The notes under the pieces were generated by a model, which was not told the DNA's origin, made no database searches, and was given only the letters and a program-made list of their open reading frames with translations. The position numbers and the translations under genes are program-made. Of a stretch of DNA of 64,000 bases, positions 1-64,000 are shown in pieces (the first letter of the stretch is position 1; each line of letters starts with the position of its first letter). Source of the stretch: Salinivibrio sp. ES.052 (GTDB taxonomy: Bacteria; Pseudomonadota; Gammaproteobacteria; Enterobacterales; Vibrionaceae). The stretch is taken from contig NZ_FSRI01000001.1 of assembly GCF_900141775.1 (NCBI RefSeq), positions 1,954,251-2,018,250 on the forward strand, in the 5' to 3' direction.

Positions 1-231
1 GTACCAGCCGCTATCGCCAGAATCGCGCACTCTTACCACACTCCCGTCATCGTGCTCGCCGGCAGTGTCGGTGACGATTGCGAATCGCTTTACCAGCAAG
101 GAATTAAAGCGATCTTCCCCATTCAAGCTGGCCCCTGTGCATTAAGCGACGCGCTGATGGACAGCAAGAAAAACCTCATGCGCACCAGTGAAAACATTGC
201 ACGTATGATCCAATTAGCGGGTCACTCATAG
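1..231 (+). CDS. Glycerate kinase, C-terminal fragment
   Basis: Frame 1 is open from the first base and ends at TAG (229-231), giving the last 76 residues of a protein cut by the window edge. The segment, with motifs such as PVIVLAGSVGDD and the ending SENIARMIQLAGHS, matches the end of the GarK/GlxK family of glycerate kinases, which phosphorylate D-glycerate with ATP in glyoxylate and glycerate breakdown. The catalytic N-terminal part is outside the window, so the 2- or 3-phosphoglycerate product specificity cannot be judged. It converges with acnB across a shared hairpin terminator. Confidence 0.75.
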   Translation, partial: VPAAIARIAHSYHTPVIVLAGSVGDDCESLYQQGIKAIFPIQAGPCALSDALMDSKKNLMRTSENIARMIQLAGHS

Positions 232-252
232 CGTGATTACCCAAACGCTGAG

Positions 253-286
253 CAAAAAAAAGCGCCCCTAATATTGGGGCGCTTTC
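253..286 (-). terminator. Bidirectional intrinsic terminator, acnB and glycerate kinase
   Basis: An 8-bp perfect stem, AGCGCCCC (261-268) with GGGGCGCT (276-283), has a 7-nt loop. On the minus strand it is followed by eight T (complement of A 253-260), a good terminator for acnB. On the plus strand only a short TTT follows. Confidence 0.85.
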
Positions 287-310
287 AGTCAATCTACGAG
301 TAAATGGCGG

Positions 311-2908
311 TTATACCGCGGCTTTAATGATCACATCATCTGCTTTTTTGGTGTACTCATCCATCCGATGGAAATTGAGATAGCGGTACGTATCACTGGC
401 GGTGGCATTAATTTGCTCGGCGTACTCCAGGTACTCGGCTCGGGTGGGGATCCGACCTAAGATCCCACCAACCGCAGATAACTCTGCCGACGCCAGATAG
501 ACATTCGCCCCCGTCCCTAGTCGGTTGGGGAAATTCCGCGTCGAGGTAGACAACACGGTGGATTTTTCTGCCACACGCGCTTGGTTACCCATACACAATG
601 AACATCCTGGCGTTTCGATCCGCACACCTGCACGACCATAAATGCCGTAATAACCTTCGGCGGTGAGCTGATCCCGGTCCATTTTAGTCGGTGGTGCCAC
701 CCACATACGGGTAGATAAGCTCCCCCCAAATTTATCCAGCAGTTTACCCGCAGCACGGAAGTGGCCAATATTGGTCATACAGCTGCCAATAAAGACTTCA
801 TCCACACTGTCCCCAGCCACATCTGACAAGGTACGAGCGTCATCCGGATCGTTCGGTGCACACAAAATCGGCTCTTTGATGTCAGCCAGATCGATTTCGA
901 GCACATGTGCGTACTCGGCATCGTTGTCCGCTTCCATCAGGTTTGGACTCTCAAGCCATTGCTGCATCGCTTGAATGCGGCGCTCAATGGTACGGCGGTC
1001 GCCATAGCCTTCCGAGATCATCCATTTAAGCATCACAATATTAGACTCGAGGTATTCAGCCACTGAGTCTTGCGATAACTTAACGGTACAACCGGCAGCA
1101 GAGCGCTCCGCTGACGCATCCGACAGCTCAAAGGCTTGCTCCACGGTGAGGTGCTCAACCCCTTCGATTTCCAAAATACGGCCAGAGAATTCGTTAATCT
1201 TGCCCGATTTCTCTACTGTCAGCAGCCCTTGCTGAATACCAAAGTAAGGGATTGCATGAACCAGATCACGTAAGGTGACCCCAGGTTGCATTTCGCCTTT
1301 AAAGCGCACCAAAACCGACTCAGGCATGTCCAACGGCATGACCCCAGTGGCGGCAGCAAACGCGACCAGGCCAGAGCCGGCTGGGAAAGAGATCCCGAGC
1401 GGGAAGCGGGTGTGCGAGTCTCCCCCCGTCCCCACGGTATCAGGCAATAGCATACGGTTCAGCCACGAGTGGATCACACCGTCACCGGGACGTAGCGCGA
1501 CGCCACCACGATTCATAATAAAATCAGGTAATGTATGGTGGGTTTCGACGTCAACCGGCTTTGGATAAGCCGAAGTATGGCAGAACGACTGCATGGTTAA
1601 ATCAGCGGTAAAGCCAAGGCATGCCAAGTCTTTTAGCTCATCACGCGTCATTGGACCGGTCGTATCTTGCGAACCCACGGTGGTCATTTTCGGCTCACAG
1701 TAAGTGTTAGGACGCACGCCCTTCACCCCACAAGCTTTGCCAACCATTTTTTGTGCCAGCGTGAAGCCTTTGGTGGAATCGGCCACTGGACGAGGGCGAC
1801 GGAAGACCTCAGACGGTTCAAGACCCAGTGTTTCTCGTGCTTTATCGGTTAGGCCACGACCGATGATCAACGGAATACGGCCACCGGCACGCACTTCGTC
1901 ATAAAGGATATCGGTTTTCAGCTGGAACGTAGACAGCACCTCATCAGTGCCGTGCTTGCACACTTTGCCATCGGCAGGGTATAGGTCAATCACATCGCCC
2001 ATGTTGAGCTTGCTTACATCAAGCTCAATCGGCAGTGCCCCCGCATCTTCCATCGTATTAAAGAAGATTGGAGCAATTTTTCCTCCCAAACAAAAACCGC
2101 CGTAACGTTTGTTCGGGACATTCGGAATATCTTTGCCCATAAACCAAAGAACCGAGTTAGTGGCTGATTTCCGTGATGAGCCCGTCCCTACCACGTCGCC
2201 AACATACACCAGCGGATGGCCTTTTTCTTCCAGCGTTTTCATTTGCTCGATAGGACCAATGTCACCAGGTTTATCCGGGTGAATGCCGTCTCGTTCATTT
2301 TTAAGCATGGCTAACGCATGCAAAGGAATATCCGGACGCGACCACGCATCGGGCGCCGGAGAAAGATCATCCGTATTGGTTTCGCCCGAGACTTTGAACA
2401 CCGTCAGGGTCACTTTTTCAGGAATTTGCGGTTTGCCCAAATACCAATCAGCATTCGCCCACGATTCCATCACTTGCTTGGCGTAGGCATTCCCGGCTTT
2501 CATTTTGTCTTCAACGTCATAAAACGCATCAAACATTAATAAGGTATGAGACAACACGTCTGCCGCAATAGGGGCAAGTTTGTCGTCATCGAGCAGGGTG
2601 ATTAACGGCTCGATGTTGTAGCCACCTTGCATAGTACCGAGCAACTTAGTGGCACGCTCGGGGCTAATCAAGGGTGATTGCGCTTCGCCTTTGGCAAGGG
2701 CGGCAAGAAAGCCTGCTTTCACATAAGCGGCTTCATCGACACCTGGCGGGATTCGATTTTCCAGCAAATAAACGAGGGTTTCTTCTTCGCCAGCAGGCGG
2801 GTTTTTCAAGAGTTCTATCAGACTGGCGGTTTGCTCAGCGTTCAGCGGTTTAGGCACAATACCCTGAGCGGCACGTTCTTCGACGTGTTTACGGTAGGCT
2901 TCAAGCAC
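311..2908 (-). CDS. acnB: Aconitate hydratase B (aconitase B)
   Basis: This TCA-cycle enzyme interconverts citrate and isocitrate through a [4Fe-4S] cluster, and can also handle 2-methyl-cis-aconitate. The 865-residue protein is exactly the usual AcnB length and is colinear with it from [16 protein letters not shown] to the end. The cluster cysteines are visible in [10 protein letters not shown] (about residue 710) and PGCSLCMGN (about 769 and 772). The start is GTG at 2906-2908, preceded by an AAGAGG Shine-Dalgarno, and reproduces the family N-terminus. In the family the apo form can bind mRNA and act as an iron and oxidative-stress sensor. The gene has its own upstream region, and a chemoreceptor gene separates it from the pyruvate dehydrogenase operon. 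Confidence 0.98.
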
Positions 2909-3481
2909 GACTATTTCCTCTTTTCTCGGTCAGACCGTGTGGCCCAACATCCTTGGAAAGTGTTAGTACTCGTATCACGCTTATCCGGCGAAGTTTATTC
3001 AAATTTCCAGCAAGACGAGGGTTCGAGCACGTAACCGCTGCGTGAGGATAGCATTTTTAACCTAAAATTAAAATCTACCCGTTTTATGAAACATACGGCT
3101 TAGGTTTCAGTGACGCAGCACACTATTCCTACCCTTGAATGAAATGATCACAATGGATGTCGCCGTTGTCATTGATTATAAACTTTTTTTATCTTAGCAC
3201 TGTGATCACCGCTGTATGACTGCGGGGGCACATAGCCAACACGCACGCCCTTACTTTTATCGGTTTGTGTTGAAATCGCGAACCCAGTGTCGTTTTCATC
3301 AATAAGTATGGGAAAGGGCTTCAATTTTATCGTCTCATCGCCGATACATTAAAAACGATGAATACAACTCTGCTAACTTAGACGTTAGTGCCATATACAT
3401 CGTCACTTTTTTGTCACGCTAACTTGTCAACTTTTCGATGAATACAAAATAGCGCGTGATAGACCACATAGAGAGAAAGGC
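2909..3481. other. Divergent intergenic region acnB / chemoreceptor gene
   Basis: This 573-bp region without a credible gene separates the two divergent starts. It should hold the acnB promoter, which I could not resolve, and a candidate sigma28 promoter for the chemoreceptor at 3321-3347. A TGTGATCAC half-site near 3201 faintly resembles a CRP site but lacks a good second half. Short reading frames here lack ribosome-binding sites and recognisable proteins. Confidence 0.6.
3321..3347 (+). promoter_or_regulatory. Candidate sigma28 (FliA) promoter of the chemoreceptor gene
   Basis: TCAATTTT (3321-3328), an 11-nt spacer, then GCCGATAC (3340-3347) matches the flagellar consensus TAAAGTTT-N11-GCCGATAA at 6 of 8 and 7 of 8 positions with exact spacing. 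It lies about 135 bp before the methyl-accepting chemotaxis gene, a class of gene commonly read by FliA. Confidence 0.45.
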
Positions 3482-5395
3482 ATGAAGCTAAAGCAACTCA
3501 CGATAAAACAGAAACTCGTGCTGGCGTTTGTCTCAGCGGTGATCGCCTCTACCGCAATCATCAGTTATATGAGCTTAAGCCAAGCACGCGATATCATGGA
3601 AAAACGGCTACTTGAAAACGAACTACCCACTACCCTCACCCAGTTTAGAGACACCATTGATAGTGAGGTGAACCAGCTCCAATCTGCCGCACGCCAACTG
3701 GCCTCAAACCCGGTGATGCTAGATATTATCAGCCAAGATATTACATCGGCCGAAGAAGCGCGTGTTGTGAAGCAACTCAACGTGCTACGTGACCAATACG
3801 ACCTCAATGACGCGTCAATCGCCAACCGTAATACGGGCCAGTACTGGAATCAGAATGGCTTTTTACGCGTATTAACACGAGAAAAGGACGGTTGGTTTTA
3901 CAACTTCCTCGACAGTGGCAATGCCACCATGGCGCAAGTGTTTCAAGAAGATAATGGTGAGCTCAAACTGTTCGTCAACTTTCAACAGCTCAATGGCAAA
4001 GGCTTAGCCGGTTTTTCTCGCTCCTTAGAAGATATGACCCGCTTTTTGAATCAGTTCAAAATCGAACAATCAGGGTTTGTCTTCTTGGTCAATGCTGATG
4101 GTCTGGTACAGCTTCACCGTGATACCAATCTGATGGGCGAACAAACACTGAGTGATGTGTATGGATCGCAAGTCCGCAGCTTGCTGCAAAAAGGGGACTT
4201 TAACCTCCTAGACACCAGTATTAACGGCGAAGACGTGTTACTCGCGTCGAGCTATGTTCCTTCTATGGATTGGTTTGTTATCGCGGATGTTCCCGCAGAA
4301 GAAGTCTACGCCCCCCTCAATGAAACGCGTAACCAGATCCTGATGGTGTCGCTAGTCGTGGGCCTGATTTTCATCGTGGTTGCCGTTTGGCTCGCTGCCA
4401 CCATCACCAAACCCATCCAATATGTCGCCAATGTGTTCCGTGAAATCGGGGAAGGTGAAGGCGATTTACGTCAGCGTGTGGATATTCATAGCCAAGATGA
4501 AATTGGTCAGCTCGCCTCTGGCTTTAATAGCTTTGTGGAAAAAATCCATCGCCTCGTTTCGGATGTCGCTAGCACCGGGGGGGAACTTCGCAATGCGGCT
4601 GAGCAAGTCTCGTCACAAGCCAGCGCCACCCAGTCGCAGAGTGAGTATCAACGTGATCGCACCGTTCAAGTGGTCACCGCGATCAATGAAATGGGGGCCA
4701 CGGTGAATGAGATTGCGGGCAATGCCGCCAATGCGGCCAGTGCGGCCAACCAAGCTTCTGATGATGCGGCAAGTGGCCAAGGCGTGGTCACCCAAGCACG
4801 CGATACCATCGCCAGCCTGGCTGACGACATGGAGAACATGTCGAAAGTGATCAGCGCCCTGGCTGAAAACACCGATTCTATTGGCGGTATTTTGGATGTG
4901 ATCCGCGGCATCTCCGAGCAAACCAACTTACTGGCGCTGAACGCGGCGATTGAAGCGGCACGGGCAGGTGAACAAGGACGCGGCTTTGCGGTTGTCGCCG
5001 ATGAGGTCCGTAACCTTGCTAGCCGCACGTCAGATTCAACCGATGAAATACAAACCATGATCGACCGCCTCCAGACAGAAGCACACAATGCGGTTCAAGC
5101 CATGGAGCAAAGCCGCACTATGACCGCGGAAGGGGTGAATGCATCCGATGAGGCTTCACAATCACTGAATGCGATCAATGAGCAGATTGTGCAAATCTCG
5201 GACATGAACACGCAAGTAGCAACCGCGACAGAAGAGCAATCGACCGTGGTCAACGATATTAACCAAAATATCGAAGAGATTAACCATAGTTCACAGCAAA
5301 CCGCGGATACCGCCAATACCATGGCAGAAGCCAGTGAGTCATTGCGCGATCTTTCCAAACGTCTTGATACCCTGGTAGGCAGCTTCAAACTCTAA
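3482..5395 (+). CDS. Methyl-accepting chemotaxis protein (chemoreceptor)
   Basis: This inner-membrane chemoreceptor should signal to the CheA/CheW array that steers the flagellum. In 637 residues it has a membrane segment at about 8-30, a periplasmic region of some 250 residues resembling a Cache-type sensor (about 35-280), a second membrane segment at about 286-308 and a HAMP linker to about 360. The cytoplasmic methylation and signalling coiled coil includes the highly conserved hairpin tip [20 protein letters not shown] near residue 480. The start follows a GAGAGAAAGG ribosome-binding site. The ligand cannot be told from sequence. It is transcribed alone, ends at an intrinsic terminator, and has a candidate FliA promoter. 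Confidence 0.93.
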
Positions 5396-5424
5396 ACCAT
5401 TGTAATCCTACCCACTAACGTACG

Positions 5425-5450
5425 AAGCGGGCCTTAGCCCGCTTTTTTTG
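5425..5450 (+). terminator. Intrinsic terminator of the chemoreceptor gene
   Basis: Stem AAGCGGGC (5425-5432), loop CTTA and GCCCGCTT (5437-5444) run into a seven-T tract 30 bp after the stop codon. Confidence 0.9.
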
Positions 5451-5476
5451 TTCACGACCAAGTACATGACAGATAT

Positions 5477-5500
5477 AAAAAAGCCCCGCATGGCGGGGCT
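5477..5500 (-). terminator. Intrinsic terminator of lpdA
   Basis: Stem AGCCCCGC (5482-5489) pairs with GCGGGGCT (5493-5500) around a 3-nt loop. On the minus strand a T run (complement of A 5477-5481) follows, 27 bp beyond the lpdA stop. Confidence 0.88.
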
Positions 5501-5526
5501 GAGTCAGAAAAATATAGACGCGTAGT

Positions 5527-6951
5527 TTATTTCTTTTTCTTCGCTTTCGGGTTAGGCATATCGGTGATTGAGCCTTCAAACACTTCTGCAGCCAAACCAA
5601 CCGATTCGTGCAAGGTTGGGTGGGCATGAACCGTCAGTGCGACATCTTCGGCATCACAGCCCATTTCGATCGCAAGGCCGATTTCACCCAACAGCTCGCC
5701 ACCATTAGTGCCGACAACGGCACCACCGATGACACGGTGCGTATCTTTATCAAAGATAAGCTTGGTCATACCGTCAGCGCAGTCAGATGCAATCGCACGG
5801 CCTGAAGCCGCCCATGGGAAGGTCGAGGCTTCGTAGTTGATCCCCTCTTCCTTACATTCTTTCTCGGTTTTACCCACCCAAGCCACTTCTGGCTCAGTGT
5901 AGGCAATCGATGGGATCACTTTTGGATCGAAGTAATGCTTCTTACCCGAAATGACTTCGGCAGCCACGTGACCTTCATGCACACCTTTGTGTGCCAACAT
6001 AGGTTGACCCACGATGTCACCAATCGCATAAATATGCGGCACGTTAGTGCGCATCTGCTTATCTACATTGATAAAGCCACGATCGTCGACTTCAACACCG
6101 GCTTGACCTGCATCAAGCAGTTTACCGTTCGGGCTACGGCCAATCGCCACCAGCACAGCGTCATAACGCACTGGCTCAGCCGGGGCTTTTTTGCCTTCCA
6201 TCGTTACGTAGATGCCATCTTCTTTGGCCTCTACTGCGGTGACTTTGGTTTCCAGCATCAGGTTCATTTTCTTGCTGATACGCTTGGTAAAGACTTTGAT
6301 CACGTCTTTATCGGCCGCTGGGATCACCTGATCGCACATTTCGACCACATCAACCTGTGAACCCAATGCGTGATAGACTGTGCCCATTTCTAGGCCAATG
6401 ATACCACCACCCATCAGCAACATTTTTTCTGGCACATCTTTAAGCTCTAGCGCGTCGGTTGAGTCCCAGATACGCGGGTCATCATGCGGAATAAATGGTA
6501 GCTCGATAGGACGAGAACCCGCCGCGATGATCGCGTTGTCAAAATTGATAGTGGTGTTTTCTTCACCTTCGACTAACAGGGTGTTCGCGCCGGTGAAACG
6601 GCCTTTGCCATTCACCACGGTCACTTTACGCTGCTTGGCCATACCGCCCAAGCCGCCGGTAAGCTGACCGATGACCTTATCTTTCCAAGAGCGGATTTTA
6701 TCGATATCGGTTTGTGGCTCGCCGAAAACCACGCCGTGATCCGCCATGGCTTTGGCTTCTTCGATCACTTTGGCAACGTGTAGTAGGGCTTTAGAAGGGA
6801 TACAGCCAACGTTTAAACACACACCGCCTAGGGTGTTGTAACGTTCAACCAGCACTGTTTCCAAACCTAGGTCGGCACAGCGGAAAGCGGCGGAGTATCC
6901 AGCAGGACCAGCGCCAAGGACGACGACTTGCGCTTTGATTTCTTTACTCAT
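5527..6951 (-). CDS. lpdA: Dihydrolipoyl dehydrogenase (E3)
   Basis: E3 re-oxidises the dihydrolipoyl arms of pyruvate and 2-oxoglutarate dehydrogenases and of the glycine cleavage system, passing electrons through FAD to NAD+. The 474-residue product is the normal length. The N-terminal FAD Rossmann motif GAGPAGYSA and the redox disulfide in GGVCLNVGCIPSK (Cys45 and Cys50) are present, followed by an NAD-binding GGGIIGLEMG segment and the C-terminal catalytic HAHPTLHES motif. It is the last gene of pdhR-aceE-aceF-lpdA, separated from aceF by 185 bp that hold a hairpin, so it may be read both from pdhR and separately. A Lys-rich tail (PKAKKKK) ends the protein. Confidence 0.98.
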   Translation of the reverse strand: MSKEIKAQVVVLGAGPAGYSAAFRCADLGLETVLVERYNTLGGVCLNVGCIPSKALLHVAKVIEEAKAMADHGVVFGEPQTDIDKIRSWKDKVIGQLTGGLGGMAKQRKVTVVNGKGRFTGANTLLVEGEENTTINFDNAIIAAGSRPIELPFIPHDDPRIWDSTDALELKDVPEKMLLMGGGIIGLEMGTVYHALGSQVDVVEMCDQVIPAADKDVIKVFTKRISKKMNLMLETKVTAVEAKEDGIYVTMEGKKAPAEPVRYDAVLVAIGRSPNGKLLDAGQAGVEVDDRGFINVDKQMRTNVPHIYAIGDIVGQPMLAHKGVHEGHVAAEVISGKKHYFDPKVIPSIAYTEPEVAWVGKTEKECKEEGINYEASTFPWAASGRAIASDCADGMTKLIFDKDTHRVIGGAVVGTNGGELLGEIGLAIEMGCDAEDVALTVHAHPTLHESVGLAAEVFEGSITDMPNPKAKKKK

Positions 6952-7093
6952 TCTGACCTCGTTGTAGTCTTATTCCCTGACAGGCTAAGAGCGGTAATTT
7001 ATTATTGTTGTGGGTATTTGAGAGCCACAGTTTACAGCCATGTTAATGGGCTGAAAAATAAAAACCCATAGCCTGTGAGCTGCACAACAATTC

Positions 7094-7119
7094 CCAACCG
7101 ACCCATCACGGGCCGGTGG
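7094..7119 (-). other. Stable hairpin between aceF and lpdA
   Basis: An imperfect 10-bp GC-rich stem (arms 7094-7104 and 7110-7119, one bulged base, one G.U pair in the minus-strand transcript) lies about 18 bp after the aceF stop. No T tract follows it, so it is not a classical terminator. It could protect the 3' end of aceEF mRNA or cause partial termination before lpdA. Confidence 0.45.
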
Positions 7120-7136
7120 GGTTGTCGGTGTTGCGA

Positions 7137-8999
7137 TTACAGTACCAAACGGCGGATATCAGACATTAGACCGTTAAGGTAGCTAATAAAGCGCGCACCT
7201 TCGGCACCGTCGATCACACGGTGGTCGTAAGACAGTGACAGCGGCAGCATCAGGCGAGGTTCGAAGTCCTTACCATTCCATACTGGCTTCATTTCTGACT
7301 TAGACACGCCCAAGATAGAGACTTCTGGCGCGTTGACGATAGGGGTAAATGCGGTTCCACCCAGGCCACCTAGGCTTGAGATAGTAAAGCAACCACCCTG
7401 CATGTCTGACGCGGTCAGTTTACCCGAACGGGCTTTCTTCGAGACCACCATCAGCTCTTCAGACAGCTCATGAATGCCTTTCTTGTTCACGTCTTTAAAG
7501 ACTGGAACAACCAGACCATTTGGTGTGTCAACCGCGATACCGATGTTGACATACTTCTTCATGATCAGGCTCTCACCGTCTTCAGACAGTGACGCATTGA
7601 ATGAAGGGAAAGCTTCCAGCGCTTTAGCTGCCGCTTTCATGATGAACACCAGTGGGGTGATCTTCATGCCAGAGTCTTTCTTCTTCTCGATCGCGTTTTG
7701 TTCTTTACGGAACGCTTCAACTTCAGTGATATCCGCGTTGTCCCACTGGGTTACGTGCGGGATCATCACCCAGTTACGTGCCAGGTTCGCACCTGAGATC
7801 TTCTTAATGCGTGACAATGGCTTCACTTCGGTTTCACCGAATTTGCTGAAGTCCACTTTTGGCCAAGGTAGCAGACCCAGTGCGCTACCGTCGCCTGAGC
7901 CAGACGCTGCACCCGATTCAAGGCGTTTCAGGGCGTCTTTTACAAAGCTCTGAACGTCTTCTTTCAATACGCGCCCTTTACGACCCGTCCCTTTAACCTT
8001 GGCAAGGTTAACACCGAATTCACGGGCAAGACGACGAACAACAGGAGATGCATGCGCGTACTCTTTGTTTTCTACAAATTCGTCTTTACCGGCGTCAGCT
8101 TTGGCAGCAGGTGCTTCAGCTTTAGGGGCTGGCGCAGGGGCTGCTTTCTCTGCAGGTGCAGATGCCGCAGGCGCTGCTGGGGCGCTACCAGCCACCTCGA
8201 ACACCATGATGTGCGAGCCGGTGGACACTTTATCGCCCGCCGCAATTTTGATCTCTTTGACCGTACCCGCAAACGGTGCAGGGACTTCCATTGACGCTTT
8301 GTCGCCTTCAACGGTGATCAGTGACTGCTCTTCTTCAATGGTATCGCCAACGGCAACCATGATGTCAGTCACTTCAACTTCATCACCACCAATGTCTGGC
8401 ACGTGAACGTCTTTGGATTGTGCTGCTGCAGGCGCTGCTGGCGCGTCTACGGCTGGAGCACCGCCACCGACTTCAAACATCATGATCAGTGAGCCGGTTG
8501 ACACTTTGTCGCCCGCGGTGATCTTGATCTCTTTGACGGTACCCGCGAACGGTGCAGGCACTTCCATTGAGGCTTTGTCGCCTTCAACGGTGATCAGTGA
8601 CTGCTCTTCTTCAATGGTGTCGCCGACCGCGACCATGATCTCGGTGACTTCAACTTCATCGCCACCGATATCAGGCACGTGCACTTCTTTGATTTCTGAT
8701 GCGGCCGCTGGTGCAGCAGCAGGGGCGGCGGGTGCCGCCTCTTGCGCCGGAGCGCTTTGTGCTGATGCTTCCGCTTCAAAGATCATAATCAAAGAACCAG
8801 TGGTGACTTTGTCACCCTCGGCAATTTTGATTTCCTTGACCACACCCGCTTGTGACGCAGGGACTTCCATGGATGCTTTATCACCTTCAACGGTGATTAA
8901 CGACTGCTCTTCTTCTACCTTGTCACCGACGCTGACAAGGATCTCAGTAACTTCTACTTCATCCGCACCGATGTCAGGTACATTAATCTCGATTGACAT
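7137..8999 (-). CDS. aceF: Pyruvate dehydrogenase E2, dihydrolipoyl acetyltransferase, three lipoyl domains
   Basis: E2 is the core of the pyruvate dehydrogenase complex and moves the acetyl group to CoA. In 620 residues there are three lipoyl domains, each with the lipoylation motif EGDKASMEV (Lys41, Lys142, Lys234). They are joined by Ala/Pro-rich flexible linkers, then comes a peripheral subunit-binding domain (about 315-352, [15 protein letters not shown]) and a C-terminal acyltransferase domain with the catalytic motif [15 protein letters not shown]. Lipoyl domains 2 and 3 differ at only four of about 72 residues. The gene starts 12 bp after aceE ends, in one operon with pdhR, aceE and lpdA. 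Confidence 0.98.
8193..8687 (-). repeat. Nearly identical tandem lipoyl-domain repeats inside aceF
   Basis: The DNA for lipoyl domain 2 (about 8472-8687) and domain 3 (about 8193-8408) is closely matched, and the proteins differ at four positions (E/D, T/A, L/H, M/V). The first lipoyl domain (about 8775-8987) is more diverged. This points to recent duplication or gene conversion. Confidence 0.8.
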
Positions 9000-9011
9000 T
9001 GTTTCAGCCTC

Positions 9012-11678
9012 TTACGCGAACAGCGGGTTTACTTTGTTGGTATCGATGTCGAATTTCTTAATCGCTTCTGACACGACTTTCTTATCAACATCACCACGCT
9101 TAGCCAGCTCGTTGAGTGCCGCAACCACTACATAGCCTGCATTCACTTCGAAGTGACGGCGTAGGTTTTCGCGGCTATCAGAACGACCAAAGCCGTCTGT
9201 GCCCAGCACTTTATAAGACTCCGCTGGGATAAATGCACGAACTTGGTCAGCGTAGTTTTTCATGTAATCAGTCGCAGCAATTGCAGGCTCAGATCCCATG
9301 ACCGTTTGGATATAAGGCACTTTGCTTTCTGCATCTGGGTTCAGCATGTTGAAACGATCAACATCTTGGCCGTCACGTGCTAGCTCGTTGAATGAGGTCA
9401 CGCTGTAGATGTCAGACGCTACGCCGAATTCATCGCTAAGCAGTTTCGCCGCTTTGCGCACTTCCGTCATGATGGTGCCAGAGCCCATTAGCTGAACTTT
9501 TGCTTTGTCGCCCGTGTAGGTTTCTAGTTTGTAGATACCTTTACGGATACCGTCTTCCGCGCCCTCTGGCATCGCTGGCTGATGATAGTTTTCGTTCATC
9601 AGCGTCAGGTAGTAGTACACGTTTTCTTGATCAGGGCCGTACATGCGACGGATACCGTCTTGCATGATCACTGCCACTTCGTACGCGAAGGTTGGGTCAT
9701 AAGACACACAGTTAGGCACCGTGCTCGCCAGAATATGGCTGTGACCGTCTTCGTGCTGAAGGCCTTCACCGTTGAGCGTTGTACGGCCTGCGGTGGCACC
9801 CAATAGGAAACCACGCGCTTGCTGATCACCCGCCATCCACGCCATGTCGCCAACACGTTGGAAACCGAACATGGAGTAGTAGATGTAGAATGGGATCATT
9901 GGCAGGTCATTGGTGCTGTAAGACGTCGCCGCCGCTACCCACGATGACATCGCGCCTAGCTCGTTAATACCTTCTTGCAGTACCTGGCCGCCCTGCTCTT
10001 CTTTGTAGTAAGAGACAACGCCACGGTCTTCTGGAGTATAGGTTTGTCCTTGCGGATTATAGATACCCACCTGACGGAACAGACCTTCCATACCAAAGGT
10101 ACGGGCTTCGTCCGCAATGATTGGCACAATGTTTTTGCCAATGCTTTTGTCTTTTAGCAGCACATTCAGAGAGCGCACAAACGCCATAGTGGTAGAGATA
10201 TCACGCTTCTGTTCAGACAGTAGTGCTGAGAAATCATCCAGTTTTGGCAGGGTCAGTTCTTCAGTGAACTTTGGTAAACGCTGTGGAGTATAACCGTGCA
10301 GGGCTTTACGACGTGCGTGGAGGTATTCGTGCTCCGCAGACCCTTCTTCCAACTTCAGGTACGTCAGATTTTGCACATCATCGTCAGACAGCAAATCTTG
10401 CAGGCCCAGACGATCACGCATAGCGTGAACATGGGTCATGTCCATTTTCTTCACTTGGTGCGCGATGTTTTTCCCTTCAGCCGCTTCACCCATGCCGTAA
10501 CCTTTCACGGTTTTCGCCAGGATCACGGTTGGACGGTCGTTGCACTCTTGTGCCGCTTTAAACGCTGCGAACAGTTTTGATGGCTCATGACCACCACGCT
10601 TCAGTGCAAAGATTTCTTCGTCGGTCATATCGGCAACCAAGGCTGCAGTTTCAGGATATTTACCGAAGAAGTGCTCACGTACGTAGGCGCCATCTTTTGA
10701 TTTGAAGGTTTGATAATCGCCGTCGATGGTTTCGTTCATCAACTGCAGCAGCTTACCTGAGGTATCTTTCGCCAGTAGTTTATCCCAGCCAGAGCCCCAA
10801 ACCACTTTGATCACGTTCCAGCCAGCGCCTTTAAATAGGCCTTCTAGCTCTTGAACAATCTTACCGTTACCCATCACAGGCCCATCGAGACGCTGGAGGT
10901 TACAGTTGATCAAGAAACATAGGTTATCCAGTTTTTCACGCGCGGCAAAAGAAAGCGCACCGCGTGACTCTGGTTCGTCCATCTCGCCGTCACCCAGGAA
11001 CGCATAAACGCGCTGCTCTGAAGTGTCTTTCAGGCCACGACCGTTCAGGTACTTGAGGAAACGTGCTTGGTAGATAGACGCAATGGGACCCAGACCCATA
11101 GAAACGGTTGGGAATTGCCAGAACTCAGGCATCAGTTTCGGGTGCGGGTAAGAGGAAATACCTTTACCGTCGACTTCTTGACGGAAATTGTCGAGCTGAT
11201 CAGCAGTTAGACGCCCTTCCACAAACGCACGTGCGTAAATGCCTGGAGAGATATGGCCTTGATAATAAACCAGATCGCCACCATCTTTCTCGTTAGGCGC
11301 ACGGAAGAAGTGGTTAAAACAAGTTTCATAGAACGCAGCCGATGACTGGAATGACGCCATGTGGCCACCCAGCTCTAAATCTTTCTTGGACGCGCGCAAC
11401 ACGATCATGATTGCGTTCCAACGAATGATAGAACGGATACGACGTTCCAAGTTCACATCACCTGGGTAAGCAGGTTCTTGATCCGCAGGGATGGTATTTA
11501 CATAGTTGGTGGTCACGCCCGTTGGCATGTCAACACCGTCTAAACGTGCTTGCCCTAAGACTTGCTCCAGAAGGAACTGGGCACGTTCTACACCTTCTTC
11601 ACGAACGACTGACTCAAGAGCTTGCAACCACTCTTGGGTCTCAAGTGCGTCCACGTCATTTTTCATGACTTCAGACAT
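9012..11678 (-). CDS. aceE: Pyruvate dehydrogenase E1 component, homodimeric
   Basis: E1 uses thiamine diphosphate to decarboxylate pyruvate and acetylate the lipoyl arms of AceF. At 888 residues it matches the single-chain E1 of enteric bacteria and vibrios (about 887). The thiamine-diphosphate motif begins at GDGEMDEPES and continues to the conserved Asn in LCFLINCNLQRLDGPV. Other family landmarks are SYPHPKLMPEFWQFPTVSMGLGP (seen in part) and YYLTLMNENY. It lies between pdhR, whose stop is 91 bp upstream of its start, and aceF, 12 bp downstream, and should be repressed by PdhR when pyruvate is low. Confidence 0.98.
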   Translation of the reverse strand: MSEVMKNDVDALETQEWLQALESVVREEGVERAQFLLEQVLGQARLDGVDMPTGVTTNYVNTIPADQEPAYPGDVNLERRIRSIIRWNAIMIVLRASKKDLELGGHMASFQSSAAFYETCFNHFFRAPNEKDGGDLVYYQGHISPGIYARAFVEGRLTADQLDNFRQEVDGKGISSYPHPKLMPEFWQFPTVSMGLGPIASIYQARFLKYLNGRGLKDTSEQRVYAFLGDGEMDEPESRGALSFAAREKLDNLCFLINCNLQRLDGPVMGNGKIVQELEGLFKGAGWNVIKVVWGSGWDKLLAKDTSGKLLQLMNETIDGDYQTFKSKDGAYVREHFFGKYPETAALVADMTDEEIFALKRGGHEPSKLFAAFKAAQECNDRPTVILAKTVKGYGMGEAAEGKNIAHQVKKMDMTHVHAMRDRLGLQDLLSDDDVQNLTYLKLEEGSAEHEYLHARRKALHGYTPQRLPKFTEELTLPKLDDFSALLSEQKRDISTTMAFVRSLNVLLKDKSIGKNIVPIIADEARTFGMEGLFRQVGIYNPQGQTYTPEDRGVVSYYKEEQGGQVLQEGINELGAMSSWVAAATSYSTNDLPMIPFYIYYSMFGFQRVGDMAWMAGDQQARGFLLGATAGRTTLNGEGLQHEDGHSHILASTVPNCVSYDPTFAYEVAVIMQDGIRRMYGPDQENVYYYLTLMNENYHQPAMPEGAEDGIRKGIYKLETYTGDKAKVQLMGSGTIMTEVRKAAKLLSDEFGVASDIYSVTSFNELARDGQDVDRFNMLNPDAESKVPYIQTVMGSEPAIAATDYMKNYADQVRAFIPAESYKVLGTDGFGRSDSRENLRRHFEVNAGYVVVAALNELAKRGDVDKKVVSEAIKKFDIDTNKVNPLFA

Positions 11679-11769
11679 GGCGATCTATCCTTTCGTTGAT
11701 TGACTCGTACAAAACAAACGTTGTCGCAGCTGAGGGGCTCCCTTGCCTTTATATGATGGCGAATAGGGT

Positions 11770-12543
11770 TCACTCCAGCTCGTCCTTGCGTTGTTGAATT
11801 CGGCGTAGAGACCGTTCGCGACGGCTTTCTTCTCGACCAAGATCCAACAGAGTTTCCTCAATGTAAGCTAAGTGTGCATGCGATGCCTGCCTGGCTTTTT
11901 CTGGCTCACCAGCGGTAATTGCATCCACGATCTCAGCTCGGTGTCGGCTGACGTTTTCTACCGTCTCTTGACGGCGATAAAGTAGCTCAAAATTCTGTAA
12001 AATATTCTGTTCCAGTAACGGGGCGAGGCTACGCATAATATGAAGTAACACCACATTGTGCGCCGCTTCCGTTACGGCAACGAGATACTGCATCACAGCC
12101 GATGCTTCGGCCTTTAAATCCCCATCTTTCTGCGCCTGGCGAATCGCATCGTGGCAGTCTTCTACACGCAAAAAATCTTCTTCCGTGCCGCGCAGTGCAG
12201 CAAAGTAAGAAGAAATGCCTTCCAATGCATGACGGGATTCCAACAAATCAAGCTGGGTTTCAGGATGATCCGCCAATAACTCTAGCAGGGGTTCTGAAAA
12301 TCGCTGCCACAGCCTTTCGCTCACAAAGGTACCGCCACCTTGCTTGCGGGTTAGCAACTTTTTTACTTCAAGCCGCTGAATCGCTTCGCGTACCGATGGA
12401 CGAGATACATCAAATTGCGTCGCTAGCTCTCGCTCAGGTGGCAGCTTCTGGCCGGGGGATAAGGTCCCTTCCAAAATCAAGCCTTCGAGCTCTTTTTCAA
12501 TTACATCTGAGAGTTTGGGTTGACGAATTCGCTGATATGCCAT
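11770..12543 (-). CDS. pdhR: Pyruvate-responsive GntR/FadR-type repressor PdhR
   Basis: PdhR represses the pdhR-aceEF-lpd operon and other pyruvate and respiration genes, and is released by pyruvate. The 257-residue protein has an N-terminal winged helix (about 10-75, with [25 protein letters not shown]) and an all-helical FCD effector domain. I place the start at 12543, giving [13 protein letters not shown], which matches known PdhR N-termini. Initiation at 12621 would add 26 unconserved residues and overlap an operator. Two PdhR boxes lie 64 and about 198 bp upstream, so autoregulation is expected. The long, weakly conserved leader without an obvious Shine-Dalgarno makes the start slightly uncertain. 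Confidence 0.95.
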
Positions 12544-12606
12544 TGTTTTTATTGACCATCCACATTGAAAGTAATGACTTTCAACCGCAGAAACTGACTG
12601 ATTGTA

Positions 12607-12623
12607 AATTGGTAAGACCAATT
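12607..12623 (-). promoter_or_regulatory. PdhR operator 1 (perfect box)
   Basis: AATTGGTAAGACCAATT contains the complete published PdhR consensus ATTGGTnnnACCAAT as a perfect inverted repeat. It lies 64 bp before the pdhR start, where a repressor site just downstream of the promoter is expected. Confidence 0.92.
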
Positions 12624-12740
12624 ACTTTATTATTCTCTAAAGTTACCAGACAGCGGATATTCTGTCCACCTGAACTTTGATTGACATCATGGAAACCGCT
12701 GTATTCATAACGTAACAGTCTCTATAACTGAACACATCGA

Positions 12741-12756
12741 AATTGGTAAGACCATT
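12741..12756 (-). promoter_or_regulatory. PdhR operator 2
   Basis: AATTGGTAAGACCATT repeats the first box almost exactly (ATTGGT-AAG-ACCATT, one mismatch in the second arm). It lies 134 bp upstream of the first box and 15 bp beyond the ampD stop, so two PdhR dimers could occupy the pdhR control region. Confidence 0.85.
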
Positions 12757-12770
12757 TTTTTTGGATTGCT

Positions 12771-13331
12771 TTATTCGTCGATCCCAAGTAGAGAATGTAA
12801 TTTTTTCCAGTCAAAAGCTTCGCCTGGATCTGTTTTACGTCCAGGGGCTATATGTTGATGTCCGGTGATTCGATCACGGGTAATGGCTGGATAATACTGC
12901 ATCAGCGTCTGCGTGACCGCCGCTAACGATTGGTACTGCTGTTCTGTGTAGGGAAGTGTGTCCGTGCCCTCAAGCTCAATCCCGATAGAAAAATCGTTAC
13001 ATTGCTGCCGACCGTTAAAACACGAAGCGCCAGCATGCCATGCACGTGCATTGAATGGTACAAACTGGATCACACTTCCATCTCGTCGGATCAGTAGGTG
13101 TGCCGAGACGCGCAGAGCTGTAATTTCCGCAAAATAAGGATGCGTGTCTGGATCCAACCGCCCCTGAAAAAACTGCTCGATATAGGGGCCATCGAATTGA
13201 CCGGGGGGCAGACTGATATTATGTATCACTAGCAAGGAAACATCCTCGCTATCCGGACGTTGGTTATAATGCGGGGACAGGCAAGCACGTGCGCTCACGA
13301 GCCAATGTTCATCGATTCGCATACAAGGCAT
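12771..13331 (-). CDS. ampD: 1,6-anhydro-N-acetylmuramyl-L-alanine amidase AmpD
   Basis: AmpD is a cytosolic zinc amidase that cleaves the peptide from 1,6-anhydroMurNAc-peptides during cell-wall recycling; its loss derepresses AmpC beta-lactamases in bacteria that have AmpR. The 186-residue protein belongs to the Amidase_2 family. Likely zinc ligands are His37 (in VIHNIS), His158 (GHQHIAPGR) and Asp168 (KTDPG). The first ATG is preceded by GGGAGG at good spacing; a second Met at codon 4 is too far from it. It is usually next to nadC in vibrios. Here the DGC/binding-protein pair lies between them, 26 bp upstream and on the same strand, so the three could be cotranscribed. Confidence 0.96.
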   Translation of the reverse strand: MPCMRIDEHWLVSARACLSPHYNQRPDSEDVSLLVIHNISLPPGQFDGPYIEQFFQGRLDPDTHPYFAEITALRVSAHLLIRRDGSVIQFVPFNARAWHAGASCFNGRQQCNDFSIGIELEGTDTLPYTEQQYQSLAAVTQTLMQYYPAITRDRITGHQHIAPGRKTDPGEAFDWKKLHSLLGIDE

Positions 13332-13357
13332 GCAGCCTCCCAGTCAGCAAAAGTGAT

Positions 13358-14662
13358 CTACTTTATCTGGGTAGCAGGCAGATTGGAATATAAGCAACAC
13401 CGCTCGCCAGGATGCGTCTTGGCATAATACATTGCCGAATCCGCTTGGTTCATCATTTGCTGTAACTCAAGCCCGTCGGTGGGGAAGCAGCTGACACCGA
13501 TACTAATTGCTAATGACAGCTCGATATTATCAATCGTGATGGGGGCATGCATTTCATCTTGAATGCGTGTGATCACCTCATTTAAAGCCTCTTTATCAGT
13601 TAATAAATCCAGCCAGACAATGAATTCATCCCCACCCAGACGACCGACTAAATCAGAGCGACGAAGCGCTTGTTTAAGACGCAGGCTGACCACCTTGAGT
13701 AACTCGTCGCCTATACCGTGTCCATACGTATCGTTGACTTGTTTAAAATTATTAAGATCGATAAATAAGAGCGCAGCATTCGTGTGCGCTCGGTTGGCCC
13801 GCATCAAAGCCACATCGACATGTGATTCAAATGCCCGCCGGTTAAACAAGCCTGTCAACTCGTCATGCTCGGCCAAAAATTTAAGCTGATGCTGCTGCTC
13901 ACGCAGCTGTTGCGTTTGCCGTGCAACCTCTTCGCTCAGTTGGTTCTTGTCAACCATGGTATGACTCAATACCTGCTTCATCTCATTGACGTGATCCGCC
14001 AGTTCGGTCAATTCGTCTTTATCTGTCAGTATTAATTCCGAGGTGAGATCCCCTTTTTTAATCTGAGAGATAGTGGCATGTAACGCTTTCAAGCGATGCG
14101 TTAGTCGTCGCCGCAAGCTGGTGACAAAAACAGTCACCAGCAATGCTAAGATCACCAATATGCCACCATGAACGACCAGTAGCATTTTCTGCTGTCTACT
14201 GGATTCATGCATGACTTGCTGACGCACGGAGAATGCCGCCTCACTCATCGCTTGCAGTAACACATTAAAACGCGAAAAAAGCATTAAACGGCCTTCGTCC
14301 ACCGTCTGATTCGCACCAAACTGATCGGCTGTTATATCAAGCAAGCGACCAACATTATTGGCAGCTTGAGTAATTGATTGTACTGACTGGCGTGGAATCG
14401 CATGCTGATCACTGGATAACTGAGCGCGTAAGGCCTTTACTGATTGGTGAGCATCCTGCCGTGTTTGCGCACTGGGGTATTGACGATATAACCATAAACG
14501 CCCACGTAAGCTGTCTATTTGTGAGTGAACCGCAACAATACTGTCTAACCGGTTTTGTATCTGATTTTGCTTATAAAAAAGCTCTACCGTGATCAATAAA
14601 GTCACTAGTGTTAAAGCCGTACATGCGTAAACAACGATGTTTAACTGCTGACCGATTTTCAT
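13358..14662 (-). CDS. Membrane-bound diguanylate cyclase (HAMP-GGDEF)
   Basis: This should make cyclic di-GMP, the second messenger that promotes attachment and represses motility. The 434-residue protein has membrane segments at about 8-28 and 160-181, a periplasmic helical region of about 130 residues, a HAMP domain (about 182-235), a short coiled coil (about 238-262) and a GGDEF domain to the end. The active-site motif GGDEF (343-347) is intact, and an I-site (RRSD, 334-337) five residues before it predicts product inhibition. Its start overlaps the stop of the upstream binding-protein gene by 4 bp (ATGA), so the two are translationally coupled. This suggests that the binding protein supplies the periplasmic signal. 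Confidence 0.92.
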   Translation of the reverse strand: MKIGQQLNIVVYACTALTLVTLLITVELFYKQNQIQNRLDSIVAVHSQIDSLRGRLWLYRQYPSAQTRQDAHQSVKALRAQLSSDQHAIPRQSVQSITQAANNVGRLLDITADQFGANQTVDEGRLMLFSRFNVLLQAMSEAAFSVRQQVMHESSRQQKMLLVVHGGILVILALLVTVFVTSLRRRLTHRLKALHATISQIKKGDLTSELILTDKDELTELADHVNEMKQVLSHTMVDKNQLSEEVARQTQQLREQQHQLKFLAEHDELTGLFNRRAFESHVDVALMRANRAHTNAALLFIDLNNFKQVNDTYGHGIGDELLKVVSLRLKQALRRSDLVGRLGGDEFIVWLDLLTDKEALNEVITRIQDEMHAPITIDNIELSLAISIGVSCFPTDGLELQQMMNQADSAMYYAKTHPGERCCLYSNLPATQIK

Positions 14663-15654
14663 TCTAGTAAGCTCACTTTTTGAGTTGCTTCAACCAGAGG
14701 ACCAGGATTCAGTAAGTGACGATATGACGGCGTTGGCCCTTCGACCAAACCAGCACGTTGTGCCCATCTGGCTTGGTTTTTTAACCGAAGAAGTAAGGAA
14801 TCATTTAACGAGAGGCGAAATAAATAATCCTGCCAAAGCCAACTGAGCTTGTCGTCTGACATAGAAAGATACGCCGATACTTGTGCCTTCGCGAGATCGG
14901 GCTGCTGATGAATAAGACTGACCGCTTCATCTAAGGCACGAATCACCCGCTGCATATCTTGGTGTTGTTTGTTCACTAGTAACCGACCGCTTACCAACAA
15001 AAAGGATAAACTGTGTAGGCCTTTACTATTCAATGACTGTACGGGCTCTGCGGCGCGCTTTAGCAGCTGGTATCCGTAAGGCTCCCAAATGGCAATCGCA
15101 TCCACGTCGCCATTAAGCAGCGCCTCGGGCAGCGCCTCTGGTAGATAGTCGATTTTCTCTATCGTTTCCCTAGGAATATTATGCAGCTGCAGTAATGAGT
15201 CGAAAAAATATTCGCTGGCGCTCGACGCAACAATGCCAATTCGCCCACCTTTGAGAGCATCGGGAAGCGAGCCGCCGATCGCACGCTTAATAGACCAAAG
15301 TTTGACGTCATTGTCTGACTCAACAAAACTGGCCAAAATATTAAAATCATTTCGCTCAAAGCTATTGAACATCGCAACCGTCTCTGACGTCGTCGCTAAG
15401 TCCGCTTCTCCCTTGGCCAATATTTGAAAGCTTTTCACGCCACCGTGTACAGGTTTCAACGTCATATCAATGCCGTATTTTTCAAACAATCCCTGCTCCT
15501 TAGCAACGATGATAGGTGCAGACAACGGGGTGAGAGAAAGAGCAATAGTCAATGGCTCAAGTGGTTCAGAAATAGGTAACCTTGTGTATTGCCAAACGCT
15601 ATACCCCCCAAGAGCCATCAACATCACTGCAACCAGAGCCAGTCCACGTTTCAT
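14659..15654 (-). CDS. NMT1/THI5-like periplasmic substrate-binding protein
   Basis: The protein belongs to the class II periplasmic binding-protein fold of the NMT1/SsuA/TauA type. Visible family features are LTIALSLTPLSAPIIVAKEQ, then QGLFEKYGIDMTL, a GGxxxxQILAKGEADLA segment and AIAIWEPYGYQLL. I start it at 15654 (MKRGLALVAVMLMALGGYSV), which gives an N-terminal hydrophobic signal or anchor and 331 residues. An upstream ATG at 15816 would add 54 residues and overlap nadC. No ABC permease or ATPase gene is nearby; instead a diguanylate cyclase follows with a 4-bp overlap, suggesting a sensory rather than transport role. The ligand is unknown; pyrimidine, sulfonate and nitrate-type ligands occur in this superfamily. 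Confidence 0.85.
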   Translation of the reverse strand: MKRGLALVAVMLMALGGYSVWQYTRLPISEPLEPLTIALSLTPLSAPIIVAKEQGLFEKYGIDMTLKPVHGGVKSFQILAKGEADLATTSETVAMFNSFERNDFNILASFVESDNDVKLWSIKRAIGGSLPDALKGGRIGIVASSASEYFFDSLLQLHNIPRETIEKIDYLPEALPEALLNGDVDAIAIWEPYGYQLLKRAAEPVQSLNSKGLHSLSFLLVSGRLLVNKQHQDMQRVIRALDEAVSLIHQQPDLAKAQVSAYLSMSDDKLSWLWQDYLFRLSLNDSLLLRLKNQARWAQRAGLVEGPTPSYRHLLNPGPLVEATQKVSLLE

Positions 15655-15811
15655 GGTGCTACCTTTTTTACCTTTACTGACCAAAGTGTAGACAACTAAT
15701 AAGACAGTGCATGAGTAAAAAAGAAGACAATAGACGGGAAACAAGAGAGAAAAGCTGCATTTCGTCATTACCAGGGTTATCATTCCGCCACGTTTTTTAT
15801 CACCGCGGTAA

Positions 15812-16720
<909 letters not shown>

Positions 16721-16746
16721 CGCTTACGCTAACCAAGGTTCAACTG

Positions 16747-16774
16747 GGCTGCCCGTATTGGGCAGCCTTTTTTT
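16747..16774 (+). terminator. Intrinsic terminator of nadC
   Basis: Stem GGCTGCCC (16747-16754) with GGGCAGCC (16760-16767), 5-nt loop, followed by seven T, 26 bp after the nadC stop. Confidence 0.92.
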
Positions 16775-16968
16775 ATAACAATTTTGTGACAATAATTTTG
16801 TGGTCTGTCGAACACTACAACAGAAAAAACCGCCTGTTACATCAAGCTTTTATCCTTCACTCTCAAACTCATGTTTACCCTCTTTTTTGCGCCACACACA
16901 AGCGTAAAGTCGCTGCACTCGCGGCCACCGCATTGGCGGCCGATCATCATTGAGAGGAGAGAAGTCAC

Positions 16969-17388
16969 ATGCAAAAGCAACAAGGGTTTAGCTTGATTGA
17001 GTTACTGGTGGTATTAGGCATTATTGGCGCACTGACTGCCATCGCCATTCCGCAATACCAGAAGTATCAAGACAAAGCCAAAGTCACCGCCGCGATTGCC
17101 ACGCTGACCAATATGCGCTCCGTGGTAGAAGCGCAGATAATGGAAACGGGCGCGTTCCCAAAAAACGACCCAAAAATCAAAGAAAATCTTGGAATTCCTG
17201 GTGATGTAGAGTTCACTGACATTACTGGCGTTAAAGGAGACATGAAATTAGACGTACAGGGGATGCCGAAGGGTAATAAAGTCATACTCGCACGGAGCAA
17301 GAAAGGCAAGTGGACGTGCGAGCAACCATCGACAACCATAGAAGTCAATGGCTGCAAGCAAGCGAGTAAGAACCAGCCAACACCTTAA
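16969..17388 (+). CDS. pilA: Type IV major pilin PilA
   Basis: PilA is the structural subunit of type IVa pili (surface attachment, DNA uptake). The 139-residue prepilin has a short leader MQKQQG followed by the PilD cleavage site and the methylated Phe of FSLIELLVVLG, with Glu5 of the mature protein present, then a hydrophobic helix to about residue 30. Two cysteines near the C-terminus (WTCEQP and NGCKQ) can form the disulfide-bonded D-region. The start follows GAGAGGAGAG. It is the first gene of pilA-pilB-pilC-pilD, 24 bp before pilB. The upstream 190 bp hold its control region; no convincing promoter was found there. Confidence 0.96.
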   Translation: MQKQQGFSLIELLVVLGIIGALTAIAIPQYQKYQDKAKVTAAIATLTNMRSVVEAQIMETGAFPKNDPKIKENLGIPGDVEFTDITGVKGDMKLDVQGMPKGNKVILARSKKGKWTCEQPSTTIEVNGCKQASKNQPTP

Positions 17389-17412
17389 GCGAATATAAAA
17401 CAGGGACTCACG

Positions 17413-19095
17413 ATGATCCCAACCGCTCCGTTGTATCAAGCCGGTTTATTGACCGATGCCCAGCGCGATGTGCTGGGCATCGGCAACAATGCGTCGCTCA
17501 GTCTCGCACATTTACTCGATGCTGGGGTTGACCCCACCGCGCTCGCCAACACCCTCGCTAACCTGCACCATCTTCCGTTTGCAGAAAGCCATCAGTATCC
17601 GTTTAAAGACACCTGCTATGCGTTAGACCGGCGCGATTTGATTCAGCGTCATCAAGTGCTGCCGCTTGCCCAACAAGGCCAAGAGCTATTGCTTGGCGTC
17701 AGTGACCCAGATAACACAGAAGCTGTCGCCGACTTTCGTTTTTCTACTGGGCTCAATGTCCGTTTGGTGGTGCTCAGTCAGCAAGATTTAGATGCCGCTT
17801 TGCGTCACTTATACGGGGCAGATATCGATGGCACCGGCGATGGCATCACCATCAGTGATCAAGACTTAGCGGCGCTCACTATCACCGATAGCCCACACGA
17901 TGACAGTACGGAACTGCAAAGCGATCAAGCCCCGATTAGCCGCTATATCCAGCAAATTTTAATCGATGCGGTGCGTAAAAAAGCGTCCGACGTTCACTTT
18001 GAGCCCTTTGAGGATCACTATCAAATACGCTTTCGCCAAGACGGCTTACTGCAAACCTATGCTCATCCTCCGGCAGGGGTATCACGCCGCTTATCCACTC
18101 GACTCAAAATCTTAGCCCAACTCAATATTGCCGAGCGACGCTTACCGCAAGACGGACGCATCAAGCTGACCCTCACCGCTGAACATACGGTCGATATGCG
18201 GGTATCCACTTTGCCGACCGTCTGGGGTGAAAAGGTGGTCGTACGCTTGCTCAATAATGATCAGCAATCGTTGAATTTTGAGGATCTTGGTTTTACTGAT
18301 TGGCAGCGCCACCACTATCAAACAGCGCTCGACCAACCGCAAGGGCTGATCTTATTCACTGGACCCACAGGGAGTGGTAAAACCGTCTCGTTATACAGTG
18401 GCTTGCGCTACCTCAACCAGCCGGAAAGAAACATTGCCACCGTTGAAGATCCGGTCGAGATCCAGCTTGATGGCATCAATCAAGTCAATGTCAATACACA
18501 GATTGGACTCGATTTCGCGACCGCACTCCGCGCCTTTTTGCGTCAAGATCCTGATATCGTTATGGTCGGGGAAGTGCGAGATACAGAGACCGCCGAAATT
18601 AGCATTAAAGCGGCACAAACGGGGCACTTAGTACTCTCCACGTTGCATACCAACTCTGCCGCTGAGAGTATTACCCGTTTAGCACATATGGGGATCGCGC
18701 CTTACAACCTCGCCAGTTCATTGACCTTAGTCGTCGCACAACGACTCGTACGTCGGCTTTGTCCGGTTTGTAAACAACCTCATCCGTGTGACGATCCCAG
18801 TTTGAAACCATTAGTGAGTCTATATCCTCGCTTCGATCCTACCCAAATCTATCAAGCGAACCCCAGCGGCTGTTATCGGTGCTATCAAGGCTATCAAGGT
18901 CGCACTGGGATCTACGAAGTACTGCCTATCGACGACACCATTGCCAACGCGATTTATCGCAATGCCAGCGCAAGTGAGCTCACCACACTCGCCTGTCAAC
19001 AAGGCATGTGGCGGCTAGCAGAGTCAGGGATAGACAAACTCAACCAGGGGATCACCAGTGTGCAAGAGCTCACTCGCGTGATCCAATTGGCATAA
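17413..19095 (+). CDS. pilB: Type IV pilus extension ATPase PilB
   Basis: PilB is the cytoplasmic hexameric motor that powers pilus assembly. The 560-residue protein has an N-terminal MshEN-like region (about 1-130), an N2 domain and a GspE/PilB ATPase core. The core shows Walker A GPTGSGKT (317-324), an Asp box region (ATVEDPVEI), the Walker B stretch DPDIVMVGEVRD (379-390) and a His box (LSTLHTNSA). A four-cysteine zinc motif is seen at Cys450, Cys453, Cys487 and Cys490. It is followed by pilC after 3 bp, and no retraction ATPase gene (pilT) lies in the window. Confidence 0.97.
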   Translation: MIPTAPLYQAGLLTDAQRDVLGIGNNASLSLAHLLDAGVDPTALANTLANLHHLPFAESHQYPFKDTCYALDRRDLIQRHQVLPLAQQGQELLLGVSDPDNTEAVADFRFSTGLNVRLVVLSQQDLDAALRHLYGADIDGTGDGITISDQDLAALTITDSPHDDSTELQSDQAPISRYIQQILIDAVRKKASDVHFEPFEDHYQIRFRQDGLLQTYAHPPAGVSRRLSTRLKILAQLNIAERRLPQDGRIKLTLTAEHTVDMRVSTLPTVWGEKVVVRLLNNDQQSLNFEDLGFTDWQRHHYQTALDQPQGLILFTGPTGSGKTVSLYSGLRYLNQPERNIATVEDPVEIQLDGINQVNVNTQIGLDFATALRAFLRQDPDIVMVGEVRDTETAEISIKAAQTGHLVLSTLHTNSAAESITRLAHMGIAPYNLASSLTLVVAQRLVRRLCPVCKQPHPCDDPSLKPLVSLYPRFDPTQIYQANPSGCYRCYQGYQGRTGIYEVLPIDDTIANAIYRNASASELTTLACQQGMWRLAESGIDKLNQGITSVQELTRVIQLA

Positions 19096-19098
19096 GGA

Positions 19099-20322
19099 AT
19101 GAGCATGCCCAAGCCAAGCTTATTTATATTCCATTGGCGCCAAGCTGTCGCCATTGGTTCCGTTCAAAAAGGCCAAGTGTTCGCGTATTCGGAGCATGAT
19201 GCTCGTCAACAATTGGCCAGCCAATCTATCCTGCCTACTCGTCTCGTTCGCAGGCGTCTTTCCAGTTGGCAGCAACGCAAACACAAGGCAAAAGCCGCCG
19301 ATGTTACTCAGTTTTCTCGCGAGATCACCACATTGTTGGAGTCTGGTATCCCCATTATTCAGGCGCTAAACCTGATAGAGGAGAATCAGGTCAAAGCAGA
19401 AATGCGGTTAGTGGTTCGCCACCTTCGTCAGCAACTGGAAGCCGGCACGAGTTTAAGCACGGCCCTAGCGCAAGCCAGTCCCCTGTTTGACCGCTTTTAT
19501 TGTGAGCTGGTTGCCACCGGCGAACAAACCGGTCAACTTCCTTTGGTGTTTGCTCGCCTCGCACTGTACCGAGAAAAGCAAGCGCGGCTGCGTAGTAAGG
19601 TGATTAAAGCCATGATTTATCCCACTATCGTAATCGGCGTGGCACTCGGCGTTAGCACTTACTTACTCTTGTTCGTGATCCCAAAATTTAAGCAGATTTT
19701 TGATTCTTTTGGTGCGCCACTTCCTTGGCTAACGCGGCAAGTGCTGGCATTGTCTGATTGGATGCTCGCGCATGCACTGGTCGTTGCCGCCATCCTGGTT
19801 GCCCTCACGTTGTCACATAAATGGCTACAACGGCGGCGTCCGCGCTATCGGTATCACTACCACCGATGGCTACTCAAGCTCCCCATTATTGGTGAGGTCT
19901 TGGGCAAAGCCTGTATCGCGAAATTTGCCCGCACACTGGCAACGACTTTTAGCGCAGGGATCCCACTGATTTCGGGGCTAAAATCGGCAACCAACATTCT
20001 CACTAATGACTATTATGCTCACGGACTCATCACTGTCTCTGCGCACACCGCAACGGGGATACCGCTCTATCAAGCGTTACGCGAAAGTGGACGCTTCCCC
20101 AATATGATGACGCAAATGATCATGATTGGTGAAGAGTCCGGCTCGTTAGACACCATGCTTCACCGAGTGGCGCTAATTTACGAGGAGGATGTTGACAATA
20201 TTGTTGATAATCTCGGGAAAATCATCGAACCACTTCTGATTTTAGTGCTTGGACTACTCATTGGCGGTTTAGTGGTCGCCATGTATCTTCCCATTTTCAA
20301 TCTTATGTCTGTTCTCGGCTAA
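19099..20322 (+). CDS. pilC: Type IV pilus inner-membrane platform protein PilC
   Basis: PilC is the membrane platform that couples the PilB motor to the growing pilus. The 407-residue protein has the duplicated T2SF/GspF domain: FSREITTLLESGIPIIQAL near residue 71 and FARTLATTFSAGIPLISGL near residue 273 are the two homologous repeats. Membrane segments are seen near 170-200, 218-240 and 376-400. The start ATG lies 4 bp after the pilB stop and follows AAGGAATG. A start two codons later (M3) is equally possible. Confidence 0.96.
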   Translation: MSMPKPSLFIFHWRQAVAIGSVQKGQVFAYSEHDARQQLASQSILPTRLVRRRLSSWQQRKHKAKAADVTQFSREITTLLESGIPIIQALNLIEENQVKAEMRLVVRHLRQQLEAGTSLSTALAQASPLFDRFYCELVATGEQTGQLPLVFARLALYREKQARLRSKVIKAMIYPTIVIGVALGVSTYLLLFVIPKFKQIFDSFGAPLPWLTRQVLALSDWMLAHALVVAAILVALTLSHKWLQRRRPRYRYHYHRWLLKLPIIGEVLGKACIAKFARTLATTFSAGIPLISGLKSATNILTNDYYAHGLITVSAHTATGIPLYQALRESGRFPNMMTQMIMIGEESGSLDTMLHRVALIYEEDVDNIVDNLGKIIEPLLILVLGLLIGGLVVAMYLPIFNLMSVLG

Positions 20323-20405
20323 GCCAAGATAGAGTCTCGATACGTAACGCGCTATGATTTGCGCACAAGCGATGATTCACGCACAACAAGTAATAAGCAG
20401 GTGTC

Positions 20406-21275
20406 ATGTTGGTGTTCTCTTCCCCGTTTTTTATTGTGATAGCCGGCCTACTGGGTCTGATCTTCGGCAGTTTTTTAAACGTGGTTATCGCCCGTTTACC
20501 GACAATGATGGAACGCCAGTGGCGCCAAGAATGCCGACTTAGCTTTCCAGAAGCCAATATCGATGCGCCAGACGACACACGTTTTGACCTGAGTTTACCC
20601 GCGTCCCACTGCCCGCAGTGTCACACATCAATTGCTTGGTACGACAATATCCCGCTGGTTAGCTGGCTAGCGCTCAAAGGTCGCTGTCGGCACTGTCAGG
20701 CTCCCATTAGCAAACGTTATCCGATCGTTGAGCTCATCAGCGCCCTTCTCTGCGCGCTTCCGGCCTGGTTGTTTTCCTCGCCTGAGTGGGCGATCGCGGT
20801 GATGGGCGCAAGCTTGACATTACTGGCGCTCACCGTGATCGACTGGGAAACATTGCTGCTTCCTGATCAACTCACCTTGCCTCTCCTTTGGGCTGGGATC
20901 GCCTTGGCATTAACCAACATTAGCCCAGTGTCATTGACCGACAGTGTGATGGGGGCCATGGCCGGCTATGTCAGCCTCTGGAGCTTGTTTTGGGTGTTCA
21001 AATTGATCACCGGGAAAGAGGGAATGGGTTATGGCGATTTTAAGCTTTTTGCCGCGTTAGGCGCCTGGATCGGGTGGCAAGCCTTGCCACTACTGATTTT
21101 ATTGGCCTCACTGAGTGGTGCGATTGTTGGGGCATTATTGCTTCGCCAACAACAAAAAGGTCTACAACATGCTTTTGCCTTCGGTCCTTTTATTGCGGTC
21201 GCTGGCTGGCTTGGCCTGCTTTGGGGCGATAGCCTGTTACACTGGTATCTTTCGCTTGTATTAGGAGTTAGCTAA
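20406..21275 (+). CDS. pilD: Prepilin peptidase / N-methyltransferase PilD
   Basis: PilD is an inner-membrane aspartic protease that removes prepilin leaders and methylates the new N-terminus, for type IV pilins and usually also for type II secretion pseudopilins. The 289-residue protein has the cytoplasmic four-cysteine zinc site (Cys69, Cys72, Cys94, Cys97) and the two catalytic aspartates, Asp146 (in [11 protein letters not shown]) and Asp211 (in GYGDFKLF), with about eight membrane segments. Its stop codon overlaps the coaE start by one base (TAATG), so the pilus genes and coaE are probably coupled. Confidence 0.97.
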
Positions 21276-21889
21276 TGGGGTTTGTGGTCGGGTTAACCGG
21301 TGGTATTGGCAGTGGCAAAACCACGGTAGCCAACCGGTTTGCCGCCAAAGGGATTGATATTGTCGATGCCGACATCATTGCGCGTGAGGTCGTCGCTCCT
21401 GGCAGTAAAGGACTTGGGGCGATTGTCGCGCGTTTTGGTTCACCTGCCTTAAACCAAGACGGCAGTTTGGATCGTGCATGGCTACGAGAACGCGTATTTA
21501 ACCATCCCGACGATAGGCAATGGCTCGATAACTTATTGCATCCCCTGATCCGAACACGCATGATCCAAGACTGTGCCACTAGCAACGCACCATATTGTTT
21601 GCTTGTGGTGCCCCTATTGGTCGAAAATAATCTCATGTCATTAGCGAATAGGGTATTGGTGGTTGATGTTGATAAGCCAACCCAAATAGCGCGAACGTTA
21701 GCTCGCGATCAGGTCAGCGAACAGCAGGTCCAATCTATCTTGGCCGCACAGGCCAGTCGTCAACAACGCCTCGACGTCGCCGACGATGTTGTCGATAATA
21801 CGCAAACCGAGGTGGAACTTGATCGACAAGTTGATGCCTTACATCACATGTATTTAACCTTGGCAACCCAGGCAAACGCCGGCAAATAG
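21275..21889 (+). CDS. coaE: Dephospho-CoA kinase
   Basis: CoaE phosphorylates dephospho-CoA in the last step of coenzyme A synthesis. The 204-residue protein opens with the P-loop LTGGIGSGKTTVANRF and has the family motifs DIVDADIIAREVV, HPLIRTRM and VVPLLVENN. It starts at the TAATG junction with pilD and is followed by zapD after 23 bp, the arrangement usual in vibrios and other gammaproteobacteria. Confidence 0.97.
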   Translation: MGFVVGLTGGIGSGKTTVANRFAAKGIDIVDADIIAREVVAPGSKGLGAIVARFGSPALNQDGSLDRAWLRERVFNHPDDRQWLDNLLHPLIRTRMIQDCATSNAPYCLLVVPLLVENNLMSLANRVLVVDVDKPTQIARTLARDQVSEQQVQSILAAQASRQQRLDVADDVVDNTQTEVELDRQVDALHHMYLTLATQANAGK

Positions 21890-21912
21890 CCGGACAGGAT
21901 CGCTAAACGCTT

Positions 21913-22653
21913 ATGACCAGCCTCACTGTGTATGAACACCCACTCAATGAACAGGTGCGTATTTACTTGCGCCTGGAGTACCTGCTCGACCAACTGGATG
22001 AAGTGAGCGGGCTTTCAGCCCCCTGCCACCATATTCAATTTTTCCGCAGTTTATTTGATTTACTGGAAATTTTAGAACAGGTGCCAGTGAAAGCCGACTT
22101 AGCCAAGGACTTGGATAAACTCAAGAAGAAACTTAACGCGTGGTCAGATGTTCCCCAAGTGGACCAAGCACAACTTAACCAATTATTAGAGCAACTGGCC
22201 GCGCACCAGCGCTCGGTGCTACAAGCCAAACGATTTGGTCAAGCTCTGCGAGAGGATCGCTTCTTAACCAGTATTAAGCAGCGCTTTTCCATTCCTGGGG
22301 GCAGCTGTAGTTTTGATTTACCTATATTCCATTATTGGCTCCACCAGCCTCTCGCGGCGCGCCAAAATGCGATTCAAGGGTGGATGGAAACCTTATCTCC
22401 ATTGCGCCATGCCCTCACCTTCTGGCTACAGCTAACACGTGAAAGTGCCCACGGCGGGACGGAAAATGTGCAACACGGTTTTTATCAGCAAGAAGCGGAT
22501 GGTGCTTGTTTAATTCGACTGTCATTAGCCCCGGATTTTGGTGTCTATCCGTTAGTTTCTGGGCACAAAAATCGCTTTGCGATCCGGTTCATGCCATTTG
22601 ACGATGATCTCGAGGTCGCCGACAATATGCCTGTTCATATCAGTGTCTGTTAA
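21913..22653 (+). CDS. zapD: FtsZ-associated cell division protein ZapD
   Basis: ZapD binds the C-terminal peptide of FtsZ and bundles its filaments at midcell. The 246-residue protein is the normal length and matches the family from [19 protein letters not shown] through [16 protein letters not shown] to the end, with an N-terminal helical domain and a C-terminal beta domain. It lies between coaE and yacG, and the yacG Shine-Dalgarno overlaps its stop codon. Its partner ftsZ is encoded 6 kb further on. Confidence 0.97.
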
Positions 22654-22663
22654 GGAGAAGCAC

Positions 22664-22864
22664 GTGAGTGATGCCCCCACTGTGGTAAAATGTCCGACCT
22701 GTCAACAGCCTGTGGTTTGGGGAGAGGTGAGTCCACATCGTCCATTTTGTAGTAAACGCTGCCAACTAATTGATTTAGGCGAATGGGCGAGTGAAGAAAA
22801 AGCCATTCCTGGTCCGGTCGATGTGTCGGACGATGATCTTTGGTCAGAGGAGCAGCACAACTAA
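22664..22864 (+). CDS. yacG: DNA gyrase inhibitor / zinc-binding protein YacG
   Basis: YacG is a small zinc protein that in Escherichia coli binds GyrB and inhibits gyrase. The 66-residue product carries four zinc cysteines, CPTC and CSKRC, followed by the conserved [11 protein letters not shown] stretch. The start is GTG at 22664, set by AAGGAG six bases upstream; a longer in-frame ATG start at 22577 would overlap zapD by 77 bp and add 29 residues foreign to the family. It ends 29 bp before the convergent mutT with no clear terminator between them. Confidence 0.95.
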
Positions 22865-22893
22865 CCGAACTGCCCCAATCTCGCCCATCGGGC

Positions 22894-23289
22894 TCAAAAC
22901 CGTGCGCGAATTTTCTCAAGAACAGCGTCGTTCGCTTCAGGAAACGCATAGTCATCCAATTCAGCGATCGGCGCCCAAACGCCCTCTTGCCCCTCACAAC
23001 CAGTAGGCTCTCCGTCAAAATCACAGACTAAAAAGAAATCCAAACTCAATGCTTTGTCTGGAAAATCAAAGTCCAACGAAATAAACGGGCTCACGTCCTT
23101 AGCGTCAATTCCCACCTCTTCTTGTAGTTCACGGAGCAAAGCGCGTTTAGGCGTCTCGCTACCTTCAATTTTTCCACCTGGAAACTCCCACTTGCCACCT
23201 TGATGCGCTTGGGCATGACGACGTGTTATAAACACTTTATCTTGAGCCAGGTTGACAATGATGCCTGCGGCAATACTCACCCGTTTCAT
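22894..23289 (-). CDS. mutT: 8-oxo-dGTP diphosphatase MutT
   Basis: MutT hydrolyses 8-oxo-dGTP to the monophosphate, preventing A:T to C:G transversions. The 131-residue Nudix protein has a complete Nudix box from Gly39 to Ile61 with Glu45, Arg53, Glu54, Glu57 and Glu58 in the right places, and the N-terminal VSIAAGIIVN strand typical of MutT. The start follows CAGGAGA. It lies 64 bp downstream of secA on the same strand, separated by a terminator, and converges with yacG. Confidence 0.96.
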   Translation of the reverse strand: MKRVSIAAGIIVNLAQDKVFITRRHAQAHQGGKWEFPGGKIEGSETPKRALLRELQEEVGIDAKDVSPFISLDFDFPDKALSLDFFLVCDFDGEPTGCEGQEGVWAPIAELDDYAFPEANDAVLEKIRARF

Positions 23290-23305
23290 GAATTCTCCTG
23301 ATAAT

Positions 23306-23333
23306 AAAAAAAGGCCGATAAAACGGCCTTTTT
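23306..23333 (-). terminator. Terminator between secA and mutT
   Basis: Stem AAAAAGGCCG (23308-23317) with CGGCCTTTTT (23324-23333), 6-nt loop, has A/T runs on both sides. It acts on the minus strand after secA and might limit read-through into mutT. Confidence 0.85.
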
Positions 23334-23353
23334 CGATAATGCATGGTCAGGGT

Positions 23354-26077
23354 CTAGATTCTACCGTGACACTGCTTAAATTTCTTCCCTGAACCGCAAG
23401 GACAAGGCTCGTTTCGGCCCACTTTTCGTCCATCACGGACCACGGTATCATTACCCGGCTCTCCAGCTTCGCCATCATCAAACTGGTTTTCAGCTTGCGC
23501 GTGATTGACTTGTTGCTGACGTGCCGCTTGTTCCGCCCGTGCTTGGCGTTCTGCTTCCATACGTTCAACTTCGTCAGGCTGTTGAACACGGACACGGCTC
23601 AATGTAGTCACAACATCGGTTTTCAATGCGTCTAACATGCCCTCAAACAGCTCAAACGACTCGCGCTTATACTCTTGTTTAGGGTTTTTCTGCGCATAAC
23701 CACGCAAATGAATGCCTTGACGAAGATGGTCCATAGCCGCTAGGTGCTCTTTCCAAAGCGTGTCCAGCGTTTGCAACATGACGGCCTTTTCAAAGTTGCG
23801 TAATGTTTCGGCGCCAACAGCGTCTTCTTTGCCTTTGTAGACCTCAATCAAGGCGGTCAGAATACGTTCACGCAGCAACTCTTCATACAGCTTGTCATCG
23901 TCATCCAACCATTGCTGGATAGGTAGTTCAATGTCGAAATCAGCTTTAAGACGCTTTTCAAGGCCAGGGATATCCCACAGCTCTTCTAGTGACTGTGGTG
24001 GGATATATTGATTAACAATGGTATTGACCACATCTTCGCGGTTGTGCTCAATCATCTCACTGATATCGGTTGAGACGAGAAGCGCGTCACGTAATTCATA
24101 CACGACTTTACGCTGATCGTTGGCGACATCATCGAACTCGAGCAACTGCTTACGAATATCAAAGTTACGACCTTCGACTTTACGCTGCGCATTTTCGATC
24201 GCTTTGTTCACCCAAGGGTGTTCAATCGCTTCGCCTTCAGCCATACCCAGTCGCTTCATCATGTTAGAGACTTTTTCTGAGGCAAAAATGCGCATCAGTG
24301 AGTCTTCCATTGAGAGATAGAAGCGAGTTGAGCCCGGATCGCCTTGACGACCGGCACGACCACGTAGCTGGTTATCAATACGACGAGATTCGTGGCGCTC
24401 GGTACCAATGATATGTAAACCACCGGCTTCGACGACTTGATCGTGCAGCTGTTGCCATTTTTCTTTCGCTGCTTCAACTTGTGCATCGGTCGGACTTTCT
24501 ACCTCACCCAGCACCTGTTTCCAGCTACCACCCAGAACGATGTCGGTACCTCGACCGGCCATGTTGGTCGCAATAGTGACCGCTCCTGGATAACCGGCTT
24601 GTTCAACAATGTCGGCTTCGTGGGCGTGAAACTTCGCATTCAGAACCTGGTGCTTAATGCCGTCTTTGTTAAGCGCATCAGACAATAGCTCGGACTTTTC
24701 GATCGATACCGTCCCCACCAACACAGGCTGACCTGCTTTTGCGCGTGCTTTGATATCTTCAGCAATCGCGACAAACTTTTCTTTCTCGGTCATATAGACC
24801 TGATCCGCATGATCTTTACGTACCATCGGACGGTTAGTCGGAATAACGACAGTATCGAGGCCATAAATCGACTGGAACTCAAACGCTTCGGTATCGGCGG
24901 TCCCAGTCATACCCGATAGCTTGTCATATAGACGGAAGAAATTCTGGAAGGTGATCGAGGCGAGGGTTTGATTCTCATTTTGAATCTTCACCCCTTCTTT
25001 AGCCTCCACCGCTTGGTGTAAGCCTTCCGACCAGCGACGACCCGGCATCGTACGGCCCGTATGCTCGTCGACAATAATCACTTCATCGTCATTCACGATG
25101 TAGTCGACATCACGCTCAAATAACACATGCGCACGTAGCGCGGCATTAATATGATGAATAAGACTGATGTTTGCTGGTGAGTACAGGGTATCGTCTTCAC
25201 CCATCAGGCCATTTTTCTTCAGCAGATCTTCAACGAACTCTTGTCCGTTTTCAGTCATGTAAACCTGCTTCGCTTTCTCATCAACCGTGAAGTGGCCATC
25301 GCCTTGATAATCTTCGGTGTCTTCTTCTTCTTGCTGTTTCAGGCTCGGGATCAAGGCATTGATACGCTGATACATCTCCGAGCTATCTTCCGCCGGACCC
25401 GAGATGATCAACGGCGTACGTGCTTCATCGATCAAAATTGAGTCAACTTCATCGACGATGGAGAAGTAACGATCGCGTTGTACTCGATCTTCGGCGCGAA
25501 ATGCCATGTTGTCACGCAAGTAATCAAAACCGAATTCGTTATTCGTCCCGTACAATACGTCACATCCATAGGCGGCTTTCTTGGCTTCAGGTGGCATATT
25601 AGGGACGTTCACTCCAACCGTCATCCCTAAAAACTCAAACAAGGGACGGTTGGTTTCCGCATCACGCTCGGCCAAGTAATCATTGACGGTGATGATGTGC
25701 ACCGACTTACCGGTTAAGGCATTCAGGTATGATGGGAGCGTGGCAGTCAGGGTTTTACCTTCCCCCGTGCGCATTTCAGCGATTTGGCCGTTATGTAGCA
25801 CAATACCGCCAATCATCTGCACATCAAAATGGCGTAGACCGAAGACACGCTTCGAGGCTTCGCGGACGGTGGCAAAGGCTTCTGGAATAAGATCATCCAG
25901 CTCAGCACCTTGGTCTAGGCGCTCACGGAATTCAATGGTTTTAGCTTTTAGCGCATCGTCGTTCAACGCTTCAAATTGGGGTTCGAGTTTATTGATTTCA
26001 TCAACAACTTTTCGCAGCCGACGCAAGGTGCGGTCATTACGGCTTCCGATAACTTTAGTCAGGACTTTCGATAACAT
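23354..26077 (-). CDS. secA: Preprotein translocase ATPase SecA
   Basis: SecA drives secretory proteins through the SecYEG channel by ATP hydrolysis. I set the start at 26077 ([20 protein letters not shown]), which matches the family and gives 907 residues (901 in E. coli); an in-frame TTG at 26137 would add 20 unconserved residues. Visible parts are Walker A MRTGEGKT (about 101-108), the DEAD-like [16 protein letters not shown], the second nucleotide fold with [14 protein letters not shown] and [10 protein letters not shown], and the C-terminal zinc motif [13 protein letters not shown]. No SecM gene precedes it, unlike in enteric bacteria. Its leader is about 200 nt if the candidate TATAAT at 26282-26287 is used. 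Confidence 0.98.
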
Positions 26078-26188
26078 GGCGTTGTCGGTACTCTTTTTAA
26101 TGGTCTTCCCACATGGGCGGCCGCTACACTGCCACAATGCTGGCGTGTTTCAGTTCATCGCGGATTGGCTTAAGCTCATCGATTCAAC

Positions 26189-26212
26189 AAGAGATACCAA
26201 TACGCATCTCTT
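26189..26212 (-). other. Hairpin in the secA leader
   Basis: AAGAGAT pairs with ATCTCTT around a 10-nt loop in the minus-strand leader of secA, about 110-135 nt before the start codon. It could be structural or regulatory; the T run after it is too short for a strong terminator. Confidence 0.3.
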
Positions 26213-26281
26213 TTAGGTGGAGCCAAATCGGATAGAATTCAAGGGCGCTTACGCCGCTTCACAACAATTTCTACGTGACTG

Positions 26282-26287
26282 ATTATA
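26282..26287 (-). promoter_or_regulatory. Candidate -10 element of the secA promoter
   Basis: A perfect TATAAT on the minus strand, 205 bp before the secA start. The expected -35 position reads TTTATC, a poor match, so the call is tentative. Confidence 0.35.
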
Positions 26288-26435
26288 AATGTGATAGGCG
26301 GAGCGATAAAACACGCCCTCATCGCCTTACCCATGCGACACTTACCTGTGAATGATTGTTCTATACTGTGCTCACCTCAGGGAAAAGCCAGTATTTCAGT
26401 TGGTAGGCTGCATGCTGAGGTGGTGCATGTATGAT

Positions 26436-26450
26436 AAGGTAAATTACCTT
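26436..26450 (+). promoter_or_regulatory. Perfect inverted repeat upstream of dciA, candidate operator
   Basis: AAGGTAA-A-TTACCTT is a perfect palindrome with 7-bp arms about a single base. It lies just after a TATGAT hexamer (26430-26435) and 55 to 105 bp before the possible dciA starts. The regulator is unknown. Confidence 0.35.
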
Positions 26451-26556
26451 CACATCCTATGACAAATCTAGGATTCAAGGGATCAATTAGCGAAAATTAG
26501 ACGCTGTGCGCCCGTTCAAGCACCGAATAGATGATAAAAAAGGCAGTTATCGCGCT

Positions 26557-27015
26557 ATGAGAGACCATCGCCCTCGCTCAACTTTACACCTATTGGAGAG
26601 CGACCCAAACAACATTGCCCAACGTGCTGTTGAGCTAGCCAAGTTAAACACGTTGATATTGTCACTACTTCCCGGTGAAACCTCCAAGGCCTGTCGTGTT
26701 GCCAATTATCGTGACGGTGTGTTGGTGGTTGAAGTCGGCAGCGCGGCATGGGCAATGCGGCTCAACTACGAGCGGCAACACCTGCTGTCTGTGTTGCGAA
26801 AAAAAGGACTCGCCAGTCTAACAACCATTGAAGTGAAAATTAATCCGGCTTTGGCTGCCGTAGACAGAAAAGACGATAAAAAGGTAGCCTCGCGTCATCT
26901 GAGTCAAGCCTCTGGTGAGTTACTCCGGGCGCTCGGTGAAAGTGCATCCCCAAAACTCAAAACACGGCTTAATGCGCTCGCCAAGCTCGCCGCAGATCAA
27001 AAAAAGCCAGAGTAA
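26557..27015 (+). CDS. dciA: DUF721 replicative helicase loader DciA
   Basis: DciA is the ancestral bacterial loader or operator of the replicative helicase DnaB, in bacteria such as vibrios that lack the phage-derived DnaC. The protein carries the DUF721 domain, with a KH-like fold, seen in CRVANYRDGVLVVEVGSAAWAMRLNYER. From ATG 26557 it has 152 residues and begins MRDHRPRST, the kind of N-terminus expected; a GTG at 26506 would give 169 residues. Neither start has a strong Shine-Dalgarno at ideal spacing. It lies between secA and lpxC as in other vibrios, and its stop codon is inside the loop of a terminator shared with lpxC. Confidence 0.9.
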   Translation: MRDHRPRSTLHLLESDPNNIAQRAVELAKLNTLILSLLPGETSKACRVANYRDGVLVVEVGSAAWAMRLNYERQHLLSVLRKKGLASLTTIEVKINPALAAVDRKDDKKVASRHLSQASGELLRALGESASPKLKTRLNALAKLAADQKKPE

Positions 27016-27028
27016 TCTCTGGCTTTTT
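26999..27028 (+). terminator. Bidirectional terminator, dciA and lpxC
   Basis: Stem AGCCAGAG (27005-27012), loop TAAT (which contains the dciA stop), CTCTGGCT (27017-27024), flanked by A7 and T5, so it works on both strands. Confidence 0.92.
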
Positions 27029-27079
27029 CATCGTGTGAACGCTCAAACATGGTGCGTTGCACCCTTGTTGGGCAGCGTC

Positions 27080-27997
27080 TTAGGCTAGCACCATTCCTGG
27101 CTCCGCAAATGCGACTGGTGATGTTTCAGTTTCTTCAAACGTCACCCACTCCCACGCTTCTTGATCGGCCAACACAGCACGAAGCAACTTGTTGTTTAAC
27201 GCATGACCAGATTTGTACGCACGCATCTCGCCGAGAATACTATGACCGCACATATACAAATCACCAATCGCGTCAAGCACCTTGTGCTTAACCAGTTCAT
27301 TATCAAAGCGCAGCCCTTCTTCGTTCAAGATACGGTAATCATCTAAAACGATGGCGCAGTCAAAGCTGCCGCCGAGGCACAAGTTTTGAGACTGTAAGTA
27401 TTCAATGTCACGCATAAAACCAAAGGTACGTGCGCGACTCAAATCCTTAATAAAAGATTGGCTTGAGAAGTCTAACACCAAATTTTGCTGTTCCGATTCA
27501 ATCGCTGGATGGTCGAATTCGATAGCAAAGTCAAGACGGAAGCCATTGTATGGCAGGAGTTCCGCCCACTTATCGTCGTCTTCAATGCGAACAGGCTTTT
27601 TAATACGAATGAAGCGTTTTGGCGCATTTTGGACATCAATGCCCGCAGACTGCAGTAAAAAAATAAACGGGCTTGAGCTACCATCCATAATTGGAATTTC
27701 TGGCGCATTCACTTCGATAATGATGTTATCGATACCCATACCTGCAATCGCGGCACTCAAGTGCTCAACGGTTGAGATGCGAACACCCGCGTCATTGACT
27801 AAGGCCGTACACAACATAGTGTCGCGCACATCTTTAGGATCGGCCGGAAAATCAACCGGTGGCTCCATGTCAGTGCGACGATAAATCACACCCGTGTTTG
27901 CAGGAGCCGGACGCAGAGTAAGCGTAACCTTACGCCCAGAGTGGAGACCCACACCAGTCGTTTGGACCATACTTTTCAATGTTCGCTGTCTAATCAT
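27080..27997 (-). CDS. lpxC: UDP-3-O-acyl-N-acetylglucosamine deacetylase LpxC
   Basis: LpxC is the zinc enzyme that deacetylates UDP-3-O-acyl-GlcNAc, the committed step of lipid A synthesis. The 305-residue protein is the standard length and begins MIRQRTLKS. Zinc ligands are His79 in VEHLSAA and the pair in [13 protein letters not shown] (about 238 and 242), and the catalytic Glu is next to His79. In enteric bacteria it is degraded by FtsH through its C-terminus. It is the last gene of the dcw cluster, 117 bp after ftsZ, with its own candidate promoter. Confidence 0.98.
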
Positions 27998-28075
27998 CGG
28001 CTTATCTCAACTTTTTCTCAAAAAAGTGTGCTCTGCGTCACTCATTACCCTGTCACCTTAGACATGGGGAGCGTG

Positions 28076-28104
28076 ATGGTAGCACATCACTGGCTACAAA
28101 CCAA
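28076..28104 (-). promoter_or_regulatory. Candidate lpxC promoter (extended -10)
   Basis: On the minus strand, TTGGTT (28099-28104), a 17-bp spacer and TACCAT (28076-28081) preceded by TG-C lie about 80 bp before lpxC, between ftsZ and lpxC. The match is moderate. Confidence 0.4.
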
Positions 28105-28114
28105 GCAATTGCGA

Positions 28115-29290
28115 TTAGTCAGCTTGCTTACGCAAAAACGCAGGAATATCGAGATAATCATGCTCGGTCTGCGATTTTGGTGCCGCATTCGATGACGATG
28201 CAGCCGGCTGCTCTTTCGCCGCAGGGTTTGTACTTGCCGCCTTAGGTTTATCTTGCAAAGGCTGTGCCTTTTTAGGCTCGGCCTGTGCTTGCCCTGACTG
28301 TGCATTGGTGACTAAGGTAATATCTGGCTTACGTTCATTGCCAATCCCGGTCGCCACAACAGTCACTCGCAGCTCGTCGCTCATTTCTGGGTCCATCGAT
28401 GTTCCGATGACCACGGTGGCATTGTCTGACGCAAACGCTTTGACAGTGTTACCCACGGTCTCGAATTCGTCGAGTCGCATATCAAAGCCTGCGGTAATAT
28501 TGACCAGGACACCACGTGCACCCGCGAGATCGATATCTTCAAGAAGCGGGCTCGAAATCGCCATTTCTGCAGCTTCCTCCGCACGGTCTTCGCCGGTTGC
28601 CACTCCACTGCCCATCATGGCGTGTCCCATTTCTGACATCACGGTCCGGACGTCAGCAAAGTCGACGTTGATGTGACCAGGGCGAGTGATCAGCTCAGCG
28701 ATCCCCTGTACCGCATTGCGTAACACATCATTTGCTTTCGCAAATGCATCTAACAACGTAATGCCACGACCTAACACCTTAAGCAGCTTTTCGTTAGGAA
28801 TCGTGATAAGCGAGTCGACTTGCTTCGACAGCTCTTCAATCCCCTGCTCGGCGAAGGCTAATCGCTTCTTACCCTCAAAGCTAAATGGTTTGGTCACAAC
28901 CGCAACCGTTAGGATCCCCATTTCTTTCGCAATTTCTGCGATCACAGGGGCACCACCGGTTCCGGTCCCACCGCCCATTCCAGCTGCGATAAATACCATA
29001 TCGGCACCTTCGAGCTCAGCTTTAATGGCATCGCGATCTTCGAGTGCAGAATCTCGACCTACTTGCGGGTTTGCCCCAGCGCCTAGGCCTTTAGTAATAT
29101 CACCACCAATTTGAATGACCGTACCTACGCTACTTTTACGTAGTGCTTGGGCATCTGTATTAATGCTAATGAAGTCAACCCCTTCGATTGACTCACGCAC
29201 CATATGTTCAACGGCGTTACCGCCGCCACCGCCAATGCCAACGACCTTAATCACTGCATCGTCAGACATTTCCATCATCGGTTCAAACAT
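28115..29290 (-). CDS. ftsZ: Cell division tubulin homologue FtsZ
   Basis: FtsZ polymerises with GTP into the Z ring that organises septation. The 391-residue protein has the tubulin signature GGGTGTG (106-112), the T7 catalytic loop ([11 protein letters not shown]), a Pro/Ala/Gln-rich linker from about 316 and the C-terminal peptide [14 protein letters not shown] (378-391) that binds FtsA, ZipA and ZapD. It follows ftsA by 33 bp in the ftsQ-ftsA-ftsZ unit. Confidence 0.98.
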
Positions 29291-29323
29291 GAGTTCTCTC
29301 CGTCCTTCCTGTTCGCATCAGGG

Positions 29324-30580
29324 TTAAAATTCTTTCTTGAACCAGCTACTCAGCTTGTTAATCCAGCTAGCCACAGCCCGCTTTTGTTCTGGTTCACTCG
29401 TTTCTGTTAGTAAGCTTTCTTTACCGTAATGTAAAAGTCCAACCGCCGTTGCATAACAAGGGGATTGCACGTAATCAGTCAGTCCAGTCACATTCACTGG
29501 TGGCCCGACTCGGACCTGGTTTTGGAACACGCGTTCTGCGCATTCAACCAATCCATGCATCTGTGATGCTCCTCCTGTGAGCACAATCCCAGCCGCCATT
29601 TGGTGTTTTACCCCATCGCTACGTAATTTTTCTTGGATAGCGACTAACTTTTGGTTCACCAGCCCCAATAATTCGGAGCAACGCGGCTCTATCACCTCTG
29701 ACAAGGTTTGTCGTTGCAACGTGCGTGATGGGCGTCCTCCTACACTTGGCACATTCACCTTTGCGTCTTTATTCACCAACTCACTCAATGCACAGCCATA
29801 TTTCACTTTAATGTCTTCTGCATCAGCCAGTGGTGTACCGAAGGCATAAGCAATATCACTGGTAATCACATTACCCGCGTAGGGGATCACTTCTGCATGT
29901 CGAAGTGCGCCTCCCGTCCATACTGCCAAGTCCATGGTGCCGCCGCCGATATCGACAACGCACACACCCAGCTCTCGTTCATCCGGTGTGATCACGGCAT
30001 GGCTTGCTGACAGCCCGGAGAAAATCAGTTGATCAACGCTAAGACCACAACGCTCAACGGCTTTCTCAATATTTTTTGCCGTGTCATTGTGACATGTGAT
30101 GAGGTGCACACTTGCTTCCATTCTCACCCCGGACAAACCGAGCGGATTCTTGATCCCTTCTTGGTAATCAATTTTGTACTCTTGCGGGATCACATGCAGT
30201 ACGCGCTGCTCATCACTGATCTTGACCGACTTCGCGGTATGAATCACGTTGTCTATATCATCTTGGGTAACTTCTTCATCCGAAATCGTCCCCATCCCTC
30301 TCTCAGTTTGGCAGTGAATGTGCTTCCCTGACAAAGAAAGATAAACAGAGCTGATTTGGCAATCTGCCATCATTTCTGCTTCATTCACCGCGCGCTGGAC
30401 AGATTTAACCACAGATTCTAAGTCGTTGACGCCACCCTTATCCATGCCACGGGATGGACTGCTTCCGACACCAAGTACGTTGATGGTGCCATCTGGCAGC
30501 ACTTCACTCACCAGCGTAGACACTTTGGACGTACCGATATCGAGCCCAACTATCAGTGACTTATCTGTCGTTTTATTCAT
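29324..30580 (-). CDS. ftsA: Cell division protein FtsA
   Basis: FtsA is an actin-like ATPase that tethers FtsZ to the membrane and activates the divisome. The 418-residue protein has the actin-type phosphate-1 motif GLDIGTSKV near the N-terminus, VVDIGGGTMDLAVW in the middle, the family-specific 1C domain and the C-terminal amphipathic membrane-targeting helix (SWINKLSSWFKKEF). It follows ftsQ by 12 bp. Confidence 0.98.
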   Translation of the reverse strand: MNKTTDKSLIVGLDIGTSKVSTLVSEVLPDGTINVLGVGSSPSRGMDKGGVNDLESVVKSVQRAVNEAEMMADCQISSVYLSLSGKHIHCQTERGMGTISDEEVTQDDIDNVIHTAKSVKISDEQRVLHVIPQEYKIDYQEGIKNPLGLSGVRMEASVHLITCHNDTAKNIEKAVERCGLSVDQLIFSGLSASHAVITPDERELGVCVVDIGGGTMDLAVWTGGALRHAEVIPYAGNVITSDIAYAFGTPLADAEDIKVKYGCALSELVNKDAKVNVPSVGGRPSRTLQRQTLSEVIEPRCSELLGLVNQKLVAIQEKLRSDGVKHQMAAGIVLTGGASQMHGLVECAERVFQNQVRVGPPVNVTGLTDYVQSPCYATAVGLLHYGKESLLTETSEPEQKRAVASWINKLSSWFKKEF

Positions 30581-30592
30581 TCACACCATCTC

Positions 30593-31369
30593 TTAATCTT
30601 GGCTATTCGCGTCGTCTGTCTCTGATTTCCAGCCTACGGCTGCACCCGTGTCATAACGTAAATCAACGTAGGCAATGGCTTTATCCTGCGCTTTAATCCG
30701 TGGGTATAAACTCACCAATCGCGCGAGTCGCTCTTGTCTTGCCGTTCGCCCTAACTCAATCCGTACGCCATCTCGTGTTATAATGCGCCATGAACGCCGT
30801 TTGTTCAGTGATAACGCCTGAATGGATAGCCCAATGTGGCGAAGCTCATCTTCCAGTTCACGGCTCGTGCGCAACACTTCTTCTGCCGAACCCTTGGTGC
30901 CATGTAACGAGATAAGCGGTGTATCCGCGACATCACTCGGTGCGCCTTGAAATACCTCAGCGTCTGGTGTCAGCAGTTTTTGACCATTCCAAATTGCACT
31001 GGCACGATACTCGGTGATATGTGCCTTTAAAGTATCCGGCCATTGTTTTCTTACCGCGACATGTTTTACCCAGGGCAGCGCTTCAATACTGGCCTGAATC
31101 CGATCCACGTCCTGCAACATAAAACTTTTTAAGTTGCCGTCTGATAACACCGCATCACGGACTTGCATCGCCGTTACATGCGCCTGGTCACCTTCTACCA
31201 CCAGTTGTGATAAAGGGAGCTGCTGTTCATCACTCATCCAATTCATGACACGGACTAAACCGAACAACATCAGGATAATAACCCCCATCAAAAATGCGAA
31301 TGACGCACCTTTCTGACGATCCAGCTGTATCATTGCTTGCACACGTGTAAGGGCATTGACCATGCTCAT
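30593..31369 (-). CDS. ftsQ: Cell division protein FtsQ
   Basis: FtsQ is a bitopic membrane protein that links FtsB/FtsL with the rest of the divisome. The 258-residue product has a cytoplasmic tail, one membrane segment at about 24-44, a periplasmic POTRA domain (about 50-120) and a beta domain (RSWRIITRDGVRIELGR). Met3 is a second possible start. No ddlB lies between murC and ftsQ; instead there is a 218-bp gap with a sigma70-type promoter, as is common in vibrios. Confidence 0.95.
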   Translation of the reverse strand: MSMVNALTRVQAMIQLDRQKGASFAFLMGVIILMLFGLVRVMNWMSDEQQLPLSQLVVEGDQAHVTAMQVRDAVLSDGNLKSFMLQDVDRIQASIEALPWVKHVAVRKQWPDTLKAHITEYRASAIWNGQKLLTPDAEVFQGAPSDVADTPLISLHGTKGSAEEVLRTSRELEDELRHIGLSIQALSLNKRRSWRIITRDGVRIELGRTARQERLARLVSLYPRIKAQDKAIAYVDLRYDTGAAVGWKSETDDANSQD

Positions 31370-31427
31370 ACCTATCTTATCGCCTTGTGTCGGCTCTGCT
31401 TGACACCCTTAGCGAAAAAACCGACTG

Positions 31428-31457
31428 ATTATAGCGATCCCGCGTCGTGCACTCCAA
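31428..31457 (-). promoter_or_regulatory. Candidate ftsQAZ promoter
   Basis: On the minus strand TTGGAG (31452-31457), an 18-bp spacer and a perfect TATAAT (31428-31433) lie about 58 bp before ftsQ, in the gap after murC. This would give ftsQ-ftsA-ftsZ expression independent of the mraZ promoter. Confidence 0.6.
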
Positions 31458-31587
31458 TACAGATACACACTTTAATGAGCAAGCTGGGATCTATTGCGAG
31501 CAATTTTGCTCCCAAATACGATAAAAAAATACTTTTTCATCGTAATAACCTATATAAGCCGTTATTTTTATCCTGCTCGCATGCTTC

Positions 31588-33045
31588 TTATTGTGCCATT
31601 TTAGCCTTGTCTAGCTGTTTGGCTGCCAAATTTTTCGCGACTTTACCAATATCTCCCGCCCCTTGTGTTAAAACCAAGTCATTAGGTTGCAGAACATTCG
31701 CCAACGCTGAGGGTAAAGCCTCTGGATTAGGGACAAAAATAGGATCCAGCTTACCGCGAGCGCGAATACTACGACATAGACTTCTACCATCGGCACCTGC
31801 AATCGGCGTCTCTCCCGCAGAGTACACGTCTAGCATCAGCAATACGTCCACTTTTTCCAACACATTGGCAAAGTCATCATAAAGATCCCGCGTCCGGCTA
31901 TATCTGTGCGGTTGAAAGATCATGACCAAACGATGGTCTTGCCAACCAGCGCGAGCCGCTTTAATGGTGACATCTACTTCGCTCGGGTGATGGCCATAAT
32001 CATCCACCAACAATGCAGCCCCGTCATCGACCGGAAACTCCCCTAATTGGTCGAACCGTCGACCCGTCCCTTCAAAGAGAGCAAGAGCACGTAAGATTGC
32101 CTCATCGTCCACGCCGTCTTCGGTGGCCACCGCAATCGCCGCCGCGGCATTGAGTGCATTGTGCTGACCAGGAGTATTCAACCGAATAGTTAAGGTCTCG
32201 CGACCGGGTCGTGCCACTTTAAACACACCACACTGACCATGCTGTTGGTAATCATGTAAACATACATCCGCATCTTCGGAGAACCCATAGGTGATCACTT
32301 GGCGTCCAATCGCAGGAATCAACTCACGGACAATAGGATCATCAATGCACACGACGGCTAAGCCATAGAACGGTAAATTATGGAGAAAGTCGATAAATGT
32401 CTGCTGCAATTTTGCGAAACTACCGCCATACGTATCCATGTGGTCAGCTTCAATATTGGTGACAATCGAGACCATTGGCTGCAAATGCAAAAACGACGCG
32501 TCGCTTTCATCTGCTTCAGCAATCAGGTAGCGACTGCTGCCTAATCGCGCATTGGTACCGGCACTTTTCACCAAGCCGCCGTTGACAAAAGTGGGATCTA
32601 ACCCCGCTTCTGAGAATATCTGCGTGACCATGGCGGTAGTGGTGGTTTTGCCATGTGTGCCAGCAACGGCAATACCGTGCCGATAGCGCATCAACTCGGC
32701 AAGCATTTCTGCCCGTCTCACCACCGGAATACGCAACGCTTTTGCCGCTTCGACCTCTGGGTTGTCGGGCTTGATCGCAGTCGACACCACAACAACGCTG
32801 GCTTGTTCGATATGGCTGGCTTGATGACCGATAAAAATCTGCGCCCCCATGGATGCCAAACGTTCAGTGACGATATTCTGTGCAAGATCCGAGCCGGTTA
32901 TTTGGTAACCTTCGTTAATCAGCACCTCAGCAATACCACACATGCCTGCACCGCCAATTCCCACAAAATGGATCTGTTTAACCCGGCGCATTTCCGGGAT
33001 CATGGTGCGAAGTTTTTCTAGCTGCTGATTATCCAATTTACCCAT
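31588..33045 (-). CDS. murC: UDP-N-acetylmuramate--L-alanine ligase
   Basis: MurC adds L-Ala to UDP-MurNAc, the first amino acid of the peptidoglycan stem. The start at 33045 ([19 protein letters not shown]) matches the family and gives 485 residues; an upstream in-frame start at 33108 would run 21 codons into murG. Features are the UDP-binding [17 protein letters not shown], the ATP loop [11 protein letters not shown] and [10 protein letters not shown]. It starts 10 bp after the murG stop. Confidence 0.97.
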
Positions 33046-33055
33046 TATCTGTTCT

Positions 33056-34117
33056 CTATTTGTTTGCGTGCGCGGTAATCGCATCCGCGACGCGGGCATC
33101 TGCATCAATGATGGCAGCGTGGCGCGCTGCCGTGGCCATCGCTAAAAGGCTGTGGCGATCTAAACGATTGATTGTCTCAGCAAGCGAGCGAGCAGTCAGT
33201 GATGGTTGTTCAATCATCAAAGCCGCCTTTCGGGCCACGAGGTAATCACCATTGAGTGCTTGTTGACGATCGGCATGCATAAAGGGCACAAAGATCGCCC
33301 CCACACCGGCAGCCGCCAGCTCAGACACAGTCAAAGCACCACTGCGACAAATCACGACATCCGCCCACGCATAGGCCTTAGCCACATCATCAATAAACTC
33401 GCTCACCGCCACATCACTGACACCTGCACGTTGATAAGCGTCACGTGTCTGGTCGGCGTTATTTTTTCCTGCTTGATGACGAACCGTGACCGTTTGGTCA
33501 GTCAGCGCCATCGCCTCGGGGACAGTTTGGTTTAAAATACGCGCCCCTTGGCTGCCACCCATCACCAACACCCGCAGGGCCCCCTTACGCTCACTAAAGC
33601 GTTGCTCAGGGGCAGCGATCTCACAGACGTCTCGGCGCACGGGATTACCCACCACCGCTTTTCCATCAAAAGCCCCTGGAAACGCTTGTAACACTTGCTT
33701 GGCTACCTTGGCTAACCAGCGGTTGGTTAACCCCGCGACTGCATTTTGTTCATGAAGGATTACTGGCACACCGCTCAACCACGCTGCGATCCCACCGGGC
33801 CCACTGACGTACCCTCCCATGCCTAATACCGCATCAGGCTTAAAGCGTTTAATCACTTGGTGCGCCTGCCAGATCGCACTCAGGATCATCCAAGGGGCTC
33901 GTAGCTTGCGCATCAGCCCGGAACCAATCAAGCCTTTCACGCGAATAAATGCGATCTCGATACCATATTTCGGCACTAAGTCAGCTTCCATGCGATCGGC
34001 TGTGCCTAGCCAGCAGATTTCCCATCCCTGATTTTCTAAGAAAGTTGCAACCGCAAGCCCGGGGAAAACATGCCCCCCAGTGCCACCTGCCATTACTAAT
34101 AATCGTTTTTTACTCAT
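33056..34117 (-). CDS. murG: UDP-GlcNAc:lipid I N-acetylglucosaminyltransferase
   Basis: MurG is a membrane-associated GT28 glycosyltransferase that makes lipid II from lipid I. The start at 34117 ([20 protein letters not shown]) overlaps the ftsW end by 8 bp and gives 353 residues, the usual length. Visible motifs are the N-terminal glycine-rich [42 protein letters not shown] and the UDP-GlcNAc site in [15 protein letters not shown]. Confidence 0.97.
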
Positions 34118-35315
34118 TGTTATAATCTTTACCTTGATAAGGATTCTTTTGGTGTGCCTGGGCAGTGGCGAGACGATATTCATAATCAATGCGCAATAAA
34201 AGTGCCACCGCGACCGCCATAATGACTAGGCTTGAGCCTCCGTAACTGATCAACGGTAACGTTAGCCCCTTAGTCGGCAACATTCCGGCTGCCGCCCCGA
34301 CATTGACCATGGTTTGAAAGGCAAACCAAATACCGATCCCAAAAGCCAAAAAACCACCGAAGAGTTGGCTTTGCTCAAGACAGCGTTTACCGATAAAAAG
34401 GGCTTTAAATACAAGGCAAAAAATCAAACACAAAATAAGGCTCACGCCCACTAGCCCGAGCTCCTCGGCGATGACGGCAAACACAAAGTCGGTATGCGCT
34501 TCTGGCAAGTATTCCAATTTTTGGATTGAGTTACCTAACCCTTGTCCAAACCAATCACCACGACCAAATGCCATCAACGACTGAGTGAGCTGATAGCCAC
34601 TACCAAACGGGTCTTGCCATGGGTCCAAAAACGCCGTTACACGCCGCACTCGGTAGGGTTCGGCGATAATCAAGCCTCCTACCAAGGTCAGGCCGGTGAT
34701 CAATAGCGCAATAAACTGCCATAACTTCGCTCCCGCAATAAACAACATGCCCACAGTGGTGACAAACATCACCACCACTGAGCCTAAATCGGGCTGTGCC
34801 AACAGTAAGCTTGCAAAAAACAGTAGAACGGCAAGCGGTTTAGCAAACCCACGGAAATGCTCTCGCACTTCACCATGACGGCGTACGAGATAGCCGGCCA
34901 AAAACACGAAGAGAGATAACTTGGCGATCTCAGCGGGTTGGATATTGATCCCCGCAATAGAGATCCAGCGCGCAGCGCCATTGACCGAACGTCCAATCGC
35001 CAATACGGCCAACAAAAGGATGGATGAAACTAACAACATCCACCCGCTATAGCGCTGCCACAGTTTTACCGGGACGTACATCACCACAATGGCGGCGACA
35101 ATCGCAACAGTCAGATATAAGGCATGCCGTTTGGCAAATAAAAACGGGGCATCCGCTAATCTCAAAGCAACAGGGATCGACGCGGAGGTCACCATCACTA
35201 GCCCGATGACCATCAACAGCAACGACGTCCACACTAATTGACGATCGTACAGCGCGCCCGGAGATGGCGTCCGAAGCCACTGCCAACAGTGTTGAGGAAG
35301 GCTGCGGACGGTCAT
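34110..35315 (-). CDS. ftsW: Septal peptidoglycan glycosyltransferase FtsW (SEDS family)
   Basis: FtsW is a SEDS polymerase that, with the transpeptidase FtsI, builds septal glycan strands. The 401-residue protein has about ten membrane segments, and the family landmarks [52 protein letters not shown] and [10 protein letters not shown]. Its start overlaps the murD stop by 4 bp (ATGA) and its end overlaps murG by 8 bp. Confidence 0.97.
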
Positions 35316-36664
35316 GCGTGCCTCGCGATAATTGATTCCACACCCGCGATAAAGGCATCACCACGGGCGGCAAAATTAGCAAATTGGTCCAAACTTGAGC
35401 AGGCAGGCGATAACAGCACCATGTCACCGGGCGCCACTTGGTTAGCGGCCGCTTCCATCGCTTGTGGCAGGGTATCCACACACTGCGCGCGTTGATCAAG
35501 TACCGCTAACTGTGCTTTATCTTTACCAAAACAGTACAGCGACACATCCAACTTTGCTAACGCGGGTTGCAAGGCACTAAAGTCTGCGCCTTTACCATCG
35601 CCCCCCACTAGCAAATGCAAGTGCCCTTTTAGCTCAAGCCCATCCAAGGCGGCTAGTGTACTCGCCACATTGGTGGCTTTTGAATCATTCACCCACACCA
35701 CGTTCTGGTGCTCGGCGACCTTTTGACAACGATGTGGGAGGCCTGCGTACGTGCTGAGTGCCGCTTTTTGTCCCTGTTGGCTGATGCCGACACTGTCAGC
35801 CAGTGCCATGGCCGCCAACCCATTCGCCACGTTGTGACGTCCCACCAATCCCAACGACGAAACGGGTAGTAATGGGTCGCCATGTGCCGATAACCACGCC
35901 TCCCCTTGGTGGGTGATGAGGCAATAATCGCCTTGGTGGAAACCAAATAAACGCATGGAGGAGGCGCTATTCGTTTGCAGATCATCGTGCGTTTGCGGAT
36001 CATCGGCATTGGCAATCAAGGTGGTCGCATGGGTGAAAATACGGCACTTGGCGGTCCGATAATCAGCCAAGCTCTCGTACCTATCCATATGATCTTCTGA
36101 GAAATTCAAGAACGCTGCGCCATCGAGCACCAGCGAGTTGGTAGTTTCGAGTTGAAAGCTCGAGAGCTCTAACACATACAGCTCGTGTCCACGCTCGAGT
36201 AAATCTAACGCTGCGACACCAATATTGCCACCCACTCCGACGTCAATCCCGCTCGCTTTCGCCATTTCGCCCACCAGCGCCGTGACGGTGCTTTTGCCGT
36301 TGGAGCCGGTGATCGCCACTACCGGCTTATCGCAGTTCCACGCAAATAGCTCAATGTCTCCCACGACAGGTGTACCCGCTGCATGGACTGGCGCCAACGC
36401 TGGCGTCTGCAGCGAAATACCTGGGTTAGCCACCACCAGATCAGCATCCGCTAACCACTGGGGCAACCAGCTTCCGGTGTGCAACGCGACGTTATCGGGC
36501 AACTGATCTTGCCCGGGCGGCTGAGCCCGTGAGTCCATCACGCGAATGCGCGCTTGAGGGTGATGACGCGCAATAAAGCGCACCACGGATAACCCAGTAA
36601 CGCCCAAGCCCATCACCACAATATGGCGAAACTCGGTGAGTGAACGCTGGAACGCGGCTGCCAT
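35312..36664 (-). CDS. murD: UDP-N-acetylmuramoylalanine--D-glutamate ligase
   Basis: MurD adds D-Glu to UDP-MurNAc-L-Ala. The start at 36664 ([21 protein letters not shown]) follows the mraY stop by 2 bp; an upstream start at 36724 would overlap mraY by 58 bp. The 450-residue protein has the Rossmann [15 protein letters not shown], the ATP loop [12 protein letters not shown], the metal-binding [12 protein letters not shown] and [12 protein letters not shown] of the Mur ligase core. Confidence 0.97.
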
Positions 36665-36666
36665 GA

Positions 36667-37749
36667 TTAACGTACCTTGAGTGTCGCCAGGGCAATCAGC
36701 ACTAGCATCAACGATATGATCCAAAAGCGCACGATCACTCGCGGCTCTGGCCAGCCTTTTAATTCATAGTGGTGATGAATCGGTGCCATGCGGAAAATAC
36801 GTTGGCCGCGCAATTTATAGGAGCCAACCTGCAAAATCACCGATACCGTTTCCATCACGAACACGCCGCCCATGATGATCAGCAACAGCTCTTGGCGCAC
36901 CAACACCGCGATGGTCCCTAGCGCGCCACCTAATGCCAACGAGCCGACATCGCCCATGAACACTTGTGCCGGATACGTGTTAAACCACAAAAAGCCTAAG
37001 CCAGCACCGACAATCGCGGCACACACGACCACCAGCTCGCTGCTGTATTGGATATATGGAATATGCAGATAGCTGGCAAAATTGACGTTACCAGTCGCCC
37101 AAGCAATAAAGGCAAACCCACCGGCAACCATGACAGTAGGCAAAATGGCCAAGCCATCTAATCCGTCAGTCAGGTTCACCGCATTGCTGGTGCCGACAAT
37201 CACAAAGTAGGTAAAGACGATGTAGAAAAGCCCAAGCTGTGGCATCACGTCTTTGAAAAACGGCACCACCAACTGGGTGGCGGCGGTGTCACTGCCATGC
37301 ACATAGAGGGCAAACGCCACGCCTAATGCAATGGCGGATTGCCAGAAGTACTTCCAGCGCGCCACGAGCCCGTCGGTATTTTTACGCACCACCTTGCGGT
37401 AGTCATCGACAAAGCCCACCGCGCCATAGCCAAGCAGGACAACCATCACCGCCCAAACATAAGGGTTGGCCAAGTCTGCCCATAAAAAGACCGTCAAACT
37501 GATGGCAGCCACGATCAGCACTCCGCCCATTGTCGGCGTGCCGCGTTTGCTAAAGTGAGATTCGGGCCCTTCTTCGCGCACTACTTGACCAATCTGCATC
37601 GATTGTAAGCGTTTAATCAAACGCGGTCCGGCCCATAGCGAGAACAACAACGCGGTCAATGCACTCACAATCGCTCGGAAGGTGAGGTATTCAAACAAAC
37701 GCATTGAAGGTAAGAGGTTTTGTAGCGCCTCCGCTAACCATAAAAGCAT
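36667..37749 (-). CDS. mraY: Phospho-MurNAc-pentapeptide transferase MraY
   Basis: MraY is an integral membrane enzyme that transfers phospho-MurNAc-pentapeptide to undecaprenyl phosphate, forming lipid I. I start it at ATG 37749, which overlaps the murF stop by one base (TAATG) and gives 360 residues, exactly the usual size; a TTG two codons earlier is less likely. Conserved parts include [14 protein letters not shown], the catalytic aspartates in GFVDDYRK and [10 protein letters not shown], and [13 protein letters not shown]. Confidence 0.98.
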
Positions 37750-39116
37750 TAGCAAGCCTCCTTGATGGCGGCAACAACGGCTTCCATCGCCATCCCGCGA
37801 GCGCCTTTAATTAGAATTGTGTCAGGTGTGTGTGTGTTCATCATGGCTACTACATGCGCAATGAGCGCCTCTTTACTATCAAAATGGTCACCGCCACAGC
37901 ATTCGCTGATCACACGGCTATCGTTTCCAGTCGTGAAAACCTGGGTTAATTGCGCTTTCGCGGCATGCTCTCCCACGTCACGATGCATTGGTTCACTGTA
38001 CTGCCCAAGTTCAGCCATATCGCCGACAATGAGCCAACGCTCGCCCGGGTAGCTAGCCAGTACATCGATCGCGGATTTCATCGCTGGCACACTAGCGTTA
38101 TAAGTGTCATCTATCAGTCTCAACCCAAGACGAGGTTCACTGACTTGGGTGCGGCCCGCCACGTTTTCTACCGTGGCTAAGCCATTCACCACATCGTCCA
38201 AGCTTACGCCAGGTAACTGCATCGCTGCACAACCGGCCATCAGCGCATTGGTAATATTGTGCTGACCGGGCAACGGGAGCGTCACTGTTTTCTGGTCTTG
38301 CCCGTCACTCAGCGAGATCTGATAACAGCCCGCATCAGTGAGGATGCTATCGACAACGGTCAGTGGTGCCGCCTCGGTGGCAGTCACTGGGATCACCTGC
38401 TTGTCGGCCAGCACCGCTTGCCACTTGTCAGCGCCATGGCTACGTTGATTCACCAGCGCGATGCCGCCCTCTGGCAAACCTTGATAAATCTCGCCTTTGG
38501 CAATCGCCACTCCTTCCATCGAGCCAAATCCCTCAAGGTGGGCAGCGGCTAAGTTGGTGACCATGGCGATATCGGGTTTGACCAAAGACGTGGTGTAGGC
38601 GATTTCGCCAATATGGTTTGCCCCCAGCTCAATCACCGCATACTGATGCTCAGGCGTCAGTCGAAACAGGGTCAGCGGCACACCAATATCATTGTTGAAG
38701 TTGCCGGCAGTGGCTAAGGTTGGCCCTTTTTGCGCAAGGATAGCCGCCAGCATTTGCTTCACCGTGGTTTTACCGCAGCTACCGGTAATGGCAATGGTGG
38801 GCACCTGACACTGGCTTTTCACCCAGGCGCCCAGTTGGCCGAGGGCAATACGCGTATCCTCAACCAGCAATTGTGGTATCGCAACATCTAGCGGGCGGTC
38901 GACCACCATCGCTGCAGCACCGGCCTCTTTGGCTTGCTCCGCAAAATGATGTCCATCAAAGCGCTCCCCTTGCAGGGCAACAAACAGTGCACCTTCGCCA
39001 AGTTCACGGGTATCGGTCGTGATGGCATCAATCTGGGTATTCGCTGGCAACCGTTCACGCTGTAAAACCGTCGCGTTCGCCGCGTGAACGAGGGTATCGA
39101 GTGGGGTCCGAATCAT
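37749..39116 (-). CDS. murF: UDP-MurNAc-tripeptide--D-alanyl-D-alanine ligase
   Basis: MurF adds D-Ala-D-Ala to the UDP-MurNAc-tripeptide, completing the cytoplasmic precursor. The 455-residue protein has the ATP loop [22 protein letters not shown] and the [11 protein letters not shown] motif of Mur ligases. It overlaps murE by 4 bp (ATGA) and mraY by one base. Since the window has no ddl gene, the D-Ala-D-Ala ligase must be encoded elsewhere. Confidence 0.97.
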
Positions 39117-40585
39117 GATAACTCCTTGAGTTGCGCCGCCACCGTCTCTCGATCGGAATAGTGCACCTTGCCATGCGCCAAAACTTGGTAATCTTCATGG
39201 CCCTTGCCCGCGACCAGGACAACATCCTCGGCTTTCGCTTGTTGGATGACCTGGCTCACCGCCTCTGCGCGGTCGTGTTTTACCCATGCACGCTCTGGCG
39301 CCTCCATGCCTGCTAGCATGTCTTGGGTTATGGCTTCCGGATCTTCACTGCGGGGATTATCATTGGTTAACACCGCATGATCCGCGTGCTGCTCAGCCAA
39401 ACGAGCCATTAACGGCCGTTTACGTGTATCACGATCGCCGCCGCAACCAAAGATGCACCACAGTGCCCCTTTACAATGACGTCGCAACGCAAGCAATGCT
39501 TTTTCTAGTGCATCGGGCGTGTGAGCATAATCAACCACCACTGTGGGTTTGTCAGCGGCAAGAAAAACCTCCATCCGCCCGGTGACAGCTTGCAGCTGCG
39601 GGCTCACGGCCAATAACGGCGCGAACGGATGGCCCAGCCCCAATAAGGTGGCTAAGCTCACCAGCAGATTGCTGACATTGAAATCACCAACGAGCGCCGC
39701 ATGGATCTCACCCTGCCCCCACGATGAATCGACCTGTACCTGCACCCCGTCGCTGGCATAGGCCACCGAGGTTGCGTGCACAAACGGGCCCGCGTGTCCT
39801 TCCAGTGAGGCAGCATCCATGGCCACAGCGATAGCGTCTGGCCATTGCTTAAGCCAAGTGCGACCGACGTTATCGTCAGCATTGATGACTTTAAGTGGCG
39901 AGCCTAACTCAAACAGTTGCTTTTTCGCCGCCGCATAGGCTTCTAGGGTATGGTGATAATCTAAGTGGTCGTGGCTTAAATTGGTAAAGACAGCCGCATC
40001 AAAGGCAAGGCTTGCCACTCGCCCTTGCACTAGGCCGTGCGAAGAAACCTCCATCGCCACATGGCTTGCACCTTGTTGGGCAAAGTCAGCAAGCTGGGAT
40101 TGGATACTGATCGCATCCCCGGTGGTGTTATCGGCCGCTTTAAGCGCGCCAATAAAACCGTTGCCCGTGGTGCCCATCACAGCTGTGCGTTGTTCTAAGG
40201 CATCAAGCCACTGAGCGATCAGTTGCGACACCGTGGTTTTACCATTGGTCCCGGTCACCCCAATCATACGCATGTGCTGTTGCGGGTGCTGATAGAAACG
40301 CGTCGCTAATGCGGAAAGCGCCTCAGGCAATACGCGCAAACTGATCAGTGGCACCTTCTGGTACCACGCCACACCGTCTTGCTCGCCTTGCTGCACGATA
40401 GCTACCGCACCTGACTGGATCGCCATATCAATAAACTGGCGACCGTCAACCTGGTGCCCATTGATGGCAATAAACACATCACCATTACCGACTCGACGAC
40501 TGTCCAAAGTGATATGCCTAACCGGAAGACTAGGTACATCCGCTAGCCAAGGGCTTAACCATTGGTTTAAATCATTCATTTCCAT
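39113..40585 (-). CDS. murE: UDP-MurNAc-L-alanyl-D-glutamate--2,6-diaminopimelate ligase
   Basis: MurE adds the third stem residue. The 490-residue protein has the ATP loop GTNGKTTVSQLI, and the motif TNDNPRSEDP, whose DNPR box marks enzymes specific for meso-diaminopimelate rather than lysine, as expected for a Gram-negative wall. The start overlaps the ftsI end by 14 bp; Met3 (40579) is an alternative. It ends in a 4-bp overlap with murF. Confidence 0.97.
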   Translation of the reverse strand: MEMNDLNQWLSPWLADVPSLPVRHITLDSRRVGNGDVFIAINGHQVDGRQFIDMAIQSGAVAIVQQGEQDGVAWYQKVPLISLRVLPEALSALATRFYQHPQQHMRMIGVTGTNGKTTVSQLIAQWLDALEQRTAVMGTTGNGFIGALKAADNTTGDAISIQSQLADFAQQGASHVAMEVSSHGLVQGRVASLAFDAAVFTNLSHDHLDYHHTLEAYAAAKKQLFELGSPLKVINADDNVGRTWLKQWPDAIAVAMDAASLEGHAGPFVHATSVAYASDGVQVQVDSSWGQGEIHAALVGDFNVSNLLVSLATLLGLGHPFAPLLAVSPQLQAVTGRMEVFLAADKPTVVVDYAHTPDALEKALLALRRHCKGALWCIFGCGGDRDTRKRPLMARLAEQHADHAVLTNDNPRSEDPEAITQDMLAGMEAPERAWVKHDRAEAVSQVIQQAKAEDVVLVAGKGHEDYQVLAHGKVHYSDRETVAAQLKELS

Positions 40586-42338
40586 TCACTTCGTTCGCGT
40601 ACTTTGCCACTTGCAACGCGGGGCCAGTGCCCGCATCGGGTGTAATATTCAAAATCTGAAGCGCACTTTTCATCACGCTCGAAAACACGGGAGCCGCAAC
40701 CTGACCGCCATAATACTTGTCACCTTGGGGCTCATTAATCACCACTACCATGGCCAGCTTCGGATCGCTGATTGGAGCCAGGCCGGCGGTATAACCGATA
40801 TATTCATCACCATAACCACCGGCAACGGCCACTTTCGCAGTTCCCGTTTTTGCGCCTACACGGTAGCCGTCTACCGAAGCACGACGAGCACTCCCCCCTT
40901 CCTGGGTTACCCCTTCGAGCATTTGCAAGACTTTGTAAGCATTCGCGCGCGAGGCAACTTGCTTCCCTTCGGTGACGCCTTCTCGCTTTAAAATGCTTAG
41001 TGGGCGGTTGATGCCCAGCGATCCGAGGGTGGCGTAAGCGCGGACAAGTTGCGCCGGTGTCACCGATAACCCATAACCAAAAGCTAACGTGGCACGTTCG
41101 AAATCCGACCAACGACGACGTGAAGGAAAGTGGCCCACCGACTCACCCACCAGCTCGACGCCGGTACTCGCCCCTAAGCCAAAGCTACCGTACTCACCCA
41201 GTAATGTTTCCACTGGCATTGCCAAAGAAAGTTTACTGACGCCGATGTTGCTCGATTTTTTGAGGATCCGTGCGAGATTGGCCTTGCCCACTTTAGAGAC
41301 GTCGCGCACCCGGCTTCCGCCGATTTGCATAATGCCATTGCCGGTATCAATCACGGTGTCCATATCCGCGACACCATTCTCTAACGCAGTCAGTACCACA
41401 AAAGGCTTCATGGTCGAGCCAGGTTCAAACACATCCGTGATGGCTCGGTTACGCATATTAAAACTTTTTAGCGAGCTGCGATTGTTAGGGTTATAGGAGG
41501 GGGCATTGACCATGGCCATCACTTCGCCGGTTTTGACATCGACCATCACCAAAGAGCCAGAGGTGGCGCGATAATCGGCTACCGCTTGCTTAATCGCGCG
41601 GTAGGCGATGGCCTGCAAGCGCTGGTCAATACTTAGCGTCAGCGATTGGCCTTCTTTTTTGTCTTCAGTGGCAATGTGCTCGACCACACGGCCAAATCGG
41701 TCTTTGCGCACGGTGCGCTTGCCATGCTCTCCGGCAAGCCAATCATCAAAACGGCGTTCAATGCCTTCAAGGCCATGCCCGTCAATGCCCGTCATGCCAA
41801 CCAGATGAGCACTGACTTCTGCACTGGGATAAAAACGACGAGATTCAGCTTTTAGCCCCACACCAGGCAGGTCAAGTTGATTGACATAAGACGCCATTGC
41901 GGGACGCACTTGGCGCTGCAGATAAATAAAACGTCGCTGGCGGTTCGCTTGAATCTTATCAATCAAAGCTTGACGGTCTAAGCCCAGCACATCGGCCAGA
42001 GCGTACCAGCGTTCAACGTTTTTCAACCCCTGATGTTTAAATACGGTCACAGGGTCCGCCCATACGGCCTGTACAGGTACACTGATCGCTAACGGCTCGC
42101 CTTCGCGGTCGGTGATCATCCCTCGCGCGGAATGCACCTCTTCGGTCCGTACAGAGCGTAAATCTCCTTCATGACGTAACCGATCAGGCTCAATCACCTG
42201 GATATAAGCAGCTCTGGCAACCAACGCAACCAAAGCCAACGCAATAAATACGCAGATAAGACCAAAGCGCCACTGAATCAGTACAGGTGGCGCTTTGGGC
42301 GTGCGACGGTTAGTTGGCTTACTAGAACGTTTCTTCAC
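40572..42338 (-). CDS. ftsI: Septal transpeptidase FtsI (PBP3)
   Basis: FtsI is the class B penicillin-binding protein that crosslinks septal peptidoglycan with FtsW. The 588-residue protein has a basic cytoplasmic tail, one membrane segment at about 24-46, a pedestal domain and a transpeptidase domain with the three active-site motifs: STMK (Ser308 and Lys311), SSN (362-364) and KTG (497-499). It overlaps ftsL by 4 bp and murE by 14 bp. Confidence 0.98.
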   Translation of the reverse strand: MKKRSSKPTNRRTPKAPPVLIQWRFGLICVFIALALVALVARAAYIQVIEPDRLRHEGDLRSVRTEEVHSARGMITDREGEPLAISVPVQAVWADPVTVFKHQGLKNVERWYALADVLGLDRQALIDKIQANRQRRFIYLQRQVRPAMASYVNQLDLPGVGLKAESRRFYPSAEVSAHLVGMTGIDGHGLEGIERRFDDWLAGEHGKRTVRKDRFGRVVEHIATEDKKEGQSLTLSIDQRLQAIAYRAIKQAVADYRATSGSLVMVDVKTGEVMAMVNAPSYNPNNRSSLKSFNMRNRAITDVFEPGSTMKPFVVLTALENGVADMDTVIDTGNGIMQIGGSRVRDVSKVGKANLARILKKSSNIGVSKLSLAMPVETLLGEYGSFGLGASTGVELVGESVGHFPSRRRWSDFERATLAFGYGLSVTPAQLVRAYATLGSLGINRPLSILKREGVTEGKQVASRANAYKVLQMLEGVTQEGGSARRASVDGYRVGAKTGTAKVAVAGGYGDEYIGYTAGLAPISDPKLAMVVVINEPQGDKYYGGQVAAPVFSSVMKSALQILNITPDAGTGPALQVAKYANEVNGNE

Positions 42339-42664
42339 CGGTCCTTACTCAAAGATCGTTTTACAATCACTTCGTTATCATTGGTTGGCCGAATCATGCC
42401 AAAAGATTCACGCGCCACGGACTCCACATGGCTATGCTCTGACAATGAATTCTCCTCTAACAATTGATTACGCCATTCCACTTCAAGGGTTTCTCGCTGA
42501 TCCAACAACGTATCCTGTTTGGCGATCAAATTGCGCGTCGATTGCGTCATCGATACCACCGCGATCGCTGAAACCAGTACCGCCACCAGTAACCCCAACG
42601 GCAACTTGCCTATCGCCAGTAAATCCTGACGTATTTGTTTGGCGAGACTTGGGCGCGGTTTCAT
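42335..42664 (-). CDS. ftsL: Cell division protein FtsL
   Basis: FtsL is a small bitopic divisome protein that forms a complex with FtsB and FtsQ and activates FtsWI. The 109-residue product has a short cytoplasmic part, one membrane segment at about 20-41 (LPLGLLVAVLVSAIAVVSM) and a periplasmic coiled coil (about 42-90). Sequence conservation is low in this family; position between rsmH (3 bp) and ftsI (4-bp overlap) secures the call. Confidence 0.93.
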   Translation of the reverse strand: MKPRPSLAKQIRQDLLAIGKLPLGLLVAVLVSAIAVVSMTQSTRNLIAKQDTLLDQRETLEVEWRNQLLEENSLSEHSHVESVARESFGMIRPTNDNEVIVKRSLSKDR

Positions 42665-42667
42665 GAT

Positions 42668-43618
42668 TTACCCTAACTTCTCCGCCACTCTTAACACCGA
42701 GCTGCGGGCGCGCGCATTCTGCTCCACTTCCGCTGAAGACGGTTTAATCGCTTTACCGATAGGCTTCATCGCCGCCGATCCCATTTCAGCAATCTGCGCT
42801 TCAGTCAGCGGCACGCCTTTCGGGACGTCCGGCCCTTTACTTTGTTTGCGGATAAAACGCTTCACCATCCGATCTTCTAACGAGTGAAAGCTAATCACTG
42901 ACAAGCGCCCACTGGGTGCTAAACTTGCCAGCGCGCCTTGTAGTGCTTGTTCGATTTCATCCAATTCACTGTTGATATAAATGCGAATCGCTTGGAAGCT
43001 ACGGGTCGCTGGGTGTTTTTTCTTTTCTCTAAACGGCACCGCATTATCAATCAGCTTGGCAAGCTGATTGGTGGTCGAGAGCGCGGATGACTCTTCATCT
43101 TCACGGTGACGAACAACAGCATTGGCAATTCGGCGTGCAAAACGTTCTTCGCCAAACACTTTGAGCACCCAAGCAATGTCATCGGCACTGGCGGTTTCTA
43201 GCCACTGCGCGGCCGATTGCCCTGAACTCGGGTCCATGCGCATATCCAAAGGGCCATCATGCATAAAGCTAAACCCTCGACTAGGATCGTCGAGCTGAGG
43301 CGAGGACACGCCAAGGTCGAGAAGAATCCCGTCCACCTTTTCAGCTAAATCACGCTCACTGAGATATGCTTCTATGTCAGAAAAAGGACCGTGAATAATT
43401 TGGAAGCGTGGATCATCGATCGTCTTGGCCTCTTCAATCGCACGAGGGTCGCGATCTATGGCGTACAAGCGCCCGTTTTCACCCAATTGGGAAAGAATAT
43501 GACGAGAGTGACCGCCGCGACCAAAAGTACCATCGACGTAAATGCCGTCTGGCTTTATCGCAAGGCCGTCTACCGATTCATTCAATAGGACGGAAACATG
43601 GGTATATTGTTCTGACAT
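42668..43618 (-). CDS. rsmH: 16S rRNA (cytosine-1402-N4)-methyltransferase RsmH
   Basis: RsmH (MraW) methylates N4 of C1402 in the 16S rRNA decoding centre, using S-adenosylmethionine. The other methyl group on that base is made by RsmI, encoded 1.2 kb upstream. The 316-residue protein has the SAM motif [16 protein letters not shown], the [20 protein letters not shown] signature and the C-terminal [12 protein letters not shown]. It follows mraZ by 16 bp. Confidence 0.98.
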
Positions 43619-43634
43619 AAGTTCACTTCATTAT

Positions 43635-44093
43635 TTACAGAGAGAGGTCAGCTAACCGCTCACTGAGAGTCGGGTTTGATTCCGCCTGTGTGTCCATATC
43701 TTGGCGAATTTGAGCCTGCCACGTTTGATCATCCCAAATCTCAAATTTATTGAGTTGGCCAACCAGCATCGCTTTTCCCTCTAGCCCCGCATACTGCCGC
43801 AAGGTCGCTGAGAGTAATAAACGGCCTTGTCCGTCCATCTCGCAGTCAAACGCATGCCCCAGTAATAAACGCTGCAAGCGTCGCTCTGCCGGCTGAAAGC
43901 TGGATAACTGCGATAACTTCGCCTCTATCACTTCCCACTCCGGGACCGGATACAAGGCCAAGCAAGGGAGTTGGTGATCGATCGTGCACACAAACTGACC
44001 GTCACAATGGCTGATTAACCCATCGCGATAGCGTGTTGGCAGGGCAAGCCGCCCTTTTTTATCGACCGATATGGCACTGACGCCGCGTAGCAT
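43635..44093 (-). CDS. mraZ: Transcriptional regulator MraZ
   Basis: MraZ is an AbrB-fold DNA-binding protein, first gene of the dcw cluster, that forms ring oligomers and represses its own operon. The 152-residue protein is exactly the usual length, with two SpoVT/AbrB repeats: [17 protein letters not shown] (about 8-24) and [16 protein letters not shown] (about 87-102). The expected operator, direct GTGG-type repeats at 10-bp spacing, lies immediately before it. Confidence 0.98.
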
Positions 44094-44113
44094 GGCGCTA
44101 TTTTCCCTTTTCC

Positions 44114-44148
44114 ACCAAGATTATCCACTTTACACCACATTTTCCCAC
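44114..44148 (-). promoter_or_regulatory. MraZ operator (direct repeats)
   Basis: Read on the minus strand, GTGGG, GTGGT, GTGGA and a weaker TTGGT follow each other with exact 5-nt spacers, at 44148, 44138, 44128 and 44118. This is the known MraZ box (three TGGGN-like repeats at 10-bp period), with a possible fourth repeat. It begins about 6 bp after the -10 of the promoter, so bound MraZ would cover the transcription start. Confidence 0.85.
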
Positions 44149-44153
44149 CTAGA

Positions 44154-44183
44154 AGTGTACGTAGCAGGTAAAAAGAAAGTCAA
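44154..44183 (-). promoter_or_regulatory. mraZ (dcw cluster) promoter
   Basis: On the minus strand TTGACT (44178-44183), an 18-bp spacer and TACACT (44154-44159) form a good sigma70 promoter directly before the MraZ operator. Confidence 0.7.
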
Positions 44184-44309
44184 GCAAGCCATGACAGTGA
44201 CCAATATCACATTTATAGATATTGAAGAGGGTTTTCAGCAGCTTAATCAGGATATAAACAAACCAGTCACATCAGGTTATAACCAAATAGTCTGACTCGA
44301 TGGCTGAAA

Positions 44310-44339
44310 AAGAGAGGGCGAGCCCAAAAGGCTCGCCCT
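44310..44339 (-). terminator. Intrinsic terminator of rnpB
   Basis: Stem AGGGCGAGCC (44315-44324) with GGCTCGCCCT (44330-44339), 5-nt loop; on the minus strand CTCTTTTTC follows. It lies 7 bp beyond the RNase P RNA 3' end. Confidence 0.9.
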
Positions 44340-44345
44340 AAAAGG

Positions 44346-44725
<380 letters not shown>

Positions 44726-44733
44726 GCGGGGGA

Positions 44734-44739
44734 GTATAT
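44734..44739 (-). promoter_or_regulatory. -10 element of rnpB
   Basis: TATACT on the minus strand lies 8 bp before the expected RNA start, followed by a GC-rich discriminator (CCCCCGC) typical of stringently controlled stable-RNA promoters. The -35 is weak. Confidence 0.55.
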
Positions 44740-44778
44740 AGAAGAATAACCACGCAAGCCAGCGCAAATCACGCTCAG

Positions 44779-45636
44779 CTACAGATTCTCTAAGCCCCAT
44801 TTATAAAGTGCGTTTTTTTTCACCGAATATAATTCAGCCACCAGGGCGGCGGCCTTTTTGAGGGGCAATTCCGCCGCCAATAATCCAAGAGCATGACAAG
44901 CCGCCGTCGGTAACGCGGTTTTATCGGCACGGTGGCCGGCCACTAATAACACCATTTCGCCACGTAAACGGTTGGCGTCTTCACTTAACCACTCGATGAG
45001 TTCTCCCAACGGTGCCCCATGGATGGTTTCAAACGTTTTGGTCAACTCACGTGCCAACACCACACGACGATCATCGCCTAGCACCTCACGCATATCGGCC
45101 AAGCTGTCACGAATACGGTGCGGTGACTCATAGAAAATCAGGGTGCGCGGATCATCCGCTAACGCGCGGAACGTATCTTGACGTGCTTTTGTTTTCGGTG
45201 GCAGGAACCCTTCAAAACTAAAACGGTCTGAAGGCAGACCAGAGGCACTTAATGCCGTGACCACCGCGCAAGCGCCGGGCAATGGAACCACTCTCACGCC
45301 CGCTTCACGACATTGAGTGACCAGGTGATAGCCCGGATCGCTAATCAGCGGTGTACCGGCATCAGAGACTAATGCAACCGACTGACCTTGTTGCAAACGG
45401 GCCAATAATGCGGCAGCTTTTTGTTGCTCATTATGCTCATGAAGCGCAAAAGTTTTCGCGCTGATAGAAAAATGCGAAAGCAGCCGAGCGGTATGACGCG
45501 TATCTTCAGCCGCGACCAGATCGACACTGGCTAATACATCGAGAGCACGCTGCGTGATGTCCGCCAAGTTGCCTATCGGCGTCGGCACAATATAGAGCGT
45601 GGGGTGAGCATGGTCGGATAGATTTGCATCAGTCAT
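44779..45636 (-). CDS. rsmI: 16S rRNA (cytidine-1402-2'-O)-methyltransferase RsmI
   Basis: RsmI methylates the 2'-OH of C1402 in 16S rRNA; with RsmH it makes m4Cm1402. The 285-residue protein belongs to the tetrapyrrole methylase fold, with [15 protein letters not shown] near the N-terminus, [24 protein letters not shown] and FYESPHRI. It is divergent from lpoA with 55 bp between the starts, the arrangement found in many gammaproteobacteria. Confidence 0.97.
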
Positions 45637-45691
45637 TTGTTTAACAACCCTTCGGCGATTAAGATAGGGGCAACGTTGTCACGGTTGAAAC

Positions 45692-47548
45692 ATGTTCATG
45701 GTTAAACTTACCCAGAAGCGTCAAAGTGTAACACGACTTATCACCCCTGTAGCCTTGGCGTTAGCGCTGGCCGCGTGTAGTGCGCCATCCATTTCGCCAA
45801 CAGCGCGAGATGTCATCAGTCAGCCGGCCACGGAGAATTCGACATTTTATCTGTTGCAAGCAGAAACCAATCAAGGTGAAAAACAAAACGACTGGTTTTT
45901 GCTCGCGATTAAAGCACTGCTCAACGAACAGCAATTTAATCAAGCGGATGTGCTACTGCAACGATTATCTGAGCGCCAACTCACCACTGACCAACACATT
46001 GAGTGGACGCTTTCTCGTGCCCGATTATTGGCCCAAACCGGCAAGCTATCCCAAGCTGACCAAGCTTTGGTGCTTTCACCAGAGTGGCAATTAACAGATA
46101 GCCAATATGTGCGCTTTTACCAACAAAAAGCCAAGATTGCACGCCAGCAAAACAACGCCTTAGATGCGGTGAAAAGTCAGCGTAGCCTCGCCAGTTACGT
46201 TGAGAAAGATCGGGCACAGCAAGCATGGAATACCTTGTGGCAAGATTTACAATCACTCAGCCAGGGCGAGATTAAACACCTTCAGTCGAGCCAAGATGAC
46301 GTGCTCGCCGGTTGGGTCAATCTACTGGATATCGCGCGTCGTTACTCTGACGATTTAGCACAAATGCAAGACCAGTTAGATGCCTATTTACAGGCTCATC
46401 CCATGCACCCAGCCAACCAGTATCTACCTGATAACTTGGCTGACATTCAAGCTCTGGCGATTACACAGCCGACCAACGTTGGCGTGATGCTTCCACTGAC
46501 GGATAAGTTTTCCGATCAAGGCGACGCAATTCGTGATGGATTTGTTGAAGCCATGCTCGATGCGGATACGGAACAACTGCCTCGTGTACGTTTTTACAAT
46601 ACCAACGCCATGAATATTGACGCGCTAGAGCAACGCCTTCGCGATGATGATATCGATTTTGTCGTCGGGCCATTGCAAAAGCATAAAGTCGCCGCGGTGA
46701 GCCAAGCCATCGCAGGCCGAGTCCCCATGTTAGCGCTTAATCAACCGACGGATGAACGCTACACACAAGGTGTATGCTATTTTACCTTGTCACCAGAGCA
46801 AGAAGCGGCCCAAGCCGCCGACCGCTTGCATCAACAAGGTTACCAGTTCCCGCTAGTCCTTTATCCTGATTCTGCATTTGGCCAACGTATCCGCGATGCG
46901 TTCTCCGCCCGCTGGCAGGCACTAACGGATACAAAAGTAGAGCAAGCCCCTCTTGGCGATCGTGATAAGATGCAAGCGCGTATTCGTGATATCTTCGGTT
47001 TAGACGCAAGCCAGCGTCGGATTGCACAGATGAAGCAACTCACCGATTTACCCTTGCAATCGCAAGCGCGTAGCCGTCGCGATATCGATGCCGTTTATAT
47101 GGTCGCGGGTGCCGCGGATCTCACCTTGCTGAAACCATTTATTGAGGTAGCCATAAACCCTGACGTATTACCACCTAAGCTGTACGCAAGCTCGCGCAGT
47201 AATAACCGTGCCGATGGGATGGGCCAGTTAGCCGAACTACAAGGTATTGAGTTCAGCGATATTCCTTTATTAATCAACTCACAAAGTGAGGCCTATAAAA
47301 CATATCAACAGCGCCATCCTTCTCCGAGCAACAATACGACACGCTTACATGCGTTAGGTATGGATGCCTATGGGCTACTAAAAGGGCTCCCACAAATGCA
47401 AGCACAACCCGGTTATCAGCTAAACGGACAAACGGGCCAGCTCTCATTATCGGAAAACTGTGTGATCCATCGTCAACTCGACTGGGCGCGATTTGGCCAA
47501 ACCGCCATTGAGCCTATCGAAAAAGACACACACGGAGAGGCGCAGTGA
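45692..47548 (+). CDS. lpoA: Outer-membrane lipoprotein LpoA, activator of PBP1A
   Basis: LpoA is anchored in the outer membrane and reaches through the periplasm to activate penicillin-binding protein 1A. The 618-residue precursor has a signal peptide ending in the lipobox LAAC (Cys at about residue 29), an N-terminal TPR-like helical domain (about 35-250) and a C-terminal LppC domain related to periplasmic binding proteins (from NVGVMLPLTDKF). Met3 (45698) is an alternative start. It overlaps yraN by 4 bp, in the unit lpoA-yraN-diaA-dolP. Confidence 0.96.
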   Translation: MFMVKLTQKRQSVTRLITPVALALALAACSAPSISPTARDVISQPATENSTFYLLQAETNQGEKQNDWFLLAIKALLNEQQFNQADVLLQRLSERQLTTDQHIEWTLSRARLLAQTGKLSQADQALVLSPEWQLTDSQYVRFYQQKAKIARQQNNALDAVKSQRSLASYVEKDRAQQAWNTLWQDLQSLSQGEIKHLQSSQDDVLAGWVNLLDIARRYSDDLAQMQDQLDAYLQAHPMHPANQYLPDNLADIQALAITQPTNVGVMLPLTDKFSDQGDAIRDGFVEAMLDADTEQLPRVRFYNTNAMNIDALEQRLRDDDIDFVVGPLQKHKVAAVSQAIAGRVPMLALNQPTDERYTQGVCYFTLSPEQEAAQAADRLHQQGYQFPLVLYPDSAFGQRIRDAFSARWQALTDTKVEQAPLGDRDKMQARIRDIFGLDASQRRIAQMKQLTDLPLQSQARSRRDIDAVYMVAGAADLTLLKPFIEVAINPDVLPPKLYASSRSNNRADGMGQLAELQGIEFSDIPLLINSQSEAYKTYQQRHPSPSNNTTRLHALGMDAYGLLKGLPQMQAQPGYQLNGQTGQLSLSENCVIHRQLDWARFGQTAIEPIEKDTHGEAQ

Positions 47549-47910
47549 AACAACCTCAGCCCAGAGCGACAGGACAGGCTTATGAAGCACAAGCCTGTCA
47601 TTATCTGATACGCCATGGGCTGGCTGTCTTAGATAAAAACGCACACAGTCGTCGTGGCGAAATTGATCTGGTGATGCAAGATGGCAGCTGTTTGGTGTTT
47701 GTGGAAGTCCGTTTCCGACGCGGACAAGGTTTTGGCGGCGCTGCTGCCAGTATCACAGCAACCAAACAACGTCGCTTAATCCTTGCCGCAGAGCGATGGA
47801 TGCAATGCCATGGCGTGAAAAGTACACAAACAGAATTTCGATTTGACGCCGTCACCTTTGAGGGCAGCGTTGAAGCGGTCAACTGGATTCAAAACATTGT
47901 TCAAGGGTAA
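47545..47910 (+). CDS. yraN: UPF0102 family endonuclease-like protein YraN
   Basis: YraN proteins have a restriction-endonuclease-like fold of unclear function, perhaps linked to DNA repair or recombination. The 121-residue protein shows the conserved core: GQAYEAQACHYLIRHG, then HSRRGEIDLVMQDG with the catalytic-type Glu and Asp, and VFVEVRFRRGQGFGG. The GTG start (47545) overlaps the lpoA TGA stop and follows GGAGAGG. Confidence 0.94.
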   Translation: MKQPQPRATGQAYEAQACHYLIRHGLAVLDKNAHSRRGEIDLVMQDGSCLVFVEVRFRRGQGFGGAAASITATKQRRLILAAERWMQCHGVKSTQTEFRFDAVTFEGSVEAVNWIQNIVQG

Positions 47911-48504
<594 letters not shown>

Positions 48505-48506
48505 AC

Positions 48507-49043
48507 ATGCGCGTGATCATGATCTTGCTATTCGCCCTGACTCTGCAAGCCTGCTCGGCGATCTACTCGTCCGATCCACGCACCACAGGGGAAGAGTGGC
48601 AAGACACTCAAATCGGTCTCAACACCGCGGGGATCGTTAATAAGCCACCGTTTAGAAACAAACTCCGCGTGAAAGCTGCCGCTTTCCAAGGGCAAGCGCT
48701 TTTAGTGGGCCAAAGTACCGATCCGGCGCTTACCGAACAGCTGATACAACGGATCCGTGCGATTGATAGCGTCGACGTTGTGTATAACCAAATCCGTGAG
48801 GCACCGATGCTCGGTTTGGCCGATATGAGTACCGATGGGTGGCTGACGACTCGCGTCAAAGCGGCCCTAGTCGCGGATGATCAGCTTCGTACGATCAATA
48901 TAAAAGTCATCACCGAGGCCAGAGAAGTCTTTTTGATGGGAGCCGTTACCCAAGCACAAGCGGATCAAGCGGTCGAGATCGCTCGCAACGTGCGCGGCGT
49001 TGAGCAGGTGATCAAAGCGTTTCAGTATGTGGACACCCCTTAG
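48507..49043 (+). CDS. dolP: Outer-membrane lipoprotein DolP (YraP), two BON domains
   Basis: DolP is a lipoprotein that binds anionic phospholipid at division sites and supports outer-membrane integrity and BAM function. The 178-residue precursor has a short signal peptide with lipobox LQAC (Cys16) and two BON domains: about 46-112 (FRNKLRVKAAAFQGQALLVG) and about 117-176 (WLTTRVKAALVADDQLR). It ends the lpoA operon at a hairpin terminator. Confidence 0.95.
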   Translation: MRVIMILLFALTLQACSAIYSSDPRTTGEEWQDTQIGLNTAGIVNKPPFRNKLRVKAAAFQGQALLVGQSTDPALTEQLIQRIRAIDSVDVVYNQIREAPMLGLADMSTDGWLTTRVKAALVADDQLRTINIKVITEAREVFLMGAVTQAQADQAVEIARNVRGVEQVIKAFQYVDTP

Positions 49044-49083
49044 CCTGGATAATATGAGTAATGGCTGACTCAATATAATGAAT

Positions 49084-49109
49084 AAGCCGGTCTCGTAGCC
49101 GGCTTTTTA
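49084..49109 (+). terminator. Terminator of the lpoA-yraN-diaA-dolP operon
   Basis: Stem AAGCCGG (49084-49090) with CCGGCTT (49099-49105), 8-nt loop, followed by five T, 41 bp after the dolP stop. Confidence 0.85.
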
Positions 49110-49241
49110 CGGTTTCCCCCTCGCCTCGTTCCTGCGTTCGTGCCCCATTCTCCCACGTTAATTTACACAACCGAAACATCACCCGGCAAATAAATACATA
49201 GACAAACAAACCACTAACATTACTGGTTTTTTCTCTTTTTA

Positions 49242-49271
49242 TTGGTCATTTCCACTATCCATTGATATAGT
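49242..49271 (+). promoter_or_regulatory. Promoter of the TonB-dependent receptor gene
   Basis: TTGGTC (49242-49247), an 18-bp spacer and TATAGT (49266-49271) lie directly before a Fur-like box, 41 bp ahead of the start codon. Confidence 0.6.
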
Positions 49272-49275
49272 CTCC

Positions 49276-49298
49276 GCAAATAAATGATAACTATTTGC
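49276..49298 (+). promoter_or_regulatory. Fur-like box
   Basis: GCAAATA-N9-TATTTGC is a perfect inverted repeat around AATGATAAC. It resembles the Fur consensus GATAATGATAATCATTATC and overlaps the expected transcription start, which suits iron repression. Confidence 0.65.
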
Positions 49299-49311
49299 AT
49301 AGGAGTATGAA

Positions 49312-51264
49312 ATGCATTTACGTTTAAGTCCGATCACTCTTGCTCTCCTCACCGCGGGAACCCTCAGCCTGCCCACTCATGCCCAAGATTCACAGCCCGT
49401 CGAAACAGTGACGGTCACCGCTGATAGCCTGAAAGGCAATATGGCGGTTAACGCCGAAGCGCTTGAAGCGCGTCAAGCACAAGATCTGGAAGACATGTTC
49501 CGCGACAATGCCAGCATTAACGTCGGTGGCGGAGTTGGCGCAGGGCAAAAGGTTTACCTTCGCGGTGTCGAAGACACCAACCTCAACATCACCGTTGATG
49601 GTGCCGCACAAGGGGGTTACTTATTCCACCACCAAGGACGTTTAAACATTGAACCCGAGCTACTCAAGCGGGTCGGGGTCGAGTCAGGTCCCGCGAGTGC
49701 TGACAGTGGTCCCGGCGCGCTGGGTGGCAGTGTGCGTTTTGAAACCAAAGATGCCCAAGACATGCTGCGTCCGGGGCAAACCATCGGTGCACGCCTCTCA
49801 GGTGGCCTTGAAAGCGCGGCCAATGCCACCTCTGGTAGCTCTGCCGTCTATGGCCGATTGGGAGAATCACTCGGTATTCTTGCTTACATGAAAGGCAGTA
49901 ACAGTGATGACTATCGCCACGGCGGTGGTGACTTGCAGCCAGCGACAGCCAACCAACAACGTAGCTACCTAGTCAAGTTGTCACTGCTCAATCACGGCGA
50001 TCACGATGTCCGTGTCAGTGCCGAGCGTCGTACCGATCAGGGCGATTACTTTGTCCGCGCTCATATGCCCTACTTCAGCCGCCAGTCTCGCAGCTATCAA
50101 GAAACCGAGCGAGAAACTTTCTCTTTCCAACACCGCTGGGCGCCGGATTCCGACTGGATCGAACTGACCACCAAATTGTATCAAAACACCTTAGATCTGG
50201 ATCGGATTGAAAGCGAAACCTTTAGCCGTTCGCGCAATATCGGTGGCGATATTCGTAACCTGATGCACTTTGAGACCGGCGCGGTACAACATGCGCTCAC
50301 CACGGGCATCGACATGTTCGAGCAAAAAACCGAAAACCTCGATTACGCTGAAGACAGCGGCGCCAATAACCAAGATGAAGCGCGCAATATCGGCCTGTTC
50401 TTGCAAGATAGAATGACAGTCGGCGACCTTGGCATTGCCTGGGGCGCCCGCTTTGACGACTACCACACCGATTATGGCCAAGCGGGCGAGGTCGATGGCA
50501 GTGAAGTTTCACCCAACTTGCAGCTGAGCTATCAAGCGACGGACAACCTCCGTCTTCATGCCGGTTACGGCGAAGCCGTACGCGGTGCCAAAACGCGTGA
50601 AGTGTTGCTGATTGGCGGTGCCGTTGCAGTAGATAAAGACTTAAAGCCCGAGCATGCTAAACAAGCTGAAATCGGGGTTGAATGGCAAGGTTATGGGATG
50701 CTAGCCGAGCAAGATACGCTCAACCTTGCCTTGACAGGATTTAATACCCAAATAGAAAACTACCAAGCGTATGATCGTCACAGTGATCCAAATTACCTTT
50801 ACAACCTAGAGGGTGATGTGACGAGCCAAGGCGTCGAAGCCAGTGTTAACTGGATGCTCAAGCAACTCGATACCCGTCTGAGCTATAGCTACGTCGACAT
50901 GGAAGATGAAAATGGCGATCCTTTAGGCGACGCAATGGCAATAGGCGCGTCAGTCGGCAACACTTGGGTATGGGATACGCAATACCAACTGGTCGATACG
51001 GATGTGAGCTTAGGTTATACCCTTACTGGGGTGGAAAGGCTGACCGATGTGCCAGAAGGTAAACACGAGAAGCCTGGCTATGTAGTGCATGATGTGCGCG
51101 CACAGTGGCAACCAGCGGCCTACCAAGGGCTCACGGTTTCATTGGCGGTCAATAACTTGCTCGACAAGGAATACAGCGAGCACAGCTCGTTCACCTTAAG
51201 CAGCGGTAATAGCATGCCCGAGCCAGGACGAGACTTTCGTTTGGGTATGAGCTATCGCTTCTAA
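49312..51264 (+). CDS. TonB-dependent outer-membrane receptor
   Basis: A 650-residue outer-membrane receptor, likely for a siderophore, heme or other iron source. It has a signal peptide ending at THAQ (about 24), a TonB-box-like VETVTVTAD (about 30-38), an N-terminal plug domain (QKVYLRGVEDTN, ESGPASADSGPGALGGSVRF) and a C-terminal barrel ending in the typical terminal Phe (GMSYRF). The start follows AGGAGTATGAA. It stands alone between two housekeeping units, with its own promoter, Fur-like box and terminator; no tonB, exbBD or ABC-transporter genes are near. I cannot name the substrate. Confidence 0.92.
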   Translation: MHLRLSPITLALLTAGTLSLPTHAQDSQPVETVTVTADSLKGNMAVNAEALEARQAQDLEDMFRDNASINVGGGVGAGQKVYLRGVEDTNLNITVDGAAQGGYLFHHQGRLNIEPELLKRVGVESGPASADSGPGALGGSVRFETKDAQDMLRPGQTIGARLSGGLESAANATSGSSAVYGRLGESLGILAYMKGSNSDDYRHGGGDLQPATANQQRSYLVKLSLLNHGDHDVRVSAERRTDQGDYFVRAHMPYFSRQSRSYQETERETFSFQHRWAPDSDWIELTTKLYQNTLDLDRIESETFSRSRNIGGDIRNLMHFETGAVQHALTTGIDMFEQKTENLDYAEDSGANNQDEARNIGLFLQDRMTVGDLGIAWGARFDDYHTDYGQAGEVDGSEVSPNLQLSYQATDNLRLHAGYGEAVRGAKTREVLLIGGAVAVDKDLKPEHAKQAEIGVEWQGYGMLAEQDTLNLALTGFNTQIENYQAYDRHSDPNYLYNLEGDVTSQGVEASVNWMLKQLDTRLSYSYVDMEDENGDPLGDAMAIGASVGNTWVWDTQYQLVDTDVSLGYTLTGVERLTDVPEGKHEKPGYVVHDVRAQWQPAAYQGLTVSLAVNNLLDKEYSEHSSFTLSSGNSMPEPGRDFRLGMSYRF

Positions 51265-51302
51265 GCCATTGGCCTAACGCCCTATATTGGGTGGCCGCTC
51301 AT

Positions 51303-51340
51303 AAAAAACGGGCCGACATAATATCGGCCCGTTTAATTTT
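51303..51340 (+). terminator. Bidirectional terminator, TonB receptor and lptG
   Basis: Stem AAACGGGCCGA (51306-51316) with TCGGCCCGTTT (51324-51334), 7-nt loop, with A run on the left and T-rich sequence on the right. It separates the two convergent genes. Confidence 0.9.
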
Positions 51341-51351
51341 TGTGAGGGAAG

Positions 51352-52425
51352 TTATAGCTTACGCCGCAGTAGCAATAAAGAAATAGCCAGGAAAATCAAA
51401 CTCGGTGTGATTGCTCCAAGCACGGGCGGCAGCTTATAGACCAAACTCATCGGTCCAAACACCTCATTAGAGATATAAAAGCTAAAGCCAAAGATCACAC
51501 CTGACAATACCCTCGCCCCCATGGTGACGCTTCGCAGCGGGCCAAACACAAAGCTTAGTGCCAACAACATCATGACGGCAATCGACAACGGTTGTATCGC
51601 TTTACGCCACAACGCCAATTCGTACCGTGACGCATCCTGCTGTGAGGCTCTCAGGTACGTGACATAACTGTACAATCCCGATAATGGAAGCTCTTCGGGT
51701 TTCACTGTCACAACCGCTAACTTGTCTGGCGTCAGCGTGGTTTTCCAGACCAGTTGATCTTTCTCAACGTTGGAAATAACATCCCGATTTTGCATACGGG
51801 TGATCGTGACGTCTTTAAGCATCCAGCTGTCTTTACTCAAAAAGTCGGCACGCTCAGCAAACACCACATTATTCATGTTCTGCTGCTCATCAAACTTCCA
51901 AATGCTCACGCCCGTGAGATTATCTTGCTCATCCGCGCGGGCAATGTAGATAAAATCATTGCCGTCTTTGGCCCATACCCCACGCCGTACCGACATCACA
52001 TTACCGCCTGATTTGGCGATAGCACGGAGCTCACGCGCCGCTTTTTGTGCATCCGGTGCGCCCCACTGACCCAAGATCATCACAACCAACATCAATGGAA
52101 TTGCCGTTTTCAGCACCGACATACCGATTTGCAGCTTAGAGATCCCCGCCGCCTGCATGACCACCAGCTCGGAGCTAGACGCCAGCATACCTAAGCCAAT
52201 CAAGGCACCGAGCAATACCGCCATAGGGAAAAACATTTCAATATCACGCGGCATGCTGAGTAAAACATATAAAATGGCTTTACCCATGGTGTAGGTGCCA
52301 TCGCCCACCGAGCGCAGTTGTTCGACAAACTTGATGATCGCCGACAATCCTACCAAGGTGGCCAAACATAAGGACGACGTGCCTATCAACGTACGGCCAA
52401 TATACCAATCAAGAATGCGAAACAT
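51352..52425 (-). CDS. lptG: LPS export ABC transporter permease LptG
   Basis: LptG is one of two inner-membrane permeases of the LptB2FG complex, which extracts LPS and pushes it onto the Lpt bridge to the outer membrane. The 357-residue protein has three membrane segments near each end and a periplasmic beta-jellyroll domain between them (about 130-265), as the YjgP/YjgQ family has. Its start shares one base with the lptF stop (TGATG), so the pair is translationally coupled. Confidence 0.97.
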   Translation of the reverse strand: MFRILDWYIGRTLIGTSSLCLATLVGLSAIIKFVEQLRSVGDGTYTMGKAILYVLLSMPRDIEMFFPMAVLLGALIGLGMLASSSELVVMQAAGISKLQIGMSVLKTAIPLMLVVMILGQWGAPDAQKAARELRAIAKSGGNVMSVRRGVWAKDGNDFIYIARADEQDNLTGVSIWKFDEQQNMNNVVFAERADFLSKDSWMLKDVTITRMQNRDVISNVEKDQLVWKTTLTPDKLAVVTVKPEELPLSGLYSYVTYLRASQQDASRYELALWRKAIQPLSIAVMMLLALSFVFGPLRSVTMGARVLSGVIFGFSFYISNEVFGPMSLVYKLPPVLGAITPSLIFLAISLLLLRRKL

Positions 52426-53525
52426 CAGGCGGATCCTTTTAAGCTAGCTTTGAGTTTTCGCACCGGTAGCGAATCCCAACTGGCGAGTATCAAAGCCAAC
52501 AGCAAGGCCGATACGTTGACGCTCCAAAGCCCGATATGCGCAGGCAAGTCGCCATCTTCCACCGCCGATTTGGCGGCACTGATCGACAAAAAGTAAGCCA
52601 GATAAATCAAAATGGCCGGAAACAACTTGGCAAATCGCCCTTGGCGTGGATTCACTGCCGACAACGGCACCACAATCATGGTCATCAGCGGAATACATAA
52701 TACCAACGAGATCCGCCATTGCAGCTCTGCCCGGGCGTTTAAACTGGGCTCGCCAAATAACTGCAAGGTGGGCACCGCATCCCAATCGCGACTCTTTTCT
52801 CGTATTTCACGCTGGCCGATCAATACTTGATAGTTTTTGTAGGTGGTCACACCATAGTTTAGGCGGGTCGGGATCCCCTCGGTACGGGTGCCATCAACCA
52901 GATCTAACACCTGGCGACCATCGGCTAACTCAGCAACATACCCTTTATCGGCCACCACCACATTGGGCAATAAAGAACCACGCGGCACCGGCTGAGCGAC
53001 AAACACCTGGTTTAGCGTTTTGCCGTCATCCTCAATGTTATCGACAAAAATCACCGCCTCACCTGACGGCGCGCTTTGAAATTGCCCTTGCACCAGCAAC
53101 TCCAAGCCCGACTTTGCCTCAAGCTGCTCCATCACTTCTAACTCTTGATTATTAGCCCACGGAGTGAGCCACAACGCATTAAAAGCAGCGACTGAGCCGG
53201 TAATGATCGCCAAATATAACGCCGCCCGGATCAAGAATTCATTGCCGATCCCGGTGGCGTTCATCACCGTGATCTCACTCTCGGCATACAAGCGGCCAAA
53301 AGTGATCAATATCCCGATATACAAACTTAGCGGTAGCATCAGCATCGCCATCGACGGCATATACAAACCCACTAAGGTGATAATTTGATCACTGGGGATG
53401 GATCCCTCCGTGGCATTGGCCAGCACACGGATGAACTTTTGGCTGAAAAAGACCAGAAATAGCACAAATAAGACTGCAACTTGTGTCTTAACCGTCTCCC
53501 GGATCAAATATCGAACAATTATCAA
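52425..53525 (-). CDS. lptF: LPS export ABC transporter permease LptF
   Basis: LptF is the second permease of LptB2FG. The 366-residue protein is the usual length and has the same layout as LptG: N-terminal membrane segments from MIIVRYLIRETVKTQVAVLF, a periplasmic jellyroll domain and three C-terminal membrane segments. It is divergent from pepA across a 193-bp gap, the common gammaproteobacterial arrangement. Confidence 0.97.
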   Translation of the reverse strand: MIIVRYLIRETVKTQVAVLFVLFLVFFSQKFIRVLANATEGSIPSDQIITLVGLYMPSMAMLMLPLSLYIGILITFGRLYAESEITVMNATGIGNEFLIRAALYLAIITGSVAAFNALWLTPWANNQELEVMEQLEAKSGLELLVQGQFQSAPSGEAVIFVDNIEDDGKTLNQVFVAQPVPRGSLLPNVVVADKGYVAELADGRQVLDLVDGTRTEGIPTRLNYGVTTYKNYQVLIGQREIREKSRDWDAVPTLQLFGEPSLNARAELQWRISLVLCIPLMTMIVVPLSAVNPRQGRFAKLFPAILIYLAYFLSISAAKSAVEDGDLPAHIGLWSVNVSALLLALILASWDSLPVRKLKASLKGSA

Positions 53526-53718
53526 AGCGAAGGCACCTATGGAAAACTTGTTTTTTTACTCGAATAACTATAGTTTCTGGTTTAATTAGTTGTTTTCTAA
53601 TCTTTCGGCCATTTGTTGACCGCCGGCTTATCCGGGCGCATATAGCGCGTTCAACAACATATAGAGGCGGCATTATCTAACATTTGGTCTCAATTGTCTT
53701 TAGGATCTAGGAGTACAA

Positions 53719-55230
53719 ATGGAGTTCAGTGTAAAGAGCGGTAGCCCCGAAAAGCAACGCAGTGCCTGTATTGTCGTTGGCGTGTTTGAGCCTCGCCGCC
53801 TATCCCCGGTGGCTGAACAGCTCGATAAAATCAGCGACGGCTACATCAGCGCCTTACTGCGCCGTGGTGATCTCGAAGGTAAACCCGGCCAGGTGCTCCT
53901 ACTGCATCATGTTCCGAATGTTCTGTCTGAGCGCGTACTGCTAGTCGGTTGTGGTAAAGAACGCGAGCTGGGTGAGCGCCAGTATAAAGAGATCATCAAA
54001 AAAACCATCAACACCCTCAACGAAACCGGCTCGATGGAAGCGGTGTGCTTTTTAACAGAGCTACATGTAAAAGGGCGAGACACCTACTGGAAGGTCCGTC
54101 AAGCCGTTGAGAGCACCAAAGACAGCCTCTACACGTTTAACCAATTCAAAAGTGTCAAACCAGAAATTCGTCGTCCATTGCGCAAAATGGTGTTCAATGT
54201 GCCTACACGTCGTGAGCTCAACTTGGGTGAACGTGCCATTGCACATGGCTTAGCCATTGCCTCGGGCGTGAATGCCTGTAAAGACCTCGGTAACATGCCA
54301 CCGAATGTTGCGAACCCAGCTTACCTCGCCTCTCAAGCACGACGCCTTGCCGATGACTATGATGCGGTGACCACTCGAATTATTGGCGAAGAGGAAATGG
54401 AAAAGTTTGGCATGCATTCCTATCTCGCCGTCGGCCGAGGCTCCAAAAATGAATCGATGATGTCGATCATGGAGTACAAAGGCAGCCCTGACCCAGAGAC
54501 GAAACCCATTGTGTTGGTGGGTAAAGGCCTCACCTTTGACTCGGGCGGTATTTCCATCAAGCCGGGTGCCGGCATGGATGAGATGAAGTACGACATGGGC
54601 GGTGCCGCCTCCGTATTTGGGGTAATGCGTGCCTTGGCCGAGCTCAACCTGCCTATCAATGTCGTGGGCGTGCTCGCTGGTTGTGAAAACATGCCAGACG
54701 GTCAAGCGTATCGCCCCGGTGATATTCTCACCACCATGTCAGGACAAACCGTGGAAGTGCTCAACACTGACGCCGAAGGCCGCTTAGTGCTGTGTGATGC
54801 CCTCACCTATGTCGAACGCTACGAGCCTGAGTGCGTAATTGACGTTGCGACACTCACTGGCGCATGCATCATGGCCCTCAGCCACCACATCAGTGCCCTG
54901 ATTGCCAATCAGAACCCACTGGCACACGACATCATTAACGCCTCTGAGCAAGCGGGTGACCGCGCATGGCGCCTGCCAATGACCGATGAGTTCCAAGAAC
55001 AACTCGATAGTCCATTCGCAGATATGGCCAATATCGGCGGTAAAGGCGGCGGCACAATCACCGCTGGATGTTTCTTGTCACGCTTTGCCAAGAAATACAA
55101 CTGGGCGCACTTGGACATCGCGGGCACCGCTTGGAAAAGTGGCGGGAAAGAAAAAGGCTCTACCGGCCGTCCCGTTCCCCTGCTGGTGCAATTCTTACTG
55201 AACCGCTCCGGCCTTGACGTGGAAGAGTAA
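53719..55230 (+). CDS. pepA: Leucyl aminopeptidase PepA (M17)
   Basis: PepA is a hexameric two-metal M17 aminopeptidase; in some bacteria it also binds DNA, aiding XerCD recombination and regulating transcription. The 503-residue protein has exactly the usual length. Metal and active-site residues are seen in [26 protein letters not shown] and the family signature [10 protein letters not shown]. The start follows AGGAGTACAA. It ends at a strong terminator 118 bp before holC. Confidence 0.98.
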
Positions 55231-55236
55231 ATACCG

Positions 55237-55263
55237 AAAGGAGGCCAATCGGCCTCCTTTTTT
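55237..55263 (+). terminator. Intrinsic terminator of pepA
   Basis: Stem AAAGGAGGCC (55237-55246), loop AATC, GGCCTCCTTT (55251-55260) followed by T, 6 bp after the stop codon. Confidence 0.92.
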
Positions 55264-55380
55264 CTCCACCCTTTATTCGACACTGGTGTCGACGCGCACA
55301 ATCAGCTATGTTGATGACTTCACGCTACCCGGACACCCCGCTGCTGGGACGGAGGCCGTTTCTCACTTTTAGGAGCGTAT

Positions 55381-55914
55381 ATGCCCACCGCCACCTTTTA
55401 TTTGCTATCACCGCCCGATTCGGCGGACGATACGGAACACTCGGGGCTTTCCCTCGAGCAACAACCAGGGCGTGAACAGCAAATACGTGAGCAGCAAACA
55501 CGTGAGCAGCAAACAATAGTCGAGACCGCTATTGAGCTAGCCTTTTACTACTATCAACAAGGGCAGCGTATTTATCTGGCCGCCAGTGACCAACAACAAG
55601 CGCATCAATTGGATGACGCATTGTGGCAACGCGATCCAGACATATTTATGCCCCATAACCTGGTCGGTGAAGGCCCACGAGGCGGAGCCCCTGTCGAAAT
55701 TGGCTGGCCTGGCGTACGCCATACCGGTCATCGCAGTGTGTTAATCAATTTGGCGACAGAGCCATCAAATTTTGCGCCTTCGTTTGCACAAGTGGTAGAC
55801 TTCGTTCCTTGCGATGAGACGCTAAAACAACACGCGCGTCACCGATATAAAGCATACCGACTGGCAGGCCTGCAACTTCATACCCTGGCCATCGACCAAT
55901 CGCCCAAACCTTGA
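55381..55914 (+). CDS. holC: DNA polymerase III chi subunit HolC, with a repeat insertion
   Basis: HolC (chi) links the clamp-loader subunit psi to single-strand-binding protein during replication. The 177-residue protein is longer than the usual 147 or so. It matches chi at ATFYLLSP, YYYQQGQRIYLAASDQQQAHQLDDALWQ (seen in part), FMPHNLVGEG and VLINLATE. The excess lies mainly in an N-terminal Gln/Arg-rich insertion (about residues 20-45) coded by three 15-bp repeats, in the place where other chi proteins pass directly to the first helix. The start follows AGGAG. It precedes valS by 18 bp. Confidence 0.93.
   Translation: MPTATFYLLSPPDSADDTEHSGLSLEQQPGREQQIREQQTREQQTIVETAIELAFYYYQQGQRIYLAASDQQQAHQLDDALWQRDPDIFMPHNLVGEGPRGGAPVEIGWPGVRHTGHRSVLINLATEPSNFAPSFAQVVDFVPCDETLKQHARHRYKAYRLAGLQLHTLAIDQSPKP
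55471..55515 (+). repeat. Three tandem 15-bp repeats inside holC
   Basis: CGTGAACAGCAAATA, CGTGAGCAGCAAACA and CGTGAGCAGCAAACA lie head to tail and code REQQI, REQQT and REQQT. A decayed copy (EQQPG) precedes them. The unit is a multiple of three, so copy-number change keeps the frame. Confidence 0.9.
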
Positions 55915-55932
55915 CGATCTTTCAAGAGCGCT

Positions 55933-58791
<2,859 letters not shown>

Positions 58792-58813
58792 CCCTCGGTT
58801 CATTTAGCCTATT

Positions 58814-58842
58814 AAGCCACACCCCTCGGTGTGGCTTTTTTT
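58814..58842 (+). terminator. Intrinsic terminator of valS
   Basis: Stem AAGCCACACC (58814-58823), loop CCTC, GGTGTGGCTT (58828-58837), followed by T. Confidence 0.92.
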
Positions 58843-59023
58843 ATGCCCAACACCAGCACAAATGGGCTTGGTCACTTTCTCAACGGTTGTTGTACCCAGC
58901 ACTGATCGCCCTTGATAGCCCTTCTCTATCTAAAAGATAGTGAGAACCGTTTTTATTTATCGACATGAGCAGTACATACTGTCATTGTTGATTAAACGCG
59001 TGTTGCCGAGAAGGAGCTACACC

Positions 59024-59407
59024 ATGAAGAAAACACTCAGTTTCGCCGCTATCCACTTTTCGATCGCCTTTACCGTCGCCTATGTGCTGACCGGCGATAT
59101 CATCCTAGGTAGCTTGATCGCCATGACCGAGCCCACGGTCAATACCGGTGCGTTTTATCTTCATGAAAAAGTGTGGCAGCTAAGTCGTCAGCCACGCCCT
59201 GCAATTAAAACCGCCAGTTTTGCCGTGATCCACTTTAACGTCGCCTTCTTGGTCGGCTATTTGATCAGTGGCGATTGGTTAGTCGGTGGCGCACTGGCGC
59301 TGGTTGAGCCGAGCATCAACACCTTGGCGTACTTCTTCCATGAAAAGGTGTGGCAGCGTCGCCATGCGATAAAACCCGCACCGGTGCACCTTGGCCACCA
59401 CCACTAA
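59024..59407 (+). CDS. Tandem DUF2061 membrane protein
   Basis: A 127-residue protein made of two copies of the DUF2061 domain. FAAIHFSIAFTVAYVLTGD (about 6-24) is matched by FAVIHFNVAFLVGYLISGD (about 67-85), and each half ends in a HEKVWQ motif. It should have two hydrophobic segments per copy and sit in the inner membrane; a His-rich tail ends it. The ATG at 59024 is set by AAGGAG eight bases upstream; a start at 58940 would add 28 unconserved residues. The function of DUF2061 is unknown. It is transcribed alone and ends at its own terminator. Confidence 0.85.
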   Translation: MKKTLSFAAIHFSIAFTVAYVLTGDIILGSLIAMTEPTVNTGAFYLHEKVWQLSRQPRPAIKTASFAVIHFNVAFLVGYLISGDWLVGGALALVEPSINTLAYFFHEKVWQRRHAIKPAPVHLGHHH

Positions 59408-59411
59408 AACA

Positions 59412-59443
59412 CATCGGCACATTGAAGGTGCCGATGGCTTTTT
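59412..59443 (+). terminator. Intrinsic terminator of the DUF2061 gene
   Basis: Stem CATCGGCAC (59412-59420) with GTGCCGATG (59428-59436), 7-nt loop, followed by GCTTTTT. Confidence 0.85.
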
Positions 59444-59468
59444 GCCCTTTGCGCTTGTTAGCGATCCA

Positions 59469-60470
59469 CTAGCGGGCGCTTTGAATGGCCTCAATACGTG
59501 CTTTCATACCAGGGTGCGTACTTAGCCACTCTAACTGTTCCCCAGAACTATTTGACTTACCGATCCGTTTGAGCATCGCCTTCATTGCAGTGGCATCACC
59601 ATAGATAGTGGTCATGTGTTGACGAGCATAGGCATCGGCTTCTCTCTCATCATCACGCGAGTAGCCTTTCGTCAGAAGAAAGACCCCACCCCCTAATAAA
59701 TTATCAGCTAAGCCAGTACTTTCGCCGGTCAACAAAGCAACAGTGGTCGATAGCAAGGTCGCGCGTATTAGTGACTTTAGCGAGTGCTGGTGTGCCAAAT
59801 GCCCAATCTCATGTAACAAGATGCTATCCAGTTGTTCTGGCGTGTCTGCTAACGCAACGAGTGCATCAGTGACAATAATGGTGCCATCACTGAGTGCTAA
59901 CGCATTCGCCGTTCCCTCCCACTGCCTAAACACAAGACTTGGCTTTAAAGGAAGCGCCGGCAATTGCTCAACCAAACCGTCAAATTGTTGCTGGACGCGA
60001 TCTTGAGTTTGCTCAGACAACTGAGTTGGCAACAGCATATGCTCATCCAAGGCATCCCGAGTTTTTTGACCAATTTGATTAGGTACTTCATCAGGGACCA
60101 GAGGCACGAGGCCACGACTGAGAGCAGGTAAACCATGGCTAAATAGCAGCACGACCAATAACACAACTACCAGCAAGCTTGCCAGAATCGCTAACTTATG
60201 TTGCTCCAACCAATGCAAGCGCTTTCCCTTCCGATAAGGCCCGAGTGCATCAGCAAGAGATTGACTCTCGTCGGGAATGAACGTATCCCTCTCAGGAAAG
60301 GTCAGTACCAACGGTAAGCTCCCCACCGGCACCGACACATCCATATCTGCAAGCGACCAGACATGTTCACCCTGCTCAGTGGTGACATGCACATGGCGAT
60401 CACCTAGCGTTAGCTCAGCATTGAGCTTTGTCGCACTATGGGGGGGATGATAGACACCTCGCCAACTCAT
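59469..60470 (-). CDS. Membrane-anchored M48 family metallopeptidase
   Basis: A zinc peptidase of the M48 (Ste24/HtpX/BepA-like) family, 333 residues. A cytoplasmic N-terminal domain of about 90 residues precedes one membrane segment (about 93-112), and the peptidase domain follows. The zinc motif is His220-Glu221-x-x-His224 (LLHEIGHLAHQHS), and Glu277 in DEREADAYA is the third ligand; STHPGMKARIEAI near the end is also typical. Its start overlaps the DUF898 gene stop by 4 bp, so the two are coupled. Its substrate is unknown; quality control of membrane or envelope proteins would suit the family. Confidence 0.88.
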   Translation of the reverse strand: MSWRGVYHPPHSATKLNAELTLGDRHVHVTTEQGEHVWSLADMDVSVPVGSLPLVLTFPERDTFIPDESQSLADALGPYRKGKRLHWLEQHKLAILASLLVVVLLVVLLFSHGLPALSRGLVPLVPDEVPNQIGQKTRDALDEHMLLPTQLSEQTQDRVQQQFDGLVEQLPALPLKPSLVFRQWEGTANALALSDGTIIVTDALVALADTPEQLDSILLHEIGHLAHQHSLKSLIRATLLSTTVALLTGESTGLADNLLGGGVFLLTKGYSRDDEREADAYARQHMTTIYGDATAMKAMLKRIGKSNSSGEQLEWLSTHPGMKARIEAIQSAR

Positions 60471-61597
60471 CCAATTCCCACTCCTAAGTCAAAGGCATTA
60501 GCTACTTCATCAGCCACAGCGTTGTTCTGAGTCACAGCTTCTCCCTCAGCTTGAAGCTGCGACAAATCACCGATAACGAAAGTCACATTGGCAAGATAGG
60601 CCGCGGTGCGCACTTTTACCCATGGCGTAGCAATACCAATGGTGACAATCAGCAACGCCAAGTTCGTCATGATCAAGTACAACAGACCACCCACTGTCAT
60701 ACGTGACGCCAATTGATAAACAGGGCTGTCGCCAACTTCTACTTGACCAAATAGGTAGTTGCGGATCCGTGTCCGAATAAAAGCGTTGATAATCATCACC
60801 GTCATCGCCAAGAATAAATAGGCACCGATAATTAACAGCGGAAAGCTCCCGCTGACTGGCGATGTGAAGACACCCACATCCGTCCCTATAACCATTAGTG
60901 CAATAATCCCTGCAATAGCAGAAAGGCCAAACCAAATGAGGCCTGATTGTAAATAGGTTTTAGCAAATATCTTCCAGCTTACCTCAGCCTTAAAATGATG
61001 GTTTCCATAGGTATAGTGATTGAGGTAATAACTTGCGACTTTCGATGCAATCCATGAATAAGCCAAGAAACCAAGAACAATGGCGAATAAAAGGAGCGTT
61101 ATCCCTAACCCAAAATGGCCAGCTTTGAGTTGTGACCCACCAAAGAATGACACTACACCCACACTGAGGTAGCACAGCACGGGTAGCCCCAAGAACACAA
61201 GGTAGGCTGATGCCAGTTTGCCAGTAAAGCCGAATCGAACATTACGATAGCTAGTCATGCTTGCATCAAAACGCGCATTGTTGCGAAGTAGCCATGGCAT
61301 CAAGCCCACACCTACCGCCAGCAGAGCCAGAGACGCAATAGGGAAAAACTGATTGGCAATCACCCAAACCACCACGCAAACAGCAGCGATAATACGACCA
61401 ATCAAAATCTGCTGAGGTAAAGCGTGATAACTAAATCGATCGCCTGCAATTTCCGTATTGCCATAAAAATACTGATTAGTTCGTACTTTCGCCCATGCTG
61501 AATAAATGCCTAATGTCGCACTAGACAACAGCATATTTACAATCCATATGCCGAAGAATTCTTTCCCTTGGCCATAGAATTTAACCTTGTTTTCCAT
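60467..61597 (-). CDS. DUF898 (YjgN-type) polytopic membrane protein
   Basis: A 376-residue inner-membrane protein of the DUF898/YjgN family, whose function is unknown. The N-terminal VKFYGQGKEFFGIWIVNMLL and the recurring pattern SxxTLGIYSAWAKVRTNQYFYGNT are typical, and similar TxGIATPWVKVRTxxYL occurs again near residue 325. About eight to ten membrane segments are seen. It is the first gene of a two-gene unit with the M48 peptidase (ATGA overlap). The 290 bp upstream are AT-rich and hold no gene. Confidence 0.87.
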   Translation of the reverse strand: MENKVKFYGQGKEFFGIWIVNMLLSSATLGIYSAWAKVRTNQYFYGNTEIAGDRFSYHALPQQILIGRIIAAVCVVVWVIANQFFPIASLALLAVGVGLMPWLLRNNARFDASMTSYRNVRFGFTGKLASAYLVFLGLPVLCYLSVGVVSFFGGSQLKAGHFGLGITLLLFAIVLGFLAYSWIASKVASYYLNHYTYGNHHFKAEVSWKIFAKTYLQSGLIWFGLSAIAGIIALMVIGTDVGVFTSPVSGSFPLLIIGAYLFLAMTVMIINAFIRTRIRNYLFGQVEVGDSPVYQLASRMTVGGLLYLIMTNLALLIVTIGIATPWVKVRTAAYLANVTFVIGDLSQLQAEGEAVTQNNAVADEVANAFDLGVGIG

Positions 61598-61890
61598 CCA
61601 CTTATCTCTTAATCAATAATAAATTGCGAATTAACATTGCAATGTCCAAAAAATCGGCTGAGATTATGCCACAGCCCTTCAATGTTTGGTCAAAAAAATG
61701 GACAAAAATACAACCAGTATCCCGCTAATGTTGCGGTAAAAAGTCACTTACAAAAATGAACTGATAATCATTGAAATAGCGCCTCATAACAAACGAGGAC
61801 GATAGCGTGGTGGCCTTCTGAGCGCGCCGAGTTGTGAAAGCGAACCCAGTGAGATAGATTGTCGATAAATCTATTATCCGGAGTGTATTA

Positions 61891-62421
61891 GTGGCTAAGG
61901 ATCGCCCCCAAAATTTACGCAAGGCTGACTCACACGCCCCTGCGTCCCTCGACGTGCGCTTAATTTTGCCGAGTGATAACCCTGCCATTGCCGATGTCAT
62001 TCGTCGCGTCTCTGCCGAGCATGATCTCAGCGCCGATGCCGGGTTTAGCGCAGCGGATCCCACCCTTGATACGCTTAGCGAGCAATATACTCACCCGCAC
62101 GCCGCCTATTGGGTAATTGAGGAAGACGGGATGATCCTCGGCGGTGGTGGCGTCGCCCCATTAGCGGGCCACGATAATGTGTGTGAACTACAGAAGATGT
62201 ACTTTCTGTCGGCATTACGCGGCAAAGGCATGGCGAGGCAGCTCGCCATTAAAGCCATGGAGACAGCGCGAGCGTGGGGCTATCAACGCTGCTATCTTGA
62301 GACCACCGCCAACCTCACCGCGGCGATTGCGCTGTATCAGTCACTCGGCTTTGTGCCGTGCGAGCGAATGGGCAACACCGGCCACGATAGCTGTGAAGTC
62401 ACCATGATAAAGGCACTGTAG
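61891..62421 (+). CDS. GNAT family N-acetyltransferase
   Basis: A 176-residue acetyltransferase with a GNAT domain. The acetyl-CoA loop is seen in LRGKGMARQLA (R-x-x-G-x-G/A type, about 110-120), preceded by the beta4 strand CELQKMYFL and followed by the motif B region CYLETTANLTAAIALYQSLGF. The start is GTG (61891), with GGAG ten bases upstream; the first 20 residues are poorly conserved. The acceptor substrate cannot be predicted. It converges with rraB across a terminator. Confidence 0.85.
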   Translation: MAKDRPQNLRKADSHAPASLDVRLILPSDNPAIADVIRRVSAEHDLSADAGFSAADPTLDTLSEQYTHPHAAYWVIEEDGMILGGGGVAPLAGHDNVCELQKMYFLSALRGKGMARQLAIKAMETARAWGYQRCYLETTANLTAAIALYQSLGFVPCERMGNTGHDSCEVTMIKAL

Positions 62422-62435
62422 CCCGCTCAAGGCAC

Positions 62436-62460
62436 AAAAAAAGCCACGTTTATGTGGCTT
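62436..62460 (-). terminator. Terminator of rraB (and GNAT gene)
   Basis: Stem AAGCCAC (62441-62447) with GTGGCTT (62454-62460), 6-nt loop; the complement of A 62436-62442 gives a T run on the minus strand, 34 bp after the rraB stop. Confidence 0.82.
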
Positions 62461-62493
62461 AATAAAGAATCCGTGATGTCGCGTGGTCGCGCG

Positions 62494-62874
62494 TTACTCG
62501 CCTTCTGGGTCTTCGTCTTCACCCGATTCGAAGTAGGTGCCCCAGCCGTCGTAATCAATGTTGTGCTTATCGGCTAACGCCACTAGCTTTTCGACTTGCT
62601 CATCAATGCGCTCAGCATTCAATGCCGTTTCCATCACCGCATCAAAGCAAACGATAGTGCCGCCCTCTTCCAGCTCAAGCTCTTCGGCCTCAGCCACTTC
62701 AAAGCCCATTTTAAAGGCTTCTACCGCCGCATCTTCCAGCGCTTCAAAGGTATCGGCACACAGGTGGTGCTCAATGGTATACAGCGCATCAGGATCACTG
62801 CCATCGGCGAGAAGCTCCTCGATGATCATCCGCGTTTCTTGGTGTTGTTGTTCGATAAGTTCAGCCTGTGACAT
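62494..62874 (-). CDS. rraB: Regulator of RNase E activity B
   Basis: RraB binds RNase E and inhibits RNA processing. The 126-residue acidic protein matches the family in [40 protein letters not shown] and YDGWGTYFE. The start at 62874 ([10 protein letters not shown]) follows GGAG nine bases upstream; an in-frame start at 62925 would add 17 unconserved residues. It is divergent from arcA, as in other vibrios. Confidence 0.95.
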
Positions 62875-63028
62875 AGACGCGACTCCAGAAAATGAATACG
62901 GGCGCAATATGGCACGGTTTAGCAAAAAATGCCACGTTCTATCATAGTGTCACTGATGAGAAAACCGCCAAGTTAATGAATTTTCTGTGAGCTTGCTAGT
63001 CCGGCGAGATTGTTAGTGATTTGTAACA

Positions 63029-63057
63029 TTGACCTCCCCCGAGAAGGTTGTCATTAT
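63029..63057 (+). promoter_or_regulatory. Candidate arcA promoter
   Basis: TTGACC (63029-63034), a 17-bp spacer and CATTAT (63052-63057) give 5 of 6 and 4 of 6 matches to sigma70 consensus. Transcription would start near 63064, leaving a leader of about 138 nt. Confidence 0.5.
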
Positions 63058-63076
63058 TCGAGCATCCAAGGAGGAG

Positions 63077-63121
63077 ATGAGACACGCCCACCCAGTGCAA
63101 ACGGCCTGCATTCCCACCTAA
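63077..63121 (+). CDS. Putative 14-residue leader peptide upstream of arcA
   Basis: ATG at 63077 opens a 14-codon frame, MRHAHPVQTACIPT, ending at TAA (63119-63121). An AAGGAGGAG Shine-Dalgarno (63068-63076) stands immediately before it, the strongest ribosome-binding sequence in the region, with short spacing. The second codon is the rare arginine codon AGA. It lies inside the arcA leader, after the candidate promoter and 80 bp before arcA. Its start codon is within the 5' arm of a predicted RNA helix, so translation and RNA folding would compete. I know of no homologue; translation is inferred from the ribosome-binding site only. Confidence 0.4.
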   Translation: MRHAHPVQTACIPT

Positions 63122-63166
63122 CCGGTGAGCACACGTCCCGTGTGTGCAAGACGCTGTTTGTCTCAT
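63077..63166 (+). promoter_or_regulatory. Structured RNA leader of arcA
   Basis: ATGAGACA (63077-63084) pairs perfectly with TGTCTCAT (63159-63166), closing a domain with an inner hairpin CACACG/CGTGTG (63130-63135, 63139-63144) and two weaker ones (TGCA/TGCA at 63096-63110, CACC/GGTG at 63115-63127). No T tract follows, so control through translation or Rho is more likely than an intrinsic terminator. Confidence 0.4.
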
Positions 63167-63201
63167 TACCTGGCCCGTATTAAGGAAAAAGAGGACCTAC
63201 C

Positions 63202-64000
63202 ATGAGTGAGTTTTACGTTGGATCCGAAGTTGGGCAACTGAAGCGCGTGCTGCTTCACCGCCCTGAACGAGCGTTGAACCACCTAACGCCATCTAACTGC
63301 CATGAGCTATTGTTTGATGATGTGCTGGCCGTTGAGCGCGCAGGCGAAGAGCATGACATGTTCGCCCGCACACTGACCGACCAAGGCGTACACGTTTACC
63401 TACTTCACGATTTACTGGTCGAAACCCTGGCCGTGCCAGAAGCCAAGCAATGGCTGCTCGACACCCAACTCAACCAATACCGCCTCGGTTATCAGTTTGC
63501 CAGTGATGTGCGCGCCTACATGACCGATATCGACCACAATACGCTCGCGGAGATCCTGCTAGGTGGCTTAAGCTACATCGACTTACCCGTGCAATCATCC
63601 TCGATGATGCAAGCCATGCACGATAAAACTGACTTCGTGATTGAACCACTGCCTAACCATTTGTTTACCCGCGACACCTCGTGCTGGGTGTATGGCGGCG
63701 TATCACTCAACCCCATGGCCAAGTCGGCACGCCAACGTGAAACCAATCACCTGCGCGCGATTTATCGCTGGCACCCTGAATTTGCCGATAGCCCATTTAT
63801 TAATTACCTCGGCGATGAAGTGCGTGACTACGACAACGCCATGATTGAAGGCGGCGATGTGCTGGTCATTGGCCGCGGCGCGGTATTAATTGGCATGTCC
63901 GAGCGCACCACCCCGCAAGGGGTTGAGCAGCTGGCGCGCAGCCTGCTGTTTAGTGGCCAAGCCAAAGAAGTGATTGCGGTACAACTGCCGAAAAATCGCT
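63202..64000 (+). CDS. arcA: Arginine deiminase, N-terminal part (truncated by window end)
   Basis: ArcA hydrolyses arginine to citrulline and ammonia, the first step of the arginine deiminase pathway that yields ATP without oxygen and raises pH. The frame is open from ATG 63202, set by GAGGA, to the end of the window (266 codons). It shows the family motifs [33 protein letters not shown] and [21 protein letters not shown]; the catalytic cysteine lies beyond the window. Genes for ornithine carbamoyltransferase and carbamate kinase would be expected next. Its leader carries a possible upstream peptide and RNA structure. Confidence 0.96.

Follow-up and report, generated by a model that had tools for sequence, protein, structure and literature searches.

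The arcA locus of Salinivibrio

The window analysed here comprises 64,000 nucleotides of the Salinivibrio sp. ES.052 genome and ends within arcA (63202–63999, plus strand, as are all leader features described below), whose ATG start codon lies at 63202. The gene encodes arginine deiminase (406 aa in full), runs beyond the window end and is complete in the locus L002. Its product scored 523.8 bits against the NCBIfam equivalog TIGR01078 (cut-off 489.1), which identifies it as a true arginine deiminase. Upstream of arcA, in the stretch 55933–63999, reside valS, a gene for a YjgN-like membrane protein, a GNAT acetyltransferase gene and rraB. This order resembles the E. coli arrangement valS-yjgN-yjgM-rraB-argI, with arcA located where argI stands. 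The next gene past arcA (L002:6657–7955) codes for a predicted protein of 432 aa, possibly exported, for which an NCBIfam search returned no match. Two arcA matches are present per genome in all eight Salinivibrio genomes. The second paralogue (L048; G000:C4:710188–711405), which is 71% identical, is found at another genomic site and adjoins a transporter-like gene, and its leader is unrelated to that of the rraB-linked arcA.

A conserved promoter upstream of arcA

The first-pass annotation of this DNA had proposed a promoter at 63029–63057. Sequence reading and a promoter search support a sigma70-type promoter at this position, TTGACC-17-(TGt)CATTAT, which represents the sole sigma70-like match of the region. 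Its hexamers TTGACC (63029–63034) and CATTAT (63052–63057) are separated by a 17-bp spacer, and a TG precedes CATTAT. The blocks TTGTAACATTGACCT and GAAGGTTGTCATTATTCGA around the two hexamers are almost invariant in eight Salinivibrio species, and by-eye comparison with the rraB-adjoining Vibrio orthologues revealed TTGCAT...TTGTCATAAAT with the same 19-base offset. The conserved hexamer blocks, together with the similarly spaced Vibrio element in front of rraB-linked arcA, make the promoter credible, and arcA transcription is predicted to start at ~63063–63065. A by-eye search for ArgR and FNR boxes gave no clear match.

A long-range helix with invariant arms

The other features named by the first-pass annotation, that is an AAGGAGG motif, a 14-codon ORF (63077–63121), an inner hairpin and an 8-bp repeat, are likewise all present in the sequence upstream of arcA. 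The 8-bp helix would be formed by the 5' arm AUGAGACA (63077–63084), which includes the ATG of the small ORF, and the 3' arm UGUCUCAU (63159–63166); ATGAGACA (63077–63084) is the exact reverse complement of TGTCTCAT (63159–63166). This stem can be lengthened by pairing of CCTGG at 63169–63173 (CCUGG in the RNA) with the 5' end at 63066–63071; the 5' part of this outer extension (63066–63074; CCA-GG or alternatively AGG) includes AAGGAGG (63068–63074). Inside the helix, a hairpin of the sequence GCACACG-UCC-CGUGUGU is located at 63129–63145; it is variable in sequence but kept in most leaders. The arcA ribosome-binding region (63174–63201), with its SD sequence AGAGG (63190–63194) positioned 7 nt before the ATG, lies outside the helix.

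To describe conservation, we used an alignment of seven distinct Salinivibrio leaders. Both helix arms are invariant in all seven (0/16 positions variable), as is the CCUGG of the outer stem, whereas 40 of the 70 intervening bases (63089–63158) vary; in the ribosome-binding region 3/28 positions are variable. Between 63077 and 63166, fully invariant stretches of eight columns occur only at 63077–63088 and 63159–63166 (hypergeometric probability 2e-5, computed without allowing for clustering of invariant columns). Perfect 8-bp inverted repeats are found in 18/318 137-nt leaders of the same genome when loops of 40–115 are considered and in 6/318 leaders for loops of 60–90 (these and the spacing statistics below cover ~395 kb of genome plus the window, with ORF-based, unannotated gene starts), so that the repeat by itself is only mildly unusual. 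Judging from the alignment, conservation of the arms, unlike the repeat itself, exceeds chance.

Folding predicted the helix in 7/7 leaders, one of them merely 84% identical, and the six core pairs reached pairing probabilities of ~0.75–1. Total folding energies of the Salinivibrio leaders indicated no greater stability than shuffled sequences (z –0.6 to +0.2); with z near 0, whole-leader energy was dropped as a sign of structure. Two-sided changes are seen at 2/32 consensus pairs of the leader; in the inner hairpin consensus, one pair changes on both sides (G-C to A-U) and one on a single side (C-G to U-G). At the helix itself covariation is absent because the arms never vary within Salinivibrio. 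Nevertheless, invariant arms, a variable interior and a fold predicted in all seven leaders suggest that the helix is probably an RNA under selection, even though invariant arms provide no covariation as proof. In this respect the annotated helix probably holds as an RNA structure.

Leaders of sister genera

Two related genera, g3 (probably Enterovibrio) and g7 (probably Grimontia), carry arcA at the orthologous place beside the GNAT gene and a divergent rraB. Like the Salinivibrio leader, the arcA leaders at this orthologous locus exhibit a stem, an inner hairpin and an open ribosome-binding region; unlike in layout, they share no sequence similarity with it. Among the g3 leaders, 8/11 fold better than shuffled sequences (z –1.8 to –5.3), and both g7 leaders have z values below –3. 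The stem predicted in g3 begins close to the predicted 5' end and finishes immediately before an A/U-rich ribosome-binding region. When the 40-nt 5' and 3' halves of g3 leaders were paired, native combinations had a mean of –24.6 kcal/mol vs –16.6 kcal/mol for swaps between subclades, and 15/184 swaps equalled native pairing. When the halves were shortened to 20 or 30 nt, native pairs exceeded swaps by less, and swaps matching native pairing were more frequent. As far as predicted pairing goes, these values suggest that, at this orthologous locus, the two leader halves of the sister genus co-evolve. The g3 leaders (L069–L079) resemble one another in their layout of stem plus inner hairpin, with fast sequence turnover, and may possibly constitute an undescribed RNA element of their own. 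No ORF with an SD sequence common to the g3 and g7 leaders was seen by eye. The rraB-linked arcA of Vibrio apparently has a short leader devoid of such a stem.

These data bear on the alternative that no RNA structure is involved. That is, AGGNNATGAGACA could represent a regulator's two DNA sites at a distance of 82 bp from each other; alternatively, the two arms could be conserved separately, one in the initial transcribed region and the other in the ribosome-binding region, and be complementary by accident. Indeed, both arms adjoin other conserved blocks, namely the promoter with the initial transcribed region and the ribosome-binding site, respectively. A comparable 8-bp inverted repeat is present in 2–6% of leaders, and arms that never vary supply no covariation as proof of RNA pairing. 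However, invariance ceases where the 3' arm ends on its inner side (base 63158, immediately inside it, is variable), the equally unvarying CCTGG also has its complement at the 5' end, and RNA-like co-evolution is suggested at the same position in the sister genus. We regard an explanation without RNA structure as doubtful, albeit one to be taken seriously.

The small ORF is probably incidental

The small ORF MRHAHPVQTACIPT (63077–63121; 14 codons plus TAA) begins within the 5' arm of the helix, and the geometric point of the first-pass annotation that a ribosome at its ATG would open the helix holds. AAGGAGG (63068–63074) sits 2 nt before the ATG at 63077, whereas the genome prefers about 4–7 nt between SD sequence and ATG. 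At ORF starts of the same genome, the distance to the ATG peaks at 4 nt for GGAGG, 5–6 nt for AGGAG and 6–7 nt for AAGGA. The respective distances at the small ORF, 2, 3 and 4 nt, are rare: among start-like ATGs of the genome, AAGGA at 4 nt was found in 3/67 cases and GGAGG at 2 nt in 0/~20.

All eight Salinivibrio species share the ATG, the first four codons and an SD-like sequence, the latter being AAGGAGG in 6/7 leaders and AAGGAAG in L009. Past MRHA the peptide drifts without a coding pattern in the seven leaders, with scattered residues kept. Summed over leaders, codon differences relative to the commonest haplotype comprise 14 non-synonymous changes (stop-to-sense counted; one in L007, two in L008, three in L009 and eight in L010) and two synonymous ones (in L003 and L010). 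In 3/7 leaders the stop codon has disappeared or changed position; these are L008, which corresponds to the S. costicola leader, L009 (S. socompensis) and L010 (S. proteolyticus). As the MRHA codons fall inside the 5' helix arm plus its 4-nt extension CGCC, their conservation needs no peptide. The first-pass annotation had named random drift of peptide and helix in an alignment of arcA leaders as an argument against its proposal; the peptide does drift, the helix arms do not.

Leaders of the S. costicola type (L008 and L044) lack the early stop, which extends their small ORF to 42 codons; its terminal TGA shares bases with the arcA ATG (ATGA). Beyond the stop at codon 15, this frame stays open in four further leaders as well. 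An open frame reaching the arcA start codon is probably due to chance; it could permit translational coupling.

Conservation of AAGGAGG (AAGGAAG in L009) and ATG, but not of the peptide, would fit an element that operates without peptide. Here, a 30S subunit would bind AAGGAGG near the 5' end and start poorly or never, and the open helix or the shielded end would set mRNA stability. Strong SD sequences, as in ompA and ermC, can stabilise mRNAs without productive translation (PMC7509114). In the Salinivibrio leader, however, the SD sequence overlaps the predicted outer stem and is weakened in L009, and we consider such an element unlikely. It is still less likely that the ribosome gates the leader, with selection acting on SD sequence, start codon and helix only, the peptide being irrelevant, and with initiation at a dummy start or 30S binding opening the 5' stem and thereby setting lifetime or translation of arcA mRNA.

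The first-pass annotation had suggested a leader-peptide switch, in which ribosomes on the 14-codon ORF hold the helix open and control of arcA would depend on arginine, ornithine or another amine. As with SpeFL and MdtU (PMC7815308), the small ORF of the Salinivibrio leader stands ahead of an arginine/polyamine-related gene and is preceded by an SD-like sequence; moreover, the conserved start of the ORF, including its first four codons, and the mutual exclusion of ribosome and helix would be compatible with a switch. In contrast, MdtU retains the C-terminal region of its peptide in at least 17 genera (PMC7815308), whereas the Salinivibrio peptide is not conserved, its stop and C-terminus included. 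Spacing of the SD sequence is poor and close to the genomic background, a search for an intrinsic terminator 3' of the helix found none, and the arcA SD sequence and ribosome-binding site lie outside the helix. The switch is therefore quite improbable, and the proposed sensing role for arginine, ornithine or another amine finds no support.

Distribution of the leader

A covariance model built on the leader detected one copy in each of 8/8 Salinivibrio genomes and none in 33 other genomes, and it matched no other arcA leader, those of g3 and g7 included. A pattern scan of species genomes recovered the leader in S. sharmensis, S. proteolyticus, S. costicola, S. siamensis and S. socompensis; a single Paenibacillus match was taken as chance. 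Comparison with Rfam gave no family match for window positions 60000–64000, with E values up to 1 considered, and none at the gathering score for 11 related loci. The library searched contained nothing relevant on arcA leaders, arginine deiminase attenuation or arginine deiminase of Salinivibrio. That the leader acts as a ligand-sensing RNA, for example a metabolite-binding riboswitch, is very improbable. A variable core between conserved ends might speak for it, but this core, in which one would look for a binding pocket, varies more than any other part, and the leader lacks an Rfam match, is restricted to the genus and shows no recognisable expression platform.

A 5'-proximal stem-loop leader

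Taken together, the arcA leader is conserved throughout the genus Salinivibrio and probably structured. Because the tiny peptide is not conserved, the leader resembles an ordinary RNA leader specific to the genus rather than a peptide-based arginine sensor. The arcA mRNA very probably carries at its start a conserved RNA stem into which an ATG happens to fall. The reading we favour, with a probability of roughly 45%, is that of a 5'-proximal stem-loop leader, which perhaps acts as an mRNA stabiliser. Accordingly worded as a model, arcA mRNA would start at ~63064, as we infer from the predicted promoter, and a long-range stem would form near its 5' end through pairing of 63066–63071 with 63169–63173 and then of 63077–63084 with 63159–63166. 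This stem would enclose the variable region carrying the inner hairpin, and the arcA ribosome-binding site (63174–63201) would stay mostly single-stranded outside of it. The ATG and the small ORF would be part of the 5' arm by accident or allow at most weak initiation. If the 5' stem folds in this manner in the cell, its most likely function would be to shield the mRNA 5' end from RppH and from RNase E entry while leaving the ribosome-binding site accessible, a role like that of the ompA and papA leaders.

These E. coli leaders are treated as 5'-terminal stem-loop mRNA stabilisers in two reviews (PMC3997798, PMC7509114, listing Emory 1992, Arnold 1998, Bricker 1999). Similar to them, the stem predicted for Salinivibrio lies directly at the predicted 5' end or close to it (63066 vs a predicted start at ~63064), and the ribosome-binding site is predicted to be single-stranded downstream of the stem. 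Unlike in ompA and papA, the Salinivibrio stem is long-range and its interior is large and variable. The stem accounts only in part for conservation of AAGGAGG in 6/7 leaders.

Thus, a candidate amine-sensing leader peptide is removed from the arcA locus and a probably structured leader takes its place. Since the same layout recurs with unrelated sequence in a sister genus, arcA leaders could provide a small model for how a 5' stem is maintained during sequence turnover.
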